DNA of 53,078 bases from Gammaproteobacteria bacterium (GTDB lineage: Bacteria; Pseudomonadota; Gammaproteobacteria; Chromatiales; Chromatiaceae). Position numbers and translations under genes: made by a program. The notes under the pieces were generated by a model. The model was not told the origin of the DNA, searched no databases, and was given only the letters and a program-made list of their open reading frames with translations. Positions 1 through 53,078 of the stretch are shown piece by piece. Location of the stretch: contig JALORY010000002.1 in NCBI GenBank assembly GCA_025458675.1, positions 1-53,078 on the forward strand, read 5' to 3'. The first letter of the stretch is position 1. Every line of letters starts with the position of its first letter.

Positions 1-1
1 C

Positions 2-3000
2 TTCAACGGCACGCCGGGCGGGCTGACCGTGCGCGTGTCCGACGCGCCGGTGGCCTTCGGGACGGCGAGCGACATCACCGCCACGCTGGCCGACCCGACC
101 AGCCACTGGTCGACGGCGGTCGCGCTGGGCACGTCGGTCGACGCGCGCAACGACGCGCCGACCGTGACGGCAGTCGCGAGCAGCCCGTCGGTCGCGGAGA
201 ACACCGACACCGGCACGGGCAACAGCGTCCCGCCGACGCGGCTCGTCTCGCCCGGCGTCGTCGTCGCCGACCGCGATCTCGCGAGCACGCCGGCGCTCTC
301 GCCGACCGTGTTCGGCGCGGGCACGATCACCGTCAGCCTCACCGACGCCTATGTTCCCGGCGACGTCCTCTTCGTCGACGCCGTCCTGCCCGCGGGGGTT
401 ACCGTCGCGGGCGGCAGCGGGGGCGCGCTGACCGTCACGCTCGACGGCGACACGACCCTCGCGGAGGTCGCCTCCCTTGTCGAGGCCATCGCCTACCGCA
501 ACACCAGCGACAACCCGACGCTCGGCAACACGGACGCCGACCGCGCCTACCGCATCGTCGTGAGCGATGGCAAAAACGCGCAGCCCGGCGGCGACGCCGG
601 CGGGCCGGCCGCCCTCGCGGCCGCCGCGATCGACGGCACCCTCACCATCGTCCCGACCAACGACCCGCCGGTGGTCGACCTCAACGGGGCGGCGGCGGGC
701 ACCGGCACCACCGTCACCTTCACCGAGGGCGCGAACGTCGCGCACGCGCCGGTCACCGTGGCGGGCGGCGCGATCCTGTCCGACGTCGACAACACGCGGC
801 TCACGGCGATGACGATCACCGTCGGCGGCCTGCGCGACGGCGATGCCGAGGTGCTCGGCATCGGCGGCACGAGCTTCCCGCTCGGCACCGACGCGACCGA
901 CGTCGACGTCGGCGCGTTCCGCGTGAGCTACGTCGCCGCCACCGGGACCTTCACCCTCGTCCCCGACGGCAGCAGCGTCGCCACCGTGGCCGCCTTCGAG
1001 GCGCTGCTGCGCGGCGTCACCTACCTGAGCACCACCGACGCGCCCACGGCCGGCGACCGGACCCTCGCGGTGCGCGTCACGGACGCCGGCTTCGACGACG
1101 GTCCCGGGGTCGGCGGGGAGGCGGCGGGCAGCGTCGCCACGGCCACGCTCACCGTCGTGCCGGCGAACGATCAACCGGTGATCACCGGGCTCGACACGGC
1201 CGTCTTCTTCGAAAACGACGTGAATGCCGTCGCGCGGCTGATCGACGGCAGCGTCACGCTGAGCGACGTCGACAGTCCGGATTACGCGGGCGGCAGCCTG
1301 CGCGTGAGCGGCCTGGTGGCCGGTCAGGACGTGGTCTCCCTCCCGACGGTCGCCGCCGCGGCGGCGGGCAGCGTCCGGCGCGACGGGGCCGTGGTCGAGC
1401 ACTTCGACGGCGCCGCCTGGGTGGCGGTCGGCACGGCGAGCGGCGGCAACGGCGCCGACTTCCTCGTGTCCTTCAACGCGAGCGCGACGCCGGCGATCGT
1501 CGAGCGGGTCGTCGAGAGCCTCACCTACGCCAACGGCGCCGACGACCCGGTGCCGACCCGGACCCTCACCCTCGCCGTGAACGACGGCGACGGCGGGGTC
1601 GTGCAGACGGCCGCGGTCGACGTTACGGTGCGGTACGACAACGACGCCCCGGCGATGACCGCGACGACCGTCGGCGGCAGCTACACCGAGCAGGATCCCG
1701 GCGGTCTCGCCTTGGTCGGCGGTGCCGTCAGCGTCTCCGACCCCGACGGCAACGCCAACTTCTACGACGGGGGCGCCAACGTCGGCTCGCTCGCCGTGGC
1801 CCTGGACGCCTACCGGGCCGGCGACCGCCTGTACGTGCGCGACGAGGGCAGCGGCGCGGGCCAGATCGGCGTCGCGGGCAGCACGATCCGCTACGGCGGG
1901 GTGGCCTTCGCGACGCTGTCGGGCGGCAGCGGCGCAGACCTCGCGATCACTTTCACCTCCGACGCGGCGACACCGGCCGCGGTGCAGGCGCTGCTCCGTC
2001 AGCTGCGCTTCGACAACCTGACGAACGACGACCCGACGGCGGACGGCACCGACCCGACGCGGGGCCTCACGATCACGCTGAACGACGGCGGCAATACCCG
2101 CGATCCGGGCTCGGCCACCGGTCCGCTGACCGCGACCCTGACCGGCACCATCACGGTCGTACCCGTCGCCGACGCGCCCGCGCTGGCCGGCGGCGGCGCG
2201 TCGCTCGCCTACGAGGAGAACGCCCCGGCCGCGGCGATCGACCCGACGGTGCGCGTCGCCTCGGATGCGGACGACACGCTGATCGCGGGCGCGACCGTTC
2301 GCATCAGCAGCGGCTACACCGCCGGCGACACGCTCGGCTTCGCCGGCCTGGCCGGCATCACCGGGTCGTACGATCCGGCCACGGGCGTGCTCACGCTCAC
2401 CGGCAGCGCCACGCTGGCGGACTACACCGCCGCGCTGCGGTCGGTGACCTTCGCGAGCAGTTCCGACGATCCGACGGCCCTCGGCGCTACCCGCACGATC
2501 AGCTGGCGGGTCACCGACGCGGACTCCGACGGCGCCGGGACCGCGGCGAGCAACGTGGTGACGAGCACGGTGACGATCGACGCGACCCCGGACCTCGCCC
2601 CCGACGCGGCGGCGACGAGCGAGGACACGCCGGTCACCATCGGCATCCTCGCCAACGACGACCTCGGCACGCCGGGCGGGGCGATCACCGCGCTCGACGC
2701 GGTCAGCGTCCGGGGCGGGGCGGTGGTGCTCGGCGCCGGCGGCACCGTCACGTACACGCCGCCCGCGGACTTCGTCGGCACGGACACCTTCACCTACACC
2801 TGGACCGACGGCAACGGCGACGCGCGCTCGGCGGTGGTGACGGTGACCGTGGGACCGATCGTCGACATCGCGGACGACGCCGGCACGACGCCGGAGGACA
2901 CGCCGATCACCGTCGCCGTGCTGGCCAACGACACCTTCGAGGGTGCGGCGGTGATCACCGGCGTCACGCCGGGGGCACACGGCCGGGTGACGGTCAATGC

Positions 3001-3946
3001 CGACGGCACGATCACCTACACACCGGACCCCGATTTCCACGGGGTGGACCGCTACACCTACACCGTGACGTCGGACGGCGTCAGCGAAACGGCCACGGTG
3101 ACGATCACCGTCACGCCGGTGAACGATCCGCCCGAGGCCGTGGCGGACGACGGCGGCACGCTGCGTCCCGGTCGCGAGGCGGTCTTCGCGCCGGGCGCGC
3201 TGCTGCACAACGACCGCGACGTGGACGGCGACCCGCTCGGCGTCGTCACCGTCGACCCGACCTCTGCCAACGGCGGTACGGTGGTGCTGCGGCCGGACGG
3301 CACCGTCGCCTACACCCCGCGGCCGGGCTTCGTCGGCCCCGACAGTTTTCGCTACACGATCAGCGACGGGCGCGGCGGCTTCAGCACCGCCACGGTCCGC
3401 GTGCTGGTCGCCAGCGACACCTACGTCGCGCCGCCGAAAGGCCCCTACGAGGCCGATCCGTTCCGCATCGATCAGCGGGAGATCGGCTACCCGGACTTCA
3501 CGCAGCCCTTCGAGCCCGCGCTCTTCGTCCTGCCCGCGGTCAGCGACGCCTTCGCGGTGAGCTCGGAGGCCAGCGACGCCACGGGGAGCCTCGGCATCCA
3601 CTACGCGGGCGAGCTCGGCAGCCGCGTGCTCGCCGGGTACGAGTCCCTGACGCCGGGTCAGTTCGTGCTGCGCCAGGGCGTGGCGCACGCCCGCGAGCTC
3701 GGGCAGCTCGCCGCCGCCCGCTCGGGCGCGCTGCTCAACACGCTGCTGCCGGGGGCGCAGACCCTGTTCGACGACTTCTCGCCCTTCGGACCGCGGCCGG
3801 CGACGGGCGAGGGGACCGACACGGTTCCGGCCGAGCCGGCGGCCGAGGGGACGCGGCAGACCGAGGCGGTTCCGCCACGCGGCGCGCCGGGGTTCAGCCA
3901 GCAGCTTCGGGCCGAGTCAGAAAAGAAAATTCAAAGACTTGGGTGA
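2..3946 (+). CDS. C-terminal part of a giant VCBS/cadherin-like repeat surface protein (5' truncated by window edge)
   Basis: Frame is open to the left edge (FNGTPGGLTVRVSD...). Tandem ~100-aa beta-domains joined by TxVxxxNDxP linkers, then tandem-95-type repeats (EDTPVTIGILANDD..., GTVTYTPxxxFxGxDxFxYT). Unique C-terminus without RTX nonapeptides. Confidence 0.9.
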   Translation, partial: FNGTPGGLTVRVSDAPVAFGTASDITATLADPTSHWSTAVALGTSVDARNDAPTVTAVASSPSVAENTDTGTGNSVPPTRLVSPGVVVADRDLASTPALSPTVFGAGTITVSLTDAYVPGDVLFVDAVLPAGVTVAGGSGGALTVTLDGDTTLAEVASLVEAIAYRNTSDNPTLGNTDADRAYRIVVSDGKNAQPGGDAGGPAALAAAAIDGTLTIVPTNDPPVVDLNGAAAGTGTTVTFTEGANVAHAPVTVAGGAILSDVDNTRLTAMTITVGGLRDGDAEVLGIGGTSFPLGTDATDVDVGAFRVSYVAATGTFTLVPDGSSVATVAAFEALLRGVTYLSTTDAPTAGDRTLAVRVTDAGFDDGPGVGGEAAGSVATATLTVVPANDQPVITGLDTAVFFENDVNAVARLIDGSVTLSDVDSPDYAGGSLRVSGLVAGQDVVSLPTVAAAAAGSVRRDGAVVEHFDGAAWVAVGTASGGNGADFLVSFNASATPAIVERVVESLTYANGADDPVPTRTLTLAVNDGDGGVVQTAAVDVTVRYDNDAPAMTATTVGGSYTEQDPGGLALVGGAVSVSDPDGNANFYDGGANVGSLAVALDAYRAGDRLYVRDEGSGAGQIGVAGSTIRYGGVAFATLSGGSGADLAITFTSDAATPAAVQALLRQLRFDNLTNDDPTADGTDPTRGLTITLNDGGNTRDPGSATGPLTATLTGTITVVPVADAPALAGGGASLAYEENAPAAAIDPTVRVASDADDTLIAGATVRISSGYTAGDTLGFAGLAGITGSYDPATGVLTLTGSATLADYTAALRSVTFASSSDDPTALGATRTISWRVTDADSDGAGTAASNVVTSTVTIDATPDLAPDAAATSEDTPVTIGILANDDLGTPGGAITALDAVSVRGGAVVLGAGGTVTYTPPADFVGTDTFTYTWTDGNGDARSAVVTVTVGPIVDIADDAGTTPEDTPITVAVLANDTFEGAAVITGVTPGAHGRVTVNADGTITYTPDPDFHGVDRYTYTVTSDGVSETATVTITVTPVNDPPEAVADDGGTLRPGREAVFAPGALLHNDRDVDGDPLGVVTVDPTSANGGTVVLRPDGTVAYTPRPGFVGPDSFRYTISDGRGGFSTATVRVLVASDTYVAPPKGPYEADPFRIDQREIGYPDFTQPFEPALFVLPAVSDAFAVSSEASDATGSLGIHYAGELGSRVLAGYESLTPGQFVLRQGVAHARELGQLAAARSGALLNTLLPGAQTLFDDFSPFGPRPATGEGTDTVPAEPAAEGTRQTEAVPPRGAPGFSQQLRAESEKKIQRLG

Positions 3947-4017
3947 GTATTCTGAGAATGTTTTGTAGAATTGCGGGACGACGGTCGGCCGCAGGCCGAG
4001 GCGCAGGAGACGCGGGA

Positions 4018-5919
4018 ATGACCAGGCGGGGACGGGGGGCGCAGCGGCTGGGGCTCGCGTTCGCGGCCGTGGTCGCGACGGCCTGCTCGGTCGCGCCGGT
4101 CCAGCTCACGCCACAGGAAATCGGCGCGCGGGTCCGGGGAGACCAGGAAAAGATCTACACCGGCCAGCAGCCCGTCACCGGGCCGATCACCTACGAAGAG
4201 GCGCTCGCGCGCGCGCTCAAGTACAACCTCGACTACCGCCTGAAGCTCATGGAGAGCGCCCTGGCGCGCGGCATCGCCGACGTGTCCGCCTACGACATGT
4301 TGCCGAAGCTGGTCGCCAACGCGGGCTACGTGAACCGCAGCAACGACTCGGGCGGCACCTCGGTCAGCATTCTCACGGGCGAGGAGACCCTCTCGCCGTC
4401 GACCTCCGAGGAGCGGCAGCGCTGGCTCGCCGGGGCCGATCTCTCCTGGAACGTGCTCGACTTCGGCCTCAGCTACTTCCGCGCCAAACAGGCGGCGGAG
4501 GAGTACAACATCGCCGAGGAGCGCCGCCGGCGCGTCCAGCAGAACATCGTGCAGGACGTGCGCAACGCCTACTGGCGCGCGCTCGGGGCGCAGCGCCTGC
4601 TGCCCCGGGCCGAGTCCGTGGCGAAGCGGGCCCGCGTGGCCGTCGACCAGTCCCGCGCGGCGGAGGCCGCCGGCGTGCTGCCGCCGGCGCAGGCGCTCGC
4701 GTATCAGCGCGCGCTGCTCGACGCCCTGACGCTGGTCACCCTCAAGCGCCAGGAGCTCGACTTCGCCAAGCGCGAGCTCGGGGCGCTGATGAACGTCGCG
4801 CCGGGAATCGATTTCGAGCTGGCCGAGCAGGCGGGCGCGCCGCTGCCGCCGGTGCCCGTCAACGTCGCCGAGCTCGAGCTCATCTCGCTCGAGAACCGGC
4901 CCGAGCTGCGGGAGGAGGACTACAAGGCGCGGTCGGGAGTCTACGAGAGCCGCAAGCAGCTGCTGTCGCTCTTTCCGAACCTGTCACTCAACGTCGGGCC
5001 GCTCTACGACTCGAACAAGTACCTCTACAACAGCAGCTGGTGGGCGGGGGCCGCGCGGCTGTCGATGAACCTGCTGCGGCTGCCCGCCACACAGGACATC
5101 CTCAGCACCAACGAGGCCCGCCAGAAGACCGACGAGGCCCGGCGCCTGGCCCTGTCCATGGCGATCATGACGCAGGTGCGGGTCGCGGTGGAGCGCTACC
5201 GGCTCGCGGCCGCCGACTACCAGTTCGCCGACGAGGCGGCGCGGGTCGACCAGCGCCTCGCGGACATCTCGCGGGCCGGCGTGAGCACCGCCGTGGAGAG
5301 CGAGCTCGAGGCGATCCGCACCGAGGCGCGGGCGCTGGTCTCGGAGTTCCAGCGCGCCGCGTCCTACGCCGGCGCGCAGACGGCCTACGCGCGCATCTAC
5401 AACTCGCTCGGCCTCGACGTGCTGCCCGCGCGGCTCGACGACGACGGTCTCGAGGCGCTCGCGGCGAAGGTCAAGGAATCGCTCGACCAGGGCGAGCGCG
5501 ACAGCTTCTTCCTGTCGACGTCCGACGTGCCGCAGCCCCAAGCCGTGCGCCTGGAGATCGCCGTGCCCGCGGGCATGCCGGCGGCCCGGATCCGCAGCGG
5601 CGTGGCGCAGCGGCTCGCCGGGCAGCTCCCCCTCGCGACCGGCAAGGGACCCGCCTGGCGGTTCCAGATGCGGCTCGTGCCGAAGCAGGGACCCGAGGGC
5701 CTGCAGCGCGCCGAGTGGCAGATGACCCTGCGCGATCCCGCCGGGCGCGTCGTGCATTCCGCGACGTACCAGAGCGCCCTGCCCGGCGATCCGACCGAGC
5801 GGGCGGTGGTGGCGTTCGCCGAGGCCGCGGCGCTGTCGCAGGTGGGCGAGGTGCGGCGCCGGATCACGCCCGCCGTCGCGCAGGCGGATGTTCCCGCTGT
5901 CGCCGGCCGGGCCGATTGA
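4018..5919 (+). CDS. TolC-family outer-membrane efflux lipoprotein
   Basis: ATG at 4018 with AGGAGA upstream. Lipobox-like signal (FAAVVATAC|S). Long helical TolC-type repeats (YEEALARALKYNLDYRL; QQNIVQDVRNAYWRALGAQ). Confidence 0.85.
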   Translation: MTRRGRGAQRLGLAFAAVVATACSVAPVQLTPQEIGARVRGDQEKIYTGQQPVTGPITYEEALARALKYNLDYRLKLMESALARGIADVSAYDMLPKLVANAGYVNRSNDSGGTSVSILTGEETLSPSTSEERQRWLAGADLSWNVLDFGLSYFRAKQAAEEYNIAEERRRRVQQNIVQDVRNAYWRALGAQRLLPRAESVAKRARVAVDQSRAAEAAGVLPPAQALAYQRALLDALTLVTLKRQELDFAKRELGALMNVAPGIDFELAEQAGAPLPPVPVNVAELELISLENRPELREEDYKARSGVYESRKQLLSLFPNLSLNVGPLYDSNKYLYNSSWWAGAARLSMNLLRLPATQDILSTNEARQKTDEARRLALSMAIMTQVRVAVERYRLAAADYQFADEAARVDQRLADISRAGVSTAVESELEAIRTEARALVSEFQRAASYAGAQTAYARIYNSLGLDVLPARLDDDGLEALAAKVKESLDQGERDSFFLSTSDVPQPQAVRLEIAVPAGMPAARIRSGVAQRLAGQLPLATGKGPAWRFQMRLVPKQGPEGLQRAEWQMTLRDPAGRVVHSATYQSALPGDPTERAVVAFAEAAALSQVGEVRRRITPAVAQADVPAVAGRAD

Positions 5920-5920
5920 G

Positions 5921-6658
5921 ATGGCCAGGACGCGCGCCGCCGTGCTCGCGGCCGGCCTGCTGTGTGCGCTCACCGCGCGGGCGGCGACCGAGCCGGGGAC
6001 GCCCGTGCGGGCGCTGGTCGTCGCCGACCAGGAGACCACGCTCGCGAGCCAGATGAGCGGCCGCATCCTCGACCTGCCGCGACGGCCCGGCGACGCGGCG
6101 AAGCAGGGCGAGACGCTCGTGAAGTTCGAGTGCGCCGAGCCCAAGGCGCGGGTCGACATGGCGAAGGCCGAGTTGCAGGCGGCGCGCCTGCAGCACGAGG
6201 CGAAGCTGCGGCTGCAGGGGCTCAAGTCGGCCTCCGAGCTGGACGTCGAGCTCGCCGCGGCCGCGGTCGACAAGGCGCGCGGCCAGCTCGCGCTGACCCA
6301 GGCCGAGCTCGAGCGGTGCACCATCACCGCGCCCTTCGCGGGGCGCGTCGCCAAGTGGCACGTCAAGCCGCACCAGACCCTCGCCGCCGGGCAGCCGATC
6401 GTCGATCTCGTCGCCGACGGCAAGCTGCGGCTGCGGCTGAACGTCCCCTCCGCGTGGCTCGCCTGGCTGAAGCCCGGGTACGCCTTCGAGGTCGCGATCG
6501 AGGAGACCGGCGTGGGCTATCCGCTGAAACTCGATCGGATCCACCCGCGCGTCGACGCCGTCAGCCAGACCGTCGAGGTCGAAGCGGTCTTCACCGGCGA
6601 CACGGCGGGCCTGCTGCCGGGGATGAGCGGCAGCGCGCGCCTCGCGAGGGCTCCTTGA
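5921..6658 (+). CDS. HlyD/RND-type periplasmic adaptor subunit
   Basis: Signal peptide, biotinyl-lipoyl half motifs, helical hairpin, then CTITAPFAGRVAKWHVKPHQTLAAGQPIVDL. Start chosen just after the tolC stop. Confidence 0.8.
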   Translation: MARTRAAVLAAGLLCALTARAATEPGTPVRALVVADQETTLASQMSGRILDLPRRPGDAAKQGETLVKFECAEPKARVDMAKAELQAARLQHEAKLRLQGLKSASELDVELAAAAVDKARGQLALTQAELERCTITAPFAGRVAKWHVKPHQTLAAGQPIVDLVADGKLRLRLNVPSAWLAWLKPGYAFEVAIEETGVGYPLKLDRIHPRVDAVSQTVEVEAVFTGDTAGLLPGMSGSARLARAP

Positions 6659-7968
6659 CGCCGGTCGAGGCGACCGCGCAGGCCCTCGCCGCCGGCGCGC
6701 GCGCGGCCACCGACGCCCGGACGCTCGCCTTCCTCGTCTGCAACGAGACGCGGCAGCTGCTGCCGTTCCGGCTCGCTGCGCTGTTCGTGCCTGCGCGGCG
6801 CGGGGGCTGGCGGCTGCACACCCACTCGGGCCTCGCCGTGCTCGACGAGCGCACGCCATACCGCCTGTGGCTCGAGTCGCTGGTGGCGCGCGTCGCCCCC
6901 GCGCTCGACGCCCCCCGCACGGTGGGGCCGGGCGATCTCGGCGACGCCGCCGCGGACTGGGACGAGTGGCTGCCCGCGGGCGTCCTGCTGTTGCCCCTGC
7001 GCGGCCCCGAGGACAGCCTCGCGGCGGTCTGGCTCGTCGCGCGGGACACCGCCTGGGCGCTGCCGCCGCCGGCGGGTTCCGCGGAGGCCGCCCTGCTGGC
7101 CCTGGCCGCCGTCTACGGTCACGCCTGGTGGGCCTGGGAGCGACCGCGGCGCCGCGGGGCCGGCGCGCGCGCCCTGCGCTGGGCCCCGCTCCTGGCGCTC
7201 GGCCTGCTGGCGCTGCCCGTGCGCGAGTCCGCGCTCGCGCCGGCGGAGGTCACTGCAGTCGACGCGCAGGTGATCACCGCGCCGCAGGACGGCGTGGTGC
7301 GCGCGATGCGGGTGGCACCGAACACCGCAGTGCGCGCGGGAGACGTCCTCCTCGAGCTCGACGACACCGTGCTCGCGAACCGGCGCGGCGTGACGCAGGA
7401 GGCGCTGCGCACGGCGCGCGCCGACCTCCTGCAGGCCGAGCAGAAGGCCTTCGACGATGCGGCGAGCCGCGCCGAGGTCGCGGTGCTCCGCGGCAAGGTG
7501 GCGGAGCGTGAGGCGGAGCTCGAGAGTCTCGGACGCCAGCTCGAGCGGCTCGCGGTGCGGGCGCCGGCGGACGGGCTGTTCATCTACGGCGAGTCGAGCG
7601 ACTGGGCGGGGCGGCCCGTGCAGACGGGCGAGCGGGTCGGCCTGCTCGCCGACCCGGCGCGCCTGGGACTCACCGCCTGGCTGCCGGTCGCCGACGCGAT
7701 CAACCTCGAGCCCGGGGCCGGGCTCACGCTCTACCTGCACGTCGCGCCGCTCACGCCGCTCGACGGGCGGCTGTCTGAAACCAGCTACCAGGCGGTCGTC
7801 TCGCCCGAGGGCGTGGCGAGCTACCGCGTGCGCGGCGAGCTCGACGACGCCGGTCCGGCCCGCATCGGCCTCAAGGGCACGGCGAAGATCTACGGCGGGC
7901 GCGTGCCGCTCGCCTACCTCGTGTTCCGCCGGCCGCTCGCGGCCCTGCGCACCGCCTGCGGATGCTGA
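6655..7968 (+). CDS. GAF-like domain + TM + HlyD adaptor protein
   Basis: N-terminal ~170 aa GAF-like region, TM (RWAPLLALGLLALPV), then a HlyD lipoyl/coiled-coil region (VITAPQDGVVRAMRVAPNTAVRAGDVLLELDD). TTG start overlaps the previous stop. Confidence 0.7.
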   Translation: MTPVEATAQALAAGARAATDARTLAFLVCNETRQLLPFRLAALFVPARRGGWRLHTHSGLAVLDERTPYRLWLESLVARVAPALDAPRTVGPGDLGDAAADWDEWLPAGVLLLPLRGPEDSLAAVWLVARDTAWALPPPAGSAEAALLALAAVYGHAWWAWERPRRRGAGARALRWAPLLALGLLALPVRESALAPAEVTAVDAQVITAPQDGVVRAMRVAPNTAVRAGDVLLELDDTVLANRRGVTQEALRTARADLLQAEQKAFDDAASRAEVAVLRGKVAEREAELESLGRQLERLAVRAPADGLFIYGESSDWAGRPVQTGERVGLLADPARLGLTAWLPVADAINLEPGAGLTLYLHVAPLTPLDGRLSETSYQAVVSPEGVASYRVRGELDDAGPARIGLKGTAKIYGGRVPLAYLVFRRPLAALRTACGC

Positions 7969-10067
7969 CGCCGGAGACGGTCCCCGCGCTGCGCGAGGAG
8001 CTGCGGCTCCTGCCGGCGACGCCGCAGCCTGACGGTTCGCCCGCGTGGCACGTCCTCGACCCGGTGCGCAACCGCTTCTTCCGCATCGGCTGGCTCGAGT
8101 TCGAGCTCCTCTGCCGCTGGGCGCTTGGCCGGCCCGAGGCCATCGCGCGCGCCGTTGCCGCCGAGACCACGCTGGCGGCGACGGCCGACGACGTCGCCGC
8201 GCTCGCCGGGTTCCTCGACAGGCACGCGCTGCTCGCGCCCGCGGGGCCGCGCGTGGCGGAGGCGCTCGCCGGGCGCGCGCGACGCCAGCGCGGCGCGTGG
8301 TGGCAGCGGGCAGTCCACCAGTACCTCTTCTTCCGGGTCCCGCTGGTCTTTCCGCAGGCCCGGCTCGCCGACGTCGCGCGCCGGCTGCGCTGGGCCTGGT
8401 CGCCGGCATTCCTGGGGCTGAGCGCCGTCGCCGGCGCGGTCGGGCTGTGGCTGCTGTCGCGCCAGTGGGACAGCGTGCTCGTCGAGCTGCGCGGCGCGTT
8501 CCAGGGACTCGGCTGGGTCGGTTTCGCGGCCGCGCTCGCGCTGTCCAAGACCCTGCACGAGGTCGGACACGCGGTCACGGCGGCCCGCCACGGCGTGCGC
8601 GTCGGGCACATGGGGGTCGCCTTCGTCGTGCTGCTGCCCATGCTCTACACCGACACGGGCGAGAGCTGGAAGCTGCTCACCTCGCGCGCGCGGCTGCGCA
8701 TCGCGGCCGCCGGGCTCACGGCCGAGCTCACGCTCGCCGCCTGGGCGACCCTGGCCTGGGCGCTGCTGCCCGACGGCGCGCTGCGCCAGGCGACGCTGTT
8801 CCTGGCGACCAGCGCGTGGGTCGTGTCGGTCGCGGTCAACGCGAGCCCCTTCATGCGCTTCGACGGCTACTTCCTGCTGTCGGACGCGCTCGATCTGCCG
8901 AACCTGCACGAGCGCGCCGGGGCGCTGGCCCGCGCGCGGCTGCGGCGCGTCCTGCTCGGCCTGCCGGAACCCGACCCCGAGTCCTTCGCGCCCGGCACCG
9001 CCCGCGCCCTGACCCTGTTCGCCTGGACGACGTGGCTCTACCGCGCGGTGGTGTTCTTCGGCATCGCGCTCCTCGTCTATCACCTCGCGTTCAAGCTCCT
9101 CGGCATCGCCCTGTTCCTGATCGAGGTGGTGTGGCTGATCCTGCGGCCGGTGTGGCGGGAGCTGACGGGCTGGTGGCGGCTGCGCACGCGAGTACCCATC
9201 GCGCGCCGGCTGGCGCTGCTGGCCTTCCTCGGCGGGCTCGCCGCGCTGCTCCTCCTGCCCTGGCAGACCGGGGTGCGGGCCGACGGCTGGCTGCACGCGG
9301 AGCAGCGCGCGCTCCACGCGCCGCAGCCCGCGTGGCTCGAGACGGTCGCGGTACGCGCGGGCGAGCGCGTCGCGGCGGGTCAGCTCCTCTTCACGCTGCG
9401 TCAGCCGGCGCTCGAAGACGCGGGGCGCAAGGCGGCGATCATGGCCGAGGCCTTCGGCCGGCAGGCCGCCGGTTTCGTCGGCGTGGAGGGCACCGGCACG
9501 GCCCGCGCTCAACTGGCCGCGCAGCTGGCGGCGGAGTGGCGGAGGGAGGCGGCGGCCAAGCACGAGGAGGCCGAACGGCTGCGTCTGGCCGCGCCCTTCG
9601 CGGGCACGGTCCTCGACCTCGACCCCGACCTGCGCCCGGGGGCCTGGGTCGGCGTGGACACGGCGCTCGCGTGGCTCGTCGACGAGCGGACGTGGCGCGC
9701 GGAGGTGCTGGTCGAGGAGGCTGCGGTGGGCCGGATCCGGACCGGTCAGGCGGCCAAGGTCTACCCGGCCGGCTCGGCGGCGGCGCCGTGGCCGGCGCGC
9801 GTGATCGCCGTCGACCCCGCGCGCCTGCAGGCCCTGCCGCACCCGCTGCTCGACGCGCGCCACGGCGGCCCGGTGCGCGTGGAGGAGGGCAGGGACAAGG
9901 CCGCGAAGCCCCGCGCGGCGCTCTTTCGCGTGGTGTTGACGCTCGAGGCGCCGCCGGCGCGGCGCGTCCAGCCGATCACCGCCGTCATCGAGGCCGAGCC
10001 GCAGAGCCTCATCGGCCGCTGGGCCGGCGCGCTCGTCGCGACGCTGATCCGGGAGAGCGGGTTCTAG
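7962..10067 (+). CDS. Multi-TM M50-type zinc metallopeptidase-like protein with N-terminal PqqD-like and C-terminal HlyD/lipoyl regions
   Basis: HEVGH motif in a TM helix (SKTLHEVGHAVTAARHG), second motif NASPFMRFDGYFLLSD, multiple TM helices, C-terminal lipoyl/barrel segments (APFAGTVLDLDPDLRPGAWVG). Confidence 0.75.
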   Translation: MLTPETVPALREELRLLPATPQPDGSPAWHVLDPVRNRFFRIGWLEFELLCRWALGRPEAIARAVAAETTLAATADDVAALAGFLDRHALLAPAGPRVAEALAGRARRQRGAWWQRAVHQYLFFRVPLVFPQARLADVARRLRWAWSPAFLGLSAVAGAVGLWLLSRQWDSVLVELRGAFQGLGWVGFAAALALSKTLHEVGHAVTAARHGVRVGHMGVAFVVLLPMLYTDTGESWKLLTSRARLRIAAAGLTAELTLAAWATLAWALLPDGALRQATLFLATSAWVVSVAVNASPFMRFDGYFLLSDALDLPNLHERAGALARARLRRVLLGLPEPDPESFAPGTARALTLFAWTTWLYRAVVFFGIALLVYHLAFKLLGIALFLIEVVWLILRPVWRELTGWWRLRTRVPIARRLALLAFLGGLAALLLLPWQTGVRADGWLHAEQRALHAPQPAWLETVAVRAGERVAAGQLLFTLRQPALEDAGRKAAIMAEAFGRQAAGFVGVEGTGTARAQLAAQLAAEWRREAAAKHEEAERLRLAAPFAGTVLDLDPDLRPGAWVGVDTALAWLVDERTWRAEVLVEEAAVGRIRTGQAAKVYPAGSAAAPWPARVIAVDPARLQALPHPLLDARHGGPVRVEEGRDKAAKPRAALFRVVLTLEAPPARRVQPITAVIEAEPQSLIGRWAGALVATLIRESGF

Positions 10068-10080
10068 GCGCCGCGCGCCG

Positions 10081-10992
10081 TCAGATCCCGCCGAAGTCCG
10101 GTTCCTTCGACGCCGCGTCGTTGGGGTGTGCGAGCGCGGCCTTCATCGATTCGGGCATCGGGACGCCGAGCGTGATGCCGACGAGCGGCAGCGGCGCGAG
10201 GAACCACTTGCGGTAGAGCGTCGCGAGCTCGCCGCTGTGCGCCATCGCGGCGACCTCGCGATCGACGAAGGCCTTGAGTGCAGGGCGGTCCTTCGCCATC
10301 ACGATGGCGATGTTCTCGTCGGCCTCGAGACCCGGCACGACGGCGAGGCGCTGGCGCGTGCCGCGCTGGGCGGCCTCGCCCAGCATCACGACGTCCGTGC
10401 CGAAGAAGGCGTCGACCGTGCCGTCCATGAGCGCCTGGTAGGCGCGCACGTTGTTGCGCACGGGCACCACGTCGGCATCGAGGCCACGGGCCGCGACGAA
10501 TCGTCGCGCGGTGGCCGCGTCGGTCGTGTCGGTGATCACCGCGAGCCGCCTGCCGCGCAGGTCCTCGACGCTGCCGATGCCCGATCCCGCGAGCGCGATC
10601 AGGCGGGCGCTGCGGGTCGCAATGGTGTTGGAGAACAGGAAGTCCTGCTGGCGCTCGAGCGTGTTGCTGGTGATCCCGCACTCCAGGTCCGCGTGCTTTC
10701 CCTTCACCAGAAGGAAACGGGTGATCGCCGTGGCCTTGGCATAGCGCACGCGCAGGTCGGGCGTGCCGAGCTGGTGGCGCAGACGATCGACGATGCGGTT
10801 GCAGACGTCGACCGAGTAGCCGCTCGGCCGGTCGTCGCGCGCGGTGTAGCTGAAGCCGATGGCCGCCTCACGGTGCGCGATCACGAGCTGCCCGACGCGC
10901 CGGAAGTGATCGAGACCGAGCTCCGGCTCCTGCGCTGCCGTGACCGGCGAGGCGAGCGCGCAGAGCGCGAGAACGGCGGTGCGCAGGCGCAT
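10081..10992 (-). CDS. Family-3 amino-acid ABC transporter substrate-binding protein (orphan)
   Basis: Signal peptide, FSYTARDDRPSGYSVDVCNRIVDRL, DLECGITSNTLERQQDFLFSNTI, LYRKWF. No adjacent permease or ATPase. Confidence 0.85.
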   Translation of the reverse strand: MRLRTAVLALCALASPVTAAQEPELGLDHFRRVGQLVIAHREAAIGFSYTARDDRPSGYSVDVCNRIVDRLRHQLGTPDLRVRYAKATAITRFLLVKGKHADLECGITSNTLERQQDFLFSNTIATRSARLIALAGSGIGSVEDLRGRRLAVITDTTDAATARRFVAARGLDADVVPVRNNVRAYQALMDGTVDAFFGTDVVMLGEAAQRGTRQRLAVVPGLEADENIAIVMAKDRPALKAFVDREVAAMAHSGELATLYRKWFLAPLPLVGITLGVPMPESMKAALAHPNDAASKEPDFGGI

Positions 10993-11068
10993 GGGGGGTT
11001 CCTCGATCGGCGGGAGTGCTGGCCGGCGATGATACGGCCCGCGGCCGGCCGGCCTCCAGCGCGTGGGC

Positions 11069-12304
11069 TCAGGCCGCGCGCCGCCGATCCAGCACCGCAA
11101 CGGCCGCGGTCACGCCGACCGCGGCGGCGAGCAGCGCGACGGCGGTCCACAGGCTGTCGAGGCGCTGGGGCGCGAGGAGCAGCACGAGGCCGAGGCCGAG
11201 CATCATGCTGCCGGACAGGAGCTTGAGCAGACGGCCCTCGTACTCGGTGAGCTGGCGCCGGCCGAGCGCGCGCGTCACGGCGTAGACGATCAGGGCGAGC
11301 GGCACCACGTAGACGACGTTGTAGAGCGCGAGGTAGCCGTACCAGCCGGCGGTGCCGAGGTCGTTCAGCGTGAGCACCCGCGTGTAGACCATGGGGAACC
11401 CGGCCGTGCACAGCAGCTCGTACGAGTTGGCCGCGACGGCGAGCAGCAGCGTCGCGCCCAGCATCGCCGGCAGGCTGCCCGCGGCGACGACCGCGCGGCC
11501 GCGCCGGTAGAGGTCCGGCAGCCGCGACGCCGGAATGGTGAGGGACGGCCCCCGCTTGAAGGCGAAGTAGTCCTTGATGTTGACGAGGGCCATGAGGATC
11601 GCGACGACGGCCGCGCCGGCCGTCACCCACTTCACGCTCCCCAGCATCTGGAAGAGGCTCAGCCAGGCGGCCATGAACGCGAAGTAGACGAGGCCGGAGA
11701 CGGCGACGAAGGTACCGCCGATCAGCAGCATCCGCCGGCGGTCGCGCTGGTGCGCCAGCAGCCCGAGCAGGAAGAGCAGCACGAAAAAGGCGCAGGGGTT
11801 GAAGGCGTCCAGGCCGGCGATGACCAGGGTGAACAGCGGCAGCGAGAGCGACTGCGGCGAGACGCGGCCCGCGAGGGGGAGGTCGATCTCCGTGGGCGCC
11901 TCGGCGGCCGTTCCGCCGGCGGCGACGCGCTCGTGGCACCGGGTCAGGCGCTCGCGCAGCAGCGCGCCGGTGCTCTCGGCGTCGCGCCAGCCGACGTGCA
12001 GCTCGCCGCAGAACAGGAAGGCGGGCACCGACGACGCGCGCTCGCCGAGCTCCGCCGCCATCGCGATATAGCGGCGGGCGTTCTCCGGGTTGCGGCTGAG
12101 CTCGAGGTCGTGCAGGCGCAGCCAGGGCAGCTCGCCTGGCAGCGCCGTGACGAAGGGGCGTGCCTGGAGGCAGTGCGGGCAGCGGGCAGACCAGAAGAAG
12201 TGCAGATCGACCTCCCCGGCGACCCCCTCGCCCGCGCGCGCGCCCGGCGGCAGGAGCGCGCCGAGCAGGCAAGCGAGGAGGAGGGGAAGGGCGGCGAGCC
12301 GCAT
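11069..12304 (-). CDS. Periplasmic thioredoxin-like (CPHC) domain fused to a DsbD/CcdA-like membrane domain
   Basis: FFWSARCPHCLQARPF active site, then TM segment LDAFNPCAFFVLLFLLGLL and later Cys-containing TM segments. Confidence 0.75.
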   Translation of the reverse strand: MRLAALPLLLACLLGALLPPGARAGEGVAGEVDLHFFWSARCPHCLQARPFVTALPGELPWLRLHDLELSRNPENARRYIAMAAELGERASSVPAFLFCGELHVGWRDAESTGALLRERLTRCHERVAAGGTAAEAPTEIDLPLAGRVSPQSLSLPLFTLVIAGLDAFNPCAFFVLLFLLGLLAHQRDRRRMLLIGGTFVAVSGLVYFAFMAAWLSLFQMLGSVKWVTAGAAVVAILMALVNIKDYFAFKRGPSLTIPASRLPDLYRRGRAVVAAGSLPAMLGATLLLAVAANSYELLCTAGFPMVYTRVLTLNDLGTAGWYGYLALYNVVYVVPLALIVYAVTRALGRRQLTEYEGRLLKLLSGSMMLGLGLVLLLAPQRLDSLWTAVALLAAAVGVTAAVAVLDRRRAA

Positions 12305-12367
12305 GGCGACGCGATTCTAGCAGCCGGGATAGACTGCGTTCGTTGCGTTCTGCTGGCCCCTCCGCGC

Positions 12368-13114
12368 ATGGCATCGACCGGGCAACGCGCCCTCCTCCGA
12401 CGATCGCTGGCGACCGGCCTGGCGGCGCTCGCGCTCGCCCTGCCGGCGCAGGCGGCGCGCGCCCCGTCGACCACCGCAACCGTGCGGGTGGCCGGCACGG
12501 GGAGCGGCATCGTCGTCGACGAGGCCGGCCACGTCCTCACCAACCACCACGTCGTGCAGAACTGCAAGGCGCTGCGCGTGCGCAAGGACGGCACGACGGC
12601 CGGCGCCCGCCTGCAGGCCTTCGACCCGGGCAACGACCTCGCGCTGCTGCAGGCGACCGGTCTGCGCGGCGTTCGCCCTGCCGTCCTCCGCGTCAGCACG
12701 GTCCAGCTCGGCGAGCCCGCGTTCCTCGCCGGCTACCCGCTGCAGGGCGTGCTGTCGAACGACCTGCACGTCGGCACCGGCATGGTCAGCGCCCTGGCGG
12801 GGCCGCGGGGCGACCGGCGCATGATCCAGCTCAGCGTGCCGGTGCAGGCGGGCAACAGCGGCGGCCCGGTGCTCGACGAGGCGGGGCAGGTGATCGGCGT
12901 CCTGCTGGGCACGCTGAGTCCCGCCTACGTGCAGCGCCTGACCGGCCTGTCGCCGCAGAACGTGAGCTTCGCGGTGCGCGCCGAGCGGGCCCAGGCCCTG
13001 CTGGGCAGCGGCCGTTCCGACTACCGCAAGGGGACCAGCCGCCAGGCGCTGGACACCCGCGAGCTCGCTGCCCGCGCGCGCGGTTTCACGGTGCTGATCG
13101 AGTGCCTGAAGTAG
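12368..13114 (+). CDS. Secreted trypsin-like (S1/DegP-type) serine protease without PDZ
   Basis: Signal peptide; catalytic-type motifs LTNHHVV, NDLALLQ, QAGNSGGPV. Confidence 0.85.
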   Translation: MASTGQRALLRRSLATGLAALALALPAQAARAPSTTATVRVAGTGSGIVVDEAGHVLTNHHVVQNCKALRVRKDGTTAGARLQAFDPGNDLALLQATGLRGVRPAVLRVSTVQLGEPAFLAGYPLQGVLSNDLHVGTGMVSALAGPRGDRRMIQLSVPVQAGNSGGPVLDEAGQVIGVLLGTLSPAYVQRLTGLSPQNVSFAVRAERAQALLGSGRSDYRKGTSRQALDTRELAARARGFTVLIECLK

Positions 13115-13223
13115 GGCCGGCGCCGTCCCGCCACCCGGGCGCCGCAGCGGACTGGACCGAGGTCAAGGTCCTGTTCCGGCAAAACGGCTACACAGCAGTG
13201 GTTCTCCCGGTCCAGAGGTCCCA

Positions 13224-13586
13224 ATGCAACGGATCCCCCTGATCGCCGCTGCGCTGCTCGCGGGCGTGGCCAGTGCCCACGCCGCCGACACGAGCGACGC
13301 CGCCCGGCGCGGCATGGAGCACTACCGGATCTTCTGCGCCAACTGCCACGGCGCGCAGGCGGACGGCAACGGCCCGACGGCGAAGCTGCTCAAGATCGCG
13401 CCGACCGATCTCACGGTGATCGCGATCTCCAACAACGGCCAGTTCGACGCCGAGCGGGTGTTCAAGGCGCTGGACCGCCGGCACCTGGTGGGCGGAGACG
13501 CGCGCATGCCGGTGTTCAGCGACAACCTCGAGATCAAGACGGCGCTCGACATCGTCGAGTTTCTCAAGACCGTCCAGAAACGCTGA
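13224..13586 (+). CDS. Small periplasmic mono-haem cytochrome c
   Basis: Signal peptide, CANCH motif, ARMPVFSD distal Met. Confidence 0.85.
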   Translation: MQRIPLIAAALLAGVASAHAADTSDAARRGMEHYRIFCANCHGAQADGNGPTAKLLKIAPTDLTVIAISNNGQFDAERVFKALDRRHLVGGDARMPVFSDNLEIKTALDIVEFLKTVQKR

Positions 13587-13594
13587 GGCGGGCG

Positions 13595-13621
13595 CCGTCT
13601 CCCGGCGGCGCCGGGAGACGG
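13595..13621. terminator. Bidirectional hairpin terminator between convergent genes
   Basis: Perfect 11-bp stem CCGTCTCCCGG-cggcg-CCGGGAGACGG between a + strand and a - strand gene; no strong T-run. Confidence 0.55.
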
Positions 13622-13639
13622 TGCGGTGACGGATCGACG

Positions 13640-13948
13640 CTACTTCGGCGGCTCGGCGACGGGCCGCACGGTGATGCCGCGAGCCCCGAGCTCGGCCACC
13701 AGCGCCTTGGCGTTGGCGTTGCCCTGGTTGGCCAGCGTCGCCAGGCCGCCCGCGAGCGCCTCGAGCCGGCCCCGCAGCTTCTTGGCGTTCTCCAGCACCG
13801 GCTCCTGCGCCGTGCGCTGCGCCTCCAGCGCGTCCTTTTCCTGCAGCAGCTGCACCGTGTGCATGCTGGCGCCCACCACCAGGGTGACGGCGACCAGGGC
13901 CAGGGGCAGGAAGGCGTTGCCGCCGGGGGTCTCGTTCGGGCTGCTCAC
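13640..13948 (-). CDS. Small single-TM protein of unknown function (paralogue A)
   Basis: N-terminal TM plus short coiled coil ending ...ELGARGITVRPVAEPPK; start overlaps the upstream stop (ATGA). Confidence 0.65.
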   Translation of the reverse strand: MSSPNETPGGNAFLPLALVAVTLVVGASMHTVQLLQEKDALEAQRTAQEPVLENAKKLRGRLEALAGGLATLANQGNANAKALVAELGARGITVRPVAEPPK

Positions 13949-14235
13949 GGCTGGGCCTCCTTCGCCTTGGGCGCGGCGGTGACGGTGATCCCCTGCGATT
14001 CCAGCAGGCGCTTGAGGTCGGCGTCGTTGGCCCGCGTCGCGAGCTCCGCGACCCCGCGGGCGATGCCCTGCAGGAGCGGCTCGAGCTGGGCTGCCTGCTG
14101 GATGAACAGCGCGCGCTGGGTGACGTCGCGCTGCTGGTCGCGAACGCCGCCGCCGATCACCGCGTTGGCGACGGTGAGCACCAGGGCGATGCCGCCCAGC
14201 GTGCTGGTGATGAGGTACTGACTCCGGCTCAGCAT
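13945..14235 (-). CDS. Small single-TM protein of unknown function (paralogue B)
   Basis: ATG at 14235 preceded by GGAGGA; N-terminal TM plus coiled coil ending ...LLESQGITVTAAPKAKEAQP, resembling paralogue A. Confidence 0.65.
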   Translation of the reverse strand: MLSRSQYLITSTLGGIALVLTVANAVIGGGVRDQQRDVTQRALFIQQAAQLEPLLQGIARGVAELATRANDADLKRLLESQGITVTAAPKAKEAQP

Positions 14236-14245
14236 TTCTTCCTCC

Positions 14246-14274
14246 AAAAAAACGGCCCCGGGGTACGGAGCCGT
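14246..14274 (-). terminator. Rho-independent terminator directly upstream of the small-protein operon
   Basis: Minus strand ACGGCTCC-gtacccc-... pairing with GGGGCCGT (8 bp, one G-U) followed by TTTTTTT, which runs into GGAGGA. Confidence 0.7.
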
Positions 14275-14332
14275 GAACTTCAGTGTCGGTATTGGTCCCG
14301 AGTGTGCCCCTTCCGCGGCGCCAACGCCAGCA

Positions 14333-16753
14333 TCATTTGTTCGCGGGCGGCTTTGCGCCGTCCTTCTTCGCCGGCGGGGCCTTCGGCTCGACGGGCGCCG
14401 GCGCCGGTTCCGCCGGCTTCGGGGCCTCGACGGGCTTCGGCGGCTCCGTCGGCCTGGCGCTTTCGACGGGCGGCGGGGGCTCCGCGGCGGCCGGCTTGGC
14501 CGGCGTCGGTGCCGCCAGCGGCTTGGGCGCGTCGGTCTTCGCCGCGGCAGGCTCGGCCGTGGATGCCGGGACCTGTGCCTTCATTGCCTCGTAGCCCCGC
14601 TGGATCACTCCCTTGTGCCAGAGGGCGCCGAGCAGCACCACCACCGCGGCCAGCACGCCGTAGGTCTTCCAGGGTCGCTGCTTCTCGGCGAACGGGTCGT
14701 GCAGCGAACGCTGCGAGCCGGCGGGCAGGGCGGCGAGGCTCGTGAGCGAGGCGCCGAACGGGATGTTGATGGTCGCCTGCGTGTTCACCGCCCAACCGTT
14801 CGCGTCGAGGATCGGCGCGAGCGTGCGGGCCCGCAGCTTCATGTAGGCGACGACCATGGACGGCCCGGACACGACCAGCAGCAGGCCGCCGACCGCGAGC
14901 GGCATCTGCCACCAGGCGAGCCCCATGAACCCCGTGACCAGCGAGGCGAGCGCCGTGCCGATGGCCCCGATGGCGAGGCCGACGGCGGCGAAGATGCCGG
15001 CGAACTTGGCGACGTCGAACGGCTGCGGCGGCGCGGCGGCCGGTCCCGGCGTGGCCGCCACGGCCTTGGTGGCGGTGCCTGACATCCCTGCCGACGCGGC
15101 GTCGTCGACCTCCTTCACCTTCGCCGCCGCCACCTTCTCGATCTGGTCGGAGACCATGCGGCCCATGCGCCGGTACGGCTCCCAGAAGGCCTGCCGCATG
15201 CTGATGGGGTGCTCGAGGATCTTCACCACGGTCGCGTCCCAGTCCTCGCCCCGGCGGTCGTAGAAGACGCCGTTGCGGCCCACCATGAGGTTGTCGGGCG
15301 TGCCGTCGGTGAAGGCGGCCGCGATGTTCATCCGCTCGTCCGTGCCGCGATGCCGGCACTCGCAGTACGCAAGATAGGTCCGGCTGCGGTTGGCGAGGGC
15401 GCTGTGCTTCGCGACGTCGTCGATCCGGACGCACAGATCGCAGCTGCGCCCGTCGAGGTAAAGCGTGCCGGCCTGGAAGATCGCCTTCGCCTTGCCGGTG
15501 TAGAAGTCGCGGAACGAGACGAAGTTGTTGAGGAAGGTGGCGAGGTCGCGGCGCAGCCGCACCAGCTTCTCGACCTTGCCGATCGCCTTGGCGGCCCCTT
15601 CGAGCGACCGGTCCTTCGCGATCAGTGCCGCCACCTCGGCCTCGGCGCCGCTCGCGAGGATCTCGCGCACCCGCCCGAGCCCGAGGGCGGCGACGGCCTC
15701 GCCCCGTCGCGCCGCCAGCCAGCGGGCGTGAGCCGCGAAGCGCGCGTGGATTTCCGCCCAATCCTCTTCGCTCAGCGACTCGCGGTCGCCGAGCACGGGC
15801 GCCACGATCTGGCGGCGGAAGCGCGCCATGGTGTCCGCCCAGGCCGGATTGACGCCGTCGGTCAGCGGCAGCGACCGGCCCGGCGCGACCGTCGCGAGGG
15901 GGAGGGCGGCGAGCTCGGCGAGCTGCGGCGACAGCGTCCGCGACGCGAGGGCCTGATAGCCCTCGGGGGGCGGGTTGAGCGCGTCCGCGGCGCGCGGGTC
16001 GAACCGCGCGAGGCGCTGACGGGTGAACCAGTCGTCGATCTTGGGGCCCAACGCCTCGTATAACGCGTCGACGTCGTCCGTGCTCTCGCCGAAGGGCAGG
16101 ACGGTGCCGGCGTCGGCCTCCGCGTCGGCCCACCAGTCGGAATAGGCCCGCGCCTCGGCGAAGAAGCGCTCGGCGCGCTCGCCGGAGAGCCCGGGGGCGC
16201 CGCTGCGGTCCGTGTCCGTCCCGACGCAGGCCATCGCCTCGTCGATCACGCGCCGGGTGGCCTCGTCGGCAGCCGCGGCGGGGGGGATGATGCCGTCACC
16301 GTTGAAGCACGTCTGGGCGAAGATCCGGTTGGTGTCGACGGTGTCCTCGACCGAGATCGCCCCGGCGTCCGGCTTGCCGAGCCCCTCGAGGATCTGCCGG
16401 GCCGAGGCCAGCAACTCCTCGCCCGCGGGCGTGGAGTCGTCGATCGCGTCGATCGCCAGCGTGTCGCCCGGCGTCAGCAGCTCGTCCGGGTTGCGCAGCA
16501 TCCGGGCCGCCCAGGTCGCGGCCTCGATCACCTCGGACACCCGGATGCGGCCGTCGCCGTCGAGGTCGAGCAGCTCCAGCGTGCGGGGATCCATCTCGAG
16601 GCCCTTGCTCGGGCAGGCCAGCGCCGCCCAGAGCTTCGGGTCGAGCTCGCGCAGGGCGGCGACGTCGGCGCCGCTCGTGAGCAGCACCTGGTCGAAGCCC
16701 CCCGACCGGAAGAAGCGCCACGGGTGGGGTTTTCTGCTGTCGCTGCTGGCCAT
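14333..16753 (-). CDS. Large EF-hand-containing membrane protein of unknown function
   Basis: Canonical EF-hand loop DLDGDGRIRVSE plus degenerate DTDRSG loop; Cys cluster CDLC...CEC; about three C-terminal TM helices; Ala/Pro/Lys-rich tail. Confidence 0.75.
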   Translation of the reverse strand: MASSDSRKPHPWRFFRSGGFDQVLLTSGADVAALRELDPKLWAALACPSKGLEMDPRTLELLDLDGDGRIRVSEVIEAATWAARMLRNPDELLTPGDTLAIDAIDDSTPAGEELLASARQILEGLGKPDAGAISVEDTVDTNRIFAQTCFNGDGIIPPAAAADEATRRVIDEAMACVGTDTDRSGAPGLSGERAERFFAEARAYSDWWADAEADAGTVLPFGESTDDVDALYEALGPKIDDWFTRQRLARFDPRAADALNPPPEGYQALASRTLSPQLAELAALPLATVAPGRSLPLTDGVNPAWADTMARFRRQIVAPVLGDRESLSEEDWAEIHARFAAHARWLAARRGEAVAALGLGRVREILASGAEAEVAALIAKDRSLEGAAKAIGKVEKLVRLRRDLATFLNNFVSFRDFYTGKAKAIFQAGTLYLDGRSCDLCVRIDDVAKHSALANRSRTYLAYCECRHRGTDERMNIAAAFTDGTPDNLMVGRNGVFYDRRGEDWDATVVKILEHPISMRQAFWEPYRRMGRMVSDQIEKVAAAKVKEVDDAASAGMSGTATKAVAATPGPAAAPPQPFDVAKFAGIFAAVGLAIGAIGTALASLVTGFMGLAWWQMPLAVGGLLLVVSGPSMVVAYMKLRARTLAPILDANGWAVNTQATINIPFGASLTSLAALPAGSQRSLHDPFAEKQRPWKTYGVLAAVVVLLGALWHKGVIQRGYEAMKAQVPASTAEPAAAKTDAPKPLAAPTPAKPAAAEPPPPVESARPTEPPKPVEAPKPAEPAPAPVEPKAPPAKKDGAKPPANK

Positions 16754-16886
16754 CGCGGGGCGCCTCCGGAGAAAGGGGGGATGTCCTGGTCGGGACAAGG
16801 GAGTTTAGGCACGCGCCGCCGGGCCTGGAAAGACTCGGGCGGGAAGGCGCTGATAAACTGACGCCCTTTGCAAAGGAGGACGGGCC

Positions 16887-18143
16887 ATGTTCAGCAGGTC
16901 GATGCGGATCGAGGGCTACGACGACGCGCTCGGGGACGCGATCCGGGCCGAGGAACGCCGCCAGGAGGAGCACGTCGAGCTCATCGCCTCGGAGAACTAC
17001 GCGAGCCCGCGGGTGCTGGAGGCGCAGGGCAGCGTCCTCACGAACAAGTACGCCGAGGGCTACCCTGGCAAGCGCTACTACGGCGGCTGCGAGCACGTCG
17101 ACGTCGTCGAACAGCTGGCCATCGACCGCGCCAAGGCCCTGTTCGGCGCCGACTACGCGAACGTGCAGCCGCACTCGGGCTCGCAGGCCAACGCGGCCGT
17201 CTACATGGCGCTGATCAACCCCGGCGACACCGTGCTCGGGATGAGCCTCGCGCACGGCGGCCACCTGACCCACGGCGCCAAGCCCAATTTCTCGGGGAAG
17301 ATCTACAGCAGCGTGCAGTACGGCCTCGACCCGGCCACCGGCGAGATCGACTACGCGCAGGTCGCGGAGCTCGCCCGCGAGCATCGGCCGAAGCTCGTCG
17401 TCGCGGGTTTCTCGGCCTACTCGCGCGTGGTCGACTGGGCCTTCTTCCGCAAGGTCGCGGACGACGTGGGCGCGTACCTGCTGGTCGACATGGCGCACGT
17501 CGCGGGACTGGTCGCCGCCGGCCTCTACCCGAGCCCGGTGCAGATCGCCGACGTCACGACCACGACGACGCACAAGACGCTGCGCGGCCCGCGCGGCGGC
17601 CTGATCCTCGCCAAGAGCAACCCGGACGTCGAGAAGAAGCTCTCCTCGCTGGTCTTCCCCGGCACCCAGGGGGGGCCGCTGATGCACGTCATCGCGGCGA
17701 AGGCGGTCGCCCTCAAGGAGGCCATGGAGCCGGACTTCGTCGCGTACCAGACGCGGGTGATCGCCAACGCGCGGGCGATGGCGCAGGTCTTCATGGACCG
17801 CGGCTACGACGTCGTGTCGAAGGGGACCGACGACCACCTTTTCCTCGTCAGCTTCATCCGCCAGGGACTCACGGGCAAGGACGTGGACGCCTGGCTCGGC
17901 GCGGCGAACGTCACGGTCAACAAGAACGCGGTGCCGAACGACCCGCAGTCGCCCTTCGTGACCAGCGGCATCCGGGTCGGCACGCCGGCGGTGACCACCC
18001 GGGGCTTCGGCGAGGCCGACTGTCGCGCGCTGGCGGGGTGGATGTGCGACCTCATCGACGCCCGCGGCGACTCGGCGACGATCGATGCGGTCCGGGCGAA
18101 GACGCTGGACCTCTGCCGGCGCTACCCCGTCTATGCCGGCTGA
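16887..18143 (+). CDS. glyA: Serine hydroxymethyltransferase
   Basis: [46 protein letters not shown] motifs. Confidence 0.98.
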
Positions 18144-18183
18144 CCGCCCACGCGCGACGTGCGGGCGTCGGAGAGCCTGAGGC

Positions 18184-18702
18184 GTGCGCTGTCCGTTCTG
18201 CGGTGCCCAGGACACCAAGGTCATCGACTCGCGCCTGGCGGGCGAGGGTGACCAGGTGCGGCGCCGGCGCGAGTGCCTGGTCTGCAACGAGCGCTTCACG
18301 ACCTATGAGGGCGCGGAGCTCAACCTGCCCCGGGTGGTGAAGAGCGACGGCCGGCGGGTTCCCTTCGACGGCAAGAAGCTCAAGGCCGGCATGACGAAGG
18401 CCCTCGAGAAGCGGCCCGTGGGCACCGAGCAGGTCGACACCGCCGTGAACCGCATCACCCGCAAGCTGCTGTCTTCCGGCGACGCCGAGGTCGACTCGCG
18501 CCGCATCGGGGAGCTGGTGATGGACGAGCTGCGCCAGCTCGACCAGGTCGCGTACGTCCGCTTCGCGTCGGTGTACCGGAAGTTCGAGGACGTGCGGGCG
18601 TTCCGCGAGGAGATCGAGCGGCTCGAGGGGCAGCCGACCCCCGAAGAGCTGCGCCAGCAGCTCGAGCTCTTGGCGGAAGAGCGCCGGGAACGCAAGCGGT
18701 GA
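18184..18702 (+). CDS. nrdR: Transcriptional repressor NrdR
   Basis: N-terminal zinc ribbon [17 protein letters not shown]...[16 protein letters not shown] and ATP-cone. Confidence 0.97.
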
Positions 18703-19823
18703 GCTGGACCGCCGACGATCACCGCCACATGGCGCGGGCGCTCCGGCTCGCGGCGCGCGGCCTGTACACGACCGAGCCGAACCCGCGCGTCGGCTGCGTC
18801 GTGGTGCGCGGCGGGGAGGTCGTCGGCGAGGGCTTTCACGCGCGGGCCGGCGAGCCGCACGCCGAGCGCCTCGCGCTGGCAGCCGCCGGCGGGGCCGCGC
18901 GCGGCGCGACCGCCTACGTGACGCTGGAGCCCTGCTGCCACCACGGCCGCACGCCACCCTGCACGGACGCGCTGATCGCGGCCGGCGTCGCCGAAGTGGT
19001 CTCGGCGATGCAGGACCCCAACCCGAAGGTCGCGGGGCAGGGGCACGCCCTGCTCGAGGCCGCCGGGATCGCGGTGCGCTCGGGCCTCATGGCGGACGAG
19101 GCGCGGGCCATCAACCCGGGCTTCGTCAGCCGCATGGAGCGGGGACGGCCGCACGTGCGCTGCAAGCTGGCGGCGAGCCTCGACGGTCGCACCGCGATGG
19201 CCTCGGGCGAGAGCCGCTGGATCAGCTCGCCGGCTGCGCGCCGCGACGTGCAGCGCCTGCGCGCCCGCAGCTCGGCGATCGTCACCGGCGTCGACACCGT
19301 GCTCGCCGACGACCCGTCGCTGAACGTGCGTCTGGGTGCGGGCGAGCTGCCCGGCGTCGAGCGCGCGCAGGACGTGCGTCAGCCGCTGCGGGTCGTGCTC
19401 GACTCGCGCCTGCGCTGCCCGCCGACGGCACGCCTGCTGTCGCTGCCGGGCGAGACGGCGGTGCTGTGCGCTGCCGACGCCCCCGACCGGCGGGCGGCCC
19501 TCGAGGCGGCCGGCGCGGTGGTCGCTGCGCTGCCGTCGGAAGGTGGGCGGGTGTCGATCGGCGCCGCGCTCGCCTGGCTCGCGGCGCGCGAGGCGAACGA
19601 GGTGCTGCTCGAGACCGGGCCGACGCTGGCGGGCGCCGCCCTGCAGGCCGGCCTCGTTGACGAGCTGATCGTCTACCTGGCGCCGCACCTGATGGGCGAC
19701 GGCGCGCGCGGGCTCTTCCGCCTGCCCGCGCTGGAGCGCATGGCGGAACGCATCGCGCTCGAGATGGTGGACTTGCGGCAGGTCGGGCCGGATCTGCGGA
19801 TCACGGCACGCGTCGCAGGCTGA
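18699..19823 (+). CDS. ribD: Bifunctional riboflavin deaminase/reductase RibD
   Basis: HAERLAL...[20 protein letters not shown] deaminase motif plus C-terminal reductase domain. Confidence 0.97.
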
Positions 19824-19838
19824 GGAGACATCGCTGTA

Positions 19839-19951
19839 CGCGGCGACGGGGGTCGAGTTTGCGCGGACCGTCAGCGGCATGGATGCCGCTGTCGAGCCTA
19901 CAGGGACGCATCAACGGCGTGTCCGCGCGGACTGCGACCCCCATCGCCGCG
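19839..19951. repeat. Long palindromic structured element in the ribD-ribE intergenic region
   Basis: Outer arms 19839-19855 and 19935-19951 complementary at 16/17; contiguous inner stem GCGCGGAC/GTCCGCGC; internal hairpins CAGCGGCAT/ATGCCGCTG and ACGC/GCGT. Confidence 0.75.
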
Positions 19952-19990
19952 ATGACGGCCCGTGGGAATATCCCTGAAGGAATCGAGACC

Positions 19991-20656
19991 ATGTTCACCG
20001 GAATCATCCAGGCCGTCGGCCGCATCACCCACCTCGAGGCGCGAGGCGGCGACGTGCGCCTGCGCATCCGCACCGGCAAGCTCGATCTCGCCGACGTGCG
20101 CCTCGGCGACAGCATCGCGGTCAACGGCGTCTGCCTGACGGCGGTCGACCTGCCCGGCGACGGCTTCGCCGCCGACGTCTCCCGCGAGACCCTCTCGCTC
20201 ACCACGCTCGGCGACCTGGTGCCCGGCAGCCCGGTCAACCTCGAGAAGGCGCTGACCCTGGCGACGCGCCTCGGCGGGCACCTCGTCAGCGGCCACGTCG
20301 ACGGGGTGGGACGGGTCGCGGACCGCCGCGACGACGCGCGCTCGGTGCGCCTCACGATCGAGGCGCCGGCCGCGCTCGCGCGCTACATCGTCCACAAGGG
20401 CTCGATCTGCGTGGACGGCACGAGCCTCACCGTCAACGCGGTGAGCGGTGCGCGCTTCGACCTCAACATCGTGCCGCACACCCTCGAGGAGACCGTCACC
20501 GGCGGCTATGCGCCCGGGACCCGTGTCAACCTCGAGGTCGACCTGGTGGCGCGGTACCTCGAGCGCCTCCTGCTCGGCGAGCGCGCGGCCGAGCCCGGCG
20601 CCGAGGCCTCGGGCGTGACGATGGAGCTGCTCGCCCGCGCGGGCTTCCTCGGCTGA
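19991..20656 (+). CDS. ribE: Riboflavin synthase alpha subunit
   Basis: MFTGIIQAVGRI start, VNGVCLTAV, HLVSGHVDGVG repeats of the lumazine-binding domain. Confidence 0.97.
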   Translation: MFTGIIQAVGRITHLEARGGDVRLRIRTGKLDLADVRLGDSIAVNGVCLTAVDLPGDGFAADVSRETLSLTTLGDLVPGSPVNLEKALTLATRLGGHLVSGHVDGVGRVADRRDDARSVRLTIEAPAALARYIVHKGSICVDGTSLTVNAVSGARFDLNIVPHTLEETVTGGYAPGTRVNLEVDLVARYLERLLLGERAAEPGAEASGVTMELLARAGFLG

Positions 20657-20736
20657 CCCCTGCGGACGCGTCTGCTAGCATTGCGGCCTCACCGGCAACA
20701 CGGCCGCGCCTTTCGCCGGCCGCCATCGGCAGGGCA

Positions 20737-21861
20737 ATGAACACCACCGACGAGATCATCGAGGACCTGCGCCAGGGCCGCATGGTCGTCATCATGGACG
20801 ACGAGGACCGCGAGAACGAAGGCGACCTGCTGATGGCCGCCGAGTGCGTGAGCGCAGACGCCATCAACTTCATGGCCAAGTACGGGCGCGGGCTCATCTG
20901 CCTGACGCTCACCAAGGAGCGGTGCCGGCAGCTGCGCCTGCCGCTCATGGTCAACGCCAACGACCAGCTCGAATCCACCAATTTCACGGTGTCGATCGAG
21001 GCGGCCGAGGGGGTGACCACGGGCATCTCCGCCGCCGACCGCGCGACCACGGTGCGCGCCGCCGTGGCGACGAATGCGCGACCCGAGGACCTGGTGCAGC
21101 CCGGCCACATCTTCCCGCTCATGGCGCAGCCCGGCGGCGTGCTGGTGCGCGCGGGCCACACCGAGGCGGGCTGCGACCTCGCCCGGCTCGCGGGTTTCAC
21201 GCCGGCGGCGGTGATCGTCGAGATCCTGAACGAGGACGGCAGTATGGCGCGACGCCCCGACCTCGAGGCGTTCGCGGCGCAGCACGGCCTCAAGATCGGC
21301 ACCATCGCCGACCTGATCCATTACCGGATACGCAACGAGAAGACGATCGAGCGCATCACCGAGTGCGCGCTGCCCACGGCCTACGGCGAGTTCCGGGTGG
21401 TCGCGTACCAGGACGTCGTCGACAGCACCGTCCACCTCGCGCTGGTGAGAGGCGACCCCCCGCCCGACCGTCCCGTGCTGGTGCGCGTGCACGTGCAGAG
21501 CACTCTGTGCGACCTGTTCGACGCGACGCAGGGCGACTGCGGCTGGCCGCTGCGCAGCGCGATGCAGCAGATCGCCGACGCCGGCGAGGGCGTCATCGTC
21601 GTCCTGCGCAACCACGATACTGCCCGCGAGCTCGTGCAGCGCATCCAGGACCACAAGTGGCGGGCTGCCGGCGAGCCGCTGCCCCCGCGTGGCCGGATCA
21701 AGGACAAGCAGCTGCGCACCTACGGCGTGGGCGCGCAGATCCTCGGCGACCTCGGGATCACCAAGATGCGGGTCATGAGCGCGCCCAAGAACCTGCACGC
21801 GCTCGGCGGCTTCGACCTCGAGGTGACCGAGTTCGTCGAGACCTGGCAGGCGCCGTCCTGA
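20737..21861 (+). CDS. ribB: 3,4-dihydroxy-2-butanone-4-phosphate synthase with degenerate GTP cyclohydrolase II-like domain (RibBX type)
   Basis: [16 protein letters not shown] and [14 protein letters not shown]; the C-terminal GCHII-like half lacks canonical zinc and catalytic motifs. Confidence 0.93.
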
Positions 21862-21902
21862 ATCGCGCGGCCGGCGGTCGCGCACCACTCCCGGGAGGAA
21901 AG

Positions 21903-22373
21903 ATGACGATCCGCACCATCGAGGGCGCCATGACGGCGCACAACGCGCGCTTCTGCCTCGTCGTGTCGCGCTGGAACGGCTTCGTGGTGGAGAGCCTGCT
22001 CGCGGGCGCGATCGATGCGCTGAAGCGCCACGGCGCGAGCGAGCAGGACATCACCGTCGTGCGCCTGCCCGGCGCCTTCGAAATGCCGCTGGCGCTCGAG
22101 AAGATCGCCGCGAAGGGCGAGTACGACGCGCTCGTCGCGCTCGGTGCCGTGATCCGCGGCGGGACGCCGCACTTCGAGTACGTCGCGGGCGAGTGCGTGA
22201 AGGGCATGGCGCAGGTGAGCCTCAAGCACGGGGTGCCCATCGCCTTTGGCGTCCTGACCGTCGACAGCATCGAGCAGGCGATCGAACGCGCGGGAACCAA
22301 GGCCGGCAACAAGGGGGCCGAGGCGGCCATGTCGGCGGTGGAAATGGTCAATCTGCTGCGCCAGATCGGATGA
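21903..22373 (+). CDS. ribH: 6,7-dimethyl-8-ribityllumazine synthase
   Basis: [27 protein letters not shown] motifs. Confidence 0.97.
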
Positions 22374-22801
22374 GCCGGCCGCGCAGCCGCGCCCGCCACT
22401 ACGCCGTCCAGGCGGTCTACCAGTGGCAGCTGGCAGGGCAGGACGTGGGTGACATCGTCGCCCAGTTCCTGACCGGGCCCGAGGCGGCGAAGTTCGACCA
22501 CGATTACTTCCGCGACCTGCTGCACGGCGTCACCGCGCACGCGGCCGAGCTCGACGCCCACCTGTCGCCGTACGTCGACCGGCCGATCACGCAGATCGAC
22601 CCGGTCGAGCGCGCAATCCTGCGACTCGGTGCCTACGAGCTCGCGCACCATCCCGAGGTCCCGTACCGCGTCGCGATCAACGAGGCGGTGGAGCTCGCGA
22701 AGACCTTCGGCGCCGAAGAAGGCCACAAGTACGTCAACGGCGTCCTCGACAAGGTCGCGCGCACCCTGCGCGGCGTCGAAGTCGCGGCGCGGCGACCCTG
22801 A
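22370..22801 (+). CDS. nusB: Transcription antitermination factor NusB
   Basis: [51 protein letters not shown]. Confidence 0.97.
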
Positions 22802-22895
22802 GCGTGCCGGCGAGCCGCACCCGGCGCGAAGACACGCTCCTCCCCTTACTGCTCCTACACCTGGCGCGGGCGGCATACCCCAGGATCGAGACACC

Positions 22896-23864
22896 GTGCC
22901 TTCCGAATTCGACCTCATCGCCCGCTACTTCGCCCGCAGCCCGGTGACGCGCCCCGACGTTGCGCTCGGCGTCGGCGACGACTGTGCGCTGCTCGAGGTG
23001 CCGCCCGGACGGCAGCTCGCGGTCAGCATCGACACGCTGGTCGAGGGCACGCACTTCGCCAAGGGCGCGGAGCCGCGCCTCCTCGGGCACAAGGCGCTCG
23101 CGGTGAACCTGAGCGATCTCGCCGCGATGGGCGCGGAGCCGGCGTGGGCCACGCTCGCGCTCACGCTGCCCGCCGCGGACGAGGACTGGCTCGCCGCGTT
23201 CGCCGACGGCTTTCTCACCCTCGCCGCACAGTTCGGCGTGCAGCTCGTCGGCGGCGACACGACCCGCGGGCCACTCGCGATCACCGTGCAGGTGCACGGC
23301 TTCGTCGCGCCGGGCCGCGCGCTGCGACGCGACGGGGCGAGACCGGGCGACCTCGTTTACGTCACGGGGACGCTCGGCGACGCAGGTCTCGCGCTGCTGG
23401 CGCAGCAGGGGCTGTTCGTCGGCCTCGGCGTGGTCCCGAACCTGCGGGCCCGGCTCGACAGTCCGATCCCGCGCGTGGCGGAGGGCAGGGCGCTGGCCGG
23501 GGTCGCGAGCGCTGCAATCGACGTCTCCGACGGGCTCGCGGCCGACCTCGGCCACGTCGCCGAGCGCAGCGGCGTGGGGGCGACGCTGCACCTCGACTGC
23601 CTGCCCGTCTCGCCCGCAGTGCGCGACTACGTCGCGGGCACCGGCGACTGGTCGGTGCCGCTCGCCGCCGGCGACGACTACGAGCTCTGCGTGACGGTGC
23701 CGGCCGCGCGCCAGGCGGAGATCGAGGCGGTCGGCGCCGCGTTCGGCTGCGGGCTGACCTGGGTCGGCACCGTGGAGCGCGCGCCCGGGGTCCGCTGCCT
23801 GCTGCCCGACGGCAGCCTGCTGTCGGGCGCGCCGGCCGGCTGGGACCACTTCCGCGATGGCTGA
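22896..23864 (+). CDS. thiL: Thiamine-monophosphate kinase
   Basis: GTG start; FDLIARYF...GVGDDCALL, DVSDGLAADLGH. Confidence 0.96.
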   Translation: MPSEFDLIARYFARSPVTRPDVALGVGDDCALLEVPPGRQLAVSIDTLVEGTHFAKGAEPRLLGHKALAVNLSDLAAMGAEPAWATLALTLPAADEDWLAAFADGFLTLAAQFGVQLVGGDTTRGPLAITVQVHGFVAPGRALRRDGARPGDLVYVTGTLGDAGLALLAQQGLFVGLGVVPNLRARLDSPIPRVAEGRALAGVASAAIDVSDGLAADLGHVAERSGVGATLHLDCLPVSPAVRDYVAGTGDWSVPLAAGDDYELCVTVPAARQAEIEAVGAAFGCGLTWVGTVERAPGVRCLLPDGSLLSGAPAGWDHFRDG

Positions 23865-24339
23865 GCCATTGCCGCGCCCGACGTGGCGGGACCCGGTGCA
23901 CGTGCTGGCCTTCGGTTTCGGGGCCGGCGCGGTGCCGAAGGCCCCGGGTACGGCCGGCACGCTCGTCGCGATGCCGCTGTGGCTGCTGGCGAGCGGGCTC
24001 CCGCTGTGGGCCTACGTCGGGCTCACCGCCGCTGCGTTCGCCGCCGGCGTCTGGCTCTGTGGGCGCGCCGCCGCGGAACTCGGGGTGCACGATCACCCGG
24101 GCATCGTCTGGGACGAGATCGTCGGCTTTCTCGTCACCATGACGGCGGCGCCCGCCGGACCGATCTGGGTGGTGACGGGGTTCGTGCTCTTCCGGGGATT
24201 CGATATCCTGAAGCCCTGGCCGATAAACCGCCTCGACGCCCGGGTGCGCGGCGGACTCGGGATCATGGTGGACGACCTGGTGGCAGGGCTCTATGCGTTC
24301 GTCACACTGCAGGCAGCCGCCCTCTGGGCGGGGCACTGA
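23857..24339 (+). CDS. pgpA: Phosphatidylglycerophosphatase A
   Basis: GFGAGAVPKAPGTAGTL, WDEIVGFLVTM, FRGFDILKPWP motifs. Confidence 0.95.
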   Translation: MAEPLPRPTWRDPVHVLAFGFGAGAVPKAPGTAGTLVAMPLWLLASGLPLWAYVGLTAAAFAAGVWLCGRAAAELGVHDHPGIVWDEIVGFLVTMTAAPAGPIWVVTGFVLFRGFDILKPWPINRLDARVRGGLGIMVDDLVAGLYAFVTLQAAALWAGH

Positions 24340-24352
24340 GAGGCGCGGGGGG

Positions 24353-24994
24353 ATGAGGCGCCTGCTGACGGCGCTCTGCCTCCTCGCGGTCGCGGGCGTG
24401 GCCACCGCGCAGGGCCCGCAGGTCAAGGTCGTCGCCCTCTTCCCGGACCGCGCGATGCTCGAGATCGACGGCAAACAGCGGCTCCTGCGCGCCGGCCAGA
24501 CCAGCCCGGAGGGGGTGAAGCTGATCGCCGCCGACACCCACGAGGCGGTCGTCGACGTGGACGGCCGGCGCGAGACGCTCGGCTTCGGCTCGTCGGTCGG
24601 CGGCACCTTCGCGGCGCGCGAGACGACCGAAGTCACCATCTACCGGGACCTGCGCGGCAGCTACACCGCGGTGGGCAGCATCAACGGGCGTCCGGTCAAC
24701 TTCCTCGTGGACACCGGCGCGAGTGCCATCGCCATGAGCGCCGCGGAGGCGCGCCGGCTCGGCATCGCGTTCCGTATCGACGGCGACCCGGTCGGCGTGA
24801 GCACGGCCTCGGGCGTCGCCCGCGGCCACCGCGTGACCCTCGATCGGGTCAGCGTGGGCGACCTCACGCTGCGGGGCGTGGACGCGCTGATCATCGCGGG
24901 CGACCGCCCGGAGCAGGTCCTGCTGGGCATGACCTTCCTGAACCGCGTCGACATGCGGCAGGACGGCACGACGATGGTCCTGCGCGCTAAGTGA
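24353..24994 (+). CDS. Retropepsin-like periplasmic aspartic protease (clan AA)
   Basis: Signal peptide and VNFLVDTGASAIAMS catalytic motif; LLGMTFLN. Confidence 0.88.
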   Translation: MRRLLTALCLLAVAGVATAQGPQVKVVALFPDRAMLEIDGKQRLLRAGQTSPEGVKLIAADTHEAVVDVDGRRETLGFGSSVGGTFAARETTEVTIYRDLRGSYTAVGSINGRPVNFLVDTGASAIAMSAAEARRLGIAFRIDGDPVGVSTASGVARGHRVTLDRVSVGDLTLRGVDALIIAGDRPEQVLLGMTFLNRVDMRQDGTTMVLRAK

Positions 24995-26555
24995 CCTCGC
25001 GCTTCGCCGCCGGGCGGGTGACCCGCCGCCGGTGGCAGGCGGTCCCGAGCGCCACGTGCCCTGCCTTCTCGGCAAGCGCCTCGTCGAGCCGGCGCACCAC
25101 GGTCTTCAGCACCTCGAGGCGCGCGTAGCGCTTGTCGTTGCCCGGCACCAGGTGCCAAGGCGCGTACTCGGTGCTGGTGCGGATCGCCATTTCGTTCACC
25201 GCGAGCTTGTAATCGTCCCACCGGTCGCGGTTGCGCCAGTCCTCCTCGGTGATCTTGTGCTGCTTGTACGGGGTGTCCTCGCGCGCCTTGAAGCGCGCGA
25301 GCTGCTCGTCCGGACTGATCTGCAGCCAGAACTTGAGCACGATCACCCCGTTCTCGTGGAGCTGCTCCTCGAAACCGTTGATCTCGTTGTAGGCGCGCTG
25401 CCACTCGGCCGGGCTCGCGAAACCCTCGACCCGCTCGACCAGGACGCGCCCGTACCAGGACCGGTCGTAGACGGTGATGTAGCCGTGGCGCGGCACGTGG
25501 CGCCAGAAGCGCCAGAGATAGTGGTGGGCGCGTTCCTCGTCCGTCGGCGCGGCGACGGTGATGGTGCGGTAGAGACGGGCGTCGATGGCGCTCGTGATAC
25601 GCCGGATAGCGCCGCCCTTGCCGGCGGCGTCGACGCCCTCGAAGACCATCATCGTGGAGCGGCCTGCCTTGTAGGCGGCCCAGGCCCGTTCGTTGAGGGC
25701 GTCGCGCAGCTGCCGGTACTGGCGCTCGTACTCCTCGGTCTCGATCCGCCGGTCGAGGTCGAGGCGGTCGATCAGCGTCACCTGCGCCTCCGGCGTCGTC
25801 GGCAGGCTCGGCGCGGTCGAGATTGGCGCGGACGGCCCCGGCTCGGGGTGCTCCAGGCGCGACTCGATGGCGCGCAGCAGGGTCTGGCCGACCGCGAGGT
25901 CGCGGTAACGGCGGTCGCTCGACTCGATCACGTACCAGGGCGAGATGCCGGTGTCGGTGTGACGCAGGATGCGCTCGGCGATCTGCTCGAAGCTCGAGTA
26001 CTGCTCGGAGAACTTCGCCTTGTTCGGCAGCATCTTCCAGCGGCTGCGGTCGTCGCGGGCTAGCTCCTTGAGCCGCTTTTTCTGTTCCGCCTCAGGGAGA
26101 TGGAACCAGAACTTGACGACGAGCGCACCGTCCTCGATCAGCATTCGCTCGAACTGGCGGATGCGCGCGAGCTCCTCGTCGATCTCCGCGTCGGAGCAGC
26201 GGCCGTGGAAGCGGTGCTCGATGGGCTCGAGGTACCAGCCGCCGAACAGGACCGCGATCTCGCCGCGGCCGGGGAGGGCGCGCCAGAACCGCCAGTAGCG
26301 GGGGCGGGCAGTCTCCTCGTCCGAGTGGTCCCAGAACGCGTGCACCTGCAGGCCGCGGGTGTCCAGCCACTCGTTGAGGCGGTTGACCACTTCGCCCTTG
26401 CCGGCTCCCTCGATCCCGGCGATCAGGATGACCACCGACGTCCGGGTGGCCTTGAGCCGGGACTGGGCGTCCAGGAGCGCCGTGCGCAGGGAGGGGACCT
26501 GCTCCTTGAAGAATTCCTTGGAGACCTTGCGGCCCAGTTTCGCGGCTTCGAACAT
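24987..26555 (-). CDS. pap: Polyphosphate:AMP phosphotransferase (two PPK2 domains)
   Basis: Two Walker-type halves (IAGIEGAGKGEVVNRLNEWLD and FEGVDAAGKGGAIRRI) and YDRSWYGRVLVERVEGF. Confidence 0.93.
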   Translation of the reverse strand: MFEAAKLGRKVSKEFFKEQVPSLRTALLDAQSRLKATRTSVVILIAGIEGAGKGEVVNRLNEWLDTRGLQVHAFWDHSDEETARPRYWRFWRALPGRGEIAVLFGGWYLEPIEHRFHGRCSDAEIDEELARIRQFERMLIEDGALVVKFWFHLPEAEQKKRLKELARDDRSRWKMLPNKAKFSEQYSSFEQIAERILRHTDTGISPWYVIESSDRRYRDLAVGQTLLRAIESRLEHPEPGPSAPISTAPSLPTTPEAQVTLIDRLDLDRRIETEEYERQYRQLRDALNERAWAAYKAGRSTMMVFEGVDAAGKGGAIRRITSAIDARLYRTITVAAPTDEERAHHYLWRFWRHVPRHGYITVYDRSWYGRVLVERVEGFASPAEWQRAYNEINGFEEQLHENGVIVLKFWLQISPDEQLARFKAREDTPYKQHKITEEDWRNRDRWDDYKLAVNEMAIRTSTEYAPWHLVPGNDKRYARLEVLKTVVRRLDEALAEKAGHVALGTACHRRRVTRPAAKREVT

Positions 26556-26717
26556 CGGCGGAAGCCCCCGAGGTGAAAGGGGGTGTAGTGTCCGCACAAC
26601 GTTGCACGGTCGCAAGCCCGGCGGGCACGTCGAGGCGACGGACGAAAAAAGCCGCGGCGTGGTCGACACGACCCTGCCGGGCGAACACGGCGCCCGTAGG
26701 CGCCGCGCGGAGGACGA

Positions 26718-27023
26718 TCAGGCGGCCCGGGCGAACACCGCGGACGGGCGGGCACCGCCGGCCGCGAGCTGGTCGATCGCGCGGAATACCGCCACCGGGT
26801 CTTCCTTGGGCGCGTAGGCCGCGCGGTTCATCCACTCGGTCGCCTGCACCGCATCCCTCGGCACGCCGAGGCCGAGGTAATAGAGGCACGCGATGCTGCG
26901 CTGTGCCTGCCGGTGTCCCTCCTGCGCGAGGGACAGCCAGAGGGCGTAGGCGTCCGCATACCGGCCCTCGCGCGCCGCGCGCAGGGCCGACCCGTAGATG
27001 ATGTCGTCCGAACTCGAGTGCAT
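26718..27023 (-). CDS. Short SEL1-like repeat protein
   Basis: GRYADAYALWLSLAQEGHRQAQRSIACLYYLGLGVPRDAVQATEWMNRAA. Confidence 0.7.
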   Translation of the reverse strand: MHSSSDDIIYGSALRAAREGRYADAYALWLSLAQEGHRQAQRSIACLYYLGLGVPRDAVQATEWMNRAAYAPKEDPVAVFRAIDQLAAGGARPSAVFARAA

Positions 27024-27251
27024 CCGCTCTCCTCCTCTTTAGACGGGGGCCGGGGAGGGTCGCGACCGCGCACGAATCCGCTCGCCGGCCAGTTGCCGGC
27101 TTCTCTGGCCGGCTCGCTGCTGCTTGCTTCAGAGCATAGAGCGTGATGCGCAGGGCGTTTGACAATTCGCAATCGAATTTTTCGATGCTGCGCTGCAGTC
27201 TGACAAATAACTAGAACTCTCTTTAATAAAACTTTGAGAAATCTCGTTTTG

Positions 27252-28385
27252 TCAACATTTCTTAATAAATCTCGACAACACATCGCAAAAATACTGCAAC
27301 TCGCTTTCCTCATTATAAAAATGAGGTGACACCCGCAGTCCGCCGCCCCGCGCCGCGCAGACGACGCCGTCAGCCGCGAGCTGCGCCACGAGCGCGGCGC
27401 CGTCGGTGCCTGCGATCCGTGCGGTGACGATGCCCGACCAGCGCGCCGGGTCGGACGAACCGAGCAGGTCCATGCCGGGAATTGCCTCCAGGGCGGCGCG
27501 CAGGGTGGCGGCGTGTCCGCGGATCGCCCCGGCGATCGCGTCGGCGCCGATCTCGAGCAGCAGGCCGAGGCTGGCGTCGAGGGCGTGCGCGCCGAGCAGG
27601 TTCGGGCTGCCGGCCTCGAACCGCTGCGCGGACGGTGCCAGGCGCCAGTCCGGGCGTTCGTAGTCCCCAGGGTGGGCCAGACAGTGCCAGCCGAGCTGGC
27701 GCGGCTCCAGGCGCTCGAGGACCGTGTCGCGGCAGTAGAAGACCCCGAGGCCCTCCGGGCCCAGCAGCCACTTGTGGCCGTCCGCGGCCAGGAAGTCGAT
27801 GCGGCAGGCCTCGACGTCGATTGGCAGCGCGCCCACGCCCTGAATCCCGTCCACGCACAGCAGGATCCCGCGCGCCCGGCAGAAGCGACCGAGACGCTCG
27901 AGGTCCAGGGTGAGGCCAGTCACATAGTGAACCCAGCTCACCGCCATCAGCCGGGTCGAGGCGTCGCAGGCGGCGGTCAGCGCGCCCTCGGGGTCGGCTG
28001 CCGCATTGACGTCGACGGGTCGGAACGAGACGCCGCGGTCGCCGAGGGCTTCCCAGACGACCCGGTTGGAGGGGAAGTCGCGGGCAATGCCGACGACCGA
28101 GTCCCCGGATTGCCAGGGCAGCCCGAAAGCGACGATCGACAGGCCCTCGGAGGTGTTCTTGACGAGCGCGATCTCGTCGATGCTGCGCGCGCCGAGAAGC
28201 AGGCGGAGCCGCTCGCGCAGGCGGTGCTCGGTGGCGAGCCAGCGCGCGTAGTGGAGCGCACCCGAGGTCGCGTTCTCGGCGGCGAACCGGGCGACGGCAT
28301 CGGCGCTGCGCCGCGGCCAAGGCGCCACGGCAGCGTGGTTCAGGTAGACCAACCCCGGGGCGAGCCCGAACTCGTCATTGCGCAT
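27252..28385 (-). CDS. Class-V aminotransferase-fold PLP enzyme (SufS/isopenicillin-N-epimerase-like)
   Basis: YLNHAAVAPWP, SWVHYVTGLTLDL, CVDGIQGVGALPIDV, AADGHKWLLGPEGLGVFY (PLP lysine). Confidence 0.9.
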   Translation of the reverse strand: MRNDEFGLAPGLVYLNHAAVAPWPRRSADAVARFAAENATSGALHYARWLATEHRLRERLRLLLGARSIDEIALVKNTSEGLSIVAFGLPWQSGDSVVGIARDFPSNRVVWEALGDRGVSFRPVDVNAAADPEGALTAACDASTRLMAVSWVHYVTGLTLDLERLGRFCRARGILLCVDGIQGVGALPIDVEACRIDFLAADGHKWLLGPEGLGVFYCRDTVLERLEPRQLGWHCLAHPGDYERPDWRLAPSAQRFEAGSPNLLGAHALDASLGLLLEIGADAIAGAIRGHAATLRAALEAIPGMDLLGSSDPARWSGIVTARIAGTDGAALVAQLAADGVVCAARGGGLRVSPHFYNEESELQYFCDVLSRFIKKC

Positions 28386-28486
28386 AATGTATATTATGTC
28401 AACTTATGGGTGCGCGGCCGGAAGGCGCATTCGCCGTGCCCCTCGGCCCCAAGTCGTGGTCACCCCGCGCCCGCGACGCCGACGCG

Positions 28487-29026
28487 TCACGGCATGAACG
28501 GGTTCATCGCCCCCATGGGGCCGGCGAACTGATGGACGCTGTTGCGGATCCCCGCGACGCCGCCGAGCATGCTGTGCACGCGCTGGTCGATGACGAGCAT
28601 CCCGTGACCCATCGGCGCCATCTCCCGGTCGATCGTCCCGACGTGGGTGGTGATCGCGTCCATGGCGTCGCCGATGCGCGGCATGTTGGAGCCGATCGAG
28701 GTCATGTGCGCGGCGATGGGCTCCATGTTGGCGATCCGCCAGTCCATCGAGTCCATCTGCTGCGCGATCGCGGCCATGTCGCCGTCGATCCCGCGCAGCT
28801 TGCCGTACATCGAGTCCATGGCCACCACGATCTCCTGGAGGTCGTTGTACAGGACCTGGATGTAGGAGATGTTGAACAGCGCGAGCACGGCCAGGAGGAC
28901 CGAGACGACGATGGTCACCAGGTCGGTGATCCGGAAGTGGCGATAGCGCTCGTCGATGTGCAGCTGGGTCTCCCGCCCCAGGCGGGCGATCACCTCGACC
29001 CACGCGCGCCTCGAGTCCTCGGCCAT
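28487..29026 (-). CDS. Met-rich single-TM coiled-coil protein, unknown function (copy 1)
   Basis: N-terminal TM (LVTIVVSVLLAVLALFNISY), then Met/His-rich helical region; ends MNPFMP. Confidence 0.7.
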   Translation of the reverse strand: MAEDSRRAWVEVIARLGRETQLHIDERYRHFRITDLVTIVVSVLLAVLALFNISYIQVLYNDLQEIVVAMDSMYGKLRGIDGDMAAIAQQMDSMDWRIANMEPIAAHMTSIGSNMPRIGDAMDAITTHVGTIDREMAPMGHGMLVIDQRVHSMLGGVAGIRNSVHQFAGPMGAMNPFMP

Positions 29027-29035
29027 TTCAGCCTC

Positions 29036-29617
29036 CTAGGGGAACGGGAACATCTTGTTGAGCGAGCGCGCCGGCTGCGAGGCCCGGCCCATGTCGGCCC
29101 CCATGGCGTGGACCTCCTGGTTCATCGCGTCCATGGTCGCCGAGATGTTGCCGACATTGGCCCGCACGCCGGACATGCTGCGGGAGATGCCGTCGACGAG
29201 GCCCCGCATCTGCTCGACGTCGTCCGAGATGAAGGCCATCTGCTCGTCCATCACCGCCGCCTGCTCGCGGATGCCCTCGAGCAGCGCGACCCGCTGCTCC
29301 ATCGAGGCGATGCGGTTCGTGATCTGGCTCATCCGCTGGGAGATCGAGCTGAAGTGCCCGTTCATGCGGACGACCACGGCCGACATCTGGTTCACCTGCG
29401 AGCTCAGGGTCAGCAGCAGGATGAGGATCGAGAAGGCGATGGCGCCGAGGATGATGATGCCGGCGAGGATGCTGTAGTTGAGGCGGTCGCCGAGGCGGTT
29501 CTTGATGTCGATCTGGCTGAGGATGATCCCTTCGAACGAGCTCAGGGCCCGCAGGAACTGCTCCTGCAGGATCTTCTCGTCGCTGCTCGCCTTGGGCGGG
29601 TTGCGCCGCTCGCTCAT
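29036..29617 (-). CDS. Met-rich single-TM coiled-coil protein, unknown function (copy 2)
   Basis: TM (ILAGIIILGAIAFSILILLLTL), Met-rich helix; ends NKMFPFP like the neighbouring gene. Confidence 0.7.
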   Translation of the reverse strand: MSERRNPPKASSDEKILQEQFLRALSSFEGIILSQIDIKNRLGDRLNYSILAGIIILGAIAFSILILLLTLSSQVNQMSAVVVRMNGHFSSISQRMSQITNRIASMEQRVALLEGIREQAAVMDEQMAFISDDVEQMRGLVDGISRSMSGVRANVGNISATMDAMNQEVHAMGADMGRASQPARSLNKMFPFP

Positions 29618-29694
29618 CGGCCGGCTTCAGGTGCTTGACAGGGTTCTGGGCGCAGCATAGCACCGCCCCTGCCCTGCGCAGCCCCTCCGGTCGG

Positions 29695-30887
29695 CTAACG
29701 CTCCTCGGGCGGCCGGATGCGGCGGAACGAAAAGTAGAGCGCGACGTCGTACCCGATCTTCATGGCTGCGCCGACCACGAGGGGTGCGCCGAGCGACAGC
29801 GACTGCATGAACAGGCCGGCGAACGGCGGGCCCGCCGCCCACCCCGCCAGGCGCACGACGTTGGTCACCCCCGAGGCGAAGGTGCGTTCCTCGGGGCGCA
29901 CCATCGCCATCACGTAGGACTGGCGCGTCGGGACGTCCATCTCGACGAGTCCCTCGCGCAACAGGAACAGGACCGCGGCGGTCCAGAAATCCGGGGCGAT
30001 CGCGACGGTCGCCAGCAGGAGGCTGGAGGGGATGTGGGTGAACACCATCGTGTTCACCAGGCCGATGCGGCGTGCCAGCCAGGCGGCACCGAGGTGCGAG
30101 GCGGCGTTGAGCGCCCGGGCGCCGACGAAGAGCCAGGCGAGCGTCACCTCGTCCGCGCCGAAGCGCGCGTGGAAGAAGTACGCGACCAGAGCCGAGCCCA
30201 GGAATCCGCCAGCGAGCGCATCGACCGCGAACAGCGCCGAGATGCGGGCGACGCGGCGACGGCTCTCCGGCGCCACACGCACGGTCTCGGTACCCGTCCG
30301 CCCCGCCTCGATCCTCGGCGAAAGCCGGGCCGAGAGCACCGCCGTAACGGTCAGCAGCAGGCCACAGAGCAGGAGGACCGCGCGCAGCGACTCGACGTCG
30401 CCCGCGGCGCCGACATCTCGCAGCAGGCTCGGCAGCGCGGCGAGCAGTGCCCCGAGGGCGTGGCCGACATCCTGCAGGACGTTGTACCAGGCGAAGGCGG
30501 CGGTGCGCTCCGTCTCGCCGGTCGTCGCCGGGAGCACGGCCTGCTCGACCGCCAGCGAGGCGCCGCGGTCCCTGCCCTGCCCGTTCAGCATGCCGACGAA
30601 GGCCATCGCCGCGAGCGCGGGCAGCGCGGAGACGACGGCGGCGCCGAGCGCGCCCGCGGCGCCCAGCGTGGCGAGCACCACGAGAGTGCGGCGCCGGCCG
30701 AAGCGGTCGGCGCGGAAGGTCGAGAGCAGCAGGGCGGCCGTCATGCCTGCGAGGCCGGTGCTCACGACCAGCCCGATCTCCGCCGGCCCGAGGCCGAGCC
30801 GGGCCAGGTACAGCCCGAGCAGCACCCCGACCGTCCCCGTCGCCACCGCGCGGAGGAAGGCGGCGGCGTAGATCAGTCGGCGGTCCG

Positions 30888-30891
<4 letters not shown>
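29695..30891 (-). CDS. Major facilitator superfamily transporter
   Basis: About 12 hydrophobic segments; [16 protein letters not shown] loop between TM2 and TM3; TTG start overlapping the cysS stop. Confidence 0.85.
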
Positions 30892-32273
<1,382 letters not shown>

Positions 32274-32426
32274 GGCCGTGGTCCGTGGCGCCGGCGGCGC
32301 CGGCAGCGTGCGAAGGCCGCGATGGTAAACGAGCAGGGGCCGCGCGGCCACGCGACGCGCCCCGTTTGGCGGCGCGGAGGTGCGCCGCTATGATGGCGCG
32401 CCACCCCCACCCGAGGATCCCAGACG

Positions 32427-32993
32427 ATGCCCCGTTTCCTTCGCGCCCTGTTCCCCGCCCTGCTGCTGTTCGCGCTCGCCGCCCCGGCATCCGCCGAAGC
32501 GGTCCGTGTCCTGATGGAGACCAGCAAGGGGCCGATCACGCTGGAGCTCTACCCGGACAAGGCGCCGCAGACGGTCGAGAACTTCCTGCGCTACGTGGAC
32601 GACGGCTTCTACGATGGCACCGTCTTTCACCGCGTCATCCCGAAATTCATGATCCAGGGCGGCGGCTTCACGCCGGCGATGGAGCAGAAGAAGACCCGCG
32701 AGCCCGTCAAGAACGAGGCGAAGAACGGCCTCAAGAATCAGCGGTGGACGATCGCCATGGCGCGCACCTCGGACCCGCACTCCGCGACCGCGCAGTTCTT
32801 CATCAACCACAAGGACAACGACTTCCTCGACTACCCCGGCCAGGACGGCTGGGGCTACACGGTGTTCGGCAAGGTGATCGCCGGCACGGAGACGGTGGAT
32901 GCGATCGCGGCGGTGCCGACCGGCAACCGCGGCGGCCACCAGAACGTGCCGACCGATCCCGTCGTCATCACCTCCGCGAAGCGCGTGAAGTGA
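32427..32993 (+). CDS. Periplasmic cyclophilin-type peptidyl-prolyl isomerase
   Basis: Signal peptide; [39 protein letters not shown]. Confidence 0.93.
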
Positions 32994-33029
32994 CCCGGCG
33001 CACCTGACTCCGACACCCGAGGACACCCC

Positions 33030-33518
33030 ATGATCACGCTCAAGACCAGCCACGGCGACATCGTCATCGCGCTCGACGAGGAGAAGGCGCCGAAGACCTG
33101 CGAGAACTTCAGACAGTACGTCCGCGACGGCCACTACGACGGCACGATCTTCCACCGCGTCATCGACGGCTTCATGATCCAGGGGGGCGGCTTCAACGAG
33201 CACATGATGCAGAAGCACACGCGCGACCCGATCGAGAACGAGGCGAAGAACGGGCTCTCGAACCGCGCCGGCACGATCGCGATGGCGCGCACGATGAAGC
33301 CCCACTCGGCGACCGCGCAGTTCTTCATCAACGTCAGCGACAACGCCTTCCTCGACTACCCCGGCCAGGACGGCTGGGGCTACTGCGTGTTCGGCCGCGT
33401 GGTCGAGGGCATGGACGTCGTCAACCGCATCAAGGGCGTGAAGACGCACACGCACCAGGGGCACCAGGACGTGCCGGTGGAGGCCGTGGTGATCGAGCAG
33501 GCGACGGCGAACGACTGA
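33030..33518 (+). CDS. ppiB: Cytoplasmic cyclophilin-type peptidyl-prolyl isomerase
   Basis: [38 protein letters not shown]; no signal peptide. Confidence 0.95.
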
Positions 33519-33557
33519 GCGCCGGCCGGCCCCGCGGCCTGCGACGACGAGGCGATC

Positions 33558-34286
33558 ATGGCGCCCGAAGACCTGCTCATCTCCGACCTCCATCTGGCGG
33601 CAGAGCGCCCACGCACGCTGGAGCTGTTTCTGCGCTTCGCCCGCGAGCGCGCCGCGCGGGCGCGCACGCTCTACGTGCTCGGCGACCTCTTCGACGCCTG
33701 GATCGGCGACGACGACGACAGCGCCCTCGCGGTCGCGGTGCGCGGGGCCCTGCGCGCGCTCGCCGACGCGGGCGTGCGCATCCGCTTCCAGGCCGGCAAC
33801 CGGGACTTCCTGGTGGGCGAGCGGTTCGCCGCCGCGACCGGCGTCGAGCTGCTGCCGGAGGCCGCCGTCGTCGACCTCGCCGGCCAGCCGACCCTGCTCA
33901 TGCACGGCGACCTGCTTTGCACCGACGACGTCGACTACCAGCAGGCGCGACGCCTCCTGCGCAGCCCGCCGTTCGTCGCCGACTTTCTCGCCAGGCCCAT
34001 CGCCGCCCGCCTGGCCATCGCGGCGGAGTACCGCCGGCGCAGCGGAGAGGCCACTTCCCTCAAGGCCGAGGACATCATGGACGTGAACGCGGCGGCCGTC
34101 GTCGACGCGATGCGGGCCCACGGCGTGCGGCGCCTGGTTCACGGCCACACCCACCGCCCGGGCCGACACGCCCTCGCCGTCGACGAAGCGCCTGCCGAGC
34201 GGATCGTGCTCGCCCAGTGGCACGAGGACGGGGGCGAGTGCCTGCGCTGCGACGCCGACGGCATCGCCGTCGAGCCCGTGCGCTGA
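33558..34286 (+). CDS. lpxH: UDP-2,3-diacylglucosamine diphosphatase
   Basis: LLISDLHL, LGDLFDAWIGDDD, AGNRDFL, MHGDLLCTDD, VHGHTHRP. Confidence 0.95.
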   Translation: MAPEDLLISDLHLAAERPRTLELFLRFARERAARARTLYVLGDLFDAWIGDDDDSALAVAVRGALRALADAGVRIRFQAGNRDFLVGERFAAATGVELLPEAAVVDLAGQPTLLMHGDLLCTDDVDYQQARRLLRSPPFVADFLARPIAARLAIAAEYRRRSGEATSLKAEDIMDVNAAAVVDAMRAHGVRRLVHGHTHRPGRHALAVDEAPAERIVLAQWHEDGGECLRCDADGIAVEPVR

Positions 34287-34323
34287 CGCGCGGGCTTCGG
34301 GCCTGCCGGGCTCCGGCCTCCCC

Positions 34324-35208
34324 GTGACCGCCGCGAGCACGCGCGTGCGCGACGCGTCTTCGTTCGTGACGCTCCCAAGCGGGCGGCGTCTCGCTTATGC
34401 GGAGGCGGGAGACCCGGACGGGGTGCCCGTCGTCGTGTTTCACGGTCTGCCCGGATCCCGGCTGCAGCAGCACCCCGACGACTCGATCGCCCGCAACGCA
34501 GGCGCATGGCTGATCCACGTCGACCGACCGGGATTCGGCCGCTCGGATCCCTGCCCCGGGCGCACGCTCGACGCCTGGCCGCGCGACGTCGCGGCCCTCG
34601 CGGACGCGCTCGCGCTCGGGCGCTTCGCCGTCGTCGGCCTCTCGGGCGGCGGGCCGTTCGCCCTGGCCTGTGCCGCCCTGCTCGGCGAGCGCCTGACGCG
34701 AGTCGCCGTCGTCAGCGGAGTCGGCTCGCCGGGCTCCATGCCCATGCGCGGCACGACCCTCCCCGTCTGGCTCGCCTTCGGCATGGCTCACGCGAGCCCC
34801 TGGCTGCTCTCGGCCGCGCTCGGGGCGGCGGCGCAGCTGGGGAGGGCGTACCCCGACCGGTACCTGGACGTCGTCGCCTCCCACATGGCCCCGGCCGACC
34901 GGCCGATCCTCGCGCGTCCCGAGGTCCGCGCGATGTACGCCCGCGACCTCCCCGAAGCCTTCCGCCAGGGCACGGGCGCGATGGTCGACGACCTGTCGCT
35001 GCTGTCGCGGCCCTGGGACCTGCCGCTCGAACGGGTGAGCGTTCCGGTCAGGTTCTGGCACGGCGACGCGGACCGGATGGTGCCGGTCAGCGCCGCGCAG
35101 CACCTTGCCGCCGCGACGCCGGGGGCAACGCTGACCCTGTGCCAAGGCGAAGGGCATTTCCTGATCCTCGACCGCTGGGCCGAGGTGTTGCGCTGGGGCG
35201 TTGCCTGA
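34324..35208 (+). CDS. Alpha/beta hydrolase
   Basis: FHGLPGSR, VVGLSGGGPFALACAA nucleophile elbow, C-terminal HGDADRMVP and GEGHF. Confidence 0.88.
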   Translation: MTAASTRVRDASSFVTLPSGRRLAYAEAGDPDGVPVVVFHGLPGSRLQQHPDDSIARNAGAWLIHVDRPGFGRSDPCPGRTLDAWPRDVAALADALALGRFAVVGLSGGGPFALACAALLGERLTRVAVVSGVGSPGSMPMRGTTLPVWLAFGMAHASPWLLSAALGAAAQLGRAYPDRYLDVVASHMAPADRPILARPEVRAMYARDLPEAFRQGTGAMVDDLSLLSRPWDLPLERVSVPVRFWHGDADRMVPVSAAQHLAAATPGATLTLCQGEGHFLILDRWAEVLRWGVA

Positions 35209-35382
35209 ACCCGCCGCGAAGTGAGTGATTTGGCTCAGCCGCGCCGCGCGCGGCGCACCGGCTTGACCGGCGCCAGGCCAGGAGCGACGCGTTCGTGCGC
35301 GGCCCACGCCGCAGAGCTATCTTGGATCCGCGGCACACACGGGCTGGCGGGATCGCCCCGCCGACTCTCCTCCTCCGCATTC

Positions 35383-35403
35383 ACCCCGGCGCAACGCCGG
35401 GGT
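35383..35403. terminator. Perfect hairpin downstream of the hydrolase gene
   Basis: ACCCCGGCG-caa-CGCCGGGGT followed by GTTCGT; weak T content, so tentative. Confidence 0.4.
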
Positions 35404-35490
35404 GTTCGTCTGCGGTGCTCCGGCACGGGCGCGCGGGGGCGCTGCCGAACTGAAGCTGCAGGTAGGTAGTAACACTAAGGAGAGACAACG

Positions 35491-35613
35491 ATGGCACGGC
35501 GCGCCCGGGCCACTATCGTTGTAATGAGCATTTCCAGCTCGGCGCTCAAGGCGCCTGGCTGCCGGCCGACCGCCCTCCCCTGTCTCTCGCGCCACCGCGG
35601 AGGTGAGAGATGA
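35491..35613 (+). CDS. 40-aa small ORF coupled to the next small ORF (not in supplied ORF track)
   Basis: AAGGAGAGACAACG-ATG; translation MARRARATIVVMSISSSALKAPGCRPTALPCLSRHRGGER; stop overlaps next start as ATGA. Confidence 0.35.
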   Translation: MARRARATIVVMSISSSALKAPGCRPTALPCLSRHRGGER

Positions 35614-35804
35614 CGTACCTGCCCTTCATCGTTCGCACCCACCTCGACCTCACCGCACGCGGCTGGCACCTCGAGCAACTCGAGCGCGGGGCGCCCCCCT
35701 GGGCGCTGGCAGCCTACCGACGCGGCGAGGACGGGGTGCTCCACTACCTGCGGCGCCAGGGCGAGGTCCTCGTGCTCGTGTGCTCGCAGGAAGAGGAGGC
35801 CTGA
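35610..35804 (+). CDS. 64-aa small protein of unknown function
   Basis: GGAGGTGAGAG-ATG; MTYLPFIVRTHLDLTARGWHLEQLERGAPPWALAAYRRGEDGVLHYLRRQGEVLVLVCSQEEEA. Confidence 0.5.
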   Translation: MTYLPFIVRTHLDLTARGWHLEQLERGAPPWALAAYRRGEDGVLHYLRRQGEVLVLVCSQEEEA

Positions 35805-35830
35805 CGCGCGCCGCCTGACCGCAGCGGGTC

Positions 35831-36643
35831 TCAGGTGACCTGGCCGCACATCGCCTGAAGCCGCTCGAGCTCGCTCTCGGAGAAGCCCGCCGCGCGCCGC
35901 GCTTCGAGGTGCAGCGGGCAGCGCAGCTCGCCGCGCAGGAACTCCTCGAGCAGCGCGAAGTAGGTCGGTTCCGGGTCGAGGCCGCGTTGCCCGCAGAGGA
36001 ATCTGAACCAGCGCGTGCCCGCGGCGACGTGGCCGATCTCGTCGCGCAGGATGATCACGAGCAGGTCGGCGGTGCGATCGTCCCCCGCCCGGCGCAGACG
36101 CTGCATGATGCCGGGCGTCACGTCGAGCCCCCGGGCCTCCAGCACGCGCGGCACCAGTGCCATGCGTGCGAGGGGATCGTGCGCGGTGCGGCGCGCCATG
36201 TCCCAGAGTCCGCCGTGCGCGGCAAAGTCGCCGTAGTCGTGGCCGAGCTCGCGCAGCCGATCGCGAAGGAGACGGAAGTGCTCACCTTCTTCCGCCGCCA
36301 CGCCGATCCAGTCGCCGTAGAACGCATCCGGCAGGTCGCGGAACCGGTAGACGGCGTCGCACGCGAGGTTGATCGCGTTGAACTCGATGTGGGCGACGGC
36401 GTGCACCAGGGCGGCACGGCCTTCGGCGGTGCCGAGACTGCGCTTGGGCAGACTGCGCGCGTCCACCAGCGCCGGGCGCGGGGGGCGCCCCGCCTCGACG
36501 ACCTCCGGCAGAATGGCGTCGCAGCCGACCGCCAGCGTGCCCGCGCGCCATGCGTCGCGCAGCGCGATCGCCAGGGCGGACTTGCGCTCCGGATCCGGCT
36601 CGACCAGGCAGGCGTGTGCAGCGGCATAGACGGTTCGACTCAT
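35831..36643 (-). CDS. DUF455 family ferritin-like protein
   Basis: HIEFNAINLACDAVYRF...EEGEHFRLL...LRDEIGHVAAGTRWF di-iron-type E/ExxH motifs. Confidence 0.85.
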   Translation of the reverse strand: MSRTVYAAAHACLVEPDPERKSALAIALRDAWRAGTLAVGCDAILPEVVEAGRPPRPALVDARSLPKRSLGTAEGRAALVHAVAHIEFNAINLACDAVYRFRDLPDAFYGDWIGVAAEEGEHFRLLRDRLRELGHDYGDFAAHGGLWDMARRTAHDPLARMALVPRVLEARGLDVTPGIMQRLRRAGDDRTADLLVIILRDEIGHVAAGTRWFRFLCGQRGLDPEPTYFALLEEFLRGELRCPLHLEARRAAGFSESELERLQAMCGQVT

Positions 36644-36819
36644 TCCCCACGCTCCTCACGGCACCCGGACGCCACGGCGTCGACGGTGCCCTTCCCCGCG
36701 CCCCGGGGCCCGTAAGCCTTGTGTGCTAGACTCGCGCCGCCCGACCCGCCGGCGCCGTCCAGGCGGCCGCGTCGCACCCGACCCTGTCGCACGCCCCCCA
36801 GACCCCCGAGGGCAGGACC

Positions 36820-37749
36820 TTGGAAAGCATAAAGCTACGCCGGAACTACAGCCGCAACGTCCTGCTGCGGATGGTCTTCCTGGGCTCGATCGCCGGCGCC
36901 CTCATCCTCTACAACTGGCCCTTCCTGTCGGAGCTCTACCTCAAGCGGCAGGAGACGCCGGTCGGCCTGATCATCAACGGCTTCATCATTGCGCTGTTCG
37001 GGCTCGGCCTGGCGCGGCTCGTGGTCAACTTCGTCTTCTACATGCGGGAAGAAGGTGCCGTCATGCGCTTTCTCTCGAACCTCGAGCGCAGCCCGGACGA
37101 GCCCCTGCGCGGAGTGCCCCGCCGCAGCATGATGGCGCGCCGCTACCTCACGATGCAGGAGCTGCACGACTCGCACACGCCGATCTACCAGAGCGTCCTC
37201 GCCTCGACCGTGGTCGCGAGCGAGAGCAGCCGGGCGAGCTTCCCCAAATACGTCAACAACATCCTGATCCTGCTCGGCGCCTTCGGCACGATCGTGGCGC
37301 TGTCGGTCGCCCTCGTCGGCGCCTCCCAGATGCTCGAGAAGATGGCCAGCGCCTCGGGCGTCGGCACCGTGCTGCACGGCATGTCGACCGCGGCGAACGC
37401 GACGATCACCGCGATCACCTGCTACGTCTTCTTCAGCTACTTCTACCTCAAGCACCTCGACGTCCAGACCCAGCTCATCGGCGCCGTCGAGCAGATCACC
37501 ACCGTCTACCTGCTGCCGCGCTTCCAGGTCCAGACCGACAGCGTGCTGTACGAGTTCACCGGCCTCATCCGCTCTCTGCAGGGTCTCGTGACCCAGATGG
37601 AGCAGTCGCAGCGCGTGTTCGCCGAAGTCGACAAGCACTTCATCAACGTCGCCGAGGCGTACCGCACCCGGGTGCAGTCGCTCAGCGAGGACCTCGAGTC
37701 CATCAAGCACCTGCTGCGCGTGGGATTCCGTCTGAGCGAGCGGGAATGA
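36820..37749 (+). CDS. MotA/TolQ/ExbB-like inner-membrane protein
   Basis: TM segments with LGAFGTIVALSVALVGASQML and GMSTAANATITAITCYVFFSYFYLK; TTG start. Confidence 0.7.
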   Translation: MESIKLRRNYSRNVLLRMVFLGSIAGALILYNWPFLSELYLKRQETPVGLIINGFIIALFGLGLARLVVNFVFYMREEGAVMRFLSNLERSPDEPLRGVPRRSMMARRYLTMQELHDSHTPIYQSVLASTVVASESSRASFPKYVNNILILLGAFGTIVALSVALVGASQMLEKMASASGVGTVLHGMSTAANATITAITCYVFFSYFYLKHLDVQTQLIGAVEQITTVYLLPRFQVQTDSVLYEFTGLIRSLQGLVTQMEQSQRVFAEVDKHFINVAEAYRTRVQSLSEDLESIKHLLRVGFRLSERE

Positions 37750-38804
37750 GCGCCGACGACGGCTTCATAGAGCTTCGCCTCAACCGGCAGGACGAGCTCG
37801 CCGGCGAGAACTTCTGGCCGTCCTTCACCGACATCATGACCACGGTGGTCATGATCTTCCTGATGGTGATGGTGGTGCTCGTCATGTACAACATGGAGCT
37901 GGTGCGGGACCTGCAGTCCAGCATCGAGAAGGAGCGCATCGCCCAGGAGACCGCGCGCGCGACCGGCGAGGAGAAGGAGAGCATCGCGATGCGGCTGCAC
38001 GCCGCCGAGAACGAGCTCGCCCAGCTGTACGCCCGCCTGAAGCGCAGCGAAGAGGTGCGCAGCCAGCAGCTCGCCGCCATCGAGAAACAGTCCGCGACCC
38101 TGGACGAGCAGAGCAAGTCGCTGCAGCAGCAGGCGGCGCAGATCACCAGTCTGTCGAGCGAGCGCGACGGCCTGCAGCGGCGCAGCGCCCAGCTCGGCAC
38201 CGAGCTGCAGACGGCGACCTCCCAGCTCCAGGCGGTGACGGCGCAGCTGGCGGCCGGCAGACAGGCGACGACGCAGCTCGAGCAGTCGCTGGCGGCGGCT
38301 CAGAGCCGCCAGGACGGGTTGAGCACCGAGCTCGCGGCCGCCCGGACCACGATCGCCGACCAGCGCCGCGAGCTCGACCAGTCGCGCGACAGGCTGCAGA
38401 AGTCCGAGCGCAGCCTCGCGGCGGTGGAGAACGAGTTCAGCGAGCTCAGGATCAAGTACGACAAGCTGGTGCGCCCCGCCCGCTCGCCCGCCGGACGCCA
38501 CGCAGTGGAGGTCCGCTACGGCAAGTCGGGCGGCGGCTACACGATCCGGTTCCGCGAGGGCGACTCGGGCGAGTACGCGGACCTGTCGCGCGACAAGCTC
38601 GAGCAGCGGCTGGCGAAGCTCAAGGCGGAGCACCCGGAGGGCCTGTACGTCCGGGTCGTGATCCCGGACGGCAGCGGGCTGTCGTTCAGCGAGGCCTGGG
38701 AGTTCACGAACCAGATGCACCGCGGCTACGACTACTACTTCCAGGAGGGATCGGCCCCCGGCGCCACCGTGCCGGTACAGATCCCCTCCGGCGGGCAGCG
38801 CTGA
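37746..38804 (+). CDS. MotB/TolR-like single-TM protein with long coiled coil and non-OmpA C-terminal domain
   Basis: ENFWPSFTDIMTTVVMIFLMVMVVLVMYNM N-terminal TM with Asp; ~200-aa coiled coil; terminal alpha/beta segment; start overlaps the previous stop. Confidence 0.75.
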   Translation: MSADDGFIELRLNRQDELAGENFWPSFTDIMTTVVMIFLMVMVVLVMYNMELVRDLQSSIEKERIAQETARATGEEKESIAMRLHAAENELAQLYARLKRSEEVRSQQLAAIEKQSATLDEQSKSLQQQAAQITSLSSERDGLQRRSAQLGTELQTATSQLQAVTAQLAAGRQATTQLEQSLAAAQSRQDGLSTELAAARTTIADQRRELDQSRDRLQKSERSLAAVENEFSELRIKYDKLVRPARSPAGRHAVEVRYGKSGGGYTIRFREGDSGEYADLSRDKLEQRLAKLKAEHPEGLYVRVVIPDGSGLSFSEAWEFTNQMHRGYDYYFQEGSAPGATVPVQIPSGGQR

Positions 38805-38877
38805 GGGCGGGGCTTGCCCAGGGCCGCCCTCCTCGGGTATGAAGGCGGGCCCGTCTGCCTTGCGTCCCGGTGACTTG

Positions 38878-39654
38878 ATGACCCCGTCCCGCCATCGTCT
38901 GCGTGCCCTGCTCGGCGCTGCCCTCGGTCTCGCCCTTGCCGCACCCGTCGCCGCGGCCACGACGCCCAAGGCGCCGGCCGCGGACGCGAGCCCGACGAAG
39001 ACCACGCAGAAAGCGGCGCAGCAGCGCACGACGGGCAAGGCCACCGCGGGAGCGACCGCCAAGCCACCGCCGAAGGTGACGACGGCGAAGGCCCCGGCCA
39101 AGGGCGCCACCACGCCGGGCCCCGGGACGGCGGCGAAGCCCGCAGCCAGCAAGCGGACCGCCGCCGCCCGCAAGAAGGGACGCGCGGCGCCCGCGGGCGA
39201 CGAGATCGCAGGCGACGGGGTCCTCGAGACCGAGTGCTACCGCCTGACGCGCGGCAAAGGGCGCTGCGAGCCGCAGTGCCTGCCGTACACCCGCTGCCGC
39301 TCGGGCATCACGAGCTGCCGCATCGGCCACGAGAACGGGCCGGTGACCTGGTTCAACTGCGAGCAGGCCCGTGGCAACACGTCGCCGACGCCGGCGGATG
39401 GCCGGGTCCTGGTGCTGGGCCGCAACCCACACAACATGTCCACCGGTCACACGCTCTACGTCGAGCGGACCGAGCCGCGCGGCGATGGACGCTACGATCT
39501 CGTCCTGTCACACACCAACTACGACCGGCGCTGCAACCTCGAGACGAACATGCGCGCCGAGTACGACCCGATCGCCAAGACGATCGACGTCCGCTCCGGC
39601 AAATGGGAGCCGTGGGGCCGCGATCTCCGGGTCTCGGGCTTCATCCACAACTGA
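38878..39654 (+). CDS. Secreted protein with Lys/Ala/Pro/Thr-rich linker and Cys-rich C-terminal domain
   Basis: Signal peptide (LLGAALGLALAAPVAAA), low-complexity basic linker, then CYRL...CEPQCLPYTRC...SCRIG...NCEQ...RCNLE. Confidence 0.65.
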   Translation: MTPSRHRLRALLGAALGLALAAPVAAATTPKAPAADASPTKTTQKAAQQRTTGKATAGATAKPPPKVTTAKAPAKGATTPGPGTAAKPAASKRTAAARKKGRAAPAGDEIAGDGVLETECYRLTRGKGRCEPQCLPYTRCRSGITSCRIGHENGPVTWFNCEQARGNTSPTPADGRVLVLGRNPHNMSTGHTLYVERTEPRGDGRYDLVLSHTNYDRRCNLETNMRAEYDPIAKTIDVRSGKWEPWGRDLRVSGFIHN

Positions 39655-39708
39655 CCGGCCCGCCGGTCGTCACCGCGGTCCCGACCGCCTTCGCCTGGCG
39701 GGCGCGGG

Positions 39709-40137
39709 CTACTTCGCCTGCAGCCGGTAGACGTACTCGGCGAGGGCGAGGATCCGCGCCCGGACCATCACTTCGGGGTCGTAGGGATAGTCGTCAGCCC
39801 GCGGGGCGGCGCTCACCAGATAGTCGGCCCCCCAGATGGGCATCGCGCGCGGCCCGTGCGACTTCACCTCGGCACGACCGTCGATGACCTCGTAGACCCT
39901 CAGCACCGGAAAGACACCGCCGTTGTTCCTCGCGAGCACCGTGAGGTCCGGCACCTTCGCGGTGATCAGGTCGCGATAGGCGCCGTCTCCCTTCCCCGCC
40001 GGCCCGTGGCACGACGCGCAGTTCTCGTCGTACTCGCGCTTCCCGACGTCGTAGGCGCCCGCCGCGATCACAGACGCGACGGGCAATGCGAGCATGACCG
40101 CGCCGAGCAGCGCGGCGTGCGTGCGTGAGGCGTTCAT
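39709..40137 (-). CDS. Periplasmic mono-haem cytochrome c
   Basis: Signal peptide, CASCH motif, HGPRAMPIWG distal Met. Confidence 0.88.
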   Translation of the reverse strand: MNASRTHAALLGAVMLALPVASVIAAGAYDVGKREYDENCASCHGPAGKGDGAYRDLITAKVPDLTVLARNNGGVFPVLRVYEVIDGRAEVKSHGPRAMPIWGADYLVSAAPRADDYPYDPEVMVRARILALAEYVYRLQAK

Positions 40138-40191
40138 CCTGGTTCCCCCCGATCGACGCGCGGCACGCGCCGCGTGACCGTCGACCGAAGT

Positions 40192-40899
40192 CTAGTTCGG
40201 CGCGGGGGAATGTGGCGGTCGGGCCTTCGTCCACGCCACCTGGTCGCGCAGGTAGACGGGCAGCGCCGAGGCCGCCGGCACGGCACGGCCCGCGACGACC
40301 TCGGCAGCGGCGATGGCCGCGACGTCCTGCGCCCGGCAGTGGACCGCCGACCCGACGTGCCGCAGGCGATCGCCGAGCCGCGCCGCAAGCGCGTCCCCGC
40401 ACACGGCCCAGGCCGACCCGACGGCGTCCCAGCCGCCGCCGGGAGGGAGCGCAATCCCCGCCGCCGCGCACACCCGTTCCTCGCCCACGACGCGCATCAC
40501 GCCGGTGCCGTCGGCCTCGCAGGCCGCCCAGTAGATCTCGCCCATGCGCGCGTCCGCCGCGACGAGGACCCGGGGGTGGCCCGTCTCCCGCAAGTGCCCC
40601 TGCGCCAGCGCCGCCAGCGTCGACACGGCGACCACGGGCAGGTCGACCGCGTAGGCGGTGCCCTGCGCCACCCCGGTTGCGATGCGCACGCCGGTGAAGG
40701 AGCCGGGGCCGCGGGCGAAGGCGAGCGCGTCGAGGTCGCCGATCCGCAGGCCCGCCGCCGCGAGCAGGGCGTCCATCATGGGGAGGATGAGCTCGCTCTG
40801 GCGCTGCGGCTGGACCTCGAAACGCTCGTGCACCGCGCCACCGAGCAGCAGGGCCGCCGAGCACGCCTCGGCCGAGGTGTCGATGGCGAGCAGCTTCAT
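40192..40899 (-). CDS. tsaB: tRNA threonylcarbamoyladenosine biosynthesis protein TsaB
   Basis: MKLLAIDTSAEACSAAL; FARGPGSFTGVRIATGVAQG. Confidence 0.96.
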   Translation of the reverse strand: MKLLAIDTSAEACSAALLLGGAVHERFEVQPQRQSELILPMMDALLAAAGLRIGDLDALAFARGPGSFTGVRIATGVAQGTAYAVDLPVVAVSTLAALAQGHLRETGHPRVLVAADARMGEIYWAACEADGTGVMRVVGEERVCAAAGIALPPGGGWDAVGSAWAVCGDALAARLGDRLRHVGSAVHCRAQDVAAIAAAEVVAGRAVPAASALPVYLRDQVAWTKARPPHSPAPN

Positions 40900-42857
40900 G
40901 CGGAGGCCGTCCGGGTGGTGGCCTGGCCGCCCTGCCCCGCGGCGGCGGGGTCGGCGAAGAAACGGACGACGTCGTCGAGCTCCCGGGTGCGGCGGAACGG
41001 CGGGAGGCTGTCCACGAACACGCGCCCGTACGACTTGGACAGCAGGCGCCGGTCGCAGACGACCAGAACGCCGCGGTCGGTGACGTCGCGGATCAGCCTG
41101 CCCGCGCCCTGCTTGAGCGCGATCACGGCCTGCGGCAGCTGGTACTCGAAGAAGGGGTTGCCACCGCTGGCCCGCAGGGCGTCGATGCGCGCCTGAAGCA
41201 CCGGGTCGCCCGGCGAGGCGAAAGGCAGCTTGTCGATGATCACCACGGAGAGGGCCTCGCCCCGCACGTCGACTCCCTCCCAGAAACTCGCCGTCCCGAG
41301 CAGCACGGCATTGCCCGCCTCGCGGAAGCGGTCGAGCAATTCGGCCTTGGGCGCCGTGCCCTGGACCAGCAGGGGGTACGGGAGCTGCGCCGCCAGGAAC
41401 GCCGCGGCCTCGTTCAACGCCCGGTGGCTGGTGTAGAGGAGGAAGGCGCGGCCCCGGCTCGCCTGCAGCACGCGCACGCTGAGCTCGGCAACCGCCCGGT
41501 TGAAGCCCGGCTCGCTCGGGTCGGGCAGGCCCGTGGGCAGCAGCCACAGCGCCTGGGTGGCGTAGTCGAAGGGACTGTCCCAGCGCTCGGTGCGCGCCTC
41601 GTCGATGCCGAGTCGCTGCCGGAAGTGGCCGTAGTCGCCGCCGACCGCGAGCGTCGCCGACGTGAAGACCCAGGTCCCGCGCCGCCGGGAGAGCTGCGTG
41701 CGGAACGTCTCCGAGATGTCGAGCGGCGTGCGGTTCAGGCGGAAGCCCGTCTGGAACGTCTCGAGCCAGCGGATCTCGCCCGCCCCCTCCTCTGCCGCAC
41801 GGAAAACGGTGAGCTCGCGGCCGAGCGTCTGGGCCCGGGCGAGACAGTTGTCGAGGCCCTTGCCGCGCCCGCCGGCGGCGTCGAGCCGCGCCGCGAGCTC
41901 CGCCAGGGCCTCGCTCAGCCGCGAGGAGGCGGCGACGACGGCGGGGGCGGCAGCAACCTCGGCCCAGGCCGAGCGCCGCGCCTCGACCCCGAAGGCCAGG
42001 CGCAGGTCCCGCACCGCGCGACCGACCGGGTCTGCCGCGGCGGCGAGGTTGGTCGGGTCGCACGCCTCGCGCCGCGCCTCGACCTCGACATCACGCGCGA
42101 GGTCGAGCAGCTGCCGCGCGGTCACGCTGCGGCCGAAGAAGTCGCTCGCCGTGTCGGGCAGCTGGTGCGCCTCGTCGACGATGTAGCAGTCGGCGGTCGG
42201 CAGCAGCTCGCCGAACCCGTCGTCGCGCAGGGCGAAGTCGGCGCACAGCAGGTGGTGGTTGACGATGACGACGTCCGCGGCCTGCGCCTGACGGCGCGCC
42301 TCGACGAGGTGGCAGCGGTCGTGGCTCGGGCACTCCTGACCGAGGCAGTTGTCGGCGGTCGAGGTGACCAGCGGCCACACCGGGGCGTCCTCCGGGATGT
42401 CGACCAGCTCCGCGATGTCGCCGCGCTCGGTGCGGGCCGCCCAGCCACGCACCCGGGACAGCAGGTCGGCGAGCTCCCGCGAGCGGTGCCGCCCGTCCAT
42501 CCAGGCGCCCTCCAGCCGGTGCTGGCAGAGGTAGTTGGCTCGCCCCTTGAGGACGGCGACGGCGCTCGGGGTGCCGAGCACGTCGCGCACGCGCGGCACG
42601 TCGCGCTGGTAGAGCTGATCCTGCAGGTTGCGCGTGCCCGTGGAGACGACGACCTTGCGCCCGGACAGGAGCGCCGGAACGAGGTAGGCGAAGGTCTTGC
42701 CGGTGCCCGTGCCCGCCTCGCAGATCAGGATCCCGCCCTCCTCGAGCGCCTCGGCGACGGCCCGGGCCATCGCGTGCTGCGCGGGCCGATGCGCGAAGCC
42801 CTCTACCCGGCGCGCGAGCAGACCACCCGGGCCGAGATAATCGGCGATGGGCAGCAT
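40896..42857 (-). CDS. DinG/YoaA-type ATP-dependent helicase
   Basis: CEAGTGTGKTFAYLVPAL, Fe-S Cys cluster, IVDEAHQL, C-terminal QGAGRLIRDVTDRGVLVVCDRRL. Confidence 0.93.
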   Translation of the reverse strand: MLPIADYLGPGGLLARRVEGFAHRPAQHAMARAVAEALEEGGILICEAGTGTGKTFAYLVPALLSGRKVVVSTGTRNLQDQLYQRDVPRVRDVLGTPSAVAVLKGRANYLCQHRLEGAWMDGRHRSRELADLLSRVRGWAARTERGDIAELVDIPEDAPVWPLVTSTADNCLGQECPSHDRCHLVEARRQAQAADVVIVNHHLLCADFALRDDGFGELLPTADCYIVDEAHQLPDTASDFFGRSVTARQLLDLARDVEVEARREACDPTNLAAAADPVGRAVRDLRLAFGVEARRSAWAEVAAAPAVVAASSRLSEALAELAARLDAAGGRGKGLDNCLARAQTLGRELTVFRAAEEGAGEIRWLETFQTGFRLNRTPLDISETFRTQLSRRRGTWVFTSATLAVGGDYGHFRQRLGIDEARTERWDSPFDYATQALWLLPTGLPDPSEPGFNRAVAELSVRVLQASRGRAFLLYTSHRALNEAAAFLAAQLPYPLLVQGTAPKAELLDRFREAGNAVLLGTASFWEGVDVRGEALSVVIIDKLPFASPGDPVLQARIDALRASGGNPFFEYQLPQAVIALKQGAGRLIRDVTDRGVLVVCDRRLLSKSYGRVFVDSLPPFRRTRELDDVVRFFADPAAAGQGGQATTRTASA

Positions 42858-42859
42858 CG

Positions 42860-43360
42860 TCAACCCGCCTGGTCCGCCCAGACCTCCGCGTCCCGGCCGC
42901 CGACGCGGTCCCAGAGCAGGCGGCCGATGATCTTGAAGCGGGCCACGGAGAGCGCGCCCTTGCGCGCCTTGCGGCTCCCCGACTGCTCCGCATACTCCTC
43001 GAGGTCGGCGCGCTCCGCCTCGTAGATCTCGTAAGGCTCGTAGCTCTCGTCCATCAGCACGAGCAGGACGCTGTCCCACTCCTGCCCCATCTTGAGCTGG
43101 CCGACGCGCTGACCACCGCGCTCCTCGTCGAAGATCGTCCGCGCCTTGATCTGAATGCGCTTGCCGGCGCGCGCCGGGTCGACCGCGTCGTAGCCCGCCT
43201 CCTCGCCCGGCGGGCGCGGCACGAGGCCGAGCAGCCGCATCGCGTCGAACTCGGCGATCTCGGTGCTGATCCCTGGCAGCGGCTTGCCCATCGTGCGACG
43301 GTACTCGGCCGCGAGCTGGCGGGCCTGGGCGATCAGCTTCTCCTGGGCGTAGATGCTCAC
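42860..43360 (-). CDS. Conserved cytoplasmic protein of unknown function (putative DUF6998-like)
   Basis: GTG start; GKRIQIKARTIFDEERGGQRVGQLKMGQEWDSVLLVLMDESYEPYEIYEA. Confidence 0.55.
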   Translation of the reverse strand: MSIYAQEKLIAQARQLAAEYRRTMGKPLPGISTEIAEFDAMRLLGLVPRPPGEEAGYDAVDPARAGKRIQIKARTIFDEERGGQRVGQLKMGQEWDSVLLVLMDESYEPYEIYEAERADLEEYAEQSGSRKARKGALSVARFKIIGRLLWDRVGGRDAEVWADQAG

Positions 43361-43403
43361 CGGCCTCGGGCACTCTCGGCGGCGCGACCCGGCGCCGGCG
43401 GGC

Positions 43404-44030
43404 TCAACGGCCCGACCGTGCGATGAGGGCGTCGTTGTCGCGCTTGATGGTCTCGTCGCCTCCGGCGAAGGCGTTCGACTTGGCGGCGAGCTCTGCCGCC
43501 AGGCCGCCATTACCCTGCTTCGCGCGCACGTGCGCGAGGCGGTTCCAGACGTACGCGTTCTCGGGCTCGATGCGCAGCGCCCGCTCCAGGGTGGCCGCGG
43601 CACCCGTGAGGTCGCCGGAGGAGCGCTGGAGATCTGCCTGCTGCAGCAGGGTCTTGACCGCCTTGCTCGTGCCCGCCGGCGTTGCCAGAGCCACGGTCTC
43701 GGTCCCGCCGCGCGGCGGACTCGTCTTCGGGACTGCGGCGGTACCGGGGGCCGCAGCCGCCGGGGCCGCGGCGCCGGCGACCGTCTCGGGCGGGACGCGC
43801 TGGAACCCGATGGGCTGCGCGCCTTCCTGCTGGATCGGCTGCACCTTCGGCGGCTCGAGCGGCGTGACCGCAACGTCGCCGCCGGCGGTCTTCTGGGTGG
43901 TCGTCGCCGGCCCCGCAGCGGAGCCGCCGGGACCGATGATCGGTGCCGGCGGCCCCTGCCGCACGGCCGGTGAGCAGGCGGCCACCGCCAGGGCGAGGCC
44001 AAGCATCGCGAGCGGGAGATAGGTCTTCAT
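43404..44030 (-). CDS. TPR-containing lipoprotein
   Basis: Lipobox ALAVAAC|S; TPR-like GDLTGAAATLERALRIEPENAYVWNRLAHVRAKQGN. Confidence 0.75.
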   Translation of the reverse strand: MKTYLPLAMLGLALAVAACSPAVRQGPPAPIIGPGGSAAGPATTTQKTAGGDVAVTPLEPPKVQPIQQEGAQPIGFQRVPPETVAGAAAPAAAAPGTAAVPKTSPPRGGTETVALATPAGTSKAVKTLLQQADLQRSSGDLTGAAATLERALRIEPENAYVWNRLAHVRAKQGNGGLAAELAAKSNAFAGGDETIKRDNDALIARSGR

Positions 44031-46396
44031 CGCACCAGGCTCTTGAAGAATCGCGTGATGGGATCGTCCTGCTGGGACTGCGGCGATCGCGGGCCCGGCG
44101 TGGGATCGTCGGTGGCCGCCGCGACCGGCGCAGCACCGCAGCCCTGCGCGGGTCCCGGCACGTAGCCCTTGACGAAGGCCATGCGCTCCGAGTCGCCGCC
44201 GCAGCGCGCCCAGTCGATCGCGACGCTGTCCGGCGGCGCCAGCGCGAGGCGCGCCGGCTTCACTTCCTTCATCAGCTCGCCCCACACGCGAAGCGCGCCC
44301 GCGGCACCGCTGAGGCCGGTCGGCTTGTTGTCGTCCCGTCCCACCCAGGCGACGGCCACCATATCACCCGTAAACGCGGCAAACCAACTGTCGCGCAGGC
44401 CGTCGGTGGTGCCCGTCTTGCCGGCCACGCCGACGTCCGCCGGGACGAAGCCGGCGAGCGGCCGGCCGGTGCCGCTGCGCACGACCTCCTGCATCGCCGT
44501 GGCGAGCAGGTAGACCGGCCCGGCCTCCACGGCGCGCTGCACGGTGAGCGGGTAGCGCTGCAGCGGACGGGCATGCTCGTCGAGCACTTCGCGGATGGTC
44601 CGCAGTGGCGTGCGGAAGCCGCCCGCCGCGAGCGCCTGGTAGACCTGGGTCACCTCGACCGGGGAGAGCGACACCGACCCGAGCAGCATCGAGGGGACCA
44701 CGTCCATCGCCCGCTCGACGCCCAGGGCCCGCAGCGTCCGGGCGACGCGCTCGACCCCGACTTCCATGCCGAGGCGGACGGTGGCGAGGTTGTACGACTG
44801 CGCGAGGGCGGTCGTGAGCGACACCGTGCCGTGCGCGCGTTTGTCGTAGTTCTCCGGGGCCCAGACGTCTCCCGGCACCTTGATGCGCACCGGCTCGTCG
44901 TCGAGGGGCGTCAGCAGGCAGTAGCGCTCCGGCATGGCGAGCGCGGCGAGGTATACGGCAGGCTTCACCAGCGAGCCGATGGGCCGCACCGCGTCGAGCG
45001 CGCGGTTGAAACCGCGGTACTGCGCGTCGCGCCCCCCCACCACGGCGAGGACCTCCCCGCCCTGCGGGCTCGCGACGACCAGCGCGCCCTCGAGCGTGTC
45101 GGGCGGTAGCTTGCGCTCCTTCTCGATCTGCGCGAGCCGGTTCGCCACCGCCTGCTGCGCCCGGTCCTGCACCCAGGGGTCGAGCGTGGTGTAGATCCGC
45201 AGCCCGACCGAGGTGAGGTCCTCCTCGCGGTAGTCGCGGCGCAGTTGCCGCCGGACGAGGTCGACGAACGCCGGATAGGCAGCGGAGCTGCCCTTGCCGC
45301 GCGGCGCGACGCCGAGGTCGGCCGCCTTCGCCGCGGCGGCCTGCTGCTCGGTGATGAAGCCCTCCTCCTGCATCATGTCGAGCACGAGGTCCCGGCGCTT
45401 CTTCGCCCGCTCCGGGTGCCGACGGGGGTCGTACACCGACGGGCCGCGCACCATGCCGGCGAGCAGCGCGGCCTGCGGCAGGTCGACCTCGGCGAGCGGC
45501 CGGTTCAGAAAGTAGAAGGAGGCGAGCCCGAAGCCGTGGATGGCGCGCTCGCCGTCCTGTCCGAGGTAGATCTCGTTCGCGTACGCCTCGAGGATCTCGT
45601 CCTTCTCGTAACGCGCCTCGAGGATCACCGCCATGAGCGCCTCGTTCAGCTTGCGCGTCAGCGTCCGCTCCTCGGTGAGGAAGAAGTTCTTGACCAGCTG
45701 CTGCGTGAGCGTGCTGCCGCCCTGCACGACGCGACCGGCGCGCAGGTTGGCAAAGGAGGCGCGCACCAGGGCCTTGGGGTCGAGCCCGAAGTGCGAGTAG
45801 AAATCGCGGTCCTCCACTGCCATCAGCGCCTGGACGAGCGCCTTGGGCATCTCGTCGCGCCGCACCAGCACGCGGTCCTCGTGGTGCGACGGGTAGATGC
45901 TGCCGATGAGCGGCGCCTCGAGGCGGAAGATCGGCACCTCGGCGCCGGTTCGCCCGTCGGTGATCTGCTCGACGCCCCCGGGGCCGATGCGCACCTCGAC
46001 GAGCCGGCTCGGCTCGGCGGCGTCCCAGAACTGGAAGGGCCGCGTGCTGAACTGGTAGCGGTTGCCAGCCTGCGACCAGGTCGCAGGCTCGGCGGCCTTC
46101 GCGATCCTGCGGTAGCCGAGGCGTTCGAGCTCCGTCGCGAGCTGCTCGGGCCGCACCGGGGCGCCGGCCCAGAGCTCCATGGGACGGCCGTAGACCCGCG
46201 CCGGCACGGCCCAGCGCTTGCCCTCGAACTTCACCTTGACGATGTCCGCGAGGTGCATCGAGTAGAGCCAGAGCGCGCCGCCGCCGCCGAGGGCGACAAG
46301 CGCCGCGAGCAGGAGGAGCGGACGGCCCCAGCCGCCGCGCGCCCGCCGCGACTTGCGGGGGCTGCGCCTCGGGGAACTACGACGGCCGGCAGGCAT
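44027..46396 (-). CDS. mrcB: Penicillin-binding protein 1B (bifunctional transglycosylase/transpeptidase)
   Basis: EDRDFYSHFGLDPKALVRA, GGSTLTQQLVKNFFL, EIYLGQDG, GSLVKPAVYLAAL, KTGTTDGLRDSWFAAFTGD. Confidence 0.96.
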   Translation of the reverse strand: MPAGRRSSPRRSPRKSRRARGGWGRPLLLLAALVALGGGGALWLYSMHLADIVKVKFEGKRWAVPARVYGRPMELWAGAPVRPEQLATELERLGYRRIAKAAEPATWSQAGNRYQFSTRPFQFWDAAEPSRLVEVRIGPGGVEQITDGRTGAEVPIFRLEAPLIGSIYPSHHEDRVLVRRDEMPKALVQALMAVEDRDFYSHFGLDPKALVRASFANLRAGRVVQGGSTLTQQLVKNFFLTEERTLTRKLNEALMAVILEARYEKDEILEAYANEIYLGQDGERAIHGFGLASFYFLNRPLAEVDLPQAALLAGMVRGPSVYDPRRHPERAKKRRDLVLDMMQEEGFITEQQAAAAKAADLGVAPRGKGSSAAYPAFVDLVRRQLRRDYREEDLTSVGLRIYTTLDPWVQDRAQQAVANRLAQIEKERKLPPDTLEGALVVASPQGGEVLAVVGGRDAQYRGFNRALDAVRPIGSLVKPAVYLAALAMPERYCLLTPLDDEPVRIKVPGDVWAPENYDKRAHGTVSLTTALAQSYNLATVRLGMEVGVERVARTLRALGVERAMDVVPSMLLGSVSLSPVEVTQVYQALAAGGFRTPLRTIREVLDEHARPLQRYPLTVQRAVEAGPVYLLATAMQEVVRSGTGRPLAGFVPADVGVAGKTGTTDGLRDSWFAAFTGDMVAVAWVGRDDNKPTGLSGAAGALRVWGELMKEVKPARLALAPPDSVAIDWARCGGDSERMAFVKGYVPGPAQGCGAAPVAAATDDPTPGPRSPQSQQDDPITRFFKSLVR

Positions 46397-46459
46397 GGGA
46401 GAGAGGGGCGCGGGAGGCGGTGAGCTGAGCCGCCACGCTAGCACAGCGCGCAGGCGTCA

Positions 46460-47236
46460 TCACGACTTGAGGCCGATGCCGCGATCCAGGAGCCACAGGG
46501 CGAAGCCGCCGAGCGCGACGATGAACGCGACGATGAGGCCGAACGCGAGCCCGAGGTCGATGTCCGTCACGCCGAGCAGTCCGTAGCGGAAGGCATTGAT
46601 CATGTAGAGCACGGGGTTGGCGAACGACACGCGCTGCCAGACCTCGGGCAGCAGGCTCACCGAGTAGAACACGCCGCCCAGGTAGGTGAGCGGCGTGAGC
46701 ACGAAAGTCGGGATCACCGAGATGTCGTCGAAGCTGTTCGCGAACACGGCGTTCACGAAGCCGGCCGTCGCGAACAGCATCGAGGTGAGCAAGAACACCG
46801 CGACGGTCACGGCGTAACTGTGGACCGCGAAGTCGGTGAAGAACGACGCGACCACGGTCACCGCCGTCCCGACGACGAGGCCGCGCACGACGCCACCCGC
46901 CACGTAGCCGCCGAGGATGACGGCATTCGGCACCGGCGAGATCAGGAGCTCCTCGACGTGCCGCTGGAACTTGGCGTTGTAGAAGCTGGACACGACGTTC
47001 GCGTAGCTGTTCGAGATCACCGACATGAGGATCAGGCCCGGGACGATGAAGTCGATGTACGGGTGCCCGTCCATCTCGCCGAGCCGGCTGCCGATCAGGC
47101 GGCCGAAGATCACGAAGTAGAGGGCCGTCGTGACCATCGGCGGCAGCACGGTCTGGAGCCAGATGCGCGAGAAGCGCAGGATCTCCTTCGTGAGAATCGT
47201 GCGGAAGGCGTGGGCAGAAAGGCGCCAGCGGCTCAC
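46460..47236 (-). CDS. yadH: ABC-2 type transporter permease, YadH-like
   Basis: EILRFSRIWLQTVLPPMVTTALYFVIFGRLIGSRLGEM...FIVPGLILMSVISNSYANV; GTG start overlaps the ATPase stop. Confidence 0.9.
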   Translation of the reverse strand: MSRWRLSAHAFRTILTKEILRFSRIWLQTVLPPMVTTALYFVIFGRLIGSRLGEMDGHPYIDFIVPGLILMSVISNSYANVVSSFYNAKFQRHVEELLISPVPNAVILGGYVAGGVVRGLVVGTAVTVVASFFTDFAVHSYAVTVAVFLLTSMLFATAGFVNAVFANSFDDISVIPTFVLTPLTYLGGVFYSVSLLPEVWQRVSFANPVLYMINAFRYGLLGVTDIDLGLAFGLIVAFIVALGGFALWLLDRGIGLKS

Positions 47237-48171
47237 TGGGCCCCGCCCTGCGCCTGGCGGCCGCGATCGACCATGTCGATGAAGAACTGCTCGAGACGGT
47301 TCTGCTTGTTGCGCAGGCTCGACACCTCGATGCCGCAGCGCGCGAGTCCGTCGAAGAGCCCGCTGACGGTCCGGCCGCGCGGGACCACGACCTCGAGGGT
47401 GGTCTCGTCCAGCCGGCGCAACTCGTACCCCGGCAGCGCGGGGACGTAACGGAGCGGCTCGCGAAGGTCGAGCACGAACGACTCGGTGTGCAGCTTCTCC
47501 AGCAGCGCGCCGATGCTCGCGTTCTCCACGATCTCGCCGTGGTTGATGATCGCGACCTGCCGGCAGAGTCTCTCCGCCTCCTCCAGGTAGTGCGTCGTGA
47601 GGATGATGGTCGTGCCCTGCCGGTTGGTCTCCCGCAGAAAATCCCACATCGCGCGGCGGATCTCGATGTCGACGCCCGCCGTCGGCTCGTCCAGGATCAG
47701 CAGGCGCGGCCGGTGCACCAGGGCGCGCGCGATCATCAGCCGGCGCTTCATGCCGCCCGAGAGCGTGCGCGCCATGACGGTTCGCCGGTCCCACAGGTCA
47801 AGCTGGCGCAGCACGGCCTCGGCGCGAACCCACGCCTCGCGCCGTGGCACGCCGTAATACCCTGCCTGGTTCACGACGATCTCGGCAACGGGCTCGAACT
47901 GATTGAAGTTGAACTCCTGCGGCACGAGACCGATGCACGCCTTCACCCCGCCCGGATCGCGGTCGAGGTCGTGGCCGAAGACGTGGACCTCGCCGCCGGT
48001 CTTTCGGACCAGCGAGGCGACGATGCCGATCGCGGTCGACTTGCCGGCGCCGTTCGGGCCGAGGAGCGCGCAGAACTCGCCTTCCGCCACGTCGAGGTCG
48101 ATGCCCTTCAGGGCCTCGACGCCGCTGCGGTAGGTCTTGCGCAGGTTGTGGAGGGAAAGCGCGGGGGGCAT
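47233..48171 (-). CDS. yadG: ABC transporter ATPase, YadG-like
   Basis: LLGPNGAGKSTAIGI, FNFNQFEPVAEIVVNQAGYYGV, LSGGMKRRLMIARALVHRPRLLILDEPTAGVD. Confidence 0.93.
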   Translation of the reverse strand: MPPALSLHNLRKTYRSGVEALKGIDLDVAEGEFCALLGPNGAGKSTAIGIVASLVRKTGGEVHVFGHDLDRDPGGVKACIGLVPQEFNFNQFEPVAEIVVNQAGYYGVPRREAWVRAEAVLRQLDLWDRRTVMARTLSGGMKRRLMIARALVHRPRLLILDEPTAGVDIEIRRAMWDFLRETNRQGTTIILTTHYLEEAERLCRQVAIINHGEIVENASIGALLEKLHTESFVLDLREPLRYVPALPGYELRRLDETTLEVVVPRGRTVSGLFDGLARCGIEVSSLRNKQNRLEQFFIDMVDRGRQAQGGAQ

Positions 48172-48254
48172 GGTCGACGAGCGCCTGCAGCGAGGCGCGA
48201 CATGGTATCGACCGGGACCCCCGCCGTCACGGTTGACGTGCGTCGCACCCCCGA

Positions 48255-48851
48255 TCAATCCATCTTCTGCGCCACGAGACAGGCGACGTCCCGCAGGCCG
48301 CGTGCCGTGTCGCCGAGCGAGCCCTCCTCCCGGTACGCCCGGACGACGAAGCCTGCGAACCAGCCGAGCAGCTCGTTGGGCGCGAGACGCCATTCCGGGG
48401 TCGCGGGGCCGCGCATAGACACTGCCTCGCGGGTGAAGGTCTGGTAGAGGACGAGACCGCCGGGCCGCACCGCAGCGCACAGGGCAGGCATCAGCGTGCG
48501 CTCGAGAAAGTGCGTCACCACCAGGACGTCGCAGGACTCGGGCGCGGGCGGCTGCGCGACGACGTCGCGCACTGCCGCCCTGACCCGCAGTCCGCGCACG
48601 GCGGCGGTCTGCTCGAGGCGCGCGATCGCGACCGGCGAGAAGTCCCAGGCCTCGACGGTGAGCGCCGTGTGCCCCGCGAGCCACAGCGCGTTGGCACCGC
48701 GTCCGCAGGCCAGATCGAGCGCCGCGCCGCGCGCCGGCAGGAGGTGCGCGTTGCGCAGCAGGACCTCGGCCGGCGCGCCGGTGTCTGGCGCTTCGGCATG
48801 CCGGCGGTTCCAGCGCTCGCGCTGGCCCTCGTCGACGCCCGGCTCAGCCAT
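48255..48851 (-). CDS. Class I SAM-dependent methyltransferase
   Basis: ALDLACGRGANALWLA motif I; VLVVTHFLERTLMP. Confidence 0.85.
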   Translation of the reverse strand: MAEPGVDEGQRERWNRRHAEAPDTGAPAEVLLRNAHLLPARGAALDLACGRGANALWLAGHTALTVEAWDFSPVAIARLEQTAAVRGLRVRAAVRDVVAQPPAPESCDVLVVTHFLERTLMPALCAAVRPGGLVLYQTFTREAVSMRGPATPEWRLAPNELLGWFAGFVVRAYREEGSLGDTARGLRDVACLVAQKMD

Positions 48852-50037
48852 GCAAGGTCGCGAGCCCGCGGGCGAGGTCGGCCTGGATGTCCGCGATGCC
48901 CTCGAGCCCCACGGCGATCCGGATCAGTCCCTCGCCGATGCCGGCCCGCGCACGGTCCTCCGGACTCAGGCGCCCGTGCGTCGTCGTGGCCGGATGCGTG
49001 ATCGTGGTGCGCACATCGCCGAGGTTCGCGGTGATCGACAGCATCCGGGTCGCGTCGATCACGCGCCAGGCCGCCTCGCGCCCGCCCTCCACCTCGAACG
49101 CCACGATCCCGCCGGCCGCGGACTGCTGGCGCTCGGCAAGTCTCTTCTGCGGGTGCGAATCGAGCCCTGGGTAGTGGACGCGCGCGACGCCCCGCTGTCC
49201 CTCCAGCCAACGGGCCAGCGCGAGCGCCCCGCGGCAGTGCTCGCGCATCCGCAGGTCCAGCGTCTCGAGCCCCTTGAGGAACACCCACGCGTTGAACGGG
49301 CTCAGCGAAGGTCCCGCCGTGCGGATGACGCCGAAGACGTCCTCTCCGACCCGCTTGCGGTCACCCACCACCGCCCCGCCGATGCAGCGGCCCTGCCCGT
49401 CCAGATATTTCGTCGCGGAGTGGATCACCAGGTCGGCGCCGAGCTCGAGCGGGCGCTGCAGCGCCGGGGTGCAGAAGCAGTTGTCGACGGCGAGCAGCGC
49501 TCCGTGCCGGTGCGCCAGATCGGCCAGCGCGGCGATGTCGCCGAGCTCGATCAGCGGGTTGGAGGGTGTCTCGAGGAACAGGAGACGCGTCGCCGGCGTG
49601 ATCGCCGCCGCCCACGCCGCCGCGTCCGCGAGGTCGACGTAGGTGACATCGATACCGAATTTGCTCAGATACCTGTCGAACAGAATCACCGTGCTTCCGA
49701 AGACGCTGCGCGAGCACACCACGTGGTCGCCGGACGCCAGCAACCCCATGCAGGTCGCGAGGATCGCCGCCATGCCGCTCGCGGTCGCGACGCACGACTC
49801 GCCCCCCTCCAGTGCCGCGAGTCGCGTCTCGAAGGCGCGGACGGTCGGGTTGGTGAAGCGCGAATAGATGTTGCCCGGCTCGGCCCCCGAGAAGCGGGCG
49901 GCCGCCTCGGCCGCATTCCGGAAGACGTAGCTCGACGTCAGGAACAGCGGCTCCGAGTGTTCGCCTTCCGGCGTGCGGCACGGCCCCACGCGCACGGCGC
50001 GCGTGCGGAAGTCCCAGTCGTCCCCGTCGATCGCCAT
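48844..50037 (-). CDS. metZ: O-succinylhomoserine sulfhydrylase
   Basis: Cys/Met PLP family: FLTSSYVFRNAAEAAARFSG, YSRFTNPTVRAFE, LVIHSATKYLDGQGRCIGG. Confidence 0.93.
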   Translation of the reverse strand: MAIDGDDWDFRTRAVRVGPCRTPEGEHSEPLFLTSSYVFRNAAEAAARFSGAEPGNIYSRFTNPTVRAFETRLAALEGGESCVATASGMAAILATCMGLLASGDHVVCSRSVFGSTVILFDRYLSKFGIDVTYVDLADAAAWAAAITPATRLLFLETPSNPLIELGDIAALADLAHRHGALLAVDNCFCTPALQRPLELGADLVIHSATKYLDGQGRCIGGAVVGDRKRVGEDVFGVIRTAGPSLSPFNAWVFLKGLETLDLRMREHCRGALALARWLEGQRGVARVHYPGLDSHPQKRLAERQQSAAGGIVAFEVEGGREAAWRVIDATRMLSITANLGDVRTTITHPATTTHGRLSPEDRARAGIGEGLIRIAVGLEGIADIQADLARGLATLHG

Positions 50038-50256
50038 GCCGTGTGCTCCCCGGCCACGCGGCCGCCGCAGACAGAAGCGCGATTAGCTACCAAACCCTTT
50101 CCCATCGCAACCGCACGCCCGCCCCCGGCCGCGGCCGCGCAGCGGCCGACCATCAGTATCTGGCGATCTGTTTAACGCACGACGTCCCAGGGAATTGACG
50201 TTTTATCAATGCGTTATTCGCAGACGGCAACGCATATTTCCCTTCGAGCGCACGCC

Positions 50257-50270
50257 TTGAGAAAGGTCAA
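50257..50270. promoter_or_regulatory. Candidate CRP/FNR-family binding site
   Basis: TTGAGAAAGGTCAA = TTGA-N6-TCAA inside a 7-bp inverted repeat GCCTTGA-gaaagg-TCAAGGC, 113 nt upstream of a multihaem cytochrome start. Confidence 0.4.
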
Positions 50271-50382
50271 GGCAATCCCCCCACTCCCGGCGACTGCGCC
50301 GACGCGCGGGGGCAGAAAAGAATGCGCCGAGGCGCGGTCGTCGACGCACCGCGGCGAGCCATCAGGAGAAGAGGAGGTCAAC

Positions 50383-51891
50383 GTGTCGTCAAGCACTCGT
50401 CCCGCGCGGCAGGGCACCGCCTTGCTGATTGCTGTCGCACTGTCCGCGGGTAGCACAGCCGCGGCGCCGAAGGCGGAAAAGGGCAAGGTCGATCCCGCCC
50501 GGCCGTTTCCGCCTTCCTACATCACCATCGAGGGCCACAAGAACGTCAAGCCGGAGGACTGGAAGGACCCGCGGCTCTGCGGCCAGTGCCACACCGTCCA
50601 GTACGAAGGCTGGAACGGATCGATGCATTCGAACGCCTTCCGCGACCCCGTGTTCCAGGCACTCTGGGCACTCGGCGAGAAGGCCGATCCGAACCTGCGT
50701 AACCACTGCGGCGCCTGCCACACCGCGATCGGCACCGCCACCCAGACGGTCGAATTCGTTCCAACCACGCCGCTGCACGGCGGCTTCAAGGCCCCCGAGG
50801 TCGCCGAGCAGGGCGTCGGCTGCGACGTCTGCCACACCATCTCGGGAACCAACTTCAACAAGACCGCCGTGCTGGAGCACGGCAACTCGTCGTACGTCGT
50901 GGCGCCCGGGCCCACCAAGCGGGCGGGTCTCGCCGACGCCAAGTCGCCGTACCACGACACGGCGAAATCGGACCACCACACCAAGTCCGACTTCTGCGGC
51001 AACTGCCACAACATCTTCCACCCGACGAACGACTTCCCGGTCGAGCGCACCTACGACGAGTGGAAGTACTCCGTCTACGCGCAGAACGGGATCCAGTGCC
51101 AGGACTGCCACATGGTCCCGGTGGAAGTCGCGAACAAGGTCGCCGACACCATGACGCGGCCCGAGCACATGACGGACTCGCCGCTCGAGGGCTTCGCCGC
51201 CCTCGGCGGGCCGCTGCGCAAGGTCGTGCACACCCATGGCTTCATCGGCGGCAACGCGGTCATCGTCAAGGCGCTCGGCAAGGACAAGGTGGAAAGCCCC
51301 GAGGACCTCGGACGTGACAAGAACTACGGCGAGGCGGTGAAGCGCCTGAAGAGTGCGGCGTCGCTCCACACCTTCGTCGCGAAGAAGGGCGACCCGCTGC
51401 ACGAGCTCACCGTCAAGGTCACCAACGAGCGCGCCGGCCATCACCTGCCCACCAGCCTCACCGAGGTCCGGCAGATCTGGCTGGAGGTGGTCGTTACCGA
51501 CGACCAGGGCCGCGAAGTGTTCCGCAACGGAACGCTCGACGCCAGCAACGAGGTGCCGAAGGACGCAGTGGTCTTCAACGCCCACGCGGCGGACAAGAAC
51601 GGCCAGTACACGCAGCTGCCGTGGGAAATCGCGCGGTTCACCGACGTCAACACGATTCCGCCGAAGGGCTACAAGTACGCCCGGTACTACTTCAACGTGC
51701 CGGCCGACGCGAAGAGCCTCAAGGTCTCGACCAAACTGCACTACCGGTCGTTCGCGCAGCAGCTCGCCGATCTGCTGCTCGGCAAAGGCGCGGTCCAGGT
51801 CCCGTCCATCGAGATGGCAACGCTCGAGGAGAGCGTCGAGCTCAGCGAGCTGCAGACGGCGTCCGCGGGCGCTGCTGCGGACAAGCACTGA
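50383..51891 (+). CDS. Penta-haem c-type cytochrome with C-terminal beta-rich domain
   Basis: GTG start with GAGGAGGT RBS; five CXXCH motifs (CGQCH, CGACH, CDVCH, CGNCH, CQDCH); VTNERAGHHLPTSLTEVRQIWLEV domain. Confidence 0.88.
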   Translation: MSSSTRPARQGTALLIAVALSAGSTAAAPKAEKGKVDPARPFPPSYITIEGHKNVKPEDWKDPRLCGQCHTVQYEGWNGSMHSNAFRDPVFQALWALGEKADPNLRNHCGACHTAIGTATQTVEFVPTTPLHGGFKAPEVAEQGVGCDVCHTISGTNFNKTAVLEHGNSSYVVAPGPTKRAGLADAKSPYHDTAKSDHHTKSDFCGNCHNIFHPTNDFPVERTYDEWKYSVYAQNGIQCQDCHMVPVEVANKVADTMTRPEHMTDSPLEGFAALGGPLRKVVHTHGFIGGNAVIVKALGKDKVESPEDLGRDKNYGEAVKRLKSAASLHTFVAKKGDPLHELTVKVTNERAGHHLPTSLTEVRQIWLEVVVTDDQGREVFRNGTLDASNEVPKDAVVFNAHAADKNGQYTQLPWEIARFTDVNTIPPKGYKYARYYFNVPADAKSLKVSTKLHYRSFAQQLADLLLGKGAVQVPSIEMATLEESVELSELQTASAGAAADKH

Positions 51892-51920
51892 TGGCCGCCG
51901 GCTGTGTGGAGGAGCGAATC

Positions 51921-52595
51921 ATGAAAACCAAGATTGCGTTGACCATCGGTCTCCTGCTCTCGGCATCCAGCTCGATCACCCTCGCCAAGGATGCGCCGAT
52001 GTTCGTCTGGAACCGCACCACCCTCGGCATGGTGGAGGCGGCGAGCGCCGGCCGCGGCGAGAAGATCGCCGAGGAGCAGAAGTGCGCGAAGTGCCACGGC
52101 AAGACGGGCGTCGCGGAGGACGAGGACGCACCGAACATCGCCGGCCAGCGCGCCCCGTACATCGCGAAGCAGCTCGCGGACTACAAGGATGGGGCACGCG
52201 AGGAGAAGAGCATGGTGAAGGCGGCGAGAAAGCTCAACGCGCAGGACATGGCTGACCTCGGTGCCTTCTATGCCAAGCAGAAGCCGGAGAAGGCGGCGGG
52301 CAAGGTGAAGTCCGTCGTGATGGTGAGCGCCGGCGACGAGAAGCGCTTCCTCCTGCCGTGTGCTGCCTGCCACGGCAAGAACGGCGAGGGTTTCGGACAC
52401 GAGGTCCCGGCCTTGATGGGCCAGAAGGGAACGCAGCTGCTCGACACCATGAAGGCGTTCAAGGAGGGCGACCGGGCAAACGACCACTACGGTCGCATGC
52501 GCTACATCGCCTCGAAGTTGAGCGACCAGGAGATCAAGCAGACCTCGGCCTTCTACTCGGCCCCCGCGGCGGCGCCGAAGAAGAAGGACGAGTGA
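51921..52595 (+). CDS. Di-haem cytochrome c (c4-like)
   Basis: GGAGGAG RBS, signal peptide, two domains with CAKCH and CAACH. Confidence 0.9.
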   Translation: MKTKIALTIGLLLSASSSITLAKDAPMFVWNRTTLGMVEAASAGRGEKIAEEQKCAKCHGKTGVAEDEDAPNIAGQRAPYIAKQLADYKDGAREEKSMVKAARKLNAQDMADLGAFYAKQKPEKAAGKVKSVVMVSAGDEKRFLLPCAACHGKNGEGFGHEVPALMGQKGTQLLDTMKAFKEGDRANDHYGRMRYIASKLSDQEIKQTSAFYSAPAAAPKKKDE

Positions 52596-52601
52596 CGGTT
52601 G

Positions 52602-52629
52602 CCACCGCCCGTCGCGAGACGGGCGGTGG
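52602..52629. terminator. Perfect 12-bp hairpin downstream of cytochrome operon
   Basis: CCACCGCCCGTC-gcga-GACGGGCGGTGG, no T-run. Confidence 0.5.
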
Positions 52630-52658
52630 GATGGAGGAGCAAGAAGAAGAAAACGCAA

Positions 52659-52696
52659 GGGTGGCCGGACAACCGTCCCGGCCACCCGTTGTTTTT
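52659..52696 (+). terminator. Rho-independent terminator
   Basis: GGGTGGCCGG-...-CCGGCCACCC followed by GTTGTTTTT. Confidence 0.8.
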
Positions 52697-52716
52697 GCCA
52701 TCGCCGGAGCATGTGA

Positions 52717-53078
52717 ATGCCTCAAGTGACAGATGAGCCCGAGGGCGTCGCCCGATTTCTTGGCAAGCTCACGCTCCTGGGCGCCGCCGGCGTCGCCGCA
52801 GCGGGAGCGTTCGTCGGCATGGGGCTTTTCATGTTCAACATGGGCCGCGACATGAGCACGATGACGCAATCCGTCGTGCAGATGGGACGGGACGTGACCA
52901 GCATGGCGGACGACATGCGGGCGATGATGGGTCAGATGGGGGTCATGGCTCGCAGCATGGTCGAGGGCCAGGCGGGCATGTCGCAGGACTTCGCACGGGT
53001 GCGAGCCGGGATGGAGATGATGACCAAGGACATGGGCAGGATGGCGGGCGACATGCACGGGCTGAACGGCAACATCTC
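52717..53078 (+). CDS. Met-rich single-TM coiled-coil protein, 3' truncated by window edge (not in supplied ORF track)
   Basis: Open frame from ATG 52717: MPQVTDEPEGVARFLGKLTLLGAAGVAAAGAFVGMGLFMFNMGRDMSTMTQSVVQMGRDVTSMADDMRAMMGQMGVMARSM...; about 21 Met in the visible ~120 residues. Confidence 0.75.
   Translation, partial: MPQVTDEPEGVARFLGKLTLLGAAGVAAAGAFVGMGLFMFNMGRDMSTMTQSVVQMGRDVTSMADDMRAMMGQMGVMARSMVEGQAGMSQDFARVRAGMEMMTKDMGRMAGDMHGLNGNI

Follow-up and report, generated by a model that had tools for sequence, protein, structure and literature searches.

The locus raises the question of how a giant repeat protein leaves the cell when the genes beside it encode an outer-membrane channel and three adaptor-bearing proteins and no ABC motor. 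The window, i.e., the whole 53,078-nucleotide stretch of DNA that was analysed, is contig C35 of an assembly that is 72% complete and comprises 138 contigs. Five same-strand genes lie at positions 2-10067 and overlap by 4-32 bp, which confirms the co-directional and closely packed arrangement described in the first-pass annotation. The convergent next gene begins at 10081, and the region 10081-12304 encodes a family-3 solute-binding protein followed by a polytopic protein that bears a thioredoxin-like CPHC motif and matched no Pfam family.

The first gene (2-3946, plus strand, as are the four that follow) was recognized by Pfam and NCBIfam matches as the C-terminal part (1314 aa) of a giant protein whose 5' end is cut by the contig start. 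Its repeats, initially named VCBS, match Pfam Big_9/Cadherin_4/5 and NCBIfam tandem-95, and no VCBS model matched the part in the window; a VCBS model does match in one relative (L040). An alignment of 66 giants delimited a non-repeat conserved C-terminal tail at 3500-3946 (...PALFVLPAV...TPGQFVLRQGV...LFDDFSPF...FSQQLR). The outer-membrane factor (OMF) at 3943-5919 is a TolC/NodT-like OEP protein (PF02321, 2.6e-29). It bears a lipoprotein-like signal (VATAC), and its C-terminus is extended relative to Pseudomonas homologues of ~510 aa, which apparently lack this part. It is followed at 5888-6658 by an HlyD/RND-type periplasmic adaptor with a signal-peptide-like N-terminus (TIGR01730 above cut-off, PF13437), for which an alternative ATG at 5921 is the likely start. 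The fourth gene (6655-7968) encodes a GAF-like N-terminal region, a hydrophobic segment, and an HlyD adaptor (PF13437, hhalign), and the fifth (7962-10067) a PqqD-like wHTH, an M50 site-2-protease-like membrane domain, and a periplasmic HlyD domain (PF02163, PF13437). The domain names given earlier were thus upheld by Pfam for OEP, for HlyD_3 in three proteins, and for Peptidase_M50 (1.5e-7), while GAF and PqqD were not detected in the window proteins themselves. No GAF model matched the GAF-like-HlyD protein, and its N-terminal region aligned to SecA-type GAF proteins with an hhalign probability of 85% (E 6e-6).

A genome scan yielded at least 525 candidate stretches encoding a relative, and 80 related loci with 42-55% identity were examined. 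They are spread over Beta- and Gammaproteobacteria, with hosts including Accumulibacter, Pseudomonas, Variovorax, Hydrogenophaga, Caballeronia, and Aeromonas. The gene order OEP-HlyD-GAF/HlyD-M50/HlyD was conserved in 72 of the 80 loci. A long ORF lay immediately upstream of the block in 65 and solely downstream of it in 5, which makes 70 of the 80 altogether, and most of the loci without one stop at contig edges. Of 50 named genomes with the block, 48 had DUF4347 proteins, and 42 had, by coordinates, a DUF4347 N-terminus on the same strand no more than 25 kb away from it. Gene order and adjacent long ORFs together mark the block as a conserved unit linked to giant repeat proteins, and the neighbourhood survey proposed with the first-pass annotation, which might have found the block unlinked elsewhere, recovered this linkage in other genomes.

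An ABC exporter gene (LSGG-type) adjoining the block was found neither downstream in the window nor recurrently near the 80 loci. On contig C120, which probably holds the N-terminal half of the giant, there was likewise no ABC gene upstream, and MscS-like and transaldolase-like genes, labels taken from reading the ORFs rather than from a domain scan, lie there instead. The lack of an ABC exporter beside the block, as first noticed in the window, is thus a recurrent feature of the 80 loci, and an upstream ABC exporter gene, which would have contradicted the first-pass annotation, did not turn up on the probable C120 side. The ABC genes beside two variant loci (G218 and G334) were considered as exporters and rejected, as the Uup-like product is an ABC-F protein.

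SecA was also looked for near the block and found at 0 of the 80 loci. The window organism's own genome (72% complete) yielded one SecA, the canonical one, and no secondary SecA_DEAD. A cluster of M50-HlyD, GAF-HlyD, HlyD, and sometimes OEP genes together with a secondary SecA_DEAD gene was described by Kamneva et al. 2015 (Kamneva, Poudel & Ward; PMC4452313), who name Planctomycetes, Verrucomicrobia, and Proteobacteria as hosts, suggest SecA as the ATPase and M50 as the pore, and give the biological role as unknown. The idea of M50 in place of the ABC component is therefore not new. The window block is a SecA-less subtype (type A) of M50-HlyD loci, and the SecA-linked loci are type B. Type B loci were found among the relatives of the window organism, and some genomes carry both types. 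The M50 proteins of types A and B share only ~19-24% identity. Canonical SecA occurred alone in 30 of 33 type A genomes, and a second SecA was present in G093, G094, and G096. In two type A blocks (L126 and L123, from genomes G016 and G026), split frames were observed in the OEP, GAF, or M50 genes, possibly reflecting decaying copies or assembly errors.

The giant of the window is presumed to be the exported substrate of the block, and both of its ends were considered as the site of an export signal. The profile of its C-terminal tail matched at 65 of the 80 type A loci and nowhere else among the scanned loci. As the tail is restricted to type A loci in this way, it is not the common denominator and was rejected as a general export signal. 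The sole DUF4347 match in the window genome lies at the end of contig C120, in a protein with the start MTHRPRNRTAAPLHPRRLAQALEPRLLFDGAA that presumably supplies the N-terminus missing from the window giant. No overlap was found between the contig ends of C120 and C35, so we infer the join, and the leader of the window genome was taken from C120 on the assumption that it belongs to the same gene.

The giants that adjoin blocks of type A or B begin with a basic stretch of ~10-35 residues, followed by the motif LE[P/Q]R-h-h-[FLY]-[D/S/N]-[G/A]. This leader usually precedes DUF4347, and a clear Sec signal peptide is absent from these N-termini. Among hand-picked N-termini, the 11-residue Kyte-Doolittle maximum was 0.9-2.1 for motif-bearing proteins and 1.9-3.0 for eight motif-less DUF4347 proteins with signal-peptide-like starts, with six further ones having neither motif nor such a start; since the ranges overlap, motif-bearing giants may still carry a weak Sec signal. 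Against NF012209 (LEPR-XLL), the leaders of the relatives scored 10.9-14.4 bits, under the 17-bit cut-off, in a scan that covered the relatives' leaders, the N-terminus of the window giant being on another contig. The motif is retained in giants without DUF4347 (G329, G410, G218, G334, and G399), the last four of which lie inside or beside the operon. In G218 and G334, a cadherin-like protein of 836-1116 aa starting LEQRVVLDA or LEERVVLDA sits between OEP and M50, as does a 1367-aa cadherin protein with LEKRIVLDG in G410, and in G399 a 1319-aa tandem-95 protein with LETRLLYSA follows the block. The G329 giant, located ~17 kb upstream of its block, aligns over the motif region only.

DUF4347 itself apparently adopts a clan CD fold like that of caspase and legumain, has a His/Cys dyad, and is placed directly behind the leader (N-terminal ~250 aa of L088, L107, L108, and L192). 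H141 and C184 are invariant, and Foldseek returned 9qpe_G, a T6SS complex chain named DUF4347 protein, as the best match, followed by legumain and caspase, with modest TM-scores of 0.3-0.5. The literature mentions DUF4347 in a putative T6SS toxin. Given the invariant residues and the legumain and caspase matches, the leader of the giants may be followed by a domain resembling cysteine proteases, possibly with an autoprotease role.

Across genomes, the LEPR motif tracks the M50-HlyD protein and not DUF4347, and the co-occurrence is near-exclusive. In the class set (369 genomes), M50-HlyD was present in 36 of 38 motif-positive genomes versus 1 of 9 with motif-less DUF4347 only (Fisher p 1.2e-6; because the sets overlap and the genomes are related, this and the following p-values are indicative only). 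One genome with a truncated N-terminus was left out, and the variants LEKR, LETR, LEDR, LERR, LENR, and QERR, missed by the first regular expression, were accepted by eye. The two exceptions, G350 and G390, had adaptor-type matches only, at a relaxed threshold. The phylum set (398 genomes), in which motif status was read from the profile start position and genomes with unlisted hits were scored motif-negative, gave 68 of 69 motif-positive versus 7 of 25 other genomes (p 9e-13), and the exception, G643, is 57% complete. All motif-positive genomes of the family set were M50-positive (9/9). A class-wide test with a 24-residue LEPR model was dropped, as the model is too short for significance in six-frame searches. 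The residue after [FLY], in a table compiled by hand, was D in 6/6 type A and S or N in 9/9 type B genomes (p 2e-4), and it was D in 30/30 named type A cases. This co-variation of motif and subtype could have arisen if the type A and type B cassettes were each inherited as a whole, without contact between motif and machine.

As the LEPR tag is almost confined to genomes bearing the machine, it is probably the machine's address label, with the membrane protease as its reader. We therefore favour, at a probability of about 0.6, the reading that giant repeat proteins with an N-terminal LEPR-type leader are exported or displayed on the surface by the block as their dedicated system. That the block is instead an efflux or signalling module with no relation to the adhesin genes next to it is hardly credible by comparison: HlyD and OEP proteins are common in efflux and GAF suggests sensing, but giants adjoin 70 of the 80 loci, LEPR proteins are inserted in the operon between OEP and M50, and motif and M50-HlyD co-occur genome-wide. 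It is also decidedly doubtful that the giant crosses through a classical ABC type I system whose genes lie elsewhere, with the block only processing, anchoring, or releasing it. ABC half-transporters do occur in the window genome, and some DUF4347 giants adjoin a PrtD-type T1SS ABC, as at L199 (1493-11273), suggesting that DUF4347 giants can take either export route. However, the LEPR motif is missing from the giant beside that ABC, an OMF and adaptors are already encoded in the block, and no T1SS ABC reached the LssB family cut-off in the 72% complete window genome, where the best scored 314 versus 693 bits.

The remaining alternatives concern the M50-HlyD protein (701 aa). It carries the site-2 protease (S2P) zinc motif, HExxH plus N-x-x-P...D in membrane helices, as HEVGH at residues 199-203 and N293/P296/D301. 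H199, E200, H203, N293, P296, and D301 were invariant in 46 of 46 M50-family sequences of both types. The AlphaFold model (pLDDT 91.5) starts with a b-b-b-a-a-a unit at the N-terminus and further shows about seven membrane helices and an adaptor domain with PDB matches to MexA/MacA/EmrA-type adaptors; Foldseek with the protein as a whole returned adaptor matches. The top PDB match of the N-terminal profile was PqqD 3g2b (E 0.005), PF05402 (PqqD) matched 7 of 46 relatives (best 2e-5), and the AlphaFold topology fits this assignment, although the window protein had no Pfam match there. PqqD-like domains in RiPP systems bind leader peptides.

Under the favoured export reading, the cytoplasmic PqqD-like domain would recognize the LEPR motif, and the M50 site would next trim the leader. 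The three HlyD-bearing proteins may form a mixed adaptor ring docked on the TolC-like protein, and the giant would exit via this ring and duct. The leader reading and trimming steps are more tentative than export itself, at somewhat under even odds, and trimming is weakened because the substrates of S2P enzymes are usually transmembrane helices, unlike the leader. For the inner-membrane channel and energy source of type A, housekeeping SecA/SecYEG would be the first guess, as the sister subtype has its own SecA-like ATPase. That the protease-adaptor fusion is itself an inner-membrane gate, whose RiPP-type domain reads the leader while proteins of several thousand residues are moved without a dedicated ATPase, is quite improbable. 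M50-HlyD might also be the inner-membrane pore in place of an ABC permease, with the zinc site secondary. We know of no S2P fold acting as a protein channel, the block encodes no energy source, and the invariance of the catalytic residues across 46 divergent members favours proteolysis, alone or additionally. The pore is therefore unlikely, even though the block lacks an ABC exporter or other permease, the seven predicted helices are flanked by a cytoplasmic-type domain and a periplasmic adaptor, and a pore was already proposed for SecA-linked relatives in PMC4452313.

Blocks without an ABC motor occur beside giant surface proteins in hundreds of bacteria, and LEPR-type giants are widespread. 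Searches of the open-access literature for M50, HlyD, and adhesin together, LEPR, and DUF4347 found nothing on such a system beyond Kamneva 2015 (PMC4452313), and no paper stating an export route for LEPR-type giants. The link between tag and machine offers a testable route and points to a possible role for a gene cluster that had none assigned in 2015. If true, giant-protein secretion would employ a RiPP-type leader reader and an intramembrane protease in an unusual way. The SecA-less subtype occurs in tractable hosts, e.g., Pseudomonas and Variovorax.

As in the T1SS giant adhesins (LapA/LapBCE, SiiE, and BapA), a giant repeat protein lies beside adaptor and TolC-like genes, and the block holds the HlyD adaptor and TolC-like OMF of classical type I secretion; it differs in lacking the ABC permease/ATPase and in the conserved N-terminal leader motif of its substrates. 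LEPR-XLL proteins (NF012209) share a similar N-terminal motif on very large repeat proteins, whereas the relatives' leaders fall below the curated cut-off. The closest named family of M50-HlyD is the daptide intramembrane metalloprotease NF041824 (residues 32-409, 8.7e-37; 127 bits, below the 300-bit cut-off), which matches over the PqqD region and M50 and, as DapP in daptide clusters, is predicted to remove the leader; unlike it, the window M50 carries a fused HlyD domain and is associated with giant proteins instead of small peptides. The Kamneva locus shares M50-HlyD, GAF-HlyD, the HlyD adaptor, and the lack of an ABC transporter, whereas in the window subtype SecA_DEAD is missing and OEP is retained as part of the operon. 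No substrate or signal is proposed in the available part of PMC4452313, and the substrate signal, i.e., the LEPR leader linked to the M50-HlyD machine, appears to be what is new here.
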